From: an uncultured Lachnospiraceae bacterium
Lineage (GTDB): Bacteria; Bacillota; Clostridia; Lachnospirales; Lachnospiraceae
Direction of reading: 5' to 3'
Length of the DNA: 64,000 nt
Assembly (NCBI GenBank): GCA_947630855.1
Contig: CANRJF010000003.1
Location: 1 to 64,000, forward strand
Below, piece after piece: positions 1-64,000 of this stretch (the first letter of the stretch is position 1; every line of letters begins with the position of its first letter). The notes under the pieces were generated by a model that was not told the origin of the DNA, did not search any database, and saw nothing but the letters and a program-made list of their open reading frames with translations. Both the position numbers and the translations under genes were made by a program.

Positions 1-96
1 GTGGCATTTCTGAATTTTAGGCGTTTTTACTGTTTGAAGTCCTGTCTTATTTCCGCAGACAGGGCAGCGTACCCATTCTGAAATCACACCCGTCAT
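1..96 (-). CDS. Cysteine-rich KTR-type small protein, partial (runs off window start)
   Basis: Minus-strand reading MTGVISEWVRCPVCGNKTGLQTVKTPKIQKCH; the WVRCPVCGNKT motif resembles cysteine-rich KTR proteins often found in conjugative elements; starts just beyond the CPBP stop. Confidence 0.6.
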   Translation of the reverse strand, partial: MTGVISEWVRCPVCGNKTGLQTVKTPKIQKCH

Positions 97-97
97 A

Positions 98-856
98 TCA
101 TTTATCCCTCGCCTCATTCCCATTTGCCCGCTGATTTTTCGGAAGTGTTTTTGTAAGGACTAAGTTATAGGCAACAGTTATGAGTATCAAAACCAAAACA
201 TGAATAATATGCTTTTCCACTGTAACCCCCGCTTTATTTGCAAAAATATTAAGAGTGTTAATAGCAGAATGGACAATAATGCAGGGCAGCAAACTTCCTC
301 CACGATAAAATATTGTTACAAGCAAGAAGCCTACCGCAATTGCAAAGCAAATCTGGCACAAATTGTTTACCAATTCCATACCGCTGCCATTGAATAAGTT
401 TACCAAATGTCCTATGCCAAAGGTCACACTTGAAACAATAATTGCGGATTTTATACCATCCTTCGCCATTGCCTTGAAAAGAAAACCTCTGAAAATCACT
501 TCTTCCACAAATCCAACACAAAGCATACAGACAATATGGCAAAGCGTAGCTGATAGCGAATAATTGATAGCGACACCGTTCCAAAGATTTGCTGTTGCTA
601 AAATCATCAACGGGACATAATAAAGGAAGTGGCGGGCGGGTATAGAAGATTTACAAAGCCCGTACCGTTTCATTAAGCCGTTCCGCTGAATAAAGGCAAA
701 GAGGAAAATTGCCTGCAAGATACACAAAATGGCACTTGCAGAGTATTCTATCCCGATTTTTTCGTTCAGCGGATTTGCTAAAGATTGCAGAACACAATAA
801 ATCACAATCCAGACAATCGCAAATGCCGATTCGCTTTTCTCATATAATATTTTCAT
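98..856 (-). CDS. CPBP family intramembrane glutamic endopeptidase (Abi-like)
   Basis: Multi-TM protein with EEVIFRG, FGIGHLVN and HSAINT motifs (EExxxR / FxxxH / HxxxN). Confidence 0.85.
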   Translation of the reverse strand: MKILYEKSESAFAIVWIVIYCVLQSLANPLNEKIGIEYSASAILCILQAIFLFAFIQRNGLMKRYGLCKSSIPARHFLYYVPLMILATANLWNGVAINYSLSATLCHIVCMLCVGFVEEVIFRGFLFKAMAKDGIKSAIIVSSVTFGIGHLVNLFNGSGMELVNNLCQICFAIAVGFLLVTIFYRGGSLLPCIIVHSAINTLNIFANKAGVTVEKHIIHVLVLILITVAYNLVLTKTLPKNQRANGNEARDK

Positions 857-1422
857 TTTGTTTCCTCCTGTATGGCTAAAATCGCACCTTTATAAGCTCT
901 CTCTAAATGCACTTTTATGAGTTCTTCATCATACTCCAATGCGTTGTTTACAATGATACTGGCATAGCCGTGAACGAATAGGGCGAGTGTTAAAACAACA
1001 TCCTTTGTTTGCTCCATATTCAAATCCATAGCTTCCTGCATTGCCGAAATAACAGGTTTTAATTCCTCAGAATCTATCATTTCAAGCAGACTGTTTTCGA
1101 CGGCAAACCCTGATTGAAAAAGAAAGCGGAACAGATTAGGTTCTTCCACCGCAAAGCGGATATAATTCAGCCCGATTCCAAGCATAACATCTTCCTGTGG
1201 ATTGACATTCATGAGATATTCCGTATGAAATCGATCTAATTTAGCATAGACCGCTCTTTTCATATCCTCGATTGTTGCAAAATGGTACATAACGGGCTGG
1301 GTGGAACAGCCAAGTTTTTGTGAAACTGTCCGTGCGTTCACATTCTCTGCACCCTCGGCTCGTGTAACTTCAAACGCTGCATCTATGACCATCTCTTTTG
1401 TGATTTTCGCTCTTGGCGGCAT
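853..1422 (-). CDS. TetR/AcrR family transcriptional regulator
   Basis: N-terminal HTH ITKEMVIDAAFEVTRAEGAENVNARTVSQKLGCSTQPVMYHFATIEDMKRAVY; overlaps CPBP start. Confidence 0.9.
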   Translation of the reverse strand: MPPRAKITKEMVIDAAFEVTRAEGAENVNARTVSQKLGCSTQPVMYHFATIEDMKRAVYAKLDRFHTEYLMNVNPQEDVMLGIGLNYIRFAVEEPNLFRFLFQSGFAVENSLLEMIDSEELKPVISAMQEAMDLNMEQTKDVVLTLALFVHGYASIIVNNALEYDEELIKVHLERAYKGAILAIQEETK

Positions 1423-1439
1423 TGTTGCTCCTCCTTTAA

Positions 1440-1505
1440 ATAATTTTCGTTATATAACCCGAATTATACTCATGGCATTCCGTTTTGTCAAGTACTCTGA
1501 CAAGT
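1440..1505 (-). promoter_or_regulatory. TetR promoter with palindromic operator
   Basis: Minus strand TTGACA-17-TATAAT followed by ATAATTCGGGTTATATAACGAAAATTAT (22/28 palindromic). Confidence 0.65.
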
Positions 1506-1631
1506 AATTCATAAAAAATTGCAGGCAGATTTGTAACTTCTCATACATTGTATATTTGATTTTCTGACCTTTTTGGCCTATATTTAGTATAAGTTGCAGC
1601 AATTAAAAATAAAAGTACGCACTATTTTATT

Positions 1632-1726
1632 CCCGCGAGCAACGAGCCAAGTGACTGCTTGCAGGCATTTGGCGACTGCCGCAAGGGTCAAATACCCCGC
1701 TACTCTGCAACGTTGCTTGCAGCGGG
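1632..1726. repeat. Structured intergenic palindromic element
   Basis: CCCGCGAGCAACG (1632-1644) pairs with CGTTGCTTGCAGCGGG (1711-1726); contains GTCAAATACCCCGC also found in the hairpin at 7981-8011. Confidence 0.45.
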
Positions 1727-1767
1727 AGAGAACGCTAAAATTCGGAAGTTAAGGGAGGCAATCATTT

Positions 1768-2367
1768 ATGGATTTAAAGGAGTTTAAATGGATAAGAGAG
1801 CCACAATATTATAAAATTGAAAAAGACAGAATCGAAATAATTACCAAACCTTATACAGATTTATGGCAGAGAACATATTACCATTTTCAAAATGATAATG
1901 CACCTGTCCTGCAAATGGAAACTGAAGAAGAATATTTTAGTTTTGTTGTCAGGACAGAATTTGAGGAAAGCCATTGCAGATTTGACCAATGCGGCATTGT
2001 AATGTATCTGGATAGTGAAAACTGGTTGAAAGGCTCTGTTGAGTATGAAAACGATACATATCAACATTTAGGGAGTGTAGTGACAAACAACGGTTTTTCA
2101 GATTGGGCAACAACGGTTATTGATGCTTCGGTAAAATCAATGTGGTATCGGTTCAGCCGCAGGGAGGACGATTATTGTATTGAATGTTCAACAGACGGAA
2201 TAACTTTTAACCAAATGCGCATTTGTCATATGCACAGAGGAAAAGGTAAAATACAGTTTGGCATTTATGCCTGTTCTCCTGAAAATTCTTCTTTTAAAGC
2301 AATATTCTCAAATATGCAGGTAATGGATTGCCAATGGAAAGCGCATGACGGACAGCAGCCGGACTAA
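1768..2367 (+). CDS. DUF1349 (concanavalin-like) domain protein
   Basis: FRQ/DQCGIVMYLDSENWLKGSVEYE...SVVTNNGFSDWATT pattern typical of DUF1349/YesU-like proteins. Confidence 0.8.
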   Translation: MDLKEFKWIREPQYYKIEKDRIEIITKPYTDLWQRTYYHFQNDNAPVLQMETEEEYFSFVVRTEFEESHCRFDQCGIVMYLDSENWLKGSVEYENDTYQHLGSVVTNNGFSDWATTVIDASVKSMWYRFSRREDDYCIECSTDGITFNQMRICHMHRGKGKIQFGIYACSPENSSFKAIFSNMQVMDCQWKAHDGQQPD

Positions 2368-2469
2368 TTCAGGTTTTATGACAAGAAAAAACTTCTGCCT
2401 GTGGGGAAGTTCTTGTAAAGTCAATGGGAATAGCATATAATAAATGGAAAAAGAAAGATTGAAGGTTAT

Positions 2470-3276
2470 ATGACCACTAAAGAAGAATATAGAGATAAAG
2501 TGTATGCCTGGCATACTGCCATTGGATTGCAGGCAGTGGATGGCCTTACTACGTCAAAATATTTGCAGGACACAGCAATCGCAAATATTGAAGGTAAGAT
2601 TACGATAGATGAGGCTGAAGAACTCCTAAATTCCTACTATAAAGAGAATCCAAAGGATGTAACGGAGGAACGGACGGAAGAAGCAGACAAGGTGTCTGTT
2701 CGTATTGCAAGGATGCTTTTGGAACAGGCATTTTCATTTACACTGAATGAATATATTTCCATTCACCGGAAACTGTTTTTAGGAATATACAGCCATGCAG
2801 GAAAGATTCGGGATTATGACATTACAAAGAAAGAATGGGTATTAGACGGGGCATCCGTGACGTATGGCAGTGCATCGGAGCTTCGGGCGACAATAGATTA
2901 TGATTTTTCACAGGAGAAGCAGTTCAGTTACAAGGGGCTTACGATGGATGAGATTATTCATCATTTGGCATATTTTATTTCCGGATTGTGGCAGATTCAC
3001 ATTTTTGGGGAGGGAAATACCAGAACAACAGCAGTTTTCTTTATCAAGTATCTGCGGACACTTGGATTTGACGTAACCAATGATATTTTTGCAGAAAATG
3101 CCTGGTATTTTAGAAATTCATTGGTTCGTGCGAATTATAATGATATTAGGAACGGTGTCCATGAAACAACGGAATATTTGGAATTGTTTTTGCGGAATCT
3201 TCTTTTGGGAGAGAATAATGAGCTTCATAATCATTCCATGCATATCAGCGGAATGATTAATAATTTCAAAGTATAA
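2470..3276 (+). CDS. Fic family protein
   Basis: Fic core IHIFGEGNTRTTAVFFIKYLRTLGF; RIARMLLEQAFSFTLNEYISIHRKLF. Confidence 0.85.
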   Translation: MTTKEEYRDKVYAWHTAIGLQAVDGLTTSKYLQDTAIANIEGKITIDEAEELLNSYYKENPKDVTEERTEEADKVSVRIARMLLEQAFSFTLNEYISIHRKLFLGIYSHAGKIRDYDITKKEWVLDGASVTYGSASELRATIDYDFSQEKQFSYKGLTMDEIIHHLAYFISGLWQIHIFGEGNTRTTAVFFIKYLRTLGFDVTNDIFAENAWYFRNSLVRANYNDIRNGVHETTEYLELFLRNLLLGENNELHNHSMHISGMINNFKV

Positions 3277-3348
3277 AGATAATTTACATTTACTGTGAGT
3301 TGGCCTAGAATTATATAAAAAGGAAAATTCAGACAGGAGGATATACAA

Positions 3349-3876
3349 ATGCCAGAAACATTAAAAGTATTAGAATCAAGAAGAAGCTGCCGTTCATACA
3401 AACCGGAGCTAATCGAGGAAGAAAAATTACAGGCCATTATCAAAGCCGGAACTTATGCTGCAACAGGTATGGGAAAGCAGTCACCAATTATTATTGCGGT
3501 TACAAATAAAGAGATGCGAGATAAACTCTCTTCTATGAATGCTAAGATTATGGGGCAGGGAGAAGATTTTGACCCATTCTATGGGGCGCCGGAACTTTTA
3601 ATTGTCCTTGCGGATAAAAATGTGCCTACCTGTGTTTATGATGGAAGTCTTGTAATGGGTAATCTGATGAATGCCGCAGCAGACCTTGGTGTAGCTAGCT
3701 GCTGGATTCACAGAGCAAAGGAAGAGTTTGAGTCTGAGGAAGGTAAAAAGATTTTAAAGAGTCTTGGCATAGAAGGAAATTATGAGGGTATCGGTCATTT
3801 AGTCCTTGGATATGCAGCAGAAAATGTTAAGGAAGCCGCTTCAAGAAAAGATGATTACGTTTACTACATTCGGTAA
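3349..3876 (+). CDS. Nitroreductase family protein
   Basis: LKVLESRRSCRSYKPELIEEEKLQAIIKAGTYAATGMGKQSP; GxxSCWIHR; RBS aggagg upstream. Confidence 0.9.
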   Translation: MPETLKVLESRRSCRSYKPELIEEEKLQAIIKAGTYAATGMGKQSPIIIAVTNKEMRDKLSSMNAKIMGQGEDFDPFYGAPELLIVLADKNVPTCVYDGSLVMGNLMNAAADLGVASCWIHRAKEEFESEEGKKILKSLGIEGNYEGIGHLVLGYAAENVKEAASRKDDYVYYIR

Positions 3877-3930
3877 TGATTATGGGATTGCAACAAATTC
3901 CCGGGGTAAGAGAACTATCAGTGAAAAGAG

Positions 3931-3960
3931 AATTGTCTAATAAGGAATCGTATGCTATAC
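3931..3960 (+). promoter_or_regulatory. Promoter of small toxin mRNA, locus 1
   Basis: TTGTCT-17-TATACT immediately upstream of the CCATAGAG 5' arm. Confidence 0.55.
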
Positions 3961-4048
3961 TTCATTCATGGAAAACCATAGAGCCGGGCGGCTACCCTTC
4001 ATTTCGGAGGGGCTAACCCTCCAGACGAAAGAAAGGAGGGCGTTGCTG

Positions 4049-4144
4049 ATGATGATTACATATTCTGATTTAGTTCAGACTGGAATATTCATTATTGCCC
4101 TTATTGGATTGTGTTACACAGTTTTTAAGGGAAAACGAAAATAG
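4049..4144 (+). CDS. Putative holin-like type I toxin (31 aa, MMITYSDLVQTGIFIIALIGLCYTVFKGKRK)
   Basis: RBS aaaggaggg, single TM helix with short cationic tail; close paralog at 42604-42699; absent from supplied ORF track because of its length. Confidence 0.75.
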   Translation: MMITYSDLVQTGIFIIALIGLCYTVFKGKRK

Positions 4145-4255
4145 CCGCCACTACTGCGAATAGTGACGGCTGACACCATGTGTTAGTTTGAAGTATTCGA
4201 GGGTTGCCGCTTCTATGGCTTTCCCTTTTTATGTCTATAATATAGCATAAATGGC
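4144..4255 (-). ncRNA. Putative antisense antitoxin RNA, locus 1
   Basis: Minus-strand promoter TTGCGT-17-TATATT near 4240-4268; transcript would end at bidirectional hairpin AGCCGCCACTACTGCGAATAGTGACGGCT (4143-4171). Confidence 0.55.
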
Positions 4256-4295
4256 AGCGGGACGCAAGAACCAAACACAAAATTTAAGGCTTATA

Positions 4296-5594
4296 CTAGA
4301 TAGAGACATTCGTTTTATCCGGAAGAATTACAATCGCCTGGAATGTACCATTTTCCTGAAAATATGTGAAATTTCCGCTGTATGCCGGCATTAGCTGTTT
4401 GATATTCTGCAGACCATAACCATGATATAAAGAGGACGCTTTCCTATCTTCCTGGCAGCAGTCTTCATTTAGCGTATTGGTGATGTGTATAATAAATTCC
4501 AGACTGTTTGTATACAGATGAACTTTAATAACGCGGGGTTTTGGGGGAATAATCTGCTGGCACTCATGAAGGCTGTTATCTAAAAGATTTCCCAATATAA
4601 TACATAAATCATAGTCCTGTATGGGAATTTTAGAATTGACAACCTGAATATCTGTCTCAAAAGCAATGCCAAACTGCTCTGCCATAAGAAGATGATTGCT
4701 TACAAGGGCATCAATAACCAAATTTCCGGTATTGATTCTGTTGTAGGAGGCATCAAGCCTTAAAGAGGCAGTTCTTAAGTAATCCGTTAAAGTGTCAAAC
4801 TGTTTATGCTCAATACAATCTGCGATATAAAAAAAGTGTTTTTTTACGTCATGGAGCATACTGCCTGTACTGCGATAAGTAGAAGATATCTGCTGGTATT
4901 TTTGCGTCTGAAAATCAATCTGCTGTTTTAGCATCTGTTGCTCATTTTGGAGAATCTGAAACTTCCACATATAGTTTAAAAGATAGTAATTGCTTATATT
5001 TGCAATAATCAGCCCCAGAAACGCCAGAATCCGCGTATGTGTCAGCTCATATTCCGTTATATAGGGTGAAAACAGCGGTATGGAAATAAATATGGAAAAA
5101 ACAGGCATAACAAAAACCATACAGGAATATTTTAACGAAAAGCCCGGTTTTTTCTGCTGGAAAAACAGACCTGTCAATATCACCAGGAAAAACAGGATGA
5201 GAACAGAAAAAAGCAGAATGAGGGTAACAGTATTGTCATCATTATAATCAAGTTTGGATTTTGTAAGCAGAGAGAGCAGGGGGGCGGCAAGCCATTCTGC
5301 CACAGCGGCAAGCAGCATATAGGTAAAAGCAGCAAACAGCCGGTGCCTGAAAGTAGAATGGTAATAAAAGGTCAGCAGAAATGTGCCTACAAAGGTACAG
5401 AGTATTACCATGTAAGAAGTTATTCCATTATTTGTTTCAGGCAGAAGATAGGAAACGGTTTCTTTTGCGATAAAGCCGGCGAGAAAAAAGAAAAAAGGAA
5501 CAGGTTTTCGTTTGGTAAATGCATTATTAAAAAACAGAAGCAGAATGATGATATCCAGCAGAAACATAAAACAGTTTATTCCGGTATATAACAT
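4296..5594 (-). CDS. AgrC-like GHKL sensor histidine kinase
   Basis: N-terminal multi-TM region, SMLHDVKKHFFYIADCIE H-box, LCIILGNLLDNSLHEC N-box. Confidence 0.85.
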   Translation of the reverse strand: MLYTGINCFMFLLDIIILLLFFNNAFTKRKPVPFFFFLAGFIAKETVSYLLPETNNGITSYMVILCTFVGTFLLTFYYHSTFRHRLFAAFTYMLLAAVAEWLAAPLLSLLTKSKLDYNDDNTVTLILLFSVLILFFLVILTGLFFQQKKPGFSLKYSCMVFVMPVFSIFISIPLFSPYITEYELTHTRILAFLGLIIANISNYYLLNYMWKFQILQNEQQMLKQQIDFQTQKYQQISSTYRSTGSMLHDVKKHFFYIADCIEHKQFDTLTDYLRTASLRLDASYNRINTGNLVIDALVSNHLLMAEQFGIAFETDIQVVNSKIPIQDYDLCIILGNLLDNSLHECQQIIPPKPRVIKVHLYTNSLEFIIHITNTLNEDCCQEDRKASSLYHGYGLQNIKQLMPAYSGNFTYFQENGTFQAIVILPDKTNVSI

Positions 5595-5604
5595 GGGTAT
5601 CCTC

Positions 5605-5901
5605 CTAACGATAATGGTGTATAGTTATCACATGCCTGGAAAAGGCTTCCCGGAGTCTTTGCTCATGGCGCCGGCTTAAAGGGACGGAATGGTTGTTGGA
5701 GAGAAGAAGTTTTCCTTTTTCAAAAAAATGGATGTGGTCGAGATTTACCAGTATTCCTCTGTATGGAGATAAAAAAGAGTAGGGGGCAAGTTCTGTTTCC
5801 CAGTAGTGTAAATATCCTTTTACCAACAGACTTTTTTCTTTTATTATAAAATGGAATATTAATGCAGCGCCTGAACCGTAAACCCGAAAAACATTCCACA
5901 A
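5605..5901 (-). pseudogene. LytTR-domain response regulator remnant lacking receiver domain
   Basis: LVKGYLHYWETELAPYSFLSPYRGILVNLDHIHFFEKGKLLLSNNHSVPLSRRHEQRLREAF is a LytTR domain; ORF begins at TTG with no clear RBS and no receiver domain upstream. Confidence 0.6.
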
Positions 5902-5979
5902 CTGCCAAACTTCATTTCATAGCATTTGGGTTGTTATGGCAGAAAAGAAATGGTAAAATTTTTGGGGAGAGGTGGTCAT

Positions 5980-6690
5980 ATGCTTCACATTGCAGTCTGT
6001 GATGATGAAAAATATATGTCTGATAAAATCAGGATGATGGTGTTTGACTTTTTTTGCAGAAAAAACATGGATATTGAAATATTGCAATTTTCAAGCGGAA
6101 AAGAACTTTTGAAATATGACGGAATCATAGATATTCTGTTCCTTGATATTCAAATGAAAGACATAGACGGCATGGAAACTGCAAAAAAGATGCGCAGCCG
6201 TAAATTTAAGGGAGTGGTGATTTTCATAACCGTTCTTAAAGAAATGGTATTCCAGTCTTTTGAGGTGCAGGCATTTGATTATCTGGTAAAACCAATAGAA
6301 GCAAGCCATTTTGAAAAGACAATGGAACGCCTGTTAGTTTCCATGAAAAATGCCGGTGAGTCAAGTTTGCTTGTTCAAAAAGGATATGAAAGCAGCATTA
6401 TTCTTTTTGATGATATTGTTTATTGTGAAATTATTGACAGGAAAGTATATCTGCATTTAGCATCATCTGAAATTGTCGATTTTTATGACCGGATTGAAAA
6501 GCTGGAAACAAAGCTGGACAGCAGGTTTTTCAGATGCCATAGGAGTTACTTAATCAATTTGCAGTACCTGAAAAGTTATAAAAACAAAACAGCGTATATG
6601 GCAGACGGTAAGGAAATTCCTGTGTCGCGATTGCGGAGCAAAGAGTTTTCTAATGTGATTTTGCAGTATATGAAGGAATGGAGACTGTGA
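5980..6690 (+). CDS. LytTR family response regulator (AgrA-like)
   Basis: MLHIAVCDDEKYMSDKIR...ILFLDIQMKDIDGMETA receiver and C-terminal LytTR FFRCHRSYLINLQYL; RBS ggggagaggtgg. Confidence 0.9.
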   Translation: MLHIAVCDDEKYMSDKIRMMVFDFFCRKNMDIEILQFSSGKELLKYDGIIDILFLDIQMKDIDGMETAKKMRSRKFKGVVIFITVLKEMVFQSFEVQAFDYLVKPIEASHFEKTMERLLVSMKNAGESSLLVQKGYESSIILFDDIVYCEIIDRKVYLHLASSEIVDFYDRIEKLETKLDSRFFRCHRSYLINLQYLKSYKNKTAYMADGKEIPVSRLRSKEFSNVILQYMKEWRL

Positions 6691-6691
6691 G

Positions 6692-7981
6692 ATGGAAGAT
6701 TGTATTGATTTTTTTGGAAAATATGTAATGGGGAGTATTCAAATGCTTACAGGGGTTTATTTTCTTGCGAAATTTCTGCAAAAGAAAATGAAACCCTGTT
6801 TTTACCTTTTATTTGCGGTATTTTGTATTGTTATGATAAAAATGATTCCTGATGGCAGAATTATTGATTTTGTGGTATATATCCTGCTGCTTACGGCGAT
6901 TGGAATTTTTGTCTGTCATACAGATTGGAAGTCTGTTATTTTATATGCAGCATTGACGGTTGAGATTATGCAGCTTTGCTTTGGGATTGTCAATTCGTTA
7001 TTATGTATTTTGTATCCGTTTATGTTTTCGTTTAATCAGAAGATTGCGGGCATTGCAATTATGTTGTCAGGAAATATGGCGTCATTGCTGTTGGCAGTGT
7101 TTTGCTATCGTATGGTATACCGGTATTTTCTCCATTCTGAGACAATCAGGAAACAATATGTGCTTATGATTTTAACGCCGATACTGATGCTTTTTTTGAT
7201 GGATGAATATATTAATTCTACCGTTTATAGGAATGTAAATAGCATGAACGGCAGTGGAATTATAATATATACCAACCATTATCAGATGTTTGCGCTTCAG
7301 TTTTTGGGAATAGCAAGCCTGTTTTGTATTTTGTATGCCTATAAAAAACTGCTGCAGAATTTCCGCCTGAGCAAAGAGTTGTCACTCTTAGAGCAGGAGG
7401 AACATTCATTAAACCGGTATGTAGAGGAAGCAAAGGCACGTTATGATGAAACAAGGTCTTTCCGTCATGATATTAAAAATCATATTACAGTGGTACGGGA
7501 ACTTTTACAGAAAGGCAAATCAGAGCAGGCGTTAAATTATATTGCGGATATGGAGGATATAACAGAGGAATTATCTTTTCCGTGCACCACAAATAATCCG
7601 GTGGTGGATATTCTGGTGGGAAATAAACTGGGGATAGCAAAAAGTATGGGAATTGATGTCTGCTGTTTGCTTCGTCTGCCGTCGTCATGTTTTGTGCGTG
7701 ATATTGATTTTGGCATCATTTTATCCAATGCTTTGGATAATGCAATCCATGCCTGTCAAAAAATGAATAATGATGCAGAGAAATATATTCGTGTGACGGG
7801 GCGCATACAGGGAGATTTTGTTTTTTTGGAAATTGAGAACAGTTTTTCAGGGAAAGGGAGCATTGTAAAAGGGACAGGTTTGTCAAATATAAATGCAGTA
7901 GCCGAAAAATATCATGGTGCCATGAATATAATGACACAGGGGACATCCTTTGTTCTTTGCGTACTTATGATAGGAATATGA
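6692..7981 (+). CDS. AgrC-like GHKL sensor histidine kinase
   Basis: Multi-TM N-terminus; SFRHDIKNHITVVRELL; IILSNALDNAIHAC; 1 nt after RR stop. Confidence 0.88.
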   Translation: MEDCIDFFGKYVMGSIQMLTGVYFLAKFLQKKMKPCFYLLFAVFCIVMIKMIPDGRIIDFVVYILLLTAIGIFVCHTDWKSVILYAALTVEIMQLCFGIVNSLLCILYPFMFSFNQKIAGIAIMLSGNMASLLLAVFCYRMVYRYFLHSETIRKQYVLMILTPILMLFLMDEYINSTVYRNVNSMNGSGIIIYTNHYQMFALQFLGIASLFCILYAYKKLLQNFRLSKELSLLEQEEHSLNRYVEEAKARYDETRSFRHDIKNHITVVRELLQKGKSEQALNYIADMEDITEELSFPCTTNNPVVDILVGNKLGIAKSMGIDVCCLLRLPSSCFVRDIDFGIILSNALDNAIHACQKMNNDAEKYIRVTGRIQGDFVFLEIENSFSGKGSIVKGTGLSNINAVAEKYHGAMNIMTQGTSFVLCVLMIGI

Positions 7982-8011
7982 TACCCCGCTGCTTGCGGCG
8001 GGGTATTTGAC
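7981..8011. terminator. Hairpin between convergent genes
   Basis: ATACCCCGCTGCTTGCGGCGGGGTAT perfect 8+ bp stem. Confidence 0.6.
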
Positions 8012-8018
8012 AGCAATC

Positions 8019-9050
8019 TTATTTTATCAATTCTTTCCATCGGGTATCATCCTTTAGAAAACTATAAGTTTTTTCATCACGAAAGCACTTTAATAGATTT
8101 TCTTTTAATTCTGATAAAAATTCTTCTCTTGTTTCTTTAAAATCCAGATGTTCATATAAGGGTGATTTTTTGAAATCGGTAATGGTTTCGATTCCTGCTA
8201 ACATTTGCTGCATTGTTTCAATGACAGTGTCTGCATCTTTTTCTTCCGTTGCTAACTCTAGGACACAGGAAATATTGTGGTAATCTCCCATATCAAATAT
8301 GTCTGCCAGTTTTTGCTGCTTATCTACAAGCATATGGGCTTTTTTCAGATTATTATCCTGCATGGCAAGCATATAGAGATTATGAAATACGGTGCTAATC
8401 ATTTGGTAGTCTGAAAACAACAGTTCTTCGTATGCCTTATATGCATCCTTTATGCGCCCGGTTTTGCTGTAAATGTCTGCCTGTTTTCTTTTACGCTCGG
8501 GATTTTGCACAGAAAAATAGGAAAGGTATTCTTCTGCTTTATTGTATTGTTCTTTCCGGGAGTAAAATCCAAACAGGGAATCTGCCGCACGATTTCTTGT
8601 CATCTCATTTTCACTTTCCAGGGCGCGGGTATAGCAATGGATAATGTAATCATCATATTTTTCTGAATCAGGAACTTCAACTGTCAAACGGCGGGCGTCT
8701 AATACGTTTGCCAATTGTAATAGCAATTCTTCACAGTTAGGATACTGCTCTGTAATCTTTTTGCTCCACTGAAATGCTTCTTCATAAGTTCTGTTTTTTA
8801 GCTGTTCATCCGCTTTGTAAATGAAATTGTTTATTTGTTCCGTAGTAAGTTCATCATGAAAGGATAACAATGTGTCAAGACTAATTCCTAAAAGTCTGGC
8901 TATGGGTGCTAACAATAAGATGTCCGGCATAGAATTTCCACTCTCCCATTTATTCACGGCGGGAGCTGTTACGCCAAGACGGCTTGCCATTTCTTCCTGT
9001 GTCATATTTTGTTCTTTTCTATATTTTCTTATTATTTTACCTATTTGCAT
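8019..9050 (-). CDS. XRE family transcriptional regulator with TPR-like C-terminus
   Basis: IGKIIRKYRKEQNMTQEEMASRLGVTAPAVNKWESGNSMPDILLLAPIARLLG. Confidence 0.88.
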   Translation of the reverse strand: MQIGKIIRKYRKEQNMTQEEMASRLGVTAPAVNKWESGNSMPDILLLAPIARLLGISLDTLLSFHDELTTEQINNFIYKADEQLKNRTYEEAFQWSKKITEQYPNCEELLLQLANVLDARRLTVEVPDSEKYDDYIIHCYTRALESENEMTRNRAADSLFGFYSRKEQYNKAEEYLSYFSVQNPERKRKQADIYSKTGRIKDAYKAYEELLFSDYQMISTVFHNLYMLAMQDNNLKKAHMLVDKQQKLADIFDMGDYHNISCVLELATEEKDADTVIETMQQMLAGIETITDFKKSPLYEHLDFKETREEFLSELKENLLKCFRDEKTYSFLKDDTRWKELIK

Positions 9051-9280
9051 TAAGAGAACCTCCTGCTTTCATTTTTAGCATTGGCCTTTGCTATGTCATT
9101 AATCATATCAGACACCTTGCATATTTCCAAGTGAGCAGATGTTAATTATTGGTGTAAAAAATTAACGAGTGTTCATGTGGTTGTATTTTGTAATGTTTGA
9201 GTTAAAAAGGTAAAGACATTGTCTTGATTTCGTCTTTCATACAAGGTAATATATAGTTGAAATGGGAAAGGAGTGTTATT

Positions 9281-9361
9281 ATGGCGCATTTGCGTAGAGG
9301 TGTAGAAGCTCTCAATGCCGGAAAGGGTGTGGAACACGATATTATTGAGGTAGATGAATGA
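9281..9361 (+). pseudogene. Orphan C-terminal fragment of a RelB/DinJ-type antitoxin (MAHLRRGVEALNAGKGVEHDIIEVDE)
   Basis: Aligns to the C-terminal part of RelB/DinJ antitoxins, compare SNMEYLRQADNQVQNGQVV in the 42904-43179 antitoxin of this window; no N-terminal RHH. Confidence 0.5.
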
Positions 9362-9548
9362 AAAAGATATGTTTTTTTACACATCCGGTTTTACTTGTTG
9401 AAACTGAGCAGATGGCAATCTATATATCCATAGTTCTACGAAATGACATTGTATTTCTACCACAGGCTGCGTAAATGTGAAGAGAGCTATATGGAATGTA
9501 CTTGAGGTTTTTGATATAGTTTACGTATCAAAACAAGGAGGACAGAAC

Positions 9549-10019
9549 ATGATGAATTTTTCAGAAAAACTATTAACATTACGAAAGGCTAATGACCTGA
9601 CACAAGAGCAGCTTGCCGAGAAACTGGATGTTTCAAGACAGTCTGTTTCAAAGTGGGAAAGCGGGCAGGCAACTCCTGAATTGGAAAAAATAGTAACATT
9701 AAGTGCAATTTTTAATGTTACAACGGATTATCTGCTAAAGTCATCGGACATAGATGATTTATCAGTGAAAACGGAAATGCTTGAAAAACAGCAGCAGATT
9801 ATGCTTATCCGGGAACAGAAACAGCAGCAGATTTGGGGCTGTGTCATGTATTCGATTGCAGTATATTTGATATTTTTTGCATTATATTTCATTGGACATT
9901 TTCATTTTTGGAAGTGGGTTGCAAATCCTTCAGTGTTTTTGGCTGGACTTTTTATTGCTACTGCCATTGTAATTTTGATATGCGTAAAGAAACTTAGTAA
10001 AAACAATATGATTCTTTGA
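9549..10019 (+). CDS. XRE family transcriptional regulator with C-terminal TM segments
   Basis: [46 protein letters not shown]; two hydrophobic segments. Confidence 0.88.
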
Positions 10020-10138
10020 TAGATTATTTACTGCCGGGAATAAGTAACTTTGAAAAGGCAGGTGCAGATTATACCCGTGAGCCAAATATGTATGCTCTGG
10101 AGTATATTTTATCCTGAGAGAAGAATGAGGGGGAAAAT

Positions 10139-10582
10139 ATGTTTAGATATGTTCATACGAATATTATTGCCAAAGACTGTGGCAGGCTGATAGATTTTTA
10201 CAAAGAAGTTTTCCATTGTAAAAGCATAGGAGAAACAAGAGATTTGCGCGGGGAATGGCTTGACAGACTGACGGGAATTTCTGATGCCCACATAGTAGGA
10301 GAACATCTTTGTCTGCCAGGATATCAGGAAGATCATCCTACACTTGAAATTTTTTCTTATGACACAATGGAAAACGCTTCCATTGGACTGAACAGGTGTG
10401 GGCTTGCTCATCTTGCATTTGAGGTAGATGATGTAGAAAAGACTTTGCAGCTTTTACTTCAAAAGGGCGGCAGCCAGATTGGAGAAGTGGTTAGAACACA
10501 ATATGAAGATGGCAGGGAAGCCGTCTTTGTATATGCTGCGGATTGTGAGGGGAATATTGTTGAATTACAAAGCTGGTCATAG
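10139..10582 (+). CDS. VOC/glyoxalase family protein
   Basis: FRYVHTNIIAKDCGRLIDFYKEVFHC ... LAHLAFEVDDVEKTLQ ... CEGNIVELQSW. Confidence 0.88.
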   Translation: MFRYVHTNIIAKDCGRLIDFYKEVFHCKSIGETRDLRGEWLDRLTGISDAHIVGEHLCLPGYQEDHPTLEIFSYDTMENASIGLNRCGLAHLAFEVDDVEKTLQLLLQKGGSQIGEVVRTQYEDGREAVFVYAADCEGNIVELQSWS

Positions 10583-10691
10583 GATATAGCCCATTAGCAG
10601 ATTTGCAGATGAAAAGGATAATGCCAGGAATACATTTGAAGTTATTATGTAAAATGTCTATTAAAAATGAAAGCAGGGAAGGCGTCAGAAT

Positions 10692-11459
10692 ATGACAAAT
10701 AAAAACATACTTCGCATTGCGATGGAGCAATCTGCGTTAGACCTTAATTGCAAGGCAACGGATTTTTGTTCTGATAAGCATGTTATCGTTAGGTCTGGTG
10801 TGAGGGCAGGTGCACGAAAGTATTACAAAGAACCGATTGCCTGTAATCTGGTTTCCTATGGCAATAACATAGTTGCATCGGTACGGGATGTATATAAGGA
10901 AGTAGTCGAAGAATATATAAGAAAGTTTGAATTTTACCATTGTTTTGAAACGCCTAACATGCATTGGCTGGATGAGAGGTTGTCAGAAAAAGGACAAAAA
11001 ATATGTTTCATGGCAGAATACTATTTGCCGGACGTTGAAAAGTTATATGCCCTGCCCTGTAATTATGAGCTTAAAATCCTGGAACAGTCAGATTTTAAAG
11101 ATTTGTATCAACCGGAATGGAGCAATGCCCTGTGTGAAGAGAGAAAGGAATTGGACATTCTCGGTGTTGGAGCATACGTGCAGGGAAAACTCATTGGACT
11201 GGCAGGCTGTTCAGCCGATTGTGATACCATGTGGCAGATTGGTGTGGATGTGCTGCCAGAGTATCGTAGAAATGGAATTGCGGCTGCGCTTACCAGCCGC
11301 TTAGCATTGGAAATTATGAAAAGAGATAAAGTACCTTTTTATTGTTCTGCATGGTCTAATATCAGGTCCGTTCGGAATGCAATTAAAAGCGGTTTTATTC
11401 CTGCATGGGTGGAAATGACGGCAAAGCCCCGGAATATTGTGGATGAAATGAACCGATAA
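10692..11459 (+). CDS. GNAT family N-acetyltransferase
   Basis: IGVDVLPEYRRNGIAAALTSRLALEIMKRDKVPFYCSAWSNIRSVRNAIKSGF. Confidence 0.85.
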   Translation: MTNKNILRIAMEQSALDLNCKATDFCSDKHVIVRSGVRAGARKYYKEPIACNLVSYGNNIVASVRDVYKEVVEEYIRKFEFYHCFETPNMHWLDERLSEKGQKICFMAEYYLPDVEKLYALPCNYELKILEQSDFKDLYQPEWSNALCEERKELDILGVGAYVQGKLIGLAGCSADCDTMWQIGVDVLPEYRRNGIAAALTSRLALEIMKRDKVPFYCSAWSNIRSVRNAIKSGFIPAWVEMTAKPRNIVDEMNR

Positions 11460-11513
11460 GAAAGAAGGGATTTTATGACGGTACTGATATGCGGATATTG
11501 ACGGAGGTTAGAA

Positions 11514-12317
11514 ATGCTTGGTATATATTTTAGCGGAACAGGAAATTCCAGATATGCTTTAGAGTACTTTTTAAACAAATACAATCATTCAGCGAAGATT
11601 TTTGCAATAGACGATGAATGTGTAGTCGACGAGATAAAAAATCATGAGGAAATTGTTTTTTCCTATGCCGTACAGTTTAGTAACATTCCCAAAATGTTAA
11701 AGGATTTTGTTGATAAAAACCAGAATTTATGGCAAGGGAAAAAGGTTTTTATCATTGCAACAATGGGATTGTTTAGCGGAGACGGAGCAGGAATTTTAGC
11801 AAGACAATTGAAAAAGTACGGCTCAAAAATTGTAGGTGGACTGCATTTAAAAATGCCGGATAGCATAGCGGATGAAAAGGCTCTGAAACGTCCTTTGGAG
11901 AAGAACAAAGAGCTTGTCAGAGCAGCAGAAAAGAAAATAGAACATGCAGTTAGTTGTATGAATAATGGAAAACCGCCCCAGGAAGGAATTGGATTCTGGT
12001 ATCATTTGGCGGGATTATTTGGGCAGCGCCTTTATTTTTACAATAAGACAAAAGAATATACTAATAAAGTGAAAATTGATACAGCTAAATGTATCGGTTG
12101 CGGCAAATGTGTGGGATTATGTCCTATGAAAAATTTGAACCTTAAAGATGGTAAGGCACAGGCGGACAGCAGATGTACAATGTGTTATCGCTGTATTAAT
12201 ATCTGCCCTAATCAGGCGATTACCTTATTGGGCAAAAGTGTGATAGAGCAGGGAACAATAGAAAAGTATCGTGAAAATTATGGTAAATCAGATTACATAT
12301 TATCAGCAAAAAAATGA
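11514..12317 (+). CDS. EFR1-type ferredoxin/flavodoxin fusion protein
   Basis: Flavodoxin motif FSGTGNSRYALEYF and two 4Fe-4S motifs CIGCGKCVGLCP and CTMCYRCINICP. Confidence 0.88.
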   Translation: MLGIYFSGTGNSRYALEYFLNKYNHSAKIFAIDDECVVDEIKNHEEIVFSYAVQFSNIPKMLKDFVDKNQNLWQGKKVFIIATMGLFSGDGAGILARQLKKYGSKIVGGLHLKMPDSIADEKALKRPLEKNKELVRAAEKKIEHAVSCMNNGKPPQEGIGFWYHLAGLFGQRLYFYNKTKEYTNKVKIDTAKCIGCGKCVGLCPMKNLNLKDGKAQADSRCTMCYRCINICPNQAITLLGKSVIEQGTIEKYRENYGKSDYILSAKK

Positions 12318-12897
12318 TATTGCATGCATTGTGTATAAGAATTCCACATTGTCTTATCCTGTGCATACACATGCGAAACACATTACATTTGGATATCTGA
12401 CAGATGGGGAGCTTCGTGTTATCTGCGGTGCAAGGGAATGCCTTTATCATGCAGGCGAAAGTTTTTGCATTATGCCTGATATTTTGCATACAGTAGAGGC
12501 ATTAAATGGTGTAACTTATTCAATGATAAGTGTGTGCATACCCATGGATAAAATCGTTAGTTCCAAAGATGAGCAAAACTATTCCAATACATTGAAGAAA
12601 ATGATTATAAATGTACCGGAAAATAGATTTTCAATTGAAGATATGGCACAAAATATTGGCGTGAGTCCATATCATATGATTCGTCAGTTTAAAAATGTCT
12701 GCGGATTAACGCCCCATCAATTCCAGATACAGTGCAGGGTACGGAAAGCGCAGAAATTATTAGAAGAAGGAGAAAGCGTGACCGAAGCGGCTTATGCCAC
12801 AGGCTTTTGTGACCAAAGCCACTTGGACCGCTGCTTTCGTAAAATAGTCAGATTAACGCCAAGTGCTTATCAACAGGCTGTAAAGAAATTAGTTTAG
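12271..12897 (+). CDS. AraC family transcriptional regulator
   Basis: Cupin-like N-terminus, C-terminal AraC HTH SIEDMAQNIGVSPYHMIRQFKNVCGLTPHQFQIQCRVRKAQKLLEEG...FCDQSHLDRCFRK. Confidence 0.9.
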   Translation: MKIMVNQITYYQQKNDIACIVYKNSTLSYPVHTHAKHITFGYLTDGELRVICGARECLYHAGESFCIMPDILHTVEALNGVTYSMISVCIPMDKIVSSKDEQNYSNTLKKMIINVPENRFSIEDMAQNIGVSPYHMIRQFKNVCGLTPHQFQIQCRVRKAQKLLEEGESVTEAAYATGFCDQSHLDRCFRKIVRLTPSAYQQAVKKLV

Positions 12898-12909
12898 CAA
12901 TATGCTGCG

Positions 12910-13299
12910 CTAACATAATGCCGGAAAGAATTTGGCAAACAGGTAAAGGCCGTCTTCGCCGGCATTTACTTCGTGTGGAATACCTGCCGGCATAATGGAA
13001 ATCGTTCCGATTTCATAAGAAATTGCAGTGCCATGATTGATGCAGACGCCGGAACCGGCAATAACTTCATGGGTTTCTAACTGTGTTTCATGGACATGAT
13101 TTTGGATGCTCTTATTGGGGGCTATACGGACAAGATGGTAGCTGAATTGTCCGTCAGTGTCTTTTGATGTAACTATGTGCTTAAGTTCTACGCCCTCAAA
13201 GGTTGGGTGTTTAGACCAGGGAATGTCTGCAAATTCTGCCGTGGTTGTCGGCAGTTTCAGATAACCGTTGTTAAATGCTTCAAATAAATTGTTGCTCAT
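12910..13299 (-). CDS. Cupin domain protein
   Basis: MSNNLFEAFNNGYLKLP start with RBS; VHETQLETHEVIAGSGVCINHGTAISYEIGTISIMPAGIPHEV. Confidence 0.8.
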   Translation of the reverse strand: MSNNLFEAFNNGYLKLPTTTAEFADIPWSKHPTFEGVELKHIVTSKDTDGQFSYHLVRIAPNKSIQNHVHETQLETHEVIAGSGVCINHGTAISYEIGTISIMPAGIPHEVNAGEDGLYLFAKFFPALC

Positions 13300-13512
13300 A
13301 AAAAATGCCTCCTTCAAATTTGATAAGTATATGATAAGGGAATGGTGGAGATTGGACTTGGATAAAATTGCTGTTTTTGTAAAAAAATGGTGAAATGGTT
13401 GGGGAAGTGTGATACAATAATTGACGGATAATAAAGAATTATCCGTTAGTTTTGGATGGCAGATAATGAAATTTAAAGTCAATATTTTCTTTCATAGTGG
13501 CATCCATCTATT

Positions 13513-14979
13513 TTATTTTAATTTAATACTGGATAAATCATAATATTTCTTTACGGCTTTATTTCTCCAGTCCTTTTTATTACCTGTAATATCGTCAAAG
13601 TAAAGCAATGGGGGCCGGACGCTGTAAGGTGAAACTACTACGTCTTTTCCAGTACTGTTCATTAGAATTTCTGCTCTCTCATAGGCTTCATTAGAATAAA
13701 TTTTTGCCTGTCCGTCTGCCAATAATCCCACAGAATAGAAAATACCAGCTTCATTTCCCGATGTAAGTACCATGCCTATAAACAGACAGCACACTGTACA
13801 AATCCAGCCTTTTGAAAGCCCTATGTCTTCTTTATTCTTATTTACAGGAATTAGTTTTTCCTGTACCCAGCCGCATAAGTAAAAAACATTTATAAAAGTT
13901 AATAAAATAAAGGTAAAGTATACAATATTAAGCAATCTTCCTGCACCAAAATTTCCCATAGCATAAAGTGGTGGACAAAACATTGCGCAGACTCCGCCTA
14001 TGGAAAACAGCAAAACCAGAAGGGGACATGGAAATTTATACCCGGATGTTTTACGAAACTTTTTTATTGTATCATATATTACGGGAAGAAGTATCACAAT
14101 ACACACAATCAATGCAATTCCAATCCAGGAATTGATATAATCCAATCCTGTCAATAAAGATGCCTTTACAGACTGAAATACGGTATATCCATTTTCAAAT
14201 TTGCTCTGCCGTATTGCTGTTCCCGGTGATGTAACATTAAAAATAAATCCTCCCACTGTAACAATAAGAACCAATATATTCCATCTGTATTTTTTGGCTA
14301 TTTTTATCGAAAATCCTAAAACACAAAGCAGGAATAAATATAAAATGGCCATAAAGGCTGTCACATGATTTCCGCCAGCGATTATAAAACCGGTCACGCA
14401 TCCGCCTGTAATCCGAAAGAGCTTATTTTTAAATTGATTTGCATGTCCTATGGATACGGTAATACATATCAGAATTTCAAGCAGGGAAAAAAAGAACACA
14501 TAATTTACGGCTCCATTATACCAGTAAAGACCTTCTACGAATGAGGGCATCCATTGTATCATAAGAAAACTCAGTGTACATCCTGCCGCTGCTCCTGCCA
14601 GTTTGCTGCCATTTAGCACGTTGTGAATCATATAAACAGAAAACAAGATGTTCCCCATAAAAATAATAGATAACATCAAAATTCCTGTTAATGCGTAATA
14701 GCTTTCGCCAAAAATGCCTGGCTGTAATGCCAATAAAAATGCAGATGTATACAGCCCCTGCCATGTGTGCCAGTATTCTGCTGATGTCTCTAGCGCAGTC
14801 TTTATCACAGACAGAAGAGAACCATTTTCCTTCCAGTCATGATACGTTTTTATGGCATATGAAAAATCATCCGCCGAAGGATGGTTGTATGTAGATAATA
14901 TAAGCAAAGGCAGTATAGACAACACAGTTACCAGAATAATACACCACAGATATATTTTTATCTCTTTTTTCATTAGCAA
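13513..14979 (-). CDS. Multi-TM DUF6056-like membrane protein (glycosyltransferase-like)
   Basis: ~12 hydrophobic segments; HPSADDFSYAIKTYHDWKENGS N-terminal loop typical of this family. Confidence 0.65.
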   Translation of the reverse strand: MLMKKEIKIYLWCIILVTVLSILPLLILSTYNHPSADDFSYAIKTYHDWKENGSLLSVIKTALETSAEYWHTWQGLYTSAFLLALQPGIFGESYYALTGILMLSIIFMGNILFSVYMIHNVLNGSKLAGAAAGCTLSFLMIQWMPSFVEGLYWYNGAVNYVFFFSLLEILICITVSIGHANQFKNKLFRITGGCVTGFIIAGGNHVTAFMAILYLFLLCVLGFSIKIAKKYRWNILVLIVTVGGFIFNVTSPGTAIRQSKFENGYTVFQSVKASLLTGLDYINSWIGIALIVCIVILLPVIYDTIKKFRKTSGYKFPCPLLVLLFSIGGVCAMFCPPLYAMGNFGAGRLLNIVYFTFILLTFINVFYLCGWVQEKLIPVNKNKEDIGLSKGWICTVCCLFIGMVLTSGNEAGIFYSVGLLADGQAKIYSNEAYERAEILMNSTGKDVVVSPYSVRPPLLYFDDITGNKKDWRNKAVKKYYDLSSIKLK

Positions 14980-15042
14980 TTCTCCTTCCTAAAAAATAAA
15001 TAATTCTTTATTATTCTTTAGAAAGCAGTCATACATAGAATA

Positions 15043-15085
15043 ACCACCCCTGGAACTTTGAACGGTAGAGGGGTGGATTTTTTAT
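15043..15085 (+). terminator. Rho-independent terminator in + orientation
   Basis: CCACCCCT...AGGGGTGG followed by ATTTTTT. Confidence 0.6.
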
Positions 15086-15147
15086 CACATTATTGGTCAG
15101 AATCATAGAAGGCTGTATTCCCCAATGCTTGCATTGCTGCAAATCAA

Positions 15148-16119
15148 TTATATTTTAAAATCCTTCCTTGGATGCTTTGCTATCAATATATCCCTCTGCT
15201 TGGCCACCGCAACATGGGTATATATTTCTGTTATATTAATAGAACTGTGCCCCAGCATTTCCTGGATATAGCGGATATCTACATCCGCTTCAAGCAGGCA
15301 GGTTGCAAATGTATGCCGGAACATATGCGGTGTAATATGCATTTCAATTGATGCCAGAGAAGTGTATTTATTAATCATTCTGCGGACTGCCTGGTCAGAT
15401 AAAGAAGTACCATTCTGATTCACAAAGAAGTGATGGCTTTGTTTAATTTCCATATTAAAATCAGCCTGGTATTCTTTTAAAATACGAATAACAGATTCAT
15501 TTCCAATCTGAATGCGCCGTTCCTTATCCCCTTTTCCATATATGAGTATTGTTCCGTCGTTGAGGTTTATATCCCAGGAATGCAGTGAGCAAAGTTCGGA
15601 TATGCGCATTCCTGTCGCAAACAAAAGTTCTGAAACTGCAGCATCCCGCAGGGCATTTCTTCTTTGGTAATTGGTTTTGCCATTTTTCCGTTGTGTATAA
15701 ATGGTGGATAAAAAGGTTTCAACAATTTCTAAGGGTATCGTTTTAGGCAGTTTAACCGGTTCCCGGAAATGCAACTGCATGTGATTAAAAGGATTTTTTT
15801 CAATTAGGTTTTTGTACTCTAAAAAATGGAAAAATGCTTTTAATGACGCAATTTTTCGTTTTACCGTTTTAGGCTTATAATTTTTATGTAACCTGGCAAT
15901 ATGTGCTTCCATTATTGCAGAATTGATTTCCGCTATGTCAGCCTCGCATATTTGTTCTGTAAATTGCCTTAAATCAATGCGGTATGCTTTTAGAGTTTTT
16001 TCATCTAAGCATTTTTGCGAACTGCAATATTCCAAATAGTTACTGATAAGTGTGTGTAAGTTATTCATTGTGTAATCTCCTTGTTCTATTTTTTTTAAAA
16101 CGTTAAAAGTATATCGCAT
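15148..16119 (-). CDS. Tyrosine recombinase (XerC/XerD-like)
   Basis: ATGMRISELCSL, HITPHMFRHTFATCLLEADVDIRYIQEMLGHSSINITEIYTHV catalytic motifs. Confidence 0.88.
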   Translation of the reverse strand: MRYTFNVLKKIEQGDYTMNNLHTLISNYLEYCSSQKCLDEKTLKAYRIDLRQFTEQICEADIAEINSAIMEAHIARLHKNYKPKTVKRKIASLKAFFHFLEYKNLIEKNPFNHMQLHFREPVKLPKTIPLEIVETFLSTIYTQRKNGKTNYQRRNALRDAAVSELLFATGMRISELCSLHSWDINLNDGTILIYGKGDKERRIQIGNESVIRILKEYQADFNMEIKQSHHFFVNQNGTSLSDQAVRRMINKYTSLASIEMHITPHMFRHTFATCLLEADVDIRYIQEMLGHSSINITEIYTHVAVAKQRDILIAKHPRKDFKI

Positions 16120-16127
16120 ACAAAAGT

Positions 16128-16233
16128 ATGAAAAAAGAACTTACATGACAGTTCTGCGCACTTGCGGCTCAGAACATACACGCGCCATGCTGCTTGCAGC
16201 ATGTGCGCATCCTATACTTGTGCCTTTTTTCAT
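16128..16233. repeat. Multi-stem palindromic structure upstream of recombinase
   Basis: Outer ATGAAAAAAG/CTTTTTTCAT (16128-16137/16224-16233), inner GTTCTGCGCACTTGCGGCTCAGAAC (16151-16175) and GCGCCATGCTGCTTGCAGCATGTGCGC (16182-16208). Confidence 0.65.
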
Positions 16234-16343
16234 GAAACATTTATGTTAAGGATGATATGGGCACAAGTTTGAGAATTGAAAGAAATTATTTTAACATGTA
16301 TAATTAAAACATGACAAACAGTTGACGTGTTTTACACTGTATA

Positions 16344-17297
16344 ATGAAAATTGTTAAAGGAGCAGTCATGAAAATAGACAGGCAGATTGGAATTTTATCA
16401 GTGCTGTTACAAAAAGATGCTGTTACAGCGCCATATCTTGCGGATTTATTTGAAGTTTCCAGGAGAACCATTAACAGGGATATTGAAGATTTGTGCAGGG
16501 CAGGAATCCCCATTATGACCAGGCAGGGAGTGAATGGGGGCATCTCAATTATAGAGAACTATAAATTGGATAAAACGCTGTTTACAAATGCGGAAATGCA
16601 GGATATTCTTGCGGGACTTCGCAGTCTGGATAGCGTGAATCATACAAATCGTTATGGAAAGCTGATGGAAAAGCTGTCGGCAGGGTCTTCGGATTTTATG
16701 GTTGGCAACCAATCGGTGCTGATTGATTTATCTTCCTGGAATAAGGATTCCCTTGCTCCTAAAATTGAATCCATACGCACTGCCATTGATACATGCAGAG
16801 AACTGGAATTTGTTTATTATTCTCCAAAGGCTGAGTCGGTACGCCGTATAGAACCATATTACCTGATTTTTCGATGGACAAACTGGTATGTGTGGGGATG
16901 GTGTAAAAAAAGAGAAGATTTTCGCATGTTTAAGCTGAATCGCATGGAAAATGTAAAAATTACGGAACGGGAGTTTATGAAGAGACAGGTGCCAATACCG
17001 GATTTAAGCAATGAAAGAATATTTCCCGGGGGGATAAAAGTAAAAGCCCTGTTTGAACCGGAATGTAAATGGAGATTAGTAGAGGAATTTGGAAGCGGAA
17101 GTTTTAAAGAGCAGGAAGATGGCAGGCTTCTATTTCAGGCGGATTATACAGACAAGGAAAATCTGGTTACATGGCTTTTGACTTTTCGGGAAAAAGCAGA
17201 ATTATTAGAGCCAAAAGAGATTCGCGCTGAGATAAAAGAGAGTGTTGAGAAGATGAAAAGAAAATATGAAAACTTATCACAAGAAGGGAGAAATTGA
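16344..17297 (+). CDS. HTH/WYL-domain transcriptional regulator (YafY-like)
   Basis: RQIGILSVLLQKDAVTAPYLADLFEVSRRTINRDIEDLCRAGIPI; WYL-type C-terminal domain EPYYLIFRWTNWYVWGWCKKREDFRMFKLNRM. Confidence 0.88.
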   Translation: MKIVKGAVMKIDRQIGILSVLLQKDAVTAPYLADLFEVSRRTINRDIEDLCRAGIPIMTRQGVNGGISIIENYKLDKTLFTNAEMQDILAGLRSLDSVNHTNRYGKLMEKLSAGSSDFMVGNQSVLIDLSSWNKDSLAPKIESIRTAIDTCRELEFVYYSPKAESVRRIEPYYLIFRWTNWYVWGWCKKREDFRMFKLNRMENVKITEREFMKRQVPIPDLSNERIFPGGIKVKALFEPECKWRLVEEFGSGSFKEQEDGRLLFQADYTDKENLVTWLLTFREKAELLEPKEIRAEIKESVEKMKRKYENLSQEGRN

Positions 17298-17298
17298 A

Positions 17299-17946
17299 AT
17301 GCGGTATACGTGGTTGGATGAATACTTATTAAACAAAGTCGGGGTTACGAAAGACTTGCAGACGGATTGGAACTGGATTCGTTATAAGATTGAAGAGAAG
17401 ATGTTTGCAGCAGTCTGTCTTGGAGAAAATAATGAACCATACTACATAACTTTGAAATTGGAGCCGGCTGAGGGGGATTTTTTCCGTCAGCAATATAAGG
17501 ACATTATTCCAGGATATTATATGAACAAAACACATTGGAATTCCATTCAGCCGGATGGGGAAGTGCCGGATGATGTTTTAAAAGACCTGTTAGATAAATC
17601 CTATCAGCTTGTGCTTGGAGGATTTAGCAAGAAGAAGCAGCAGGAAATTCTGGAAAATTCAATTTTGGCAGAGGAAATAAGCTGCTGCGGTACAGAATGT
17701 ACGAAATGCAGTTTCTATGGTAATCCATGTAAGGGATGCAATGCAAGCCTTGGAAAAGTGTTTCATGCACCCGAAGGAGGGGCATGTGCGATTTACGAAT
17801 GTTCTGTAAATCAAAAGAAGTATAAAACCTGTAAAACATGTGAAAGTCTCCCATGCGAAATCTGGAGAAAGACAAAAGACCCATCTATGTCAGACGAGGA
17901 ATTTGAAAAGAGTATACAGGAGCGGATAGAGCAATTAAGAAAGTGA
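17299..17946 (+). CDS. MmcQ/YjbR-like plus cysteine-rich (DUF3795-like) protein
   Basis: MRYTWLDEYLLNKVGVTKDLQTDWNWIRYKIEEKMFAAVCL; C-terminal CGTECTKCSFYGNPCKGCNAS...CKTCESLPCEIWRKTKDPSMSDEEF. Confidence 0.7.
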   Translation: MRYTWLDEYLLNKVGVTKDLQTDWNWIRYKIEEKMFAAVCLGENNEPYYITLKLEPAEGDFFRQQYKDIIPGYYMNKTHWNSIQPDGEVPDDVLKDLLDKSYQLVLGGFSKKKQQEILENSILAEEISCCGTECTKCSFYGNPCKGCNASLGKVFHAPEGGACAIYECSVNQKKYKTCKTCESLPCEIWRKTKDPSMSDEEFEKSIQERIEQLRK

Positions 17947-18014
17947 CTTCAGATTGATATTTGACGGTAAAGCAGAGTTCAAAACAAAGCATAGGGGATG
18001 AAGGTGACCGATAT

Positions 18015-18776
18015 ATGGAACTTGTAAAATTAACACATGACAATATTGAAACGGAACATATTTGCTGTGCCATTGCAAAGAACAATGATGTGCAGGTTAT
18101 GTCCAAGAAACAGTGGTTACGGGAACGATTAGAGGAAGGATTGGTTTTCTTAAAATGTAATGTCAGGGGGAAATGTTTTATTGAGTACATACCTGCAGAA
18201 TATGCATGGACACCCATTGAAGCAGAGGGATATATGTATATTGACTGCCTGTGGGTATCCGGGCAGTTTAAGGGAAAGGGCTACTCAAACCTGTTGTTAG
18301 AGGAATGTATAAAAGACAGCAGAGAGAAAGAAAAAAAGGGGCTTGTGACGCTGTCTTCCAAAAAGAAAATGGGTTTTTTGTCGGACCAAAAATATTTAAA
18401 GTATAAGGGTTTTGAAACGGCTGATACAGCGAGCCCTTATTTTGAACTTATGTATCTTCCGTTTTCTGAGAACGCAAAGAAACCTTGTTTTAAACCCCAT
18501 TTGAAACAATCAGGACAGAAGAATGCACAACAGGGATTTACCTTGTATTATACAAGCCAATGTCCTTTTACGGCAAAGTATGTTCCAATTCTTTTAAATA
18601 TAGCTGAAAATAAAAATATTAAGTTTCAATCAATTCATATTGTTTCAAAAGAACAGGCACAAAATGCCCCCACACCTTTTACAACGTTTAGTTTGTATTA
18701 TAATGGCAGGTTTTTAACTCATGAGATATTATCAGAGAAAAAATTTCAAAAAATAGTAACCGATATGGGATTGTAA
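18015..18776 (+). CDS. GNAT-like acetyltransferase with YoaP-type C-terminal domain
   Basis: YIDCLWVSGQFKGKGYSNLLLEECI; C-terminal YYTSQCPFTAKYVPILLN thioredoxin-like segment. Confidence 0.75.
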   Translation: MELVKLTHDNIETEHICCAIAKNNDVQVMSKKQWLRERLEEGLVFLKCNVRGKCFIEYIPAEYAWTPIEAEGYMYIDCLWVSGQFKGKGYSNLLLEECIKDSREKEKKGLVTLSSKKKMGFLSDQKYLKYKGFETADTASPYFELMYLPFSENAKKPCFKPHLKQSGQKNAQQGFTLYYTSQCPFTAKYVPILLNIAENKNIKFQSIHIVSKEQAQNAPTPFTTFSLYYNGRFLTHEILSEKKFQKIVTDMGL

Positions 18777-18798
18777 ATTTTAAAATTAGGAGGAAACA

Positions 18799-19434
18799 AT
18801 GGCGTTCGATTATAAAAAAGAATACAAAGAATTTTATATGCCCAAGAATAAACCGGGCATCGTGGAAGTACCGCCTATGAACTATATTGCTGTTCGCGGG
18901 AAAGGAAATCCAAATGAGGAGGACAGTGAGTATAAGGCGTCTATTGGATTGCTTTACGCAATTGCATTTACCATTAAAATGAGTAAAAAAGGGAATCATC
19001 AAATCCAGGGATATTTTGATTATGTGGTTCCGCCACTGGAAGGATTCTGGTGGCAAAAAGATGTAAAAGAAATCGATTATACCCGTAAGGAAGATTTTCA
19101 TTTTATTTCTATTATCCGTCTGCCGGATTTTGTGACAAGAGAAGATTTTGATTGGGCGGCAGCGGAAGCCGCAAAGAAAAAGAAAACAGATTTCTCGAAG
19201 GTAGAATTTTTCCCTTATGAGGAAGGATTATGTGTGCAATGTATGCATATCGGGCCTTATGATGATGAGCCGGCGACAATTGAAATGATGCATGAATTTA
19301 TGACGGCAGAGGGTTATGAGCTGGATATTACGGATACCAGGTTTCATCATGAAATTTATCTGAGTGATGCCAGGAGGGTGGCGCCGGAAAGGTTGAAGAC
19401 GGTAATCAGACATCCCATAAAAAAGCAAGTGTGA
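18799..19434 (+). CDS. GyrI-like domain protein
   Basis: VEVPPMNYIAVRGKGNPNE ... VQCMHIGPYDDEPATIEMMHEFMTAEGYELDITDTRFHHEIYLSDARRVAPERLKTVIRHPIK. Confidence 0.85.
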   Translation: MAFDYKKEYKEFYMPKNKPGIVEVPPMNYIAVRGKGNPNEEDSEYKASIGLLYAIAFTIKMSKKGNHQIQGYFDYVVPPLEGFWWQKDVKEIDYTRKEDFHFISIIRLPDFVTREDFDWAAAEAAKKKKTDFSKVEFFPYEEGLCVQCMHIGPYDDEPATIEMMHEFMTAEGYELDITDTRFHHEIYLSDARRVAPERLKTVIRHPIKKQV

Positions 19435-19443
19435 TAATTAAAA

Positions 19444-19490
19444 AAATCGGCAGACAATAGAAAAATTAAGTCTATTGTTTTGCCGATTTA
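19444..19490. terminator. Rho-independent terminator
   Basis: AATCGGCAGACAATAGA/TCTATTGTTTTGCCGATT stem. Confidence 0.75.
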
Positions 19491-19601
19491 AATAATTTAC
19501 AAATCTATACCAACTGAATATTTTCCCTTTACTATGAATAAAAGCTGGGATATAATGATATCAAATAAGACATACAGTTTCCCGGAAATCAAAATGGGAG
19601 G

Positions 19602-21212
19602 GTGCAAATGGAATACAACAAAAAAATTAGGCGAAAATTTAATATAACGGGACAGTGCAATCCCAAATTTCATTATATGGTCATGTTGGAGGAACGTCTT
19701 CACGAAATCAGGGAACGGTACGTGGAACAGGGCAGTTATTTTGTTATAAACAGAGGGAGGCAGTATGGAAAAACCACAACACTTCGTGCCCTGGAAGAAT
19801 ATCTGACGGAAGAATATCTTGTTATTTCCATGGATTTTCAGGAGATTTCCACAGAAGAATACAAAGATGAATTTATGTTTGCTGCGGCATTTATGAGAAA
19901 GTTTACGGAAGCTCTTGAGGAGGGGGAAGCCTCTGAAGAAGAGAAAAGACCTCTTATCAATTTTTTAAAGAAAGCAGAACACAACCAACTGAGTGACATG
20001 TTCCATGTGCTGGGCAATATATGCAAAATGTCAGTAAAACCGGTTGTCCTGATGATTGATGAAGTAGACAACGCAAGCAACAATCAGGTATTCATTGATT
20101 TTCTGGCACAACTGCGGGCCAGATATTTAAAGAGGGATAAGATTCCCACATTTCATTCGGTAATCCTTGCAGGTGTGTATAACATCAAAAACTTAAAGCT
20201 AAAATTACGTCCGGAATCAGAGCATCAGTACAACAGTCCCTGGAATATTGCAGCGGATTATGACATTAAAATGAATTTTTCATCCGGTCAGATTGCATCC
20301 ATGCTGGAAGAATATGAAACGGACTACCATACAGGAATGAATATACAGGAAATTGCCGAACAAATCTACCAGTATACATCTGGTTATCCTGTGCTTGTAT
20401 CTTCTATCTGCAAATATATGGATGAAAAAATTACCGGCAGTGACAACTTTGAAAATCGTCAGCAGGTATGGACAAAAAGAGGTGTGGAGGAGGCTGTAAA
20501 AAGAATATTAGTCGAAAGCACTCCCCTGTTTGAAAGCATGGTGCGCCACCTTGACAGCTATCCTGAGATGAAAAAAATGTTTCAGACCATTCTTTTTCAG
20601 GGCAGCGAGTTTACGTATAATCCATATGCAAAGGAAATCAGTCTGGCGTGTATGTTTGGGTATGCGGTGAATAAAGATGGAAAGGTGCAGATTGCAAACC
20701 GCATTTTTGAGACATGCCTTTATAATTATTTTTATTCCGAAGAGGAACTTTCAAATGCAATGGTGCGTATGGCAAAGCGTGATAAAAGTTACTTTATCCA
20801 TGATGACCGGCTTGACATGGATACTGTCATGGAGAAATTTGTGGAGTATTTTCACGATATTTATGGACAGAATGATGCCCGGTTTGTTGAGGATAACGGG
20901 AGAAAACTTTTTCTGCTTTATTTAAGGCCCATTATCAATGGCGCCGGGAATTATTATGTGGAAGCCCGGACCAGGAATGAGAGACGCACGGACATTATAG
21001 TTGATTATCGTGGAGAGCAGTTTATTATTGAATTGAAAATCTGGCATGGAAATGAGTACAATGAAAAGGGGAAAAAGCAGCTTGCAGACTATCTTGACTG
21101 CTATCATAAAGATAAAGGATATCTGCTTAGTTTTAATTTTAACAAATCAAAAGAAATCGGCGTAAAGGAAATAAGAATCGGAAATAAGACGATTGTGGAG
21201 GCAGTGGTGTAA
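19602..21212 (+). CDS. AAA-like ATPase with C-terminal PD-(D/E)XK-type nuclease-like domain
   Basis: YFVINRGRQYGKTTTLRAL P-loop, VVLMIDEVD Walker B, C-terminal RTDIIVDYRGEQFIIELKIWHG. Confidence 0.75.
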   Translation: MQMEYNKKIRRKFNITGQCNPKFHYMVMLEERLHEIRERYVEQGSYFVINRGRQYGKTTTLRALEEYLTEEYLVISMDFQEISTEEYKDEFMFAAAFMRKFTEALEEGEASEEEKRPLINFLKKAEHNQLSDMFHVLGNICKMSVKPVVLMIDEVDNASNNQVFIDFLAQLRARYLKRDKIPTFHSVILAGVYNIKNLKLKLRPESEHQYNSPWNIAADYDIKMNFSSGQIASMLEEYETDYHTGMNIQEIAEQIYQYTSGYPVLVSSICKYMDEKITGSDNFENRQQVWTKRGVEEAVKRILVESTPLFESMVRHLDSYPEMKKMFQTILFQGSEFTYNPYAKEISLACMFGYAVNKDGKVQIANRIFETCLYNYFYSEEELSNAMVRMAKRDKSYFIHDDRLDMDTVMEKFVEYFHDIYGQNDARFVEDNGRKLFLLYLRPIINGAGNYYVEARTRNERRTDIIVDYRGEQFIIELKIWHGNEYNEKGKKQLADYLDCYHKDKGYLLSFNFNKSKEIGVKEIRIGNKTIVEAVV

Positions 21213-21218
21213 AAAATA

Positions 21219-21887
21219 ATGAGCAGAATTCTAATTATTGAAGACGATAAGACAATTAACGGATTGTTGAAAAGCATTATCGAAAAAAGCGGATATACCG
21301 TAGACAGCGCATACAGCGGCACGGAAGGATTTGCTAAGAGTTTACAGAAAGATTACAGCCTGATTCTGTTAGATTTAATGCTGCCGGAAAAATCCGGTGA
21401 GGACATTATCAAAGAATTACGCAGGGTAAATACCACACCTGTTATCATATTGTCTGCCAAAGGCGAACCTCATAACAGGGTAGAACTGCTTCGGCTTGGT
21501 GCAGACGACTATATAACCAAGCCTTTTGATATTGACGAGGTGCTTTTGCGGATTCAGGCGGTACTCCGCAGAACCACCCAGGAAGAAATTAAAGAGATTG
21601 TTTTCCATGAGCTTGTTATAAAAACGGATTCAAAACGTGTTTTTGTAAATGACAGGGAGCTTGTCTGCACTGCAACGGAATATGCCATACTGGAACTTAT
21701 GATGAAAAACCCTGACAGGATATTTTCAAAACGCACACTTTATGAAGTAGTAATGGGAGAGGACTATCTTCAGGAGGATAACACCATGAATGTCCATATA
21801 AGCAATCTCCGCCGGAAAATTGCAAAGTACACAGATAAAAAATATATTGAGACTGTGTATGGCATGGGATACCGGCTTATTAAGTAA
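21219..21887 (+). CDS. OmpR-family response regulator
   Basis: RILIIEDDKTINGLL, LILLDLMLPEKSGED, winged helix NTMNVHISNLRRKIAKYTDKKYIETVYGMGYRL. Confidence 0.92.
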   Translation: MSRILIIEDDKTINGLLKSIIEKSGYTVDSAYSGTEGFAKSLQKDYSLILLDLMLPEKSGEDIIKELRRVNTTPVIILSAKGEPHNRVELLRLGADDYITKPFDIDEVLLRIQAVLRRTTQEEIKEIVFHELVIKTDSKRVFVNDRELVCTATEYAILELMMKNPDRIFSKRTLYEVVMGEDYLQEDNTMNVHISNLRRKIAKYTDKKYIETVYGMGYRLIK

Positions 21888-21975
21888 GATAAGTGAATCT
21901 TTAGATTTTCTTTAAGTTTCGTGAAGAATCATCTTAACATCACCCTGTAATATTGTGATTGGAGGTGGTTGAAAA

Positions 21976-22899
21976 ATGGAAAATGTAATATTGCAGACAA
22001 AAAATATTAAAAAATCCTATCGTCACTTTAAGGCGCTGGATGATGTTTCCATTATTTTAGAAACAGGACATATTTATGGCTTTATAGGCGAAAATGGAGC
22101 GGGTAAGACGACTCTGATGCGCATATTAACAGGATTATCCTTTCCTGCGTTTGGAACGTATTCTCTTTTTGGGGAGAGTGACCCCGGAAAAATACAGAAC
22201 GTCCGGCGGCGCATTGGAAGCATTATAGAAAAACCGGCTTTGTATTCCGAATTTTCGGCTTACCGCAATCTTGAACTGCAGCGAATGCTGTTGGGAAACC
22301 CTGATAAGACTGTATGTGATGAACTTTTGAAGTTATTAGATTTGTATGATGTGCGGAACAAAAAAGTCAAAGAATTTTCTATGGGCATGAAACAGCGGCT
22401 GGGTATCGCACTGGCTCTTGTGGGAAAACCGGAATTGCTGATTCTTGACGAGCCTGTCAATGGACTTGACCCCAAAAATATTTCTGTACTCCGTATGCTG
22501 TTAAAAAAATTAAATGAGGAACATGGAATTACCATGCTTATTTCAAGCCACATTTTAAGTGAGCTTTATCTGTTGGCAACGGATTATATTATTATTCACA
22601 AAGGAAAGGTTATAGAGAGCCTTTCTCATGACCAGTTGGAAGCAAACTGTGAGAAATATGTTAAAATTCAGACAAATAGTCTGCCACAATGTGTTACGGT
22701 CATTGAAAAGGAATTAAATGTTTTAGATTATAAGGTAATAGATGATAAAACTTTGCATGTATATGCATTTACGGAAGAACCATGGCGGATTTCACAGGCA
22801 TTTACGAAAAACAGCATTGCAGTCAGTGAATTATCCGTATGCGGTCAGAGTCTTGAAGAATATTTTCTTTCTATAACGGGAGGTAAGAGTGATGTTTAA
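21976..22899 (+). CDS. ABC transporter ATP-binding protein (lantibiotic-immunity-like)
   Basis: GFIGENGAGKTTLMRIL, FSMGMKQRLGIALAL, LLILDEPVNGLDP. Confidence 0.9.
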   Translation: MENVILQTKNIKKSYRHFKALDDVSIILETGHIYGFIGENGAGKTTLMRILTGLSFPAFGTYSLFGESDPGKIQNVRRRIGSIIEKPALYSEFSAYRNLELQRMLLGNPDKTVCDELLKLLDLYDVRNKKVKEFSMGMKQRLGIALALVGKPELLILDEPVNGLDPKNISVLRMLLKKLNEEHGITMLISSHILSELYLLATDYIIIHKGKVIESLSHDQLEANCEKYVKIQTNSLPQCVTVIEKELNVLDYKVIDDKTLHVYAFTEEPWRISQAFTKNSIAVSELSVCGQSLEEYFLSITGGKSDV

Positions 22900-23587
22900 T
22901 TTATTGAAGGTGGAGTTTTTTAAATTAAAGAAATTTCGGATTGGCACTCTTATCCTGCTTCTCATGATTGGCGTGGGACTTGCCTACGGTTATAAGTTGT
23001 GCGACAGTATAGATAATATGGCTTCCGTTTTTTCCTATGCTGTCAGCGATACTTCATTTGTGTTTCTTATATCCCTTGTTATGGCGATTCTGATAGGAAA
23101 GGATTTTTCTAACCGCACCATAGGCAATGAAATAAAGCTGGGTTATGGCCGTTTTCATATTCTGCTTTCCAGAATGATTGTGGCAGGCATTTCTGCGGTT
23201 TTGCTCCATGGGGCATATATTCTATCTGCTGAACTTGGATTTGCGGCAATGAGGGGATTTGATGCCAGCGTATTTTGTGTTGAAAATGCTTTATGGCTGA
23301 TTGTGGTATGGATGCAGTTGCTGGCAGTCATAAGCGGAGTGGTCCTGATTTCTTTTTTGACAGGGAAAATGTCAGAAGCTGTCGCCCTGTCAACTTTGTA
23401 CGCTTTTATATGCTGCAATATCCTGCGGAACTTTTTAAGCAGTAAGATTTTTACTTTGTCATGCTTTTGTTTCGTGCAGGATAATCATACAGAAACTTTA
23501 GTCTTTGCCGCAATCATCGCATTTGTAACCATGACGGTGTTTTTGCTGATTGCCGCATTCAAATTTGACAGAGCGGAAATAAAATAG
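22889..23587 (+). CDS. ABC transporter permease
   Basis: Six hydrophobic segments, overlaps ATPase end. Confidence 0.78.
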   Translation: MMFNLLKVEFFKLKKFRIGTLILLLMIGVGLAYGYKLCDSIDNMASVFSYAVSDTSFVFLISLVMAILIGKDFSNRTIGNEIKLGYGRFHILLSRMIVAGISAVLLHGAYILSAELGFAAMRGFDASVFCVENALWLIVVWMQLLAVISGVVLISFLTGKMSEAVALSTLYAFICCNILRNFLSSKIFTLSCFCFVQDNHTETLVFAAIIAFVTMTVFLLIAAFKFDRAEIK

Positions 23588-23605
23588 AACGGGAGGCAGA
23601 CAGCG

Positions 23606-24490
23606 GTGGAAACTTTTATTATCTTAATACTTTTTGCCGCTGTAATGTTTTTTGCGGGAAAATACTATGTGGTAAAGAAACAGTTAAAATCTATTTTCAG
23701 GCAGCTTAGCAGAGAACAAACCAGGCTGGTGACGGTTGAGCTTGTGGATCATGACATGGAAATGGCTGTTTTGAAAATTAATGAACTGCTTGATAGGATA
23801 CAGCAGACAATTATTAAAAGCAACGCCGCTTCCGCAGCGTTAAAATCTTCCATAGCGGATATTTCCCATGATATGAAAACGCCCCTGACATCTGTAATCG
23901 GTTATCTGCAGTTGGCTAAGAAAGAATGTGAGGATGAGAAAATTGAAGAAATCATAGATATCTGTCTGGAAAGAACACATTATTGCAATACGCTGATAAA
24001 TGATTTTTTTCAGTTGTCGGTGGTTGAATCCCGGGAGTGCATTCCGCAGTTGGAAAACGTAGACGTTGTGGGAATAATTTGCGAACAGATACTTGCAAAC
24101 TATCCTGTTTTTCAGGGACAACATATTATTCCCCATTTTGAAGATTCTGATAAGATAATTACTGCTTCCGCAGAGCCTAATATGCTAAACAGGGTTATTC
24201 AAAATCTGATTTCAAACGGCATTAAATATACAAGCGGAGATATTTTCTTTCATGCCTGTCAGGAAAATGGGCGTGTAATCATAACGGTATCAAATCCCAT
24301 AAATTCTTATGTGGATGTAACACATATATTTGACAGATTTTACACTCAGGATAAAGCAAGAAGCAAAGGCAGCGGTATCGGACTTTATCTGTGCAGGCAA
24401 TTCATTGAATCTATGGGCGGAAATATCACCGCGGAAACGGACGGTGACATTTTGTATATAAAAGTACAGCTTAATTCAATTTCTTTTTAA
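23606..24490 (+). CDS. Sensor histidine kinase
   Basis: SIADISHDMKTPLTSVIGYLQ, VIQNLISNGIKYT, GSGIGLYLCRQF. Confidence 0.9.
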   Translation: METFIILILFAAVMFFAGKYYVVKKQLKSIFRQLSREQTRLVTVELVDHDMEMAVLKINELLDRIQQTIIKSNAASAALKSSIADISHDMKTPLTSVIGYLQLAKKECEDEKIEEIIDICLERTHYCNTLINDFFQLSVVESRECIPQLENVDVVGIICEQILANYPVFQGQHIIPHFEDSDKIITASAEPNMLNRVIQNLISNGIKYTSGDIFFHACQENGRVIITVSNPINSYVDVTHIFDRFYTQDKARSKGSGIGLYLCRQFIESMGGNITAETDGDILYIKVQLNSISF

Positions 24491-24585
24491 TTTTAGTAAT
24501 GACAATTGTTGCAAAAGCCAAAATCTACGGTTATAATATATCTGGTTATACATATATTTGGAAACTTTCAAGTGGAGGCACGGCC

Positions 24586-26676
24586 ATGAGTAACATTGAC
24601 AGAAAAGAAAAAGGAATGGGATTAGAATTAGATGATCAAACTCTTCAAATGGTACAGGCAATAGCTGACAGTATGCCGGGAGGCTTTTTTATTTATTATG
24701 CGGATAATGATGAAGAACTTATTTATTATAATAATTCCATGCTTCGGATTTTTGGATGTGAAACCAGGGAGGAATTTAAAGAACTGACCCATAACAGTTT
24801 TAAAGGAATTGTCCATCCTGATGACCTGGATGCGGTTGAGAATAGTATTAAGGAGCAGATTCAAAACAGCGAATATGATTTGGATTATGTGGAATACAAA
24901 ATAATCAGAAAAGACGGTACGGTGCGCTGGGTGGAAGATTACGGCCATTTTGCCCATACCACGATGTATGGAAATATTTTTTATGTATTTATAGAGGATG
25001 CCACGGAACGCTTGAAAAAAAGGCTTATGGAACTTGAAGAGATAAATGAAGAGTTAAAGGATGCCTATTCCAGGGAACATCAGTATCAAAGGGCGATTCT
25101 CCACAATTCCGTTTCATTTTTTGAAGTTAATCTATCTCAGGATGAATTTTTGACTTCCGCTTCCCAGGTGGTAGACGGGCGTGTTGTGGATGTATTTGAG
25201 TTTATGGGGCTTTCTCCTGTTACCAAATATTCTGCATATATTGAAAAGTGCGCAGAGCAGGTGAACGAAGGAGAAAGGGCGGCGTACAGGCAGTTTTTTG
25301 ATATTGACCGGTTAATCCGCTGTTTCCATAAGGGAGAATTAGAGCAGGATTATGAAGTCTGGGCAGCGGATTCTTTTGGACGGCGCAGATTAGGCCGTTA
25401 TGTGGTTTTGCTGGGAAGACAGGAATACAGCGGGGATATTATTGCCCTTTCTGTATGTACGGATATGACAGACCAGATTGAACGGCAGAACCTTCTTCAG
25501 ATTGCCTTAAGGCAGGCACAGTCAGCAAACATAGCAAGAAGCACATTTCTTATGAATATGTCCCATGACATTCGCACACCGTTAAATGCAATTGTAGGGT
25601 ATACGGATTTATTGAAAGGCAACTGTGACAATAACAAAATTGTTGATTATGTCAATAAGATAAAAAATTCCAGCAACCAGCTTTTGTCAATTGTAAAAGA
25701 GTCCATGGAAGTGACATGGGTGGAATCAGGGAAGGCAGTTTTAACAGAAATGAATTGCAATATCTATGATATTATCCGTGAAATAATCGGGGATGTGGAA
25801 CTGATGATGGACAAAAAAGACCTGGATTTTCATGTGAAATGTGATGGTATCAGACATAAGTATATTTATGTGGATGCCATTCGTTTGAAAGAAATTTTAA
25901 ACCAGCTTTTGGACAATTCCGCAAAATATACGAACCCCGGCGGATACATATGTTTAACCGTGAAGGAAGAGGAGGACGCCCCGGAGGGGTACGGTCAGTT
26001 TATCTTTGCGGTGGAAGATAACGGAATCGGAATAGAAGATGATTTTAAAGAGAATTTGTTTCAGGCATTTACCAGAGAAAAAAGTACCACAATGAGCAAA
26101 GTGCTTGGCACGGGCCTTGGATTAACCGTTGTAAAAACTTTTGTAGACATGATGGAGGGGACAATCCAGGTGGAGAGTAAAGTTGGGGAAGGCAGTGTAT
26201 TTACGATAAAAATCCTGTTTAAACTCGGTGAGAGGAATGAGGATGAAAATTCCGCAAAAAGAAAGATATTAGACCGTTCATCCCTGATAGGAAAAAGGAT
26301 TCTGCTGGTTGAGGACAATGAACTGAATGCAGAAATAGCACAGGAACTGTTAGCGCAATTCGGGTTTATTATTGAGGGGGCGGAAAATGGACTGGTAGCT
26401 TTGGAAAAAGTGAAAAAATCTTCTCCCGGATATTATAATGCCATTCTGATGGATATTCAGATGCCGGTTATGGACGGTTATGAGGCCACACGGCAGATAA
26501 GAAAACTGGATAATTCCGAATTAGCCAATATTCCTATTGTGGCCCTTTCCGCAAATGCTTTTTCCGAAGACCAGCAAAAATCTATTGAATGTGGAATGGA
26601 TGCGCATTTTCCCAAGCCAATAGAAATTGAGAATCTTGTTGATTTATTGTGCAGGGTACTTGCAAAAGTATTATAA
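24586..26676 (+). CDS. PAS-domain hybrid histidine kinase/response regulator
   Basis: PAS-like N-terminus, NMSHDIRTPLNAIVGYTDLL, GLGLTVVKTFVD, C-terminal receiver ILLVEDNELNAEIAQELL...ILMDIQMPVMDGYEATR. Confidence 0.92.
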   Translation: MSNIDRKEKGMGLELDDQTLQMVQAIADSMPGGFFIYYADNDEELIYYNNSMLRIFGCETREEFKELTHNSFKGIVHPDDLDAVENSIKEQIQNSEYDLDYVEYKIIRKDGTVRWVEDYGHFAHTTMYGNIFYVFIEDATERLKKRLMELEEINEELKDAYSREHQYQRAILHNSVSFFEVNLSQDEFLTSASQVVDGRVVDVFEFMGLSPVTKYSAYIEKCAEQVNEGERAAYRQFFDIDRLIRCFHKGELEQDYEVWAADSFGRRRLGRYVVLLGRQEYSGDIIALSVCTDMTDQIERQNLLQIALRQAQSANIARSTFLMNMSHDIRTPLNAIVGYTDLLKGNCDNNKIVDYVNKIKNSSNQLLSIVKESMEVTWVESGKAVLTEMNCNIYDIIREIIGDVELMMDKKDLDFHVKCDGIRHKYIYVDAIRLKEILNQLLDNSAKYTNPGGYICLTVKEEEDAPEGYGQFIFAVEDNGIGIEDDFKENLFQAFTREKSTTMSKVLGTGLGLTVVKTFVDMMEGTIQVESKVGEGSVFTIKILFKLGERNEDENSAKRKILDRSSLIGKRILLVEDNELNAEIAQELLAQFGFIIEGAENGLVALEKVKKSSPGYYNAILMDIQMPVMDGYEATRQIRKLDNSELANIPIVALSANAFSEDQQKSIECGMDAHFPKPIEIENLVDLLCRVLAKVL

Positions 26677-26693
26677 ACCAGAGGGAAACAGAT

Positions 26694-27368
26694 ATGGCAT
26701 ACGAAAAATTGTTAAACGAAATATATGCAGCAGTTTCCTTAAAATATTTATGGCCGGACTACAAACCCTCCTTTATAAAAAGCGAATCCCCGGACTGGAT
26801 AAACAACACTATGGATATGGGATTGGAAGTCAGCCAGGCCCTTCTGCCGGATGACGGACAGATGGAAAGTTTTATTGAAAAATACTTAGGCTGCCGGAAA
26901 GAAGAACTGCCTCCTGCCGCTTTTGAGCGTTACGGCGAGAGGCTGCATTTTTACAACGGCAGATTTTGGGCGATTCTGCCTGATAACACTTTGCATCAGG
27001 ATTACCTTTCCAAGGCAAAATACAGGTTTGACCGGAAACTGGAAAAGCTGAATTCCCATTACCAGCGCAGGCGTTACAATGGTCTTTATCTGTTTCTGCA
27101 TCCCACAGATGAAAATGACATTGATGCAGGATGTCTTTATGAATACATGGGCCACAGGCAGGAGGGAGCAGCTATGGGATTTCACTGGGTATTTTTAAAT
27201 TGTGCCAAGGTGATTTATGTCTGTAACTACATAAAAAATACCATAGAACCCATTATGCTGCCCCAGAATGCGGAGAATTTCCTGAATACACAGGCAGAGT
27301 ATTTAAGGTACTGCGGAGAGTGGGAGAACGGAGTGTCCTTAGAGGATGTATGTAATTATATTGAGTGA
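26694..27368 (+). CDS. Conserved hypothetical protein (DUF3786-like, tentative)
   Basis: MAYEKLLNEIYAAVSLKYLWPDYKPSFIKSESPDWINNTMDMGLEV; RBS present; no family confidently recognised. Confidence 0.6.
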   Translation: MAYEKLLNEIYAAVSLKYLWPDYKPSFIKSESPDWINNTMDMGLEVSQALLPDDGQMESFIEKYLGCRKEELPPAAFERYGERLHFYNGRFWAILPDNTLHQDYLSKAKYRFDRKLEKLNSHYQRRRYNGLYLFLHPTDENDIDAGCLYEYMGHRQEGAAMGFHWVFLNCAKVIYVCNYIKNTIEPIMLPQNAENFLNTQAEYLRYCGEWENGVSLEDVCNYIE

Positions 27369-27401
27369 AATTAAGGAGGCGGAGTTAATCATTCCGCCTC
27401 C

Positions 27402-28742
27402 TTAAAAATAATGATATTTTTTTCGATTCCCTATTAAAAATGCAAGGGAGATAATCACTGCAAATACTTCCGCTACCGTAATAGACCACCAGATACCGTT
27501 TAGTCCTAAAAATACAGGCAGAATTAAAACGGAAAGCATCTGAAATACCAGCGTCCGAAGAAACGAGATTGCCGCCGATACGCCGCCGTTGTTTAATGCC
27601 GTAAAAAATGAAGATGTAAAAATATTGATGCCGGAAAAGAGGAAGGCAAAGGAGAATAGCTTAAATGCATGGGTTGTCATTTCAAAAAGCCGTGCGTCAT
27701 AACCTACAAATATTTTTGATAAGGGGGCTGCTAAACACCAGGCAAGAAGCATCATAATCATCCCTGCCCCCAACATAATAAAATAACTTTTTTGCAGCAT
27801 ATTTTTTAATTCCGGCAAATTATTCGCGCCGTAATTGTAACCGATTACAGGAGCAGTGCCAATGGTATATCCGATAAAAACGGAAATAAAAATAAACTGA
27901 ATGTACATCAATGTGCCGTATGCAGCCACGCCGTTTTCCCCGGCAAACCGAAGAAGCTGAAAATTATAGAGTATGCTTACAAGGGAAGATGAAATATTGG
28001 TCATAAGCTCGGAGGAGCCATTGATGCAGGCTTTGATTAAAATTTTACCTTCCATTCCCGATTTTGTCAGCCGCAGCAGGCTGCCGTTAGGCCGGATAAA
28101 ATAAATTAAAGGCAGTATTCCACCAATACACTGGCTGATGCCCGTTGCCATTGCCGCTCCGGCAACACCCCATTTGAAAACAGCAATAAACAATGCGTCT
28201 AAGGTCATATTGGTAAGACCCGCCGCAACGGTTGCGGCAAGGCCCAGTTTGGGTTTTTGGGCTGTGGTTAAAAAGGTTTGAAATACATTTTGCAGCATAA
28301 AAGCAATGTTAAAGAAAAAAATAACCCTTCCATAAACTACACAGTCTTTTATCATGGCATCTGTTGCCCCTAACAGATAAGAGATGGGACGCATAAGTAC
28401 AATGCCTAAGGTGGAGAGGATAAGGCCTAAGATAACGGTGAGTTTTACCATCATGGTAAAATATTGGTTGGCTTTTTCCCTTTTGCCTTCTCCTAAGGTT
28501 TTTGCCACTAATGCACTTCCTCCTGTACCCACCATAAAGCCTACGCCCCCTAAAATCATAATAAAGGGCATGACAAGGTTTATGGCGGCAAAGGGTATTT
28601 TTCCCACAAAATTTGACACAAAAAGACCGTCCACCACCCCGTAAATAGAGGTAAACACCATCATAATAATGGGGGAAAGGCAAAAACGGAACAGTTTTCT
28701 GTAAGTAAAATGGTCGGATAATTGTATAGGTTTATTTTTCAT
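27402..28742 (-). CDS. MATE family efflux transporter
   Basis: KLFRFCLSPIIMMVFTSIYGVVDGLFVSNFVGKIPFAAINLVMPFIMILGGVGFMVGTGGSALVAKTLGEGKREKANQYF. Confidence 0.93.
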   Translation of the reverse strand: MKNKPIQLSDHFTYRKLFRFCLSPIIMMVFTSIYGVVDGLFVSNFVGKIPFAAINLVMPFIMILGGVGFMVGTGGSALVAKTLGEGKREKANQYFTMMVKLTVILGLILSTLGIVLMRPISYLLGATDAMIKDCVVYGRVIFFFNIAFMLQNVFQTFLTTAQKPKLGLAATVAAGLTNMTLDALFIAVFKWGVAGAAMATGISQCIGGILPLIYFIRPNGSLLRLTKSGMEGKILIKACINGSSELMTNISSSLVSILYNFQLLRFAGENGVAAYGTLMYIQFIFISVFIGYTIGTAPVIGYNYGANNLPELKNMLQKSYFIMLGAGMIMMLLAWCLAAPLSKIFVGYDARLFEMTTHAFKLFSFAFLFSGINIFTSSFFTALNNGGVSAAISFLRTLVFQMLSVLILPVFLGLNGIWWSITVAEVFAVIISLAFLIGNRKKYHYF

Positions 28743-29196
28743 TCAATTCCTCTCTGTTATTCAGCGTGTCCATATGGATGTTTAGAAGTTGAGTATATTT
28801 TCGGAATAAGGATATAAATGCTGTCTGTTCCTGAGCGGACAGGCCGGATAATGCCTTTTGCTCTAATAAAATTACCCTGTCCACTGTTTCTTCGGCAAGG
28901 GAAATTCCTTTTTTTGTAAGCCGGATTTGTTTGCTTCTGTGGTCGTTTACGCTTAAAAGTTCAATGTAACCGTCACTTTCCATTTTTTTCAGGGAGGAAT
29001 TTATGGTTTGCTTCGGCTGGTATAAAGTATTACAGAGTTCCCTTTGGGTGGGCATTTCCCCGTTATCCCTTAAAGCATATAAAATCCAGAATGCGCAATC
29101 CGGCAAGCCTAAAGTTTTGGCGGCATTCCGGTATATTTCATCGCTCTCTTTAATGATACTGTTTAACTCTGACAGGCAGTTTTTTGCATTGTCCAT
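28732..29196 (-). CDS. MarR family transcriptional regulator
   Basis: MPTQRELCNTLYQPKQTINSSLKKMESDGYIELLSVNDHRSKQIRLTKKG. Confidence 0.92.
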   Translation of the reverse strand: MDNAKNCLSELNSIIKESDEIYRNAAKTLGLPDCAFWILYALRDNGEMPTQRELCNTLYQPKQTINSSLKKMESDGYIELLSVNDHRSKQIRLTKKGISLAEETVDRVILLEQKALSGLSAQEQTAFISLFRKYTQLLNIHMDTLNNREELNEK

Positions 29197-29214
29197 GAGA
29201 AGACCTCCTTAAAA

Positions 29215-29264
29215 AATCCGATTTCGGACAAAACTATTATAGTCCGAAATCGGATTGCTGTCAA
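29215..29264 (-). promoter_or_regulatory. Consensus promoter with duplicated palindromic operator for MarR-MATE operon
   Basis: Minus strand TTGACA-17-TATAAT; perfect 15-bp inverted repeat AATCCGATTTCGGAC/GTCCGAAATCGGATT (29215-29229/29242-29256). Confidence 0.8.
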
Positions 29265-29498
29265 TAGACAGAATAATATTTTCTGTATGCTGCTTTGGCT
29301 TAAGATTGTGAGTTTGCGGGCAGCTCTTTAATTAAATAACGGATTGGATTTGAAAAAAGATTAATGTATTTGAAATTTTATCATTCTTTCCTGTTCCAGG
29401 TAAAAAAGGATTGCACAAATTTACATAGAATCATATAATGTTAGATAACTGCAAGAGTGAACTTGCAAATTAAAGTGAAAAACAGGAGGCGTTTAGTA

Positions 29499-30044
29499 AT
29501 GACAAGAGAAGAAGCGTGGAATCTGCTTACAGAATACAATCAGGACGAGTTTCATTTACAGCATGGGCAGATTGTGGAGCAGACTATGATGTATTTTGCG
29601 GAAAAGTTAGGATATGGAGAGGAAAAGGAATTCTGGGGAATAGTAGGGCTTTTGCATGACCTTGATTTTGAGCAGTTCCCGGAGGAGCACTGTATTAAGA
29701 GCCAGGAGATTATGAGGGAGCGGGGCATTGATGAAAGGATAATCCGTGCCACTGCCTGTCATGGATATGGTATTACGGTAGATATTAAACCGGAGCATGA
29801 AATGGAAAAAGTTCTTTATGCAGTGGATGAACTGACAGGGCTGATTGGAGCCGTTGTATTGATGCGTCCCTCTAAGAGCGTGCAGGATTTGGAGTTAAAG
29901 TCTGTGAAAAAGAAATTCAAATCAAAAGGATTTGCGGCAGGCTGTGACAGGGAAGTAATACAGCGTGGGGCAGATATGCTGGGCTGGACGCTGGATGAAT
30001 TAATACAGCAGACATTAGATGCTTTAAAAACATTTCAGGATTAG
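29499..30044 (+). CDS. HD domain-containing hydrolase
   Basis: EAWNLLTEYNQDEFHLQHGQIVEQTMMYFAEKLG...GLLHDLDFEQFPEEHC...HGYGI. Confidence 0.85.
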   Translation: MTREEAWNLLTEYNQDEFHLQHGQIVEQTMMYFAEKLGYGEEKEFWGIVGLLHDLDFEQFPEEHCIKSQEIMRERGIDERIIRATACHGYGITVDIKPEHEMEKVLYAVDELTGLIGAVVLMRPSKSVQDLELKSVKKKFKSKGFAAGCDREVIQRGADMLGWTLDELIQQTLDALKTFQD

Positions 30045-30093
30045 TGGAAGGCAGGTGTAGAAAAAATAACACCCCTTCCACATATAATTCAAA

Positions 30094-30579
30094 TTATTTA
30101 ATATATTTATCAAAGAACTTATATGCAACGATACATAGCCATATAGGCAATGCAAACAGTATTATGCCAATAATAATACCTAATACCAAATGATTAACTG
30201 AAAATAAGTCGGACTGCACAAAGGTTCTTAATCCAAAAACAGAATTAACGAGAAAAAATATTCCCGTTATTAACCCGGGGGACACTTTTTTATCTTTTAT
30301 TGTATAGAAAAAATGGTCGCCAAAATTGATAACACCCCATATCAAGACGGCCACTCCAAAGCAGGCAAGGTTTTTGCTTACCAAAAACAGGAAGGATGAC
30401 AACAAAACCATGGGATAATAGATAAATAAATTGTTTGCCATCCAGTGTCCATGTGTCATATGGTAAGGCAGCCATTTGTGTTCATACATCCATTTTGGGA
30501 AATCGCCAATAGCCTCCTCAAATAGATGAAACGGCAGATATACAACCAAGTTTAAAATAACAAAATTAAGTAAATTCAT
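30094..30579 (-). CDS. HXXEE domain membrane protein
   Basis: PFHLFEEAIGDFPKWMYEH matches the HxxEE signature; hydrophobic segments. Confidence 0.65.
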   Translation of the reverse strand: MNLLNFVILNLVVYLPFHLFEEAIGDFPKWMYEHKWLPYHMTHGHWMANNLFIYYPMVLLSSFLFLVSKNLACFGVAVLIWGVINFGDHFFYTIKDKKVSPGLITGIFFLVNSVFGLRTFVQSDLFSVNHLVLGIIIGIILFALPIWLCIVAYKFFDKYIK

Positions 30580-30580
30580 T

Positions 30581-31114
30581 TTATTCCCTCTCTTTTTCTG
30601 CTAACTGTTGTTCAAAATTTTCTTCCCATTTTTCCAATGTTTCCAAAAGCATACGTTGTTGTTCCAATATTGTCTGCCCAAACAGAGGAATTTCTTTGTG
30701 TTTGGATATTTGTTCTGAAATTTGTGCTTTTGTGGTCTGAATGCTATTTTTAATATTAGCAATACATTCCGCCGCAGAACTGTCATCAAGCAGTGCTAAA
30801 TTCACTATGACGGCATTAAAATCCAAAAAGACTCTGGTTTCAGCTATTGAAAATTTTTTCATTAATTCCCGAAAAACTTTTTTTCCTTCTGCCGTTATGG
30901 TGTAGACTGTCTTTTCGGGCATATTTCCGCTTTTGACGGTTTCGCTTACAACATATCCCTTTGCTTCATACTGCACAACTTTTTTGTAAACGGTGAATGA
31001 GCCGATTTTTACCCATCTTGATAAATTCCGGGCTTCAATCTGTTTTTGCAAATCATAAGCACTTTTAGGACTTTGACAAAGAGAGCCTATGATTATTAAG
31101 TCAATAGTTGACAT
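30581..31114 (-). CDS. PadR family transcriptional regulator
   Basis: DLIIIGSLCQSPKSAYDLQKQIEARNLSRWVKIGSFTVYKKVVQYEAKGYV. Confidence 0.9.
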   Translation of the reverse strand: MSTIDLIIIGSLCQSPKSAYDLQKQIEARNLSRWVKIGSFTVYKKVVQYEAKGYVVSETVKSGNMPEKTVYTITAEGKKVFRELMKKFSIAETRVFLDFNAVIVNLALLDDSSAAECIANIKNSIQTTKAQISEQISKHKEIPLFGQTILEQQRMLLETLEKWEENFEQQLAEKERE

Positions 31115-31146
31115 ATTTATCCCTCCTCTTATATTGTATTATCTAA

Positions 31147-31182
31147 TACTGTATTATACAGTAATATGTACATTTGTCAAGC
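31147..31182 (-). promoter_or_regulatory. PadR promoter/operator
   Basis: Perfect odd palindrome TACTGTATTATACAGTA (31147-31163) over the -10 of a TTGACA-16-TATAAT minus-strand promoter. Confidence 0.65.
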
Positions 31183-31402
31183 CAAAATTAATAATATTCA
31201 TGCTGTTTTGCAAAAAAATCATGATTGTTTCAAAGATTTAAATATGGTAAAATGGTAACTGTTCAAAATATGAAATTCCCGGGGGTTTTAAATGCCGGGA
31301 TTTAACTGAATATTTTACCTACGGTATTTCATTGGCAAATTCCAATGGAAACCAGACCGGCTTGGCAAGATATGAAAATATAACTACCAGGAGGAAGCAA
31401 GA

Positions 31403-32197
31403 ATGATTACGATGGAACATGTATGCAAATCGTACAAGATTGCAAAAAGAAATGCAGGATTTGGTGAGGCCTGTAAATCACTTTTTCACCGGAAGTATGA
31501 AGAAATTCAGGCGCTTAACGATGTGACCTTTTCTATCTTAGAGGGAGAAATGGTAGGCTACATCGGGCCTAACGGAGCGGGGAAAAGCTCTACAATCAAA
31601 ATTCTAAGCGGCATATTGACACCGGATAAGGGTACTGTTTTTGTGGACGGCAGAATTCCTTATAAAAACAGGATTGCCCATGTCAGAGAGATTGGTGTTG
31701 TCTTTGGACAGCGTTCCCAGTTGTGGTGGGATGTGCCCGTCATAGATTCCTTTGAACTTTTAAAGGATATCTATTCCATTCCCGATTCTATGTACCGGAC
31801 AAATTTAGAAGAACTGACAGAACGTCTTCAATTGCAGGAATTGCTGCGTTCCCCTGCCAGGCAGTTGTCTTTGGGACAGCGTATGCGATGTGAGATTGGG
31901 GCGTCTCTTTTACACAGTCCTAAGATTCTGTTTCTGGATGAGCCTACCATTGGGCTGGATGCTGTTTCTAAATTATCTGTCAGGGATTTTATCAAACAAC
32001 AAAATAAGCTACATAAGACGACGGTGATTCTTACCACCCATGATATGCAGGATATTGAGGCTTTGACCAGAAGGATTATACACATTGGAAAAGGGCGGAT
32101 TCTTATGGACGGAACGTTAGAGGATATCAGACAAGGCGGGGAAAATATGGATGAAACCATAGCGGAACTTTACCGTAGTTATGATATTTATACTTAG
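31403..32197 (+). CDS. ABC transporter ATP-binding protein (ABC-2 exporter type)
   Basis: GYIGPNGAGKSSTIKILSGIL, LSLGQRMRCEIGASLLHSPKILFLDEPTIGLD. Confidence 0.92.
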   Translation: MITMEHVCKSYKIAKRNAGFGEACKSLFHRKYEEIQALNDVTFSILEGEMVGYIGPNGAGKSSTIKILSGILTPDKGTVFVDGRIPYKNRIAHVREIGVVFGQRSQLWWDVPVIDSFELLKDIYSIPDSMYRTNLEELTERLQLQELLRSPARQLSLGQRMRCEIGASLLHSPKILFLDEPTIGLDAVSKLSVRDFIKQQNKLHKTTVILTTHDMQDIEALTRRIIHIGKGRILMDGTLEDIRQGGENMDETIAELYRSYDIYT

Positions 32198-32312
32198 TTA
32201 CACTTAATATTTGCCGTAGGCAAATGTTTAGTGCAACTGCATATACCGCGATGAAAAATTGGAAACGGCAATTAATTTCGTTCGCGGGTATAAACAACGC
32301 ATATGGAGGTGT

Positions 32313-33119
32313 ATGATGAAAAAATATCTTTCTTTTTTTCGGCTGCGCTTTATTATGGGGCTTCAATACCGGGCGGCTGCGCTGGCGGGAATTATTACTC
32401 AGTTTGCCTGGGGATTTTTAGAAATCATGGTGTTTCGCGCGTTTTACCAGACAAACCCTTATGACTTTCCCATGGATTTTTCGGCGGCTGTGTCTTATAT
32501 CTGGATGCAGCAGGCATTTCTTGCTTTTTTTGCAACATGGCAGATGGAAACGGAGATATTTGATTCTATCCGTGACGGAAATATTGCTTATGAACTTTGC
32601 AGGCCCATCGGCATATATCACATGTGGTTTTCCAGAAACATGGCACAACGGATGTCCCGCGGGGCACTGCGGTGCTTTCCCATTCTTATTGTGGCGGTGT
32701 TTCTGCCCAGGCCTTTTAGGTTAGAGCCGCCGGCCAGTTTTGGGCATTTTGTTCTGTTTCTTGTAACTTTGTTTTTAGGGCTGGCGGTAACGGTGGCAAG
32801 CTGTATGCTGGTTTATGCCGTAACCTTTTTTATTATTTCACCCTTAGGAGTGCGGATGGTTTTTACATCGGCAGCAGACTTTTTATCGGGGGCGGTGATA
32901 CCTTTGCCGTTTCTTCCGGCAAAGATACAGTATGTTATAGAACTTCTGCCCTTTGCATCCATGCAGAATGTACCCCTGCGGGTTTACAGCGGAAGCATGA
33001 GTATGGGAGAAATGGAAAAAGCCGTTTTTTTACAGATATTCTGGCTGATTTTTTTGGTATTTCTGGGACAGATTTTATTTAAGATTGCAGAAAGGCGTGT
33101 TGCGGTACAAGGAGGGTAA
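32313..33119 (+). CDS. ABC-2 family permease (DUF990-like)
   Basis: Six TM segments; sequence follows the ABC2 permease pairs that accompany this type of ATPase; RBS ggaggtg. Confidence 0.8.
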   Translation: MMKKYLSFFRLRFIMGLQYRAAALAGIITQFAWGFLEIMVFRAFYQTNPYDFPMDFSAAVSYIWMQQAFLAFFATWQMETEIFDSIRDGNIAYELCRPIGIYHMWFSRNMAQRMSRGALRCFPILIVAVFLPRPFRLEPPASFGHFVLFLVTLFLGLAVTVASCMLVYAVTFFIISPLGVRMVFTSAADFLSGAVIPLPFLPAKIQYVIELLPFASMQNVPLRVYSGSMSMGEMEKAVFLQIFWLIFLVFLGQILFKIAERRVAVQGG

Positions 33120-33121
33120 AG

Positions 33122-33922
33122 ATGGCTGACAGGATAAAGAAATCGGTGGGTTTATATATACATTATGTGTCCATTCATGTGAGAAGCGTTATGGAGTACA
33201 AAACATCTTTCTGGCTTACGGTGATGGGACAGTTTTTTATGTCATTTAATGTTTTTTTGGGAATTTTCTTCTTGTTTCAAAGATTTCATCAGGTAGAGGG
33301 ATTTACCTATCAGGAAGTGCTGTTGTGCTATGGCATTGTATTAATGGAGTTTTCTCTGGCGGAAATGTATGCCAGGGGTTTTGGAGAATTTCCGGGAATG
33401 GTGAGAAGGGGAGAGTTTGACCGTGTTCTGGTAAGGCCCAGAAGCGCAGTCTTGCAGGTGTTGGGAAGTAAGTTTGAATTATCCAGGATTGGGCGGATGT
33501 TTCAGGCTGTTGTGATGTTTTTCTACGGAGTCTTTAAAAGCGGCGTGGAGTGGAATTTTTTGAAAATACTGACGGTTCTTTTTATGCTTCTTGGGGGAAT
33601 GGCGGTATTTACCGGCCTGTTTTGGATTTTGGCGTCTTTAAGTTTTTTTACCTTAGAGGGGCTGGAATTTATGAATGTGTTTACTCATGGGGCCAGTGAA
33701 TACGGCAAGTATCCCATTGGGATTTATGGGAATAAAATACTTTTGTTTACAACTTTTGTGATTCCTTACGCCCTGGTGCAGTATTATCCCCTGTTATATC
33801 TTTTGGGAAGGCGTACCCATTGGATTTATATGGCGGCGCCTCTGCTGGCATTGCTGTTTTTGGTGCCCTGCGGCGTTTTATGGCGGTTTGGGGTGAAGCA
33901 TTATACTTCCAGCGGGTCGTAG
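33122..33922 (+). CDS. ABC-2 family permease (second subunit)
   Basis: Multi-TM, 2-nt gap from previous permease. Confidence 0.8.
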   Translation: MADRIKKSVGLYIHYVSIHVRSVMEYKTSFWLTVMGQFFMSFNVFLGIFFLFQRFHQVEGFTYQEVLLCYGIVLMEFSLAEMYARGFGEFPGMVRRGEFDRVLVRPRSAVLQVLGSKFELSRIGRMFQAVVMFFYGVFKSGVEWNFLKILTVLFMLLGGMAVFTGLFWILASLSFFTLEGLEFMNVFTHGASEYGKYPIGIYGNKILLFTTFVIPYALVQYYPLLYLLGRRTHWIYMAAPLLALLFLVPCGVLWRFGVKHYTSSGS

Positions 33923-33936
33923 ATAAGAATAAATTG

Positions 33937-34653
33937 TCAATCCTCTAACAATCGTTTTAATAATTGTTTTCTGTTATTGATAAACATTTCCGTCACCTGG
34001 TAACTGTCCGTTTCCTCATAACTGCAGGGATGCACCTGCCCGTTGTCAAAGGTGAGGATTGTGGCTCCCGGTATTCCCAGCAGAATAGGAGAGTGGGTTA
34101 CAATAAAAAATTGGGAATTCTGCATGGCACATCCATAGATTTCCATAAGCAGTGTCAATTGCCGTTGGGGGGAAAGGGCGGCTTCCGGTTCGTCTAAAAA
34201 ATATAAGCCTTCCGGTTTTAATTGTTTTTGGGCAATGTTGAGAAAGCTTTCCCCGTGGGATTTTTCGTGAAACCGCTGGGATGGGTGGTTTTTATCTGCA
34301 TATTCCATTTCTTTTGTGGCAACGTTGTAAAAACTTTCCGCACGAAGAAAATAGCCCCACCCCGGCATACGAAATCCTTTTGTAATTCGTAGGGCGTCAT
34401 ATAATTCGGAGTGGGAATCATAGGTGGAAAAATTGTAGTTTTTGGAACCTCCTTCCGGGTTAAAGCCGGAAGCGATGGCCATTGCCTCTAACAGGGTGGA
34501 TTTTCCGCTGCCGTTTTCCCCTACAAAAAAGGTGATGGGATTGGGAAATTCCAGGTAATTTAAACCGCTGATAGAGGGGATGTTCCGCAAATAGCTGTGG
34601 GGCTCTATGTTGCTCCAGTTAATGGATATATTTTGGATAAATTGGTAGTTCAT
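33937..34653 (-). CDS. AAA family ATPase
   Basis: ITFFVGENGSGKSTLLEAMAIASG, GLYFLDEPEAALSPQRQL, FFIVTHSPILLGIPGA. Confidence 0.88.
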   Translation of the reverse strand: MNYQFIQNISINWSNIEPHSYLRNIPSISGLNYLEFPNPITFFVGENGSGKSTLLEAMAIASGFNPEGGSKNYNFSTYDSHSELYDALRITKGFRMPGWGYFLRAESFYNVATKEMEYADKNHPSQRFHEKSHGESFLNIAQKQLKPEGLYFLDEPEAALSPQRQLTLLMEIYGCAMQNSQFFIVTHSPILLGIPGATILTFDNGQVHPCSYEETDSYQVTEMFINNRKQLLKRLLED

Positions 34654-34840
34654 GTGTTCTCCTTTGAAGTTTGCAATTTGCCGTGGGGAGGTTGGTTAAT
34701 CTTTTTCTATTTTATTATACTCATTTTTTCTCCCTTCTCAACGTCAACTTTAGGAATTTATACTTTTAAGGAAAAAACTTGATAATTTCTAAAAACAGAG
34801 TTATACTATTATCGACATATAACGGAAACGGAGGCGCATT

Positions 34841-35620
34841 ATGGCAAGACCAAGCAGATGCAGAAGGATATGCCAGGAACCCCAATATTTGAATTTTGGC
34901 CCCATGGAGGAGTCAAAAGTACAGCAGGTATGTCTTACTTTGGATGAATATGAGGTAATCCGACTGGTGGATTATAAGAAAATGACCCATGAGCAGTGCG
35001 CCCGTTCTATGGATATTTCCAGAACAACCGTAACAGAAGTCTATGAAAGCGCACGGTTTAAGATAGCAGACTGTCTGGTGAATGGAAGAAGCCTGCGGAT
35101 TGAAGGCGGTAATTACCGGCTTTGCCAGGGGGAAGCATCTTACTGCTGTGGGAAAAAATGCTTTAAGAAAAAGAATTTTGTGAACAATGAAAAGAAAGAT
35201 GGAGGGAAAAATCAAATGGTAGTAGCAGTGACTTATGAAAACGGCAATGTATTCCAGCATTTTGGACATACGGAGGAATTTAAGATTTATGAGATTAAGG
35301 ACAATGAGATTAAGGATTCTAAAGTTGTAGGCACAGAAGGCAGCGGTCACGGAGCCCTGGCAGGTTTTCTTGCAGAGCACAATGTGGATACTTTAATTTG
35401 CGGAGGCATCGGCGGCGGGGCAAGAAATGCATTGGAGGCGGCTGGCATTGCTCTTTACGGCGGCGTGGAAGGCAATACGGATGAGGCAGTAAAGGCTTTA
35501 CTGGCAGGAAATTTAGCGTATAATCCCAATGTTTCCTGCAACCATCATCACAATGGCGAACATTCCTGCAAAGAGCATCATTGCGGAGAAGAAAAACATG
35601 GCTGTGAGGGAAATGCGTAA
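34841..35620 (+). CDS. DUF134 DNA-binding domain fused to NifX/NifB-type (dinitrogenase Fe-Mo cofactor) domain
   Basis: MARPSRCRRICQEPQYLNFGP...EQCARSMDISRTTVTEVYESARFKIADCLVNG (DUF134); MVVAVTYENGNVFQHFGHTEEFKIYEI...GGIGGGARNALEAAGI (NifX-like); His/Cys-rich tail. Confidence 0.88.
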   Translation: MARPSRCRRICQEPQYLNFGPMEESKVQQVCLTLDEYEVIRLVDYKKMTHEQCARSMDISRTTVTEVYESARFKIADCLVNGRSLRIEGGNYRLCQGEASYCCGKKCFKKKNFVNNEKKDGGKNQMVVAVTYENGNVFQHFGHTEEFKIYEIKDNEIKDSKVVGTEGSGHGALAGFLAEHNVDTLICGGIGGGARNALEAAGIALYGGVEGNTDEAVKALLAGNLAYNPNVSCNHHHNGEHSCKEHHCGEEKHGCEGNA

Positions 35621-35689
35621 GTTGTAATTGTATAATTTTAAAAACATGTTGAATAGTTTTAGAGGTTATGCTAATATGTAAAATCATAT

Positions 35690-35816
35690 GCCAGGAGGGA
35701 GTAATCGGCACATTTTATATGTGTAGTAATTATCGACACAATGGTGATAACACCCGGTATTACTATAAACGGTGAGACTCATGGGCAGCATCAGGCTGCC
35801 TGTGGGTCTTTTTATC
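35690..35816 (+). ncRNA. yybP-ykoY (Mn2+) riboswitch with intrinsic terminator
   Basis: GGAGGGAGTAATCGGCA...AGTAATTATCGACACAATGGTGATAACACCCGGTATTACT...GGTGAGACTCATGGGCAGCATCAGGCTGCCTGTGGGTCTTTTT upstream of mntP. Confidence 0.8.
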
Positions 35817-35868
35817 ATAGGAAAGGCTTCCTGTTTTGGGTGAGAATAAACATACGAGGAGAAATGAC

Positions 35869-36417
35869 ATGGGAATAGTGGAATTATTTATTTTAGCAGT
35901 GGGTTTATCTATGGATGCTTTTGCAGTGTCTGTCTGTAAGGGGTTATCTCTGGGAAAGATAAGGTTAAAGCATATGTGCATTGCCGGTGTATGGTTTGGG
36001 GGATTTCAGGCGCTAATGCCTTTGATTGGTTATATTCTGGGCAGTTTTTTTGCAGATATGATTACAAAATATGCCCACTGGATTGCATTTTTTCTGTTGC
36101 TTTATCTTGGGGGAAACATGATAAAAGAAGCTTTTGAGAAAGAAGAGGCCCCGGATGCCTCCATGGATGGGAAAAATATGTTTTTGCTGGCAGTGGCAAC
36201 AAGCATTGATGCGCTGGCAGTGGGAGTTACATTTGCATTTTTAAAAGTATCCATTATCCCGGCAGTGTCTTTTATCGGAGTGGTAACATTTGTCTGTTCT
36301 GCTGTGGGGGTGAAGATTGGCAGCATTTTCGGTTCAAAATACCAGGCAAAGGCACAGATTTGCGGAGGTATAATTTTGATTTTAATTGGATTTAAAGTGC
36401 TGTTATCCGCAGTCTGA
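35869..36417 (+). CDS. mntP: Manganese efflux pump MntP
   Basis: MGIVELFILAVGLSMDAFAVSVCKGLSL...SIDALAVGVTFAFL; six TM; RBS aggagaaa. Confidence 0.92.
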   Translation: MGIVELFILAVGLSMDAFAVSVCKGLSLGKIRLKHMCIAGVWFGGFQALMPLIGYILGSFFADMITKYAHWIAFFLLLYLGGNMIKEAFEKEEAPDASMDGKNMFLLAVATSIDALAVGVTFAFLKVSIIPAVSFIGVVTFVCSAVGVKIGSIFGSKYQAKAQICGGIILILIGFKVLLSAV

Positions 36418-36451
36418 GGGATTATTGTCATTTCCGAAACAGGATTTGTTT

Positions 36452-37753
36452 TTAAACACACTTGTAAATCTCTTCAACGGCATACAGCGGGAGATTGAGC
36501 AGCCAGTCTTCCTTTTTATAGTCTGCCATTGAAGTGCGGACGGAAATTTCAGGATTAAATTTATCACGATAGGTTTTCAGGCTTTTTGCTTTCAGATTGA
36601 CTTCCGCCTTAACCTCCATAGGCACGATTTGTTCGCCCGTATCAACAACAAAGTCTATTTCGCAGGAACCGCGGTCATTGGTATAATAGTAAATACCTAA
36701 GTCATCAATGGTTTTAAGCTGCTGACATACATATTGCTCGGTCAGAGCACCCTTAAATTCAGTAAACAAATCGTTGCCGTCAAGCAATGTACGCTGTCGC
36801 AGACCGGTCATACAGCCTAAAAGTCCCACATCAACGATAAAAAGCTTAAAGACTTTTAAATCCTCATAGGCTTTCAGCGGGATTTTCGCCGTACTTACAC
36901 GGCTGACCTTGTGGACAAGTCCGCAGTCGCAGAGCCACATAATTGCAGCTTCGTATTCTTTTGCCCGTGCGCCTTCACGTACAAGGCCGTAGATAAACTT
37001 TTTGTTTTCCTTTGCAAGCTGAGAGGGGATGCTGTTCCATACCATACGGATTTTTGGAACGATGGTGATGGGAGCATGTTTGGAAAAATCCTGTTCATAA
37101 GCCGCCAGTATATGTTTTTGAATGGCACGAACTTTGTTGAAATCCTTTTCATCGGCAAAACTCTGCACCGCCTCCGGCATACCGCCCACAAAGTAATATT
37201 GTTTCAGCGCATCAATATAGGTCTGTTTAAAAGAAGCGGCCATTTGATAATCTTGTTTATCAAGGAGTCTGGCAAAGCGTTCACCGGCTGTTGCCATCAA
37301 AAATTCTTTAAAGGATAAGGGATAAAGGCTCATAAAATCCACCTTTCCCACAGGAAATGATGTGCCCTCGTGCAGAGCAATCCCCAAAAGTGAACCGGCG
37401 CAGACAATATGATACTGGGGAGCATTTTCATAAAAATATTTAAGTGATGAAAGCGCTCTCGGCACTTCCTGCACTTCATCAAATATCAGCAGCGTATTAT
37501 CCGCATCAATTTTTTTGCCGATATACAGCTCAATACCCATAATCAGGCGGTCAGTGTTCAGGTCGGCGGCGAATAACTCAGCCATTCTTGAATTGGAATC
37601 GAAATTGATATATGCGGTATCAGTGTAAGCTTTATTGCCAAATTCTTTCATCAGCCAGGTCTTTCCCACCTGCCTTGCCCCCTCAATAATCAAGGGCTTA
37701 CGGTGTCTGCTGTTTTTCCATTTGTAAAGCTCTTCTATTGCAATTCGGTACAT
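36452..37753 (-). CDS. AAA ATPase with DUF4143 domain
   Basis: RKPLIIEGARQVGKTWLMKEFG, TLLIFDEVQEVPRALSSLKYFYE, C-terminal CEIDFVVDTGEQIVPMEVKA. Confidence 0.9.
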   Translation of the reverse strand: MYRIAIEELYKWKNSRHRKPLIIEGARQVGKTWLMKEFGNKAYTDTAYINFDSNSRMAELFAADLNTDRLIMGIELYIGKKIDADNTLLIFDEVQEVPRALSSLKYFYENAPQYHIVCAGSLLGIALHEGTSFPVGKVDFMSLYPLSFKEFLMATAGERFARLLDKQDYQMAASFKQTYIDALKQYYFVGGMPEAVQSFADEKDFNKVRAIQKHILAAYEQDFSKHAPITIVPKIRMVWNSIPSQLAKENKKFIYGLVREGARAKEYEAAIMWLCDCGLVHKVSRVSTAKIPLKAYEDLKVFKLFIVDVGLLGCMTGLRQRTLLDGNDLFTEFKGALTEQYVCQQLKTIDDLGIYYYTNDRGSCEIDFVVDTGEQIVPMEVKAEVNLKAKSLKTYRDKFNPEISVRTSMADYKKEDWLLNLPLYAVEEIYKCV

Positions 37754-37996
37754 AGTTTCTCCCCCATTCAATTTTTCATGTATAGAATAGCGTATAAACA
37801 CAAAAAATGCAACGATAATTGCAGAACAATTACATTTTTTACAGGGAATATATTATAATTTATGAAATAACAGCTTGTGGTTAGACCGTGAACTGAAATA
37901 TTTACTTCTCAAATTAAGCCCAGCTCACATTTTCAGATATAGCATTATATGGAAGAACGTGCTACAATAAAATAAGAATTTTTATGGAGGAACGTT

Positions 37997-38596
37997 ATGA
38001 TTAAGAATATTATTTTTGACATGGGAAATGTCTTATTGGATTATAATCCCAACGTGATATTGGACAAGGTGTGCGGCAGTGAAGAGGAAAAAAGGATAAT
38101 CAAAAAAGAATTATTTGAAGGCCCGGAGTGGCTCATGGGGGACAGGGGAGAAATCACGAATGCAGAACGGTATGAGCTGGTAAAAAAACGTGTCCCGGAA
38201 AAATTACATGAAAAATTAAAGATGTGCGTGGAGCAATGGGACATTTGCATGGTGAAGGTAGAAGGAGCAGAGGAATTTATTCGGTATGTAAAGGAAAAAG
38301 GATATGGGTTGTATATTTTGTCCAATGCCTCCGTAGAGTTTTATCAGTATTTCCCCAGGCAGTTTGAACAGGATTTTTTTGATGGAATTGTGGTTTCAGC
38401 CAGAGCCAAATTATTAAAACCTGATTTAAAAATATACAAATATCTTTTAGAAACCTATGCTTTAGAAGCAGAGGAATGTTTTTTCCTGGATGACAGAGAA
38501 GAAAATGTAGTAGGGGCAAAAAAGGCAGGAATGAAGGGATATTTGTTCCAAAATGATTTTGATAAAATTAAAAGCAAATTAGATAATTTAAAATGA
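37997..38596 (+). CDS. HAD family hydrolase
   Basis: IKNIIFDMGNVLLDYNP, YILSNAS, CFFLDDREENVVGAKKAGMKGYLF. Confidence 0.9.
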   Translation: MIKNIIFDMGNVLLDYNPNVILDKVCGSEEEKRIIKKELFEGPEWLMGDRGEITNAERYELVKKRVPEKLHEKLKMCVEQWDICMVKVEGAEEFIRYVKEKGYGLYILSNASVEFYQYFPRQFEQDFFDGIVVSARAKLLKPDLKIYKYLLETYALEAEECFFLDDREENVVGAKKAGMKGYLFQNDFDKIKSKLDNLK

Positions 38597-38766
38597 GTCA
38601 GACGTGAATGGAAATATGCACAGTAATGAAAAGATAATGGATTTTATGATGCTGGACAAATGGCCGCGTTTGTTTTATTATAAAGATAGTAACTAAAAAA
38701 TAATGTTGGGAAACCGGCATGTGCAGTCAGTGAAGGCACAGAATGTCTGTGTTATGGAGGGTAAAT

Positions 38767-39069
38767 ATGAAGAGCAGAAGAATATCTTTTGAGACAGATA
38801 TTGAGAAATATGAGATTGGAAAGGGTATGGAGGATGGTTTTGAGTTGTTATCCGAGGTAGTGACAACAGGCTGGATTGTTACGGATTTCCTTGTGAAGAT
38901 TGAACGGGAGGACGGTTCCATTGTATGCCCTTATATTACACACCGCAGGGGAAGGACATTTATCGGTGTGGGAGATTACATTATTCAGGATTCAGACGGA
39001 ACAAAGCATGTTTGTGGGGAACATAAGATTTGGAACCGGTATGAAAAGCCGGAAAATTTTCAGGAATAG
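38767..39069 (+). CDS. Conserved hypothetical protein
   Basis: ORF with RBS ggaggg; MKSRRISFETDIEKYEIGKGMEDGFELLSEVVTTGWI. Confidence 0.6.
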   Translation: MKSRRISFETDIEKYEIGKGMEDGFELLSEVVTTGWIVTDFLVKIEREDGSIVCPYITHRRGRTFIGVGDYIIQDSDGTKHVCGEHKIWNRYEKPENFQE

Positions 39070-39075
39070 ACAACA

Positions 39076-39109
39076 AAGCACTGGATATAAACCATATCCG
39101 GTGCTTTGT
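39076..39109. terminator. Rho-independent terminator
   Basis: AAGCACTGGATATAAACCATATCCGGTGCTTTGTT. Confidence 0.7.
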
Positions 39110-39150
39110 TCTGTTACAGGATTAGCCTGCATAAATGGTTATTTTGAATC

Positions 39151-39336
39151 CTATGAGTCGGGAGATGTATTTTTTTTCTCCTGCTCTTCTTTTTCTAAGG
39201 CTTCCAGTCCAAGCCGTATAAGTTCCACCGTTGCCTGTGAACGTGTTTGATAGCGATATTCATAACGGAAATCTTCTATTTTCTGAAACAGTTCATCATC
39301 CACGGAAACGGTATACCTGGGTCTATTTGTAGACAT
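39151..39336 (-). CDS. Ribbon-helix-helix (CopG-like) protein
   Basis: RPRYTVSVDDELFQKIEDFRYEYRYQTRSQATVELIRLGLEALEKEE. Confidence 0.7.
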   Translation of the reverse strand: MSTNRPRYTVSVDDELFQKIEDFRYEYRYQTRSQATVELIRLGLEALEKEEQEKKNTSPDS

Positions 39337-39520
39337 GCGCATCACCTCATTTGTGATTATACCGAAGTAGGGCAAGGATGTAAAGAAAACAAACGACTTA
39401 AATTAAAGTTCCGAATTAACAAAAACTACCTGTAAAATAAAGTAGTGCAAATTGTATTCTTCACAAAGTGTATTTGCGGATTATTGTTTTTAAATTATAA
39501 TGCAAATATTTATTTTTTTA

Positions 39521-39574
39521 TTGACATTGGTTCACTGAACCATTATAATAAGCAATATGGTGATTCACTGAACC
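39521..39574 (+). promoter_or_regulatory. TTGACA-17-TATAAT promoter carrying operator GGTTCACTGAACC in the spacer and GATTCACTGAACC downstream
   Basis: Exact sequence; operators at 39529-39541 and 39562-39574. Confidence 0.8.
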
Positions 39575-39604
39575 AACAAAAACAATGGGCGAGGAGGAGA
39601 TGCT

Positions 39605-39790
39605 ATGGCTGCGAAACTGAAACGTTACTCAATTTCTGTTCCTATTGTCATGAAAGCAGAACTGGATTCATTGAAGTCCAACCGTTACGAAAAGATGACA
39701 GTGAACGGAATGCTCTGTGATTTAATCCTTCGGGGATTAGATTCCGTGGAGCGGCAGAATGAGAGCAATAAATGCGAAGTAGGTATGTAG
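39605..39790 (+). CDS. RHH-like small DNA-binding protein
   Basis: MAAKLKRYSISVPIVMKAELDSLKSNRYEKMTVNGMLCDLILRGLDSVE; paralog at 47679; RBS gaggagg. Confidence 0.65.
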   Translation: MAAKLKRYSISVPIVMKAELDSLKSNRYEKMTVNGMLCDLILRGLDSVERQNESNKCEVGM

Positions 39791-39852
39791 GGCTGTATGC
39801 CATAAGATAGCCAGGGTACTCTAAATCCCAGGATAACAGGAGGAAAACGAGT

Positions 39853-40692
39853 ATGACAGAACTCAAAATGAAATTGAAACCAGGTCTTGTAAAACGTGGA
39901 CTGGCAGTTGCTCTTGCAATCGTGCTGGGCGTCAGCATGATTCCTGACACATTTGCGTCGGCGTCAGGGAAAAATGTTGAAGCAAGTACGCGCGGAGAGT
40001 CTAACACAGACCCAAGTGGAAAAACTGACCCAAACCCAAGTGGAAAAACTGACCCAAACCCAAGTGGAAAAACTGACCCAAACCCGACGAACAATGATGA
40101 CAACAACACAAACACAAATACGTCAGATACGAACAAACCGGGAACTACCCAGACAACAACAACTGAGACTCCTAAGAATGTGGCAGTTACCGGCGTGGTT
40201 GTAACCTATGATGGTGCAAATGTAAAAGGTACAGTTACTATTAAGAAGGGAACAAAGTACAAGTTTAAGGCAGAAATTACCCCGGACAATGCAACGGATA
40301 AGACAGTAACATGGTCTACATCCAATGATAAGATTGCAACCGTTACAGCCGATGGCGTTGTAAAGGGCAAAAAAGCCGGAAAAGCTACCATAACTGCAAA
40401 AGCAGGAGATAAAACAGCCAGCTTTAAGGTTAAAGTCCAGACAAAGAAAGTAACCCTTAAAAATGTAAAGATGAGCAAGAAAAAGATTAAGTTAAAGAAA
40501 GGGGAAACTGCAGAACTTACGGCAACTAAAAATCCGGTGACAGCTTCAGGAAAGATTAAATGGAGTACTTCCAATAAGAAAGTAGTTACCGTAAAGAATG
40601 GTAAACTTAAGGCAAAAAAACCCGGAAAAGCTACCATTACAGCAAAAGTAGGCAATAAAAAAGCTACATGTAAAGTTACAGTAAAGAAATAA
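39853..40692 (+). CDS. Secreted protein with two Ig-like (Big_2) domains
   Basis: Signal peptide LAVALAIVLGVSMIPDTFASA, Pro/Ser/Thr linker, VTWSTSNDKIATVTADGVVKGKKAGKATITAKAGDKTASFKVKV x2. Confidence 0.88.
   Translation: MTELKMKLKPGLVKRGLAVALAIVLGVSMIPDTFASASGKNVEASTRGESNTDPSGKTDPNPSGKTDPNPSGKTDPNPTNNDDNNTNTNTSDTNKPGTTQTTTTETPKNVAVTGVVVTYDGANVKGTVTIKKGTKYKFKAEITPDNATDKTVTWSTSNDKIATVTADGVVKGKKAGKATITAKAGDKTASFKVKVQTKKVTLKNVKMSKKKIKLKKGETAELTATKNPVTASGKIKWSTSNKKVVTVKNGKLKAKKPGKATITAKVGNKKATCKVTVKK
40009..40087 (+). repeat. 24-bp tandem repeat (CCCAAGTGGAAAAACTGACCCAAA) ~3 copies within CDS
   Basis: Encodes repeated PNPSGKTD linker. Confidence 0.9.
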
Positions 40693-40775
40693 TGTGTGAA
40701 AATTGTCAGGCTGCCTGTATGTTTGGCAGCCTGGCCAATAAAAATACATATCAGGTATGCATAATTAGAAAAAGC

Positions 40776-42317
40776 ATGAAAAGAGAAATTGGTTTTAATG
40801 ATTCACCCGTGGATTTAATGGCATATGGCGCCGCATATATTTATCTGGTGCTGATGCTCCTTGTTTTTCCATTATATCATTATGACGGTTTTAACGGATT
40901 AAACGAAAAGAAAATTGTTTTTTTTATCGCAGTGACAGGAATATTCGGAATAATATGCCTGTTCCCTTTCATCAGGAATTTATACTTTTGTCATCATGAA
41001 ATATTGAAGAAAAAATGGCTGTCCGCAGATATAGCTGCTTTATGTTTTTTGGGAAGCATTTGTTTATCAGGAGTTGTTTCCATGGACAGGCAGGAAATGT
41101 TTTCTCCGACAGTAGGGAAGCGTATAGGTTTTTTTGTGATGTTTTTATGTATCATTGCATATTTTTGCGTACAAAGTTATGCGAAATGGGATGCCATATT
41201 GTTCTGGTGTTATCTGTTGGGAAGCGGGGGTATATATCTTTGGGGAATTTTATTAAACTGTAAAGTAAATTTATTCCATATACGGGAAACGTTCTATTTG
41301 AAAGAAGAAATGGCGATTTATGTCAGCCCCATTGGAAATATTAATTATAATGCCGCTTTTCTTGCATTGGCATTGCCGGCAGCAATGGCGATGTATTTGA
41401 TATGTAAAGAGCAGTTTACAAAAAATGTTTTAACCATATACCTTTTCCTTGGATTTTTGGATATGGTTCTTTTGCGCTCGGACAGTATTTATCCTGCAAT
41501 GGCGGCGGTATTTTGTGTATTATTTTACTTTGCCCTGGGAGGTAAGGAATATTTTAGGCGTTTCTGCCAGATGACCTGTTTATTGTTTTTTGCAGGAATA
41601 GCCACATTTCTTTTATATAGATGGATTCCGGGCAGAATGTATACAATGGAAGGAATTGGATGTTTATTTTTAGAACCATCTATATTAAGCATTGAAGTTA
41701 TTATAATACTTATTTGCTGCCTGGCGGGAAGAAATTATTCCCCAAAAAAAGAAATATGCCATACATTACAGAAAATATGGTTGTTATTGGTTATTGCGGC
41801 AGTTATATTGTTTGTTATATTTTTACTATGTATCAATATGTTTTTTCAGGAAAAGACCGTAGGGGCTTTCTGGGAGCCATTTGTTTTAACAGATACTTTC
41901 GGACATGGAAGAGGTTATATCTGGCGGCGCATTCCAAAAGTTTATATGGATTTTCCATGGAAAAATAAGCTGTTTGGGTGTGGTTTGAATTGTTTTAATA
42001 TGGCGGTGGCACCGTATTACAGGGAAGAGATGTTAAGTATTGACGGCACTGTTTTTTATGGAGCCCATAATGAATTCCTTAATCTCTTAATGGAGACAGG
42101 GATTGTGGGAACAGTAAGTTATTTTGGCATAATATTTGGGACATTTGCCCATGCCGTAAAAGGCCTGGCTAAAAATCCTATGAATATTGCTGTTATAGCT
42201 ACCATCTGTTCTTATCTGATTCAGGGGCTTGTAAATGATATTACGATTTTTACACTTTCATTGTTTTTTATTTTTTTAGGATGTGTCAACTCACCACACA
42301 GTGTTTTAGAAGAATAA
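40776..42317 (+). CDS. O-antigen ligase/polymerase (Wzy/WaaL-like) membrane protein
   Basis: ~12 TM segments; WRRIPKVYMDFPWKNKLFGCGLNCFNMAV...AHNEFLNLLMETGIVGTVSYFGIIFG typical O-antigen ligase loop. Confidence 0.8.
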   Translation: MKREIGFNDSPVDLMAYGAAYIYLVLMLLVFPLYHYDGFNGLNEKKIVFFIAVTGIFGIICLFPFIRNLYFCHHEILKKKWLSADIAALCFLGSICLSGVVSMDRQEMFSPTVGKRIGFFVMFLCIIAYFCVQSYAKWDAILFWCYLLGSGGIYLWGILLNCKVNLFHIRETFYLKEEMAIYVSPIGNINYNAAFLALALPAAMAMYLICKEQFTKNVLTIYLFLGFLDMVLLRSDSIYPAMAAVFCVLFYFALGGKEYFRRFCQMTCLLFFAGIATFLLYRWIPGRMYTMEGIGCLFLEPSILSIEVIIILICCLAGRNYSPKKEICHTLQKIWLLLVIAAVILFVIFLLCINMFFQEKTVGAFWEPFVLTDTFGHGRGYIWRRIPKVYMDFPWKNKLFGCGLNCFNMAVAPYYREEMLSIDGTVFYGAHNEFLNLLMETGIVGTVSYFGIIFGTFAHAVKGLAKNPMNIAVIATICSYLIQGLVNDITIFTLSLFFIFLGCVNSPHSVLEE

Positions 42318-42384
42318 ATATGATAAATAATCCTATGATTTGAAAATAAATTAGCCAGACAGAAGAAATTGTTTTTCTCATTGG

Positions 42385-42408
42385 GCCGGTGATTGTCACC
42401 GGCTTTTC
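42385..42408 (+). terminator. Rho-independent terminator (duplicated at 43434-43456)
   Basis: GCCGGTGATTGTCACCGGCTTTT. Confidence 0.85.
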
Positions 42409-42489
42409 CCATGTCGTAAAACCGGAACAATATATAAATATGAGATGATCAGAGCAATTGATAGATGGAAAAGAATGTTGTAATGTGTC

Positions 42490-42518
42490 AGAAATTGTGG
42501 TATATTTCCACTATGGGA
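42490..42518 (+). promoter_or_regulatory. Promoter of small toxin mRNA, locus 2
   Basis: TTGTAA-17-TATATT upstream of the CCATAGAG arm. Confidence 0.5.
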
Positions 42519-42603
42519 AACCATAGAGCAAAAGGCGGCTTTACCCTTCTTTGATGGAGTGATTTCTGAAATCCTCCAAACGAAAAGAAAGGAGGGTGAT
42601 AAG

Positions 42604-42699
42604 ATGAATGTTACATACCCTGATTTATTTCAGTTTTGTATATTTGTTGTTGCTCTTGTGGGATTATGCTATACAATCTTCAAGGGCAAAGGAAAATAG
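42604..42699 (+). CDS. Putative holin-like type I toxin (31 aa, MNVTYPDLFQFCIFVVALVGLCYTIFKGKGK)
   Basis: RBS aaaggaggg; paralog of 4049-4144; conserved flanking architecture. Confidence 0.75.
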   Translation: MNVTYPDLFQFCIFVVALVGLCYTIFKGKGK

Positions 42700-42810
42700 C
42701 CGCTGCTACTCCCAATAGCAACGGCTGACCTCATAAGAGGTTATGTACTGTTTATCGGAGGGTAGAGCCGTTTCTATGGCTTTCCCTTTTGCTATGTTCA
42801 ATATAGCATA
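42699..42810 (-). ncRNA. Putative antisense antitoxin RNA, locus 2
   Basis: Minus-strand TTGCAA-17-TATATT promoter near 42804-42832; bidirectional hairpin AGCCGCTGCTACTCCCAATAGCAACGGCT downstream of toxin stop. Confidence 0.55.
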
Positions 42811-42903
42811 TCTTTTGGAGGTTTGCAAGAAGATTCTTTCTTCAATTATTATTGAATTTTGCTTCAATGCATATTATTATGAATTGAGAAAGGAAGTGAT
42901 AGC

Positions 42904-43179
42904 ATGGCTACGGTAAGCCTTCAATTTGATGATGAAATGAAAAAACGACTTGATGAGATGTGCGATGAAATGGGAATGAACCTTACCACCTTTTTTATGA
43001 TTTATGCAAAAAAAGCCCTGCGTGATCGGAGAATACCCTTTGAAATAACAGCCTCTATGGATTCTTTTTACTCTGATTCCAATATGGAATATTTGCGTCA
43101 AGCTGACAATCAGGTCCAAAACGGGCAAGTTGTGATAAAAACCATAGAGGAATTGGAGAGGGAAAACCAGAACCACTAA
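42904..43179 (+). CDS. RelB/DinJ family antitoxin, C-terminus altered by deletion
   Basis: ATVSLQFDDEMKKRLDEMCDEMGMNLTTFFMIYAKKALRDRRIPFEITASMDSFYSDSNMEYL. Confidence 0.85.
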   Translation: MATVSLQFDDEMKKRLDEMCDEMGMNLTTFFMIYAKKALRDRRIPFEITASMDSFYSDSNMEYLRQADNQVQNGQVVIKTIEELERENQNH

Positions 43180-43298
43180 AAGGCATTCATAAGGGAAAAT
43201 GGAGCAGGCGAATCAATGATAAAGACAGGCTTGTCTACGAAGTCAATGAAGATGGCATTACTGTAAAACAGTGCAGGGGACATTATGATGACAAGTAA
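43149..43298 (+). pseudogene. C-terminal fragment of a Txe/YoeB-type toxin
   Basis: Out-of-frame overlap with antitoxin 3' end; reads GIGEGKPEPLKGIHKGKWSRRINDKDRLVYEVNEDGITVKQCRGHYDDK without start or N-terminal half. Confidence 0.8.
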
Positions 43299-43360
43299 TA
43301 TTTATGGCAGACGTACAGGTCTATCTTAGATGTGCATCTGCCGTTTTCATGATATCTGGC

Positions 43361-43428
43361 AGCGTATTTCAAAATTCTATATGTTTTTTTCTGGAAAAAT
43401 AGGTTGTTTGGATATGGTTTGAATTTTC
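43361..43428 (+). pseudogene. Fragment of a second O-antigen-ligase-like gene
   Basis: Translates, with one frameshift, to DIWQRISKFYMFF/WKNRLFGYGLNF, matching YIWRRIPKVYMDFPWKNKLFGCGLNCF of the intact gene. Confidence 0.75.
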
Positions 43429-43433
43429 ATTGG

Positions 43434-43456
43434 GCCGGTGATTGTCACCGGCTTTT
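43434..43456 (+). terminator. Duplicate of terminator at 42385
   Basis: GCCGGTGATTGTCACCGGCTTTT identical core, flanks also conserved. Confidence 0.85.
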
Positions 43457-43490
43457 ACCATGTCGTAAAATCGGAAACATGTATTTTGTG

Positions 43491-43520
43491 TTGATTGTGG
43501 TTCACTGAACCAACTATAAT
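43491..43520 (+). promoter_or_regulatory. Second GGTTCACTGAACC-containing promoter
   Basis: TTGATT-18-TATAAT with GGTTCACTGAACC at 43499-43511. Confidence 0.75.
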
Positions 43521-43603
43521 AAATTATATATCTTTAAAAAAGATAATATTTATCACAAAGAGAAGGGCGAAAAAAGCATGAAGTATTAAAAAACGTGCCT
43601 GGA

Positions 43604-43630
43604 AGGGCAGGCTTGTGCCCTGCTTTTTTA
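43604..43630 (+). terminator. Intrinsic terminator
   Basis: AGGGCAGGCTTGTGCCCTGCTTTTTT. Confidence 0.7.
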
Positions 43631-43930
43631 ATGGAAATAAAAAATTTTCCATTTACTGCAACCTTTTTTCAAAAACCGCACTCTATATAAACAGAACCCT
43701 AAATATAAAGGAGACGGGGGAAGGGAGGCGATACGAAATGGAGCAGATGGAAAATTTAGATGTAGAGATAAAAGAGGAATTAGAAGATATCTAAAATGTG
43801 CTGCAAATGCAGGAATTATTCCTGGAAAGGAATGAGGAGAAAGAGTCAGTAAGAAGAAGCATAAAGATTGTCCGCAAAATGATACATAAATTATTAGTGT
43901 ATGTATTTGGTAATTACAAACAACTAATTG

Positions 43931-43959
43931 TTGAAAAAAAGTTCCTGTGGATGTATAAT
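43931..43959 (+). promoter_or_regulatory. Promoter of the large surface protein gene
   Basis: TTGAAA-17-TATAAT. Confidence 0.65.
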
Positions 43960-44005
43960 AGCTATACTACTAGCAGTAGCAAAAAAATACTAAGAGGTGA
44001 TGGTT

Positions 44006-47000
44006 ATGAAAAAGGGAAAAGGATTTTTATTATTAGCAATGCTGCTTTTTATTATGTCGTGTATGCTTCTGCCGGAAACGACAGCGGCAGAGCAGGTTAG
44101 ACCGGAGGCAGAAAAAGCAGAAGAAACAAAAGAAGAATCAGACGGGCAGTCGCAGCAGACGGCGGGAGAAACCGAAGAAGAACAGACGGACTTAATAACA
44201 GTGGAGGCAGAAATCCAGGGTGCATACCAGTTTGGTGATATGCCTTCTTCGGCAGAGAACGAGATTGCCTTTTTTTCTATGGATCAGCCGGATGAAGAAA
44301 AAGAAGAGGCAGCAAAGGAGTTTATTTATCGGTCGTTGATGAAGGGGGAGAAAGGTGTTGATATTTCCGATTATGACATACCGGTCAGCAGGTTAAATGG
44401 CATGCTTGCCAGCCTTTTAAATGAGCATGCGGATCTTTATTTTGTTAGTCAAAGATATTCATATAGTTGTGTTGATATCGACAGTAGTGTAGACAGTAGT
44501 GTATATATACTGATATTTACTTTCGTGGAGACTGATGGTGAGGCGTTTTACAAGGAAACCAGGGCAGCTCTTTCGGTTGTGAAAGAAGGCATGAGCGATT
44601 TGCAGAAAGTAATAGCGCTGCATGACTATCTGGCGATAAATTGTGAATATGATAAGGAAAATTATGATAATCATACTATTCCGGACGAGTCTTATTCGGC
44701 ATATGGCGTGCTGGTCAATCATACAGGCGTGTGCAATGGATACGCGCTAGCATACGGTTATTTGCTGGAACAGGTGGGGATTAGAAGCTTTAAGGTCAGA
44801 AGCGCTGCAATGAATCATGCCTGGAATCTGGTTGAACTGGACGGTTCCTATTATCATGTGGATGTGACATGGGATGATCCCACATGGGATCTTGTTGGCA
44901 GGGCCAGACATCAATATATGCTAAAAAGTGATAATGCCCTTGCTGGCCATTACGATTGGGAAGTTTCGGGTGAGGGTTATTCTGCTGCCAATACAAAATA
45001 TGACAATGTGTTTTGGAATGATGTAGATTCCCCCTTGGTATTGGACGGAGAGCAGTGGAACGATTGTTATTATATTATATTTGACAGTAGGAGCAAAACT
45101 GGAAAAATAAAAAAGACCTCTTTATCAACTCTGTCGGATGCAGGAACTGAGATTGCCGATATCGGCAGGTGGGAAAACAAAAATTGGTATTGGGGGAAGG
45201 CTTATTCCGGGCTTTCCCTGTATCAGAATCGTTTGTATTATAATGATACTTCTTCTATATGCAGTATCGCAAAAGACGGGACGGATAAACGAGTGGAATT
45301 TGAGGCGGATACCACCAGCGGCTATATATATGGAAGTGCCTTTTGCCAGGGGAAAGTGTGCTATTCTCTGCATACGACGCCGAATTTCACAGGAAAGGAA
45401 ACGGTTTTAACGGCGGATATTGCCATTAAAGAGGAAGAGCCAACTGAGTTTCCGGTTAAAAAGGTTCTCTTAAGTGAGGATGAACTGGTGCTGTTAGAAG
45501 GAGAAACGGCAGTGTTGCAGGCTTCTCTTGCTCCGGCTTATACAACAGTAACAGATTCCGATATTTCATGGGAAAGCAGCAACCCTTCTGTTGCCACAGT
45601 ACAAAATGGCACAGTAACTGCTGTTTCGGCAGGGCAGTGTACGATTACGGCAACAGCAGGAGGGAAGCAGGGAACTTGTGAACTTAAAGTCTATGCTGGT
45701 CATCATCAGGGTGATATTGCGTCAGGCCGTGATGGAAGAATTGTCTGGAGAATTGATGCAAACGGAACGCTGATACTGGAAGGAACGGGAGATTTCCAGG
45801 AAAAAAGAACTGAAAGGCCTTGGAGTTGGGATTATAAGGAAAAAATCAAAGCTGCCAAAATCAATGTATCAAAGATAACAGATGTTTCTTATTTATTATA
45901 TGGATGTTCAAATTTGGAGAGTATTGAAATTAGCGGATTCGATACAAGCAGAGTAACAGATATGTCGTTTATGTTTACCGGGTGCAGCAGCCTGTCAGAT
46001 TTGGATTTGAGCGGTCTTGATACTGTCAATGTAACAAATATGTCGAGTATGTTTAGTGGATGTAGCAGCTTGACGAATTTGGATGTCAGTGGATTTGACA
46101 CAAGCAGAGTAACAGATATGTCGTTTATGTTTAGTGGATGTAGCAGTTTGACAAACTTGGATCTTAGTAGTTTTGATACAAGCAGCTTGGTGTATACGTA
46201 TAATATGTTTTATTTTTCTTTTAATTTGAAGAATTTGGATCTTAGCAGATTTGATACAAGCAACGTAATAGATATGGAGTATATGTCACGTATGCTTGTT
46301 GGTTGTTTAGATCTTGAGGAAGTTAGGTTTCCAGCCAATCTTGCGAAGGCTATTGCTCTCCCGCAACAGGAAGGCAATCATTGGGAGGATGAAAATGGGG
46401 AAATCAGAAGCGAAGCTGTAAAGGGATTACCGTCTGCAATGACATATTACAGCGTAGCAGATGGGGAGCAAAATCCGTCAGGCGGTGGTAATGAAGGACA
46501 AAATCCGTCAGGTGATGGTAATGAAGGACAAGCACCGTCAGAAGGCAGCGAAACGCCCAACCCATCGGGGGGTGGAGAAGGACAAAGCCCATCTGAAGGG
46601 AACGGGGAACAGGATTCTTCTAATCCGAATCAGGGCAACACTGATCAAAAACCAGATACGTCCACTACGCCAACTGAAACGTCAGGAAGTGATTCTGTGA
46701 CAAGCGTGAATTTGAATAAAACAAGCGTAACACTTCTGAGAGGAAAAACAATTTTATTGACAGCAGCCGTTGAACCGAACAATGCAATAGACAAAACTGT
46801 GAAATGGTCAACTTCTGATAATAAGGTTGCAACCGTTACAAATAATGGCAACGTCGAAGCAATTGGTATGGGGGAAGCGACTATCACTGCGCAGGCAGGC
46901 GGCAAGACAGCAACATGCAAGGTGACAGTACCTGAAGTAAAGCTGACAGCCACATCTGCTCCATTGCAAGTGAAAAGTTCTACAACAGCAATTAAAGTTG

Positions 47001-47422
47001 ACGAGAAGTATCCTTTCAACGATAAAGTGAAATCCTGGGAATCTTCCAACAAAAAGGTGGCTGCGGTTAATAAAAACGGTAAGATTACTGCGAAGAAAAA
47101 AGGAACAGCTAAAATTACAGTTACTATGGAGAGTGGCGCTACGGCAACATGTAAGATTACAGTCCAGACCAAGAAAGTAACCACTAAGAAGCTTAAGATG
47201 AGCCAGAAGAAGATTATTTTAAATAAAGGCAAGAGCCAGAAACTTGAAGTAACCAGAAATCCAATCACTGCAACAGAGAAGATTACCTGGAGCAGCAGTA
47301 AGCAGTCAGTAGTTACCGTTAACAAAAACGGCAAAGTAAAAGCAAAGAAAAAAGGAACGGCTACAATCACTGCCAAGACATCAAATGGCAAAAAGGCTAC
47401 CTGTAAGATTACTGTAAAATAG
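44006..47422 (+). CDS. Large secreted protein: transglutaminase-like domain, Big_2, BspA/DUF285 repeats, linker and C-terminal Big_2 repeats
   Basis: Signal peptide; HTGVCNGYALAYGYLLEQVGI...NHAWNLVELDGSYYHVDVTWDDPT; NVTNMSSMFSGCSSLTNLDVSGFDTSRVTDMSFMF repeats; ATVTNNGNVEAIGMGEATITAQAGGKTATCKVTV. Confidence 0.9.
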   Translation: MKKGKGFLLLAMLLFIMSCMLLPETTAAEQVRPEAEKAEETKEESDGQSQQTAGETEEEQTDLITVEAEIQGAYQFGDMPSSAENEIAFFSMDQPDEEKEEAAKEFIYRSLMKGEKGVDISDYDIPVSRLNGMLASLLNEHADLYFVSQRYSYSCVDIDSSVDSSVYILIFTFVETDGEAFYKETRAALSVVKEGMSDLQKVIALHDYLAINCEYDKENYDNHTIPDESYSAYGVLVNHTGVCNGYALAYGYLLEQVGIRSFKVRSAAMNHAWNLVELDGSYYHVDVTWDDPTWDLVGRARHQYMLKSDNALAGHYDWEVSGEGYSAANTKYDNVFWNDVDSPLVLDGEQWNDCYYIIFDSRSKTGKIKKTSLSTLSDAGTEIADIGRWENKNWYWGKAYSGLSLYQNRLYYNDTSSICSIAKDGTDKRVEFEADTTSGYIYGSAFCQGKVCYSLHTTPNFTGKETVLTADIAIKEEEPTEFPVKKVLLSEDELVLLEGETAVLQASLAPAYTTVTDSDISWESSNPSVATVQNGTVTAVSAGQCTITATAGGKQGTCELKVYAGHHQGDIASGRDGRIVWRIDANGTLILEGTGDFQEKRTERPWSWDYKEKIKAAKINVSKITDVSYLLYGCSNLESIEISGFDTSRVTDMSFMFTGCSSLSDLDLSGLDTVNVTNMSSMFSGCSSLTNLDVSGFDTSRVTDMSFMFSGCSSLTNLDLSSFDTSSLVYTYNMFYFSFNLKNLDLSRFDTSNVIDMEYMSRMLVGCLDLEEVRFPANLAKAIALPQQEGNHWEDENGEIRSEAVKGLPSAMTYYSVADGEQNPSGGGNEGQNPSGDGNEGQAPSEGSETPNPSGGGEGQSPSEGNGEQDSSNPNQGNTDQKPDTSTTPTETSGSDSVTSVNLNKTSVTLLRGKTILLTAAVEPNNAIDKTVKWSTSDNKVATVTNNGNVEAIGMGEATITAQAGGKTATCKVTVPEVKLTATSAPLQVKSSTTAIKVDEKYPFNDKVKSWESSNKKVAAVNKNGKITAKKKGTAKITVTMESGATATCKITVQTKKVTTKKLKMSQKKIILNKGKSQKLEVTRNPITATEKITWSSSKQSVVTVNKNGKVKAKKKGTATITAKTSNGKKATCKITVK

Positions 47423-47600
47423 CCGCCACTATTTGATAGCAACTGCTGACTTCATAAGGGGATAAGTTGTATTTTACGGAGGGTAGAGCCGCTTCTGTGG
47501 CTTTGCCCTTTTGTTATGTTCAATATAGCATATCTTTTGAAGGCTTGTAGGAAGATTTTTTCCTCAATTATTATTGCATTTTGATTTCATTCATATTATC
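47420..47600. pseudogene. Relic of a third holin-like type I TA locus (toxin ORF lost, antitoxin side retained)
   Basis: Near-collinear with 42697-42880: TAGCCGCCACTA...CTGCTGACTTCATAAGGGG...GGAGGGTAGAGCCGCTTCTGTGGCTTTGCCCTTTTGTTATGTTCAATATAGCATATCTTTTG. Confidence 0.75.
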
Positions 47601-47678
47601 ATCAATTGAAAAAGGAAGCAGACATGTCATAATTATATGAATAGCGGTTTATGAACTAATTTGAAGGGAGGGAAAAAC

Positions 47679-47858
47679 ATGGCTGCAAGTCTGAAACGCT
47701 ATTCTGTTTACGTGTCTGATGCTATGAAAGAAGAATTGGATACTTTAAAATCAACTCAATATGCAAAAGCAACAGCAAACAGTATGCTCTGCGATTTAAT
47801 TCTTTTGGGTTTAAATTCCGTGGAACACAAGGACAGTGTTAGAGAAGATGGAAAGTGA
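47679..47858 (+). CDS. RHH-like small DNA-binding protein (paralog of 39605-39790)
   Basis: MAASLKRYSVYVSDAMKEELDTLKSTQYAKATANSMLCDLILLGLNSVEH; RBS gggaggg. Confidence 0.65.
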   Translation: MAASLKRYSVYVSDAMKEELDTLKSTQYAKATANSMLCDLILLGLNSVEHKDSVREDGK

Positions 47859-47972
47859 GTTTATAGTGGTGGGCTTGCCACCACTTGTAAAAACAGCGCT
47901 GTCTTTGCTTACTGGCGTGTAGTAATCCTGTGAGCAGAAATTCATCCAGACTAATATGTAGGAGGTAAAAGC

Positions 47973-48950
47973 ATGTTCATTGCAGATTTGCACTGCGACA
48001 CATTGTCGGCATTGTACACAAAGGAGAGACAGGGGGAAGCCGTAAGCCTGATGAAAAATGACCTTCGGCTTGATATCCAAAAAATGAACAAAGGAAAGTA
48101 TCTTTTACAGAATTTTGCAGTATATGTGGACTGGGGGGAGGAAGAAAACCCCTATGCATGCGCCAAAGAACAGATACGTCTGTTTATGGAACAGATGAAG
48201 CAGCATGGCGGCAGCATTGGTCAGGCACGCACATTCCGGGAGATGGAGGAAAACCGAAAAGCAGGACGGATAACGGCTGTGCTTACATTGGAGGAAGGGG
48301 AAATCTGCCAGGGAAGCCTGGAAAAACTAAAAGAACTGTATGATGCAGGGGCACGGATGATGACCCTGACCTGGAATTATGAAAATACTTATGGTTCACC
48401 GGCGGTCTTAGACGAGAGAAAAATATGCGCAAGAGAACACAAAGGATTGACAGAAACAGGTATTGCCTTTCTGGAAAGGATGGAGCAGTTAGGCATGATT
48501 GTAGATGTTTCCCACCTTTCGGACGAAGGTATTGCGGATGTGCTTAAAATTACGAAAAAACCCATTGCAGCCAGCCATTCCAATGCCAGAAGCCTTTGTC
48601 CTCACCCAAGAAATTTAACGGATGGGCAGATTTGCAGTATAGCGGAGCGGGGCGGCATTATCGGTGTCAATTATTATGGAAAATTTCTTGCAGATAAGCA
48701 GGAGAAGGGTGTATATTTCAGCAAAATAGAAGATATTGTAAGGCATATTTCCTACATCGCAGACTTAGGGGGAATAAGCTGCGTGGGGCTTGGCTCTGAT
48801 TTTGACGGCACAAACGATAATCCGGATTTAAAAGATGCATCATATATGGAATATCTTGCCTGTGCATTGAAAAAACAGGGATTTAAAAGCAGTGAAATAG
48901 AAGCAGTCTGCTATAAAAATGTGTGGAATTTTTATAAAGAAATGTTATAA
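47973..48950 (+). CDS. Membrane dipeptidase (peptidase M19 family)
   Basis: FIADLHCDTLSALY, MIVDVSHLSDEGIADVLKITKKPIAASHSNARSLCPHPRNLTDGQI, GLGSDFDGT. Confidence 0.93.
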   Translation: MFIADLHCDTLSALYTKERQGEAVSLMKNDLRLDIQKMNKGKYLLQNFAVYVDWGEEENPYACAKEQIRLFMEQMKQHGGSIGQARTFREMEENRKAGRITAVLTLEEGEICQGSLEKLKELYDAGARMMTLTWNYENTYGSPAVLDERKICAREHKGLTETGIAFLERMEQLGMIVDVSHLSDEGIADVLKITKKPIAASHSNARSLCPHPRNLTDGQICSIAERGGIIGVNYYGKFLADKQEKGVYFSKIEDIVRHISYIADLGGISCVGLGSDFDGTNDNPDLKDASYMEYLACALKKQGFKSSEIEAVCYKNVWNFYKEML

Positions 48951-48994
48951 TCCTGATTTTTTGCATATACATAAAGAAAACGCAAGGAAACCGG

Positions 48995-49885
48995 ATGAGA
49001 ATCGGTATTGTAAATAAGCCGTCGGTTTTTCTTTATGAAAAAGATGGCAAAACTCCCACGGACCAGTTATTTATGGGTTGGGCAGTAGGCATTTTGGGGG
49101 AATTTGGAAAGTATTATCAGATAGTAACCCATTATGGTTATCCTGGGTTCATTAAAAAAGAAAATGTGAAAATCACGGTGGAAGAAAAAATACAGCAAAG
49201 AGACGGCTTGGGAGAAGTATGGATTGTGTCGGCCCCTTTTGCAGATGTGCTTTTGGAACCTAAAGTACAGGGGGAGAGGCTTGTTACACTGGAAAAGGGA
49301 AGTTTTGTAGAATGTTTGGAAATGCCGGAGAGGGAAGAAAAAACAGGCGGCGGGGAACATGGTTTTGTAAAAATCCGTATGGCATCAGGAGCGGCAGGCT
49401 ATGTACCCTGTATTGCACTTACCAGGCGTTTGGATAATGACAGATATCTTTATTCCCACAGACAGCGGAATTATTTTTGTAATCAGGGAAGTTTTTGTGA
49501 GCAGGAATTTCGGGATAAAGCGGCTGCCTATGCCTGGAGTTATCTTGGCACACCCTATCGCTGGGCAGGGAAGAGCGGACAGGGGATAGATTGTTCCGGG
49601 ATGGTTTTTATGTGCTATCTTTTCTGCGGATGTTTAATTTACCGGGATGCAAAAATCCATCCGGGGTATTCCGTAAAAAGCATTTCGTATGATAAGGCAA
49701 AAAAAGGGGATTTGCTGTATTTCCCGGGGCATATCGCAATGTATATCGGGGAAGGCAGGTATATTCATGCTACGGGGAATGCAGACAGTTTTTCCTGTGT
49801 GATAAATAGTCTTCGGGAGGAAGATAATTTGTATCGGGAGGATTTGTCAAAAAGTCTGTATGCCATAGGAAGCATTTTTAAATAA
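48995..49885 (+). CDS. NlpC/P60 endopeptidase with SH3-like N-terminal region
   Basis: YLGTPYRWAGKSGQGIDCSGMVFMCY ... GDLLYFPGHIAMYIGEGRYIHATG. Confidence 0.92.
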   Translation: MRIGIVNKPSVFLYEKDGKTPTDQLFMGWAVGILGEFGKYYQIVTHYGYPGFIKKENVKITVEEKIQQRDGLGEVWIVSAPFADVLLEPKVQGERLVTLEKGSFVECLEMPEREEKTGGGEHGFVKIRMASGAAGYVPCIALTRRLDNDRYLYSHRQRNYFCNQGSFCEQEFRDKAAAYAWSYLGTPYRWAGKSGQGIDCSGMVFMCYLFCGCLIYRDAKIHPGYSVKSISYDKAKKGDLLYFPGHIAMYIGEGRYIHATGNADSFSCVINSLREEDNLYREDLSKSLYAIGSIFK

Positions 49886-49916
49886 TTGTTTAGAATCTGC
49901 CTTCCCTTCCTGTTTT

Positions 49917-50138
49917 TTAGTTTCCCTTACTGCTTAAGGGATTGCTTCTCTCCGTAAAAAAAGGATTGTTATCCGGTGCCGGTTTGTCCCTGTCGGAATA
50001 AAAACCCTGCTGTTTTACAGCAGCCGCAGAACCACTGTCAACATTTTTGTTAGTTATACGGTTTTTAATATCTGCCTGTTTTGCCTGATGCACATCTCTT
50101 GTGACAGAATTTAAATTCACATCTTTATTTTTTCCCAT
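49917..50138 (-). CDS. Small hydrophilic hypothetical protein
   Basis: MGKNKDVNLNSVTRDVHQAKQADIKNRITNKNVDSGS; RBS aaaggagcc. Confidence 0.55.
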   Translation of the reverse strand: MGKNKDVNLNSVTRDVHQAKQADIKNRITNKNVDSGSAAAVKQQGFYSDRDKPAPDNNPFFTERSNPLSSKGN

Positions 50139-50169
50139 GGAGGCTCCTTTCTTGTTTTTATACCTGTGA

Positions 50170-50227
50170 GCCAAATGATTTGCCAACAGGTATCCTCCGT
50201 TTCAATGAGAATAGCAAATCATTTGGC
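50170..50227. promoter_or_regulatory. Perfect 14-bp inverted repeat composed of two palindromes
   Basis: GCCAAATGATTTGC (50170-50183) / GCAAATCATTTGGC (50214-50227). Confidence 0.6.
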
Positions 50228-50324
50228 AAATGTGTATGCTCTGAAGTATAGTATACAGTTTGTGTAATTATGGGGGAAATTATTCATCTGCGGGCAGGAT
50301 GTGCAAAGTGAATAAAAAAAACAG

Positions 50325-50397
50325 TTGACAAATATATCCAGCCCTACTATACTTTGATTGTCAAATAATTTGACAGTCAAAGTATTTGTCTGTCAAA
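50325..50397 (+). promoter_or_regulatory. fab operon promoter with three FabT-like operator boxes
   Basis: TTGACA-17-TATACT (50325-50353); TTTGATTGTCAAA 50353-50365, TTTGACAGTCAAA 50369-50381, TTTGTCTGTCAAA 50385-50397. Confidence 0.8.
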
Positions 50398-50434
50398 CAT
50401 AATAAAATGGTTAAGAGGAAAAGGAGAAAATCAC

Positions 50435-50668
50435 ATGTTAGAAAAATTGAAAGCAATCATTGCAGAGCAGTTAAACGTTGGGGAAGACGAGGTAAAGGCA
50501 GAAAGCAACTTCAAAGACGATTTGGGAGCAGATTCTCTGGATTTGTTTGAGCTTGTTATGAGCCTGGAAGAGGAGTACGGTGTTGAGATTCCCTCTGAGG
50601 ACTTAGAGAAGATTTTAACTGTAAATGATGTTATAGAGTATTTAAAAACTAAAGGCGTAGAGGCATAG
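50435..50668 (+). CDS. acpP: Acyl carrier protein
   Basis: [45 protein letters not shown]. Confidence 0.97.
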
Positions 50669-50673
50669 TCATT

Positions 50674-51603
50674 ATGAAAACCAGAATTACAGAATTACTT
50701 GGAATCAAGTATCCCATTATTCAGGGGGGAATGGCATGGGTGGCAGAGTACCATCTGGCAGCGGCTGTTTCCAATGCCGGAGGGCTTGGAATCATCGGAG
50801 CAGCCAGTGCTCCTCCTGAGGTAGTAAGGGAACAGGTACAAAAGGTAAAAGAACTAACGGACAAGCCTTTCGGCGTAAATGTTATGCTGATGAATCCCAA
50901 TGCCCCGGAAGTGGCACAGGTTGTCGTGGAAGAAGGGGTAAAAGTTGTAACTACCGGCGCCGGAAATCCGGGTAAGTTTATTGATATGTGGAAAGAAGCA
51001 GGAATTAAGGTGATTCCGGTAGTAGCCAGCGTGGCAATGGCAAAGATGATGGAGCGTGGCGGTGCCGATGCCGTTGTGGCAGAGGGAACGGAATCCGGCG
51101 GACATATCGGAAGTGCAACTACCATGACTCTGGTTCCCCAGGTTGTGGATGCAGTGGATATTCCCGTTATCGCAGCAGGGGGCATTGGTGACGGAAGAGG
51201 TTTTGCCGCAGCTATGATGCTGGGAGCAGAAGGCGTTCAGATGGGAACCCGCTTTGTGGTTGCAAAAGAATCCATTGTACATTCCAATTACAAAGAAAGT
51301 ATTATAAAGGCAAAAGATATTGATTCCGTTGTGACGGGAAGAAGTACCGGGCATCCAATCCGTGTACTGCGCAACAAGATGACCAGGGAATATTTAAAGA
51401 TGGAAGAGGAAGGCGTGGAGTTAGAAGAGTTGGAGCGTCTTACATTAGGTTCCCTGCGGAAAGCGGTTATGGAAGGTGACGTGGTCAACGGAAGCCTGAT
51501 GGCAGGCCAGATTGCAGGATTGATAAGCAAAGAACAGACCTGCAGGGAAATGATAGAAGAAATTATGGAGCAGGCAGATAATTTGCTGCAAAAAAACAGG
51601 TAA
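50674..51603 (+). CDS. fabK: Enoyl-ACP reductase II FabK
   Basis: LLGIKYPIIQGGMAWVAEYHLAAAVSNAGGLGIIGAASAPPE; AEGTESGGHIG; IAAGGIGDGRG. Confidence 0.95.
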   Translation: MKTRITELLGIKYPIIQGGMAWVAEYHLAAAVSNAGGLGIIGAASAPPEVVREQVQKVKELTDKPFGVNVMLMNPNAPEVAQVVVEEGVKVVTTGAGNPGKFIDMWKEAGIKVIPVVASVAMAKMMERGGADAVVAEGTESGGHIGSATTMTLVPQVVDAVDIPVIAAGGIGDGRGFAAAMMLGAEGVQMGTRFVVAKESIVHSNYKESIIKAKDIDSVVTGRSTGHPIRVLRNKMTREYLKMEEEGVELEELERLTLGSLRKAVMEGDVVNGSLMAGQIAGLISKEQTCREMIEEIMEQADNLLQKNR

Positions 51604-51674
51604 AAGGGCAACTGAAAAACTAATTGAAAAAGTAACTGAACTGAACAGATATGAAAAAGATAGGAGATATTGGC

Positions 51675-52589
51675 ATGGGTAAGCTGGTATTTATGTTTCC
51701 CGGACAGGGAGCACAGTATGTAGGAATGGGCAAGGAATTTTATGATGCCATTCCTGCATGTAAAAAAGTGTATGAGCTGGCATCAGAAGCCTCCGGTTTG
51801 GATATTCCCCAATTATGTTTTGAGGAAAATGACCGGATTAACATTACGGAGTACACGCAGATTGCAATGCTTGCAACAGAGGCAGCTATTTTAACCGCAT
51901 TAAAGGAAGAGGGAATCACACCGGACGTTGCTGCCGGATTAAGCCTGGGAGAATACGGGGCATTAATTGCTGCAGGTGTTATGGATATGAAAGACGCGTT
52001 TTCCGTTGTAAGGAAAAGGGGAATTTATATGCAGGAGGCTGTTCCTACGGGGGGAGCAATGAGCGCCGTTTTAGGGCTTGAGGCAGATATTATTGAAGGA
52101 GTCTGCCAGAAGACGGAGGGCATTGTGTCCATTGCAAATTATAACTGTCCGGGACAGATTGTGATTACCGGTGAAAAATCTGCTGTGAACGCGGCAGGAG
52201 AGACATTAAAGGCAGCCGGGGCAAAACGTGTGGTACCGCTTAAGGTCAGCGGGCCTTTCCACTCTGACATGATGTCCGGTGCCGGAGAAAAGCTGGGTGA
52301 AGCATTAAAAGATGTAAAAATTGCAGACAGTTTCCTGCCGTACCTTGCCAATGTCACCGGGGATTATGTAACAGATGCAGACCAGGTAAAGCCTTTATTA
52401 CAGCAGCAGGTAGCTTCTTCCGTGCGCTGGCAGCAGACCGTAGAACGCCTGATTGCAGACGGGGCGGACGCATTTTTGGAAATCGGGCCGGGAAAAACAT
52501 TAACCGGATTTATGCGTAAAATTAACAGGGATGTAAAAGTAGATAATATTGATAAGCTGGAGGATTTTGAAAAATATGTTGGAAAATAA
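51675..52589 (+). CDS. fabD: Malonyl-CoA:ACP transacylase
   Basis: [43 protein letters not shown]-like [10 protein letters not shown]. Confidence 0.96.
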
Positions 52590-53316
52590 AATTGCCCTGG
52601 TTACCGGCGCAAGCCGGGGAATAGGAAAAGAGATTGCCCTTTCCCTTGCAAAAGAAGGCGCTGCGGTAATTTTAAATTACAATGGCTCCAAAGAAAAAGC
52701 CGAACAGGCGGCGGAGGAAATCAAAGCTGCCGGAGGAAATGCGGAAATATATCAGTGCAATGTTTCCGATTTTGATGCCTGCGGCGCTATGATTTCGGAG
52801 TTAATTAAAAAATATGGCAGAATTGATATTCTGGTAAACAATGCGGGGATTACCAGGGATGGCCTTTTAATGAAAATGTCCGAAGAAGATTTTGACGCAG
52901 TAGTAAATACCAATCTGAAAGGGGCATTTAATACAATTCGCCATATGTCCAGATATTTCTTAAAACAAAGAAGCGGAAAGATTATTAATATATCTTCCGT
53001 TTCCGGCATTTTAGGAAATGCGGGACAGGCAAATTACAGTGCAAGCAAAGCAGGCGTCATTGGTCTTACCAAAAGCGTGGCAAGAGAGCTTGCAAGCAGG
53101 GGAATTAATGTAAATGCCATTGCCCCGGGATTCGTGGCAACAGATATGACAGATGCCATGACAGATGATGCAAAGGCGGCCATGACAGATGCAATTCCTT
53201 TGAAACGTATTGGCACTACAAAGGATATTGCAAACATGGCAGTATTTTTAGCGTCAGATTTGTCGGATTATATTACAGGGCAGGTTTTTGCTGTGGATGG
53301 CGGAATGAGTATGTAG
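52576..53316 (+). CDS. fabG: 3-oxoacyl-ACP reductase
   Basis: [52 protein letters not shown]. Confidence 0.96.
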
Positions 53317-53335
53317 GATATCGGAGGAATAAGAA

Positions 53336-54571
53336 ATGAGCAAGAGAGTAGTTGTTACAGGCATGGGCGCTATCACCCCCATTGGGCTTTCCATTGGAGA
53401 ATTCTGGCAGTCCGTAAAAGAAGGCAGGATTGGATTTGCGCCTATTACACGTTTTGATACCACAGATTATAAATGCCATATTGCTGCTGAAGTCAAAGGT
53501 TTTGTGGGTAAAGATTATATGGATTTTAAGACGGCAAAGAGAATGGATTTGTTTGGCCAGTTTGCAGTGGCGGCTGCAAAGGAAGCTATGGAGGATTCCG
53601 GCATTGAAATGGAAAAGGAAGATCCGTATCGGGCAGGAGTTTCTGTTGGTTCCGGTGTGGGGGGGCTTTTGACCCTGGAAAATGAACATATTAAGTTGTT
53701 GAATAAAGGCCCAAACCGTGTAAATCCTTTAATGGTGCCTATGATGATTACCAACATGGCGGCAGGCAATATTTCCATCCAGTTTGGATTAAAGGGAAAG
53801 AGCCTTAATGTGGTAACTGCATGTACTACGGGAACAAATTCCATTGGAGAGGCATTCCGTACCATTCAGTACGGAGATGCGGACATAATGGTTGCAGGCG
53901 GCGCTGAGAGCAGTGTAACGCCGGTGGGAATTGCAGGTTTTGCCGCTCTTACGGCTCTTTCTACCGTAAATGACCCGGAGAAATGCTCTCTTCCTTTTGA
54001 CAAAAACAGAAGCGGTTTTGTCATGGGAGAAGGAGCCGCAATTGTTGTGTTGGAGGAGTTAGAGCACGCAAAGGCAAGGGGTGCAAAGATTTACGCAGAA
54101 ATAACAGGTTATGGCTGTTCTTCCGACGCATATCACATCACTTCTCCCCAGGAGGACGGCGCAGGAGCGGCAAGGGCAATGTTAAATGCCGTGGAAGACG
54201 GAGGAATAAAGCCCGAAGATATTTACTATATCAATGCCCATGGAACGGGAACCCATCACAATGACTTGTTTGAGACAAGGGCAATTAAACTTGCTTTTGG
54301 TGAACATGCAAAAAGTATTAAGATTAATTCAACCAAATCTATGGTAGGACATCTTTTAGGGGCGGCAGGGGCCATTGAGTTTGTCACCTGTGTAAAAGAA
54401 CTGGAAGAAGGATATTTACACCGGACGGTGGGATATACAACGCCGGATGAGGAGATAGATTTGGATTACTGCAGGGAGCCTGTAACCGGCGATTTCAAAT
54501 ATGCATTAAGCAATTCGCTGGGATTTGGCGGTCACAATTCAACTCTTTTAATCAGAAAATATGAGGGATAA
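53336..54571 (+). CDS. fabF: Beta-ketoacyl-ACP synthase II
   Basis: RVVVTGMGAITPIG; VTACTTGTNSIGEAFR; NAHGTGTHHND; NSTKSMVGHLLGAAGAIE. Confidence 0.96.
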   Translation: MSKRVVVTGMGAITPIGLSIGEFWQSVKEGRIGFAPITRFDTTDYKCHIAAEVKGFVGKDYMDFKTAKRMDLFGQFAVAAAKEAMEDSGIEMEKEDPYRAGVSVGSGVGGLLTLENEHIKLLNKGPNRVNPLMVPMMITNMAAGNISIQFGLKGKSLNVVTACTTGTNSIGEAFRTIQYGDADIMVAGGAESSVTPVGIAGFAALTALSTVNDPEKCSLPFDKNRSGFVMGEGAAIVVLEELEHAKARGAKIYAEITGYGCSSDAYHITSPQEDGAGAARAMLNAVEDGGIKPEDIYYINAHGTGTHHNDLFETRAIKLAFGEHAKSIKINSTKSMVGHLLGAAGAIEFVTCVKELEEGYLHRTVGYTTPDEEIDLDYCREPVTGDFKYALSNSLGFGGHNSTLLIRKYEG

Positions 54572-54574
54572 ACA

Positions 54575-55012
54575 ATGTCATTATATAACACAAAACAAAT
54601 TATGGAAATTATTCCACACAGACAGCCGTTTTTGTTAATAGATACCATTGAGGAAGTGGAAGACGGAAAAAGGGCGGTAGGAAGAAAGTGCGTCAGCTAC
54701 AATGAGCCTTATTTTGCGGGACATTTCCCCAATGAACCGGTAATGCCGGGAGTATTGATTATTGAAGCCATGGCACAGGTGGGAGCGGTGGCAATTTTAA
54801 GCAAACCGGAGAATAAAGGCAAAACCGCATATTTTGCCGGCATTAATAATGCCAAATTCAAAAATAAAGTACTGCCCGGTGACGTGCTGGATTTGGAACT
54901 TGAGATTATCAAGGAAAAAGGCCCTATCGGAGTGGGCAGGGGAACTGCAAAAGTAAATGGGAAAGTTGCAGCATCCGCGGAACTTACATTTGCAATCGGA
55001 GGCGTAGATTAA
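54575..55012 (+). CDS. fabZ: 3-hydroxyacyl-ACP dehydratase
   Basis: [48 protein letters not shown]. Confidence 0.96.
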
Positions 55013-55014
55013 AG

Positions 55015-56697
55015 ATGGCATCATTATTTAAAAAGAAAATCGAACAGCCGGCAAAAGAAAAATCAGATGTAATGGTGTGTCCGGCATGTAAAAGGGAACT
55101 TATAAAATCCCAGGTAAAAGAAAACAAGTATGTCTGCTACGAGTGCGGAAATTATTTTCGGGTGCGCACTTCAAAGCGCATCAGGATGGTGGCGGATGCA
55201 AAGAGTTTTTCTCCCTGGTTTGAGGATTTTGAGACAAAGAATCCCCTGGATTTCCCGGAATATGAGGAAAAAATCGCAGCGGCCCAGGAGAAGACGAACC
55301 TCCACGAAGGCGTTACCGTGGGAGAGGCAAAAATATACGGGGTAGATGTGGTGTTAGGTGTTTGTGATGCCAGATTTTTAATGGGCAGCATGGGACATGT
55401 GGTGGGAGAGAAGATTGCTTCCGCCGTAGAACTTGCCACAGAAAAACGTCTTCCGGTTATCTTATTCTGCTGCTCCGGCGGGGCAAGAATGCAGGAGGGA
55501 ATTATTTCTTTGATGCAGATGGCAAAAACCTCCGCAGCCTTAAAAAAACATTCTGATGCAGGTCTTTTGTATATTCCTGTGCTTACAGACCCCACAACCG
55601 GAGGGGTTACTGCCAGCTTTGCCATGCTGGGGGATATTATTCTGGCAGAGCCCGGGGCATTGATTGGTTTTGCAGGCCCCCGTGTTATTGAGCAGACCAT
55701 AGGCCAGAAACTTCCTGAAGGGTTCCAGAGGGCAGAGTTTCAGTTGCAGCATGGTTTTGTGGATGCCATTGTAGAGAGAAAAGATTTAAAGAAAACATTG
55801 TATAAGATATTAAAGATGCATGAGAAGCGGGAAGGGTTTGCCAATTTTGCCCCTGCCACGGACTTTACTTTTGCTCCCAGCGAGCTGATGAAAGAGCGCA
55901 TGGCAAAAAGTAGAAGTTTAAGCGCCTGGGAGAAAGTTAAGGCGGCAAGGAAGACGGACAGGCCCGCATCTGTGGATTATATAGATAAGATTTTTGACGA
56001 TTTCCTTGAACTTCACGGGGACCGGTATTTCCGGGATGACCCGGCAGTTGTAGGCGGAATCGCATATCTGGACGGCCAGCCGGTAACGGTAATCGGTGTA
56101 CACAAAGGGAAGGATATGAAAGACTGTATGCTTCACAATTACGGTATGCCTTCACCGGAGGGGTATCGTAAAGCACTGCGCCTTATGAAGCAGGCGGAAA
56201 AATTTGGAAGGCCCATTATCACTTTTGTAAATACATCAGGGGCATTCTGCGGCATGGAAGCAGAAGAAGGGGGACAAGGGGAAGCCATTGCCAGAAACCT
56301 TTATGAAATGTCGGCAGTAAAAGTTCCCATTCTCTGTCTTATGATTGGAGAAGGGGGAAGCGGCGGCGCATTGGCGTTGGCGGTAGGCAATGAAGTGTGG
56401 ATGATGGAAAATGCCACTTACTCCGTTTTGTCACCGGAAGGTTTTGCTTCTATCCTCTGGAAAGACGGAAGACGTGCAAAAGAAGCGGCAGAAGTTATGA
56501 AAATTACCGCCCAGGATTTGCACCATTTAAATGTAGTTGAGAAAATTATCCCGGAATACGGCGGGGCAGACGATAAAGCACTGCAGGATATATCTATGTT
56601 TATGAAGTTCCATATGAGAGAGTTTTTGGAGAAATATAAGGGAAAATCCGGTGAAGAGATAGCGGAGGAACGGTATAAACGGTTCAGGAGTTTTTAG
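55015..56697 (+). CDS. accDA: Fused acetyl-CoA carboxylase carboxyltransferase beta-alpha (AccD-AccA)
   Basis: AccD zinc ribbon [24 protein letters not shown] plus AccD core, then AccA core [44 protein letters not shown]...[42 protein letters not shown] in one 560-aa ORF. Confidence 0.95.
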
Positions 56698-56712
56698 GGA
56701 TAGGAGAAAGAG

Positions 56713-57678
56713 ATGAAAACCAGAATATGCGGTACCGGCAGTCTGCTTCCTGAGCAGACTGTAACCAATGATGATTTAAGTAAGATTATGGATACTTCCG
56801 ATGAGTGGATTAAAACCCGCACGGGAATCAGGGCAAGGCATCTTGCCACAAAAGAAACTTTAACGGGCCTTGCGGTGGAGGCTTCAAAGCAGGCAATGGA
56901 TGAAGCCGGAATTTTACCGGAACAGATAGATATGATTCTGGCAGCCACTTTGTCTGCGGATAATATATTTCCCAGCCTTTCCTGTGAATTACAGAGGGAA
57001 TTGGGGGCGGTAAATGCTACGGCATTTGACATCAATGCCGCCTGCTCAGGTTTTCTTTTTGCGCTGCATACGGCAGATGCATATATAAAAACCGGACGTT
57101 ATAAGACGATTCTGGTAGTGGGGGGCGAAATCCTCTCTAAAATGCTGGACTGGAACGACCGCAGTACATGTGTGCTGTTTGGGGACGGAGCAGGGGCAGT
57201 GATTGTAAAGGCAGACGAGGAATGCGGGATTTTAGGGATATCCCAGGGTTCAGACGGGGCCCTGGGGGAGGCCCTTTTATGTGAAAACAGGCAGATCAAC
57301 AATCCTTTTGCCAGCAATCCTGTTGAATTGTCCTACACAAAGATGAACGGCCAGGCGGTATATAAGTTTGCAGTGCGCACAGTGCCAAAAACCATTCATG
57401 AGGCGTTAAAGGAAGCAGGCCTTACAGTGGAAGATATTCAGTTATTTGTGCTGCATCAGGCAAATATCCGTATTATTGAATCCGTTGCAAAACGGTTGAA
57501 AGTACCTATGGATAAATTTCCCACAAACTTACAGGATTGCGGGAATATTTCGGCAGGAAGCGTGCCTATACTGCTGGATGAAATAAACCGGAAGGGAATG
57601 CTCCATAAAGGGGATAAAATAGTCCTTGCAGGTTTTGGCGGCGGCCTTACCTGGGGGGCGGCAGTTTTAAGCTGGTAG
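56713..57678 (+). CDS. fabH: Beta-ketoacyl-ACP synthase III
   Basis: ICGTGSLLPEQTVTNDDLSKIMDTSDEWIKTRTGIRARH; INAACSGFLFAL; LHQANIRIIESVAKRL. Confidence 0.95.
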   Translation: MKTRICGTGSLLPEQTVTNDDLSKIMDTSDEWIKTRTGIRARHLATKETLTGLAVEASKQAMDEAGILPEQIDMILAATLSADNIFPSLSCELQRELGAVNATAFDINAACSGFLFALHTADAYIKTGRYKTILVVGGEILSKMLDWNDRSTCVLFGDGAGAVIVKADEECGILGISQGSDGALGEALLCENRQINNPFASNPVELSYTKMNGQAVYKFAVRTVPKTIHEALKEAGLTVEDIQLFVLHQANIRIIESVAKRLKVPMDKFPTNLQDCGNISAGSVPILLDEINRKGMLHKGDKIVLAGFGGGLTWGAAVLSW

Positions 57679-57681
57679 AAA

Positions 57682-58161
57682 ATGATGGAGGAAAATATGG
57701 AGGCAGTGAAGTTGTCTGATGCCGACGGAGTTTTAAACGAATTACTGGTAAAACTTTTTAAAGATATTGTGGAGATTGAGGAGAAATATCTGATTACAAA
57801 GGAATTCAGGGATATCAGTGTCAATGATATGCATGTTATAGAAGCTGTGGGAATAGAAGAGCCAAAAAGCATGTCAACGGTTGCCAAACTGCTAAATGTT
57901 ACCACGGGAACTCTTTCCAAAGCAATGGACGGGCTGGTGGAGAAAAAATACGTTTCCAAGGTCCGGGGCAGGAAGGATAAGCGTGTAGTATTTGCGTCTT
58001 TAACTGAAAAGGGAAAAAAAGCATACCGGCATCATGAAAGTTTTCACCGTAAGATGATAGAAAACGCCAAACGGGGGCTGAATGAGCAGGAGACAACCGT
58101 GTTAATATATTCCCTTGCAAAATTAAATGATTATTTCCATGAGATTTATGAGCAGCCTTAA
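57682..58161 (+). CDS. MarR family regulator (FabT-like by context)
   Basis: NDMHVIEAVGIEEPKSMSTVAKLLNVTTGTLSKAMDGLVEKKYVSKVRGRKDKRVVFASLTEKGKKA; last gene of the fab operon. Confidence 0.85.
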   Translation: MMEENMEAVKLSDADGVLNELLVKLFKDIVEIEEKYLITKEFRDISVNDMHVIEAVGIEEPKSMSTVAKLLNVTTGTLSKAMDGLVEKKYVSKVRGRKDKRVVFASLTEKGKKAYRHHESFHRKMIENAKRGLNEQETTVLIYSLAKLNDYFHEIYEQP

Positions 58162-58180
58162 AGGCTGCTCTTTAAATTTT
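58150..58180 (+). terminator. fab operon terminator
   Basis: GAGCAGCCTTAAAGGCTGCTCTTTAAATTTT. Confidence 0.8.
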
Positions 58181-58324
58181 CTAGTACAAAATTACTAAAA
58201 ATATTGAAATAAAAGATTGAAAATGGTATTATAGGAAGTGGATTAATAATGAAAACATATATAAATGTAGTTCCTTGTATATAAAAATATATGGTTTAAA
58301 TAATAAACTTTAAGGAGGCAGAAC

Positions 58325-58771
58325 ATGACAATAATGATATGGCTGGTCATAATGATTGTTTGCTTGCTGATTGAGGCGATTACCGTTGGACTGGCGACCA
58401 TATGGTTTGCGGCGGGGGCCCTGGCAGCCATCATTGTCTGTGCCCTTGGCATGGGGGCTTTGGGGCAGTGGCTGGTTTTCTTTGCTGTATCCATGGTGCT
58501 GCTGATATTTACAAGACCGTTGGCGGTAAAGTATATTAATGCCAAAAAAGTTACCACCAACTATGAGGATGCCATAGGAAGGACGGTTCAGATAACGGAA
58601 CAGGTTGACAATATAAAAGGGACGGGTACAGCCGTTTTAAATGGCCAGGAGTGGACTGCCAGAAGCTGGCAGGAGGATAAAGTTCTGGAAAAAGATACAC
58701 TGGCAAAGGTATTGGAAGTGACAGGAGTGAGGCTTATCGTGGCTCCGGTAGAGCAGGATGCAGGAGAATAA
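58325..58771 (+). CDS. NfeD-like membrane protein
   Basis: N-terminal TM bundle and C-terminal OB-like domain IGRTVQITEQVDNIKGTGTAVLNGQEWTARS. Confidence 0.85.
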   Translation: MTIMIWLVIMIVCLLIEAITVGLATIWFAAGALAAIIVCALGMGALGQWLVFFAVSMVLLIFTRPLAVKYINAKKVTTNYEDAIGRTVQITEQVDNIKGTGTAVLNGQEWTARSWQEDKVLEKDTLAKVLEVTGVRLIVAPVEQDAGE

Positions 58772-58813
58772 AATACGAATAATACATTGGATAAGTGTTG
58801 AAAGGAGAATACG

Positions 58814-60628
58814 GTGGCGAATATAAACAATAACGCAAACAGAAAAAAGAAAGGCCTGCAACTGGTGGGAAAACTGATGCTGGTTGTGGCAATTCCTTTG
58901 GTATTGATTGTATTTCTTGGTTGTCTCATAGGCGTTTCTGAGATTAATAATGTAGGGGAAGCCTTGATTAAGAATGAACTTCAGACTGCTTCCTATGCAT
59001 TCAGGACGCAGATGGACATACTTTCTAAGGAAGATTTTGTTTATCAGGACGGAGTGCTTTACAAGGGTGACGTAAATATAACGGAAAATGAAAAATTTTT
59101 GGAGAGTTTTCATGAAGAGACAGGTGTGGAGGTTACCATTATCTTAGAGGATAACCGTTGTGCTACTACCATGGTAGATGCACAAGGCAATAATATGAAG
59201 GATCAGAAGATTTCTGCGGATGTGTATGAAAAGCTTCAGCAGGGAGAAATTGTCTACATACCTTCCTTGAAAATCGGCAACAGGGAATATTCCGTATATT
59301 ATGTACCTATGACAAATTCTAAAGGGGAGATTTACGGAAGTATTTTTACCGGTTACAGCAAAGCGTCTTTGCTGCAAATGACCAGGGAAGCGATTTTTAA
59401 ACTGGTAGGGGCTATGTGTGCCATTGCAATTATCTGTGTTGTTGTGGTAATGGTTGTTGTCCGTTCCATCGGAAAAATATTAGGGCAGACAATTAATCAT
59501 ATGGAAAATGTAGCGGATGGTTCATTAAATGTGGCAGTACGCACAAACCTTATGTCCAGAGGGGATGAATTAGGAGCGGTTGCCCGTGCCATGCAGAATC
59601 TTATTGGCAGCTTAAAGGAGATTATCCAGAATATTATCACCACATCTTCGGAACTGGATGGATTTTCCAATGAATTTCAAAGTTCATTTGAAAATATTCG
59701 TAATTCTATTGACAATGTAAATCAGGCAGTAAACGAAATCGCAAACGGGGCAACCCAGCAGGCAGGGGATGTGCAGCATGCAAATACGGCTGTGATAGAG
59801 ATGGGAGAGGCCATTGACGCCACATCCCAGAATGTTTCTTCTTTGTCCGAAAGTGCCCAGAAGATGAGTGATTACAACAAGGCAGCCAATGCCAATCTGG
59901 AAGAACTTCTTGAGATTAGCCAGAGAACAAATTCTTCCGTGGATGAAGTACAGCATCAGACTAACGAGACAAACCATTCCGCACTGGAGATTCAGGAGGC
60001 AACGAACCTGATTGCCGATATTGCAAACCAGACCAATCTGTTGTCCTTAAATGCCAGCATTGAGGCGGCAAGGGCAGGAGAACAGGGCAAAGGTTTTGCG
60101 GTTGTGGCAACAGAAATCCGTAATCTGGCAGACCAGAGCCGGGAATCCGCAGAAAAGATTTCCAGTGTAGTGAATATATTAATCAGCAATTCCAACCGCA
60201 GCGTTGCCACCATGGGCAATGTCATGGAAATTATTAAAGAGCAGAACCAGAAACTGCAGGATACTTTAAATATGTTCCATGAGTTAAATAATGAAATCAC
60301 CATAGTAAGAGGCGCCATCGACAATATTACAGGCAGGGTAGAGGGCCTGGGCACTCTGAAAGCAAATGTACTGGATGTGCTGGAAGGTCTTTCGGCTATT
60401 TCCGAACAATATGCCGCAAGCACGGAGGAGACATCTGCGTCCATGATAGAGTTAAATGAAGTGGTAAACCGGTGTTCTTCGGAGACAGAAGATTTGATAA
60501 CTTTATCAGGAGAATTAAAAGACAGTACCACAAGATTTACGCTGGATACTGTTAAGGAAGCAGTACAGAATACAATTGAATTGGATGAAGACGGCAAGAA
60601 AGAGGAAACTGAAGAACAAAATCCGTAA
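58814..60628 (+). CDS. Methyl-accepting chemotaxis protein (GTG start)
   Basis: Two TM with sensor domain, [54 protein letters not shown]. Confidence 0.95.
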
Positions 60629-60657
60629 AAATCAGAATAATAAACAGTGTACGTGAA

Positions 60658-60693
60658 AAAAGAGGGATTCCGTGATTGGGGATTCCTCTTTCC
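60658..60693. terminator. Rho-independent terminator
   Basis: AAAGAGGGATTCC...GGGATTCCTCTTT. Confidence 0.65.
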
Positions 60694-60791
60694 TAAGTGA
60701 GGAATGTATAATAAGATAAGAAAAAAATAAGTTACTTTTAAGAATTTATTCATGGAAAAGACACAAGCATTCGTTATAAGTAGTTTAGCGG

Positions 60792-62270
60792 ATGAAAATT
60801 GATTTGAGGGCAGAGTGTATGGATACAAAAGGGCAGCCTGGAGGAGGGCATTACAACGATGCCAGGTATTGGCAGATTGGTTTCTTTTCATTGAATAATG
60901 CGGCGACAAACTTATACCTGGCGTTAATGGGGTATATTTCTTATTATGCAAATTCTATTGCAGGGTTTAGCGTGATGCTGGTTTCTTGTATTCTAACGGG
61001 AATGAATATATTTGATGCCGTTACAGACCCCATAGTGGGTTTTTTGCTGGACCGCTCGAAAGGGAGATTTGGGAAATTCCGTCCTTTTATGCTGGCGGGA
61101 AATGTGATTATGGCGATTAGTGCCGTACTTTTGCATTTTACTACCCATGAAGTAAATAAATATGTTAGGATTCCGTATTTTGTGATAATATATGGGCTGT
61201 TTGTGGTGGGTTTTACATTTCAGACGGTGGTGGCAAAATCGGGGCAGACGATTCTTACGGATAATCCAAAACAAAGGCCCGTGTCCACATATTTTGATTC
61301 CATGTTTGTTATGGCGGCATATGGGGGTACGGCGGTTTTTGTGGCAAATTATCTTGTGCCTAAATATGGAGGGTTTACAAGTAAAGGTTTGTTTCAGGAA
61401 TATGTAATATGGGTGGTGGCGGTATCCTTTATTTGCACGGTTTTGGCAATGATTGGAATTGCATCCAAGGATAAAGACAGCATGATAAGAAGGCAGAGCA
61501 ACGTGCAGAAAGTCAGGATACGGGATTACTGGGAGATAATACGCCATAATAAGCCTATACGCGTGCTGATTGTGGCGGCGTGCACCAATAAATTTGCAGC
61601 CACGGTATATTCCCATACTACTGTGGGAGTTATGCTTTTTGGCATTCTTATGAATAATTATGCCATAGCGGGTCTGATTGGCATTGTGACGGCGCTGCCC
61701 ACCATGATTGTAGTGAGCCTGGGAATACGTGTGGCACAAAAAATGGGACAGAAACGGGCGCTTGTATGGTTTACCACCTTTGGCATTATTTTTCAGTTGA
61801 TTATGACGGTCATACTAATGCAGGAAAATATTACTACGGTAAGTTTTAATCCCCGGCGCATAAACAGTATTACATTCTGGTTTGTTTTAGTTTATATATT
61901 GCTGAACGGATGCAAATCCATAACAAATAATATGGTAGTTCCTATGATAGCGGATTGTTCTGATTATGAGAGATACCGCAGCGGGAAATTTGTGCCGGGA
62001 TTGATGGGGGCTTTGTTTTCTTTTGTAGACAAAGCATTTGCCGCCCTGGGAACAGCATTTGTGGGGGTTGTGATGCTGGTCATGGGTTACAACCACCGGT
62101 TTCCTCAGATTGGGGATGAACTGACTTTGGAGTTAAAGTGGACAACATTGTTTTTATACTGCGGTATACCCATTATTGGCTGGGTATGCTCTGTAAGTTC
62201 CATGAAATTTTATGAATTGGATAAAAAGAAAATGTTTGAGGTAACAAAACATTTAAGGAGGAAACGATGA
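60792..62270 (+). CDS. MFS (GPH/sugar-cation symporter-like) transporter
   Basis: TGMNIFDAVTDPIVGFLLDRSKGRFGKFRPFMLAGN; 12 TM segments. Confidence 0.88.
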   Translation: MKIDLRAECMDTKGQPGGGHYNDARYWQIGFFSLNNAATNLYLALMGYISYYANSIAGFSVMLVSCILTGMNIFDAVTDPIVGFLLDRSKGRFGKFRPFMLAGNVIMAISAVLLHFTTHEVNKYVRIPYFVIIYGLFVVGFTFQTVVAKSGQTILTDNPKQRPVSTYFDSMFVMAAYGGTAVFVANYLVPKYGGFTSKGLFQEYVIWVVAVSFICTVLAMIGIASKDKDSMIRRQSNVQKVRIRDYWEIIRHNKPIRVLIVAACTNKFAATVYSHTTVGVMLFGILMNNYAIAGLIGIVTALPTMIVVSLGIRVAQKMGQKRALVWFTTFGIIFQLIMTVILMQENITTVSFNPRRINSITFWFVLVYILLNGCKSITNNMVVPMIADCSDYERYRSGKFVPGLMGALFSFVDKAFAALGTAFVGVVMLVMGYNHRFPQIGDELTLELKWTTLFLYCGIPIIGWVCSVSSMKFYELDKKKMFEVTKHLRRKR

Positions 62271-63202
62271 AAATTGTTTTTCTGGATGCAAAATCCATCG
62301 GTGATGACTTGGATTTGTCAGGATACGACGAACTTGGAAAAGTGGTAAAATATGACTTTTCTACCGATGATGAGATTCCGGGGAGGGTAGAGGATGCGGA
62401 GGTAGTAGTCACCAATAAAGCAAATATCAATGAGGCAACGGTAGGCGGCGCACACAAACTGAAAGTAGTATGTGTCACGGCTACGGGAACAAATAACCTG
62501 GATAAGAAGTACCTGGAAGAGAGAGGGATTATCTGGCATAATGTGGCAGGCTACTCCACGGAATCCGTGGCGCAGCATACATTTGCCATGTTGTTTTTTC
62601 TGCTGGAAAAGCTGCGGTACTATGATGATTATGTGAAAGACGAACGGTACGTGAATGATAAGATTTTCACCCATTTTGAGAAGCAGTTTTTCCAGATAGC
62701 AGGAAAGACCTGGGGGATTGTGGGGCTTGGCAATATCGGAAAGCGGGTGGCGGACATTGCCAGGGCATTTGGCTGCCGCATAATATATTATTCCACCTCC
62801 GGTAAAAATCATAATAAAGAGTATGAGGAAGTGGATTTTGATACCCTGCTTAAGCAGTCAGATATTTTGTCGGTACACGCTCCCTTAAATGAACACACGG
62901 AAGGATTAATGGATAGGGATGCATTTAGAAGAATGAAATCATCTGCAATTTTTATCAACGTGGGAAGAGGGCCTATTGTAAATGAGGGGGATTTGGCGGA
63001 GGCCCTTAAGAAAGGTGAGATTGCAGGGGCAGGTCTTGATGTGCTGTCCGCGGAGCCTATGAGCAGGGATAATCCCTTAAGGCAGATTAAGGACAGTGAC
63101 AGGCTTTTGATAACTCCCCATATTGCCTGGGCAAGCGTGGAGGCAAGAAAGAAACTTATGGATACTGTGTTGGAGCAGATTCGCACATCCATAAGCCAGT
63201 AG
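62267..63202 (+). CDS. D-2-hydroxyacid dehydrogenase
   Basis: TWGIVGLGNIGKRVADIARAFGCRIIYYSTSGK; FINVGRGPIVNEGDLAEALKKGEIAGAGLDVLSAEP. Confidence 0.93.
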   Translation: MKIVFLDAKSIGDDLDLSGYDELGKVVKYDFSTDDEIPGRVEDAEVVVTNKANINEATVGGAHKLKVVCVTATGTNNLDKKYLEERGIIWHNVAGYSTESVAQHTFAMLFFLLEKLRYYDDYVKDERYVNDKIFTHFEKQFFQIAGKTWGIVGLGNIGKRVADIARAFGCRIIYYSTSGKNHNKEYEEVDFDTLLKQSDILSVHAPLNEHTEGLMDRDAFRRMKSSAIFINVGRGPIVNEGDLAEALKKGEIAGAGLDVLSAEPMSRDNPLRQIKDSDRLLITPHIAWASVEARKKLMDTVLEQIRTSISQ

Positions 63203-63229
63203 GGAGGATGTAATACTTCTGCACATAAA

Positions 63230-63262
63230 AATGCCGGAAGAGGTCTATCATCTCTTCCGGTA
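63230..63262. terminator. Bidirectional hairpin terminator
   Basis: TGCCGGAAGAGGTCTATCATCTCTTCCGGTA. Confidence 0.7.
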
Positions 63263-63268
63263 TGCATG

Positions 63269-64000
63269 TTAGATTTTCTGGCTGGTAAGGCTGCTGTGGT
63301 AGTCCTGATTTCCAAGATGGTTTACCAGGGCGTTTAGGGCTGCCCTTTTTTCCCGGGGGGTACGTTCTCTTTGGAAAAAGTAAGCTATATCCCTTAAAAT
63401 ACGGTAATAATCGTTCTGGGCAGTATAGAAGCGGTCCATAAAACTTTCACAGGAGGTTAAGGAAGGCTTCCAGGGGTTTGTCCAGGGATGATGTTCCAAA
63501 TTCAGAGGATCTTCATGGTATATAATGGTGTCGCTGGACAGCATAGGGGATAAAAAGGCATATCCGGGAAAAACAGACTCGATTCGGCGCACCAGTATTT
63601 TTTTGTATCCGCTGGAATCGTACAAAAGTTTACAGCATGTCTGTGTGGAATGAATGGAGGCTTTAATCATTGCCCTGTTTATGCTTAGAGTGGGGAATGC
63701 CTTTTTATATGCGTAAGTCAGCATGGTGGAAATAACTGCCAGTTGTTCTTTGGATATATGGATGCATTCTGCAGTGTGAAATTCGCTGGGAAGCCTTTTG
63801 TGAAATTCCCACAGCAGAGTAGTATCAATATCTGTTTCTAAGGCAATGTGGCGTCCTAAATATTCTTTTTTCCTGGGATGGAATCCTGCCCTGGCATAGA
63901 CATAAGGATGGCAGGCACAGTCTAGTAAGTAATGCCCCATAAATCCAAAGACATAGGTTTGTGCGATTTTTTCCTGATTTGGGTCATGGAAGATTTCAGG
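63269..64000 (-). CDS. Zinc-dependent phospholipase C-like protein, partial (runs off window end)
   Basis: Frame stays open through 64000: PEIFHDPNQEKIAQTYVFGFMGHYLLDCACHPYVYARAGF. Confidence 0.7.
   Translation of the reverse strand, partial: PEIFHDPNQEKIAQTYVFGFMGHYLLDCACHPYVYARAGFHPRKKEYLGRHIALETDIDTTLLWEFHKRLPSEFHTAECIHISKEQLAVISTMLTYAYKKAFPTLSINRAMIKASIHSTQTCCKLLYDSSGYKKILVRRIESVFPGYAFLSPMLSSDTIIYHEDPLNLEHHPWTNPWKPSLTSCESFMDRFYTAQNDYYRILRDIAYFFQRERTPREKRAALNALVNHLGNQDYHSSLTSQKI

Follow-up and report, generated by a model that had tools for sequence, protein, structure and literature searches.

A candidate autorepressed module of paired ribbon-helix-helix-like proteins, with operators in promoter spacers, beside surface genes of a Lachnospiraceae bacterium

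The window analysed here is a 64,000-nucleotide stretch of DNA from an uncultured Lachnospiraceae bacterium (contig CANRJF010000003.1, positions 1 to 64,000). It holds a group of small genes for proteins resembling ribbon-helix-helix (RHH) regulators, set among promoters and genes for surface proteins:

39154-39336, minus strand: RHH-B, a divergent 61-aa protein (MSTNRPRYTVSVDDELFQK...); a longer ORF spans 39151-39375
39356-39384, minus strand: promoter of RHH-B, TTTACA-17-TATAAT
39521-39549, plus strand: P1, promoter of the RHH-A1, Big_2 and Wzy_C genes, TTGACA-17-TATAAT
39527-39543, plus strand: O1, candidate operator filling the P1 spacer, two inverted 9-bp subsites at an 8-bp pitch
39562-39574, plus strand: O2, second operator pair GATTCACTGAACC, just past the expected transcription start
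39605-39790, plus strand: RHH-A1, 61 aa, proposed autorepressor
39853-40692, plus strand: secreted Big_2 protein, 279 aa
40692-42317, plus strand: Wzy_C/O-antigen ligase-like membrane protein, 541 aa
43491-43520, plus strand: P2 promoter, TTGATT-18-TATAAT
43499-43511, plus strand: O3, the other perfect operator copy, GGTTCACTGAACC, within the spacer of P2
43604-43621, plus strand: terminator-like hairpin (by folding), some 80-100 nt from the start of the P2 transcript
43931-43959, plus strand: operator-free promoter, TTGAAA-17-TATAAT, immediately upstream of the gene for the large surface protein
43997-47422, plus strand: 1141-aa surface protein with transglutaminase, DUF285/PARCEL repeats and Big_2
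47679-47858, plus strand: RHH-A2, a 59-aa paralogue, 56-63% identical to RHH-A1

P1 matches the sigma-70 consensus at 12 of 12 positions, with TTGACA at 39521-39526 and TATAAT at 39544-39549 separated by 17 bp. The consensus promoter with a palindrome in its spacer, from which the original prediction started, is thus real: the core of O1 at 39529-39541 reads GGTTCACTGAACC, within the subsites TTGGTTCAC and CTGAACCAT. The second site claimed 33 bp downstream of this core is also present, at O2. Within the window, operator matches with at most two mismatches number six against 0.95 expected, a count reached by 1 of 100 shuffles. Equivalents of O1 are present in other RHH-A promoters, and most loci have a downstream operator pair, lying 28-38 bp from the spacer pair. 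With spacings spanning this range, the suggested phasing of the two sites by three helical turns is rejected, and phased looping is unsupported. The 13-bp palindrome itself stands in the window, but it is not the operator unit, which is really two subsites at an 8-bp pitch filling the 17-bp spacer.

The gene call of the 61-aa RHH-like ORF at 39605 holds, and its fold assignment falls short of curated cut-offs. RHH-A lies below every curated RHH cut-off in Pfam and NCBIfam, the best score being RHH_3 at 0.0022 for one member, and its best PDB profile match is NikR (E = 0.12); Arc and Mnt are not among the PDB profile matches. The AlphaFold monomer of RHH-A, of medium confidence, has helices at 14-27 and 33-59 after KRYSISV and no strand. 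Foldseek places Arc first for this monomer, followed by several ParD proteins, all of them non-significant. RHH-B, which had been overlooked in the original prediction, matches NikR N-terminal models at 3.5e-6, under their cut-offs. The two proteins align with each other over their full length (1.2e-10), and the predicted DNA-contact strand R-x-T/S-x-S is common to both. A ribbon-helix-helix fold is very likely for RHH-A, short of formal assignment. RHH-B is adjacent and divergent to RHH-A in most other loci.

As had been proposed, the genes after RHH-A1 encode a secreted Ig-like protein (Pfam Big_2, 1.3e-24) and an O-antigen-ligase-like protein (Pfam Wzy_C, 1.7e-12), and all three genes follow P1. 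Further downstream, O3 is a copy of the operator that had been overlooked. The surface protein encoded at 43997-47422 combines PARCEL/DUF285 repeats (TIGR02167, 1e-40), a transglutaminase core and four Big_2 domains. Control of this gene by P2 and O3 is doubtful, because a terminator-like hairpin follows P2 and the operator-free promoter lies nearer. P2 could yield an RNA of about 100 nt that stops at this hairpin (43527-43627, plus strand), perhaps a small RNA under operator control or an attenuator. It has no Rfam match, and no known RNA element was found in 38000-49000.

Several other features lie between and around these genes. At 42904-43300 (plus strand), a RelB/DinJ-like antitoxin gene (NCBIfam, 4.5e-12) precedes a YoeB-like toxin gene of which just the C-terminal half is present; the pair is probably what is left of a decayed toxin-antitoxin system. 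A 31-residue hydrophobic ORF with hairpins after it (42605-42700, plus strand) is like a type I toxin or a holin-like peptide. A hairpin terminator block is duplicated at 42384-42405 and 43427-43455, and a block of about 140 bp occurs both before RelB (42742-42880) and before RHH-A2 (47455-47620); these two duplicated blocks indicate local segmental duplication.

A scan of the whole 3.93-Mb genome finds exactly two perfect GGTTCANTGAACC sites (control 0), both inside the window and both in promoter spacers, at 39529 (P1) and 43499 (P2), besides the near-copy at 39562. When two mismatches are allowed, the genome holds 67 matches against 41 in the control, so that loose operator matches are mostly chance. 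A general Big_2 regulator is rejected, since the operator is missing from many Big_2 genes in other parts of the genome.

The operator and the proteins also go together in the genus. RHH-A is found in four of 15 genus genomes, and RHH-B in the same four only, where it is 83-87% identical. The operator pattern GRTTCASTGAAYC has 13 sites in the 15 genomes, all of them in the RHH locus of the four RHH-A carriers; the 11 non-carriers have none, and control matches in all 15 are likewise zero. Genus members without the RHH module keep the flanking genes, which gives the module the look of an insertion. In G005, which lacks it, the genes after the 38743 homologue are an unrelated ORF of 177 aa and the dipeptidase. 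At the level of the family, the sole two exact matches to the promoter-operator composite in 397 genomes precede RHH-A genes. Two one-mismatch composite matches (L065 and L068) look like chance, having neither a -10 box nor an RHH gene. The bare palindrome was rejected as a family-wide marker, since 61 of the 397 genomes match it, nearly all of them without an RHH gene. A protein-blind search of 2.9 million viral contigs for the -35 box plus operator pattern gave four matches, and all four lie directly before an RHH-A gene with a divergent RHH-B (one of these contigs had also been found by protein search). The operator strings are absent from the literature searched.

RHH-A also occurs beyond the genus: when GTDB contigs were scanned with six RHH-A sequences, 17 loci turned up, spread over Lachnospiraceae, Oscillospiraceae and other Clostridia. 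Three of these are loci of the genus, and another, G128, was also found independently. Each of the 17 has a TTGACA-17-TATAAT-like promoter with spacer subsites, reading TTGACA-GTGAACCAGTGAACCAC-TATAAT or variants of it; the subsites of one locus (L059) are degenerate. The 17-bp spacer consists of two overlapping 9-bp units, GTGAACCA(C/G), set 8 bp apart. In other Clostridia and in metagenome viruses the spacer subsites read GTGAACCA GTGAACCAC at the same pitch, whether direct or inverted. The palindrome arises in the window genus and in L062, where the left unit is inverted; in L059 it is the right unit that is inverted, and this unit is weak. This is a tandem-subsite arrangement in the style of MetJ or omega, with a regular pitch of 8 bp and a flexible orientation. 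In the direct-repeat clade, the spacer of the RHH-B promoter carries one subsite, CTGGTTCACTG.

Distant RHH-A homologues were obtained by searching 391 genomes of the class with a profile, and the geometry was tested on six distant RHH-A genes including that of Clostridioides phage phiCD27, none of which was used to define the motif. The test region was a fixed 95 bp upstream of the start codons, which avoids choice bias. The subsites of distant homologues are altered, for example GTTCAGAC-GTTCAGAT-GTTCTGAC, ATCACCTA-ATCATCTT or CTTCACCG-GTTCACCA. The repeat signal of the six genes at lag 8 nevertheless reaches z = 12.4 against dinucleotide shuffles, a value attained by 0 of 200 shuffles, and the other lags from 5 to 14 stay at background except lag 11 (z = 4.8). 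Pitch and spacer placement are thus kept while the subsite sequence drifts along with the RHH-A protein. This is the best evidence that RHH-A itself would read the operator, presumably as two dimers per spacer.

The surface genes can be followed in the same way. In three relatives (L006, L007 and L008), RHH-A and Big_2-Wzy_C form separate units, each with its own TTGACA-17-TATAAT promoter, a spacer operator and a second operator downstream. The Big_2 homologues behind these separate operator-bearing promoters are 37-43% identical, and the Wzy_C homologues beside them 31-33%. Separate operator-bearing Big_2-Wzy_C operons in three relatives strongly support the view, on comparative grounds, that control of the surface genes is a conserved feature that goes beyond a mere neighbour effect. 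The proposal that an RHH-linked operator both autoregulates and controls surface genes is therefore backed by co-occurrence in four of 15 genomes and by the operon in three relatives. RHH-A2 at 47679 has no clear operator of its own upstream. L006 has a third operator-bearing promoter (17799-18110, minus strand; TATACA-17-TATAAT), before a secreted-looking ORF of 88 aa that lies immediately upstream of RHH-A. Elsewhere, genes adjoining RHH-A include those for a 2193-aa Cna_B adhesin and for camelysin-like proteins, as well as for a kinase or a VWA protein, and from their position RHH-A might control these as well.

The locus is probably an autorepressed module of paired small RHH proteins with a layout like that of phage P22 immI, in which RHH-A would block its own promoter and the surface genes. 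The placement, conservation, pitch and co-occurrence of the operator are read directly from the sequence. One RHH-A dimer would occupy each 8-bp-pitch subsite, and with two subsites filling the P1 spacer and two more just past the transcription start, the bound dimers would block RNA polymerase. RHH-A would in this way keep its own level low and repress genes that are co-transcribed or similarly marked. The cargo under such control would be an antirepressor in phiCD27, and in the window genus Big_2 with a Wzy_C-type polysaccharide polymerase/ligase, placed either in the same operon (window) or behind a second operator-bearing promoter (the three relatives).

We infer that RHH-A, not RHH-B, is the main binder and that the effect of binding is repression. 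The roles could be reversed, with RHH-B as the principal, Mnt-like repressor and RHH-A modulating it, or mixed dimers could sit on the same subsites. RHH-B is the more conserved of the two (mean column identity 71% versus 47% for RHH-A); it is present in exactly those four genus genomes that carry RHH-A, shares the R-x-T-x-S strand and is homologous to RHH-A, and its counterpart gp47 is the one protein annotated as a transcriptional repressor in phiCD27. One locus (L055), however, keeps RHH-A and the operator with no adjacent RHH-B, and in the window genus the spacer of the RHH-B promoter has no subsite, having lost it whereas the RHH-A promoters kept theirs. We consider these alternatives rather unlikely. 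RHH-B may autoregulate elsewhere, to judge from the sequence of L114 (genome G570), where a distant gene of RHH-B type has, besides its own promoter TTTACA-TCATTGGTTCACTCGTG-TATAAT, a larger palindromic region upstream.

There is much less to be said for an operator belonging to an unrelated regulator encoded elsewhere, with the RHH genes as bystanders. Many transcription factors bind short palindromes, and the bare degenerate one turns up in 61 of the 397 genomes of the family, nearly all of them lacking the RHH gene; yet operator and RHH genes co-occur perfectly in the genus, all four unbiased viral matches adjoin an RHH-A gene, and where the subsite letters have changed along with RHH-A the 8-bp pitch is retained, all of which makes this explanation very improbable. 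The idea that RHH-A is the degenerate antitoxin of an autoregulating type II toxin-antitoxin locus, suggested by the autoregulation of the RHH antitoxins RelB and ParD and by the RelB/DinJ gene with its truncated YoeB-like partner at 42904, has hardly any likelihood left, as nothing resembling a toxin gene was recognised downstream of RHH-A in the loci that were read, where the genes are instead those of surface proteins, kinases, VWA proteins or phages.

The proposed RHH-A module also has a link to phages, which was reached through RHH-B. In phiCD27, gp47 is of RHH-B type and annotated as a transcriptional repressor, the divergent gp48 is of RHH-A type (hhalign 1.6e-15), and gp49, an antirepressor, follows. 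The gp48 promoter reads TTGACA-TGGTTCACCAGTTCATC-TATAAT. Three metagenome loci (L046, L060 and L063) lie in prophage-like regions, and clade-type RHH-A had no match in collections of isolated phages and plasmids. Taken more broadly, the module could be a widespread and undescribed clostridial cassette of phage origin, made of a divergent RHH pair and of spacers that consist of two 8-bp subsites, whose letters drift while the geometry stays fixed and the cargo is exchanged, being an antirepressor in a phage and elsewhere a giant adhesin, camelysin-like proteins or Big_2/polysaccharide genes, so that bacteria would gate their surface with a phage switch. We put this forward tentatively, as somewhat short of probable. 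Its parts, a small autorepressor and a spacer operator, are ordinary; the strict geometry, the wide recurrence and the cargo are unusual. If the cargo-swap reading is true, it would be a clear case of a switch of phage lysogeny type reused for host surface control. Links between surface genes and their regulators are rarely known in gut Clostridia, which are mostly uncultured; here the regulator of such genes and its exact operator are both predicted. Repressor/operator pairs with the same geometry and differing sequences should also be useful for understanding how RHH proteins choose DNA.

The original prediction knew of no described system with this operator and gene set, but a precedent exists, since the closest described logic is that of phage P22 immI. 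There, mnt and arc control ant (PMC8022706). The likeness lies in two small RHH proteins, a controlled downstream gene and autorepression, and phiCD27 repeats the order of mnt-arc-ant as RHH-B, RHH-A and antirepressor. Two divergent small RHH-like genes are found in the window, in the relatives and in phiCD27. The Arc operator lies between the -35 and -10 boxes of Pant, with a second operator near the transcription start; here too, the operator lies between the -35 and -10 boxes of the second RHH gene's promoter. The downstream antirepressor is present in phiCD27, whereas the window has Big_2 and Wzy_C. A sequence relation to Arc or Mnt is not detectable, and the subsites are spaced 8 bp apart, against about 11 bp for Arc. 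In omega of pSM19035, one RHH dimer binds each short subsite, and the subsites are contiguous, in direct or inverted order (PMC9499535). The contiguous short subsites of either orientation are shared with this ParB protein, which differs in its 7-bp repeats and its role in plasmid partition and copy control; in the present loci the subsites are 8 bp, of GTGAACCA type, and lie in a promoter spacer. MetJ sets its RHH dimers on tandem met boxes at an 8-bp pitch; it is a larger, SAM-binding protein that regulates methionine genes, and no sequence relation to it was found here. CopG of pLS1, a short RHH autorepressor, has its operator, a pseudosymmetric element of 13 bp, inside its own promoter; it differs from RHH-A in controlling copy number, in its operator sequence and in having no divergent partner.
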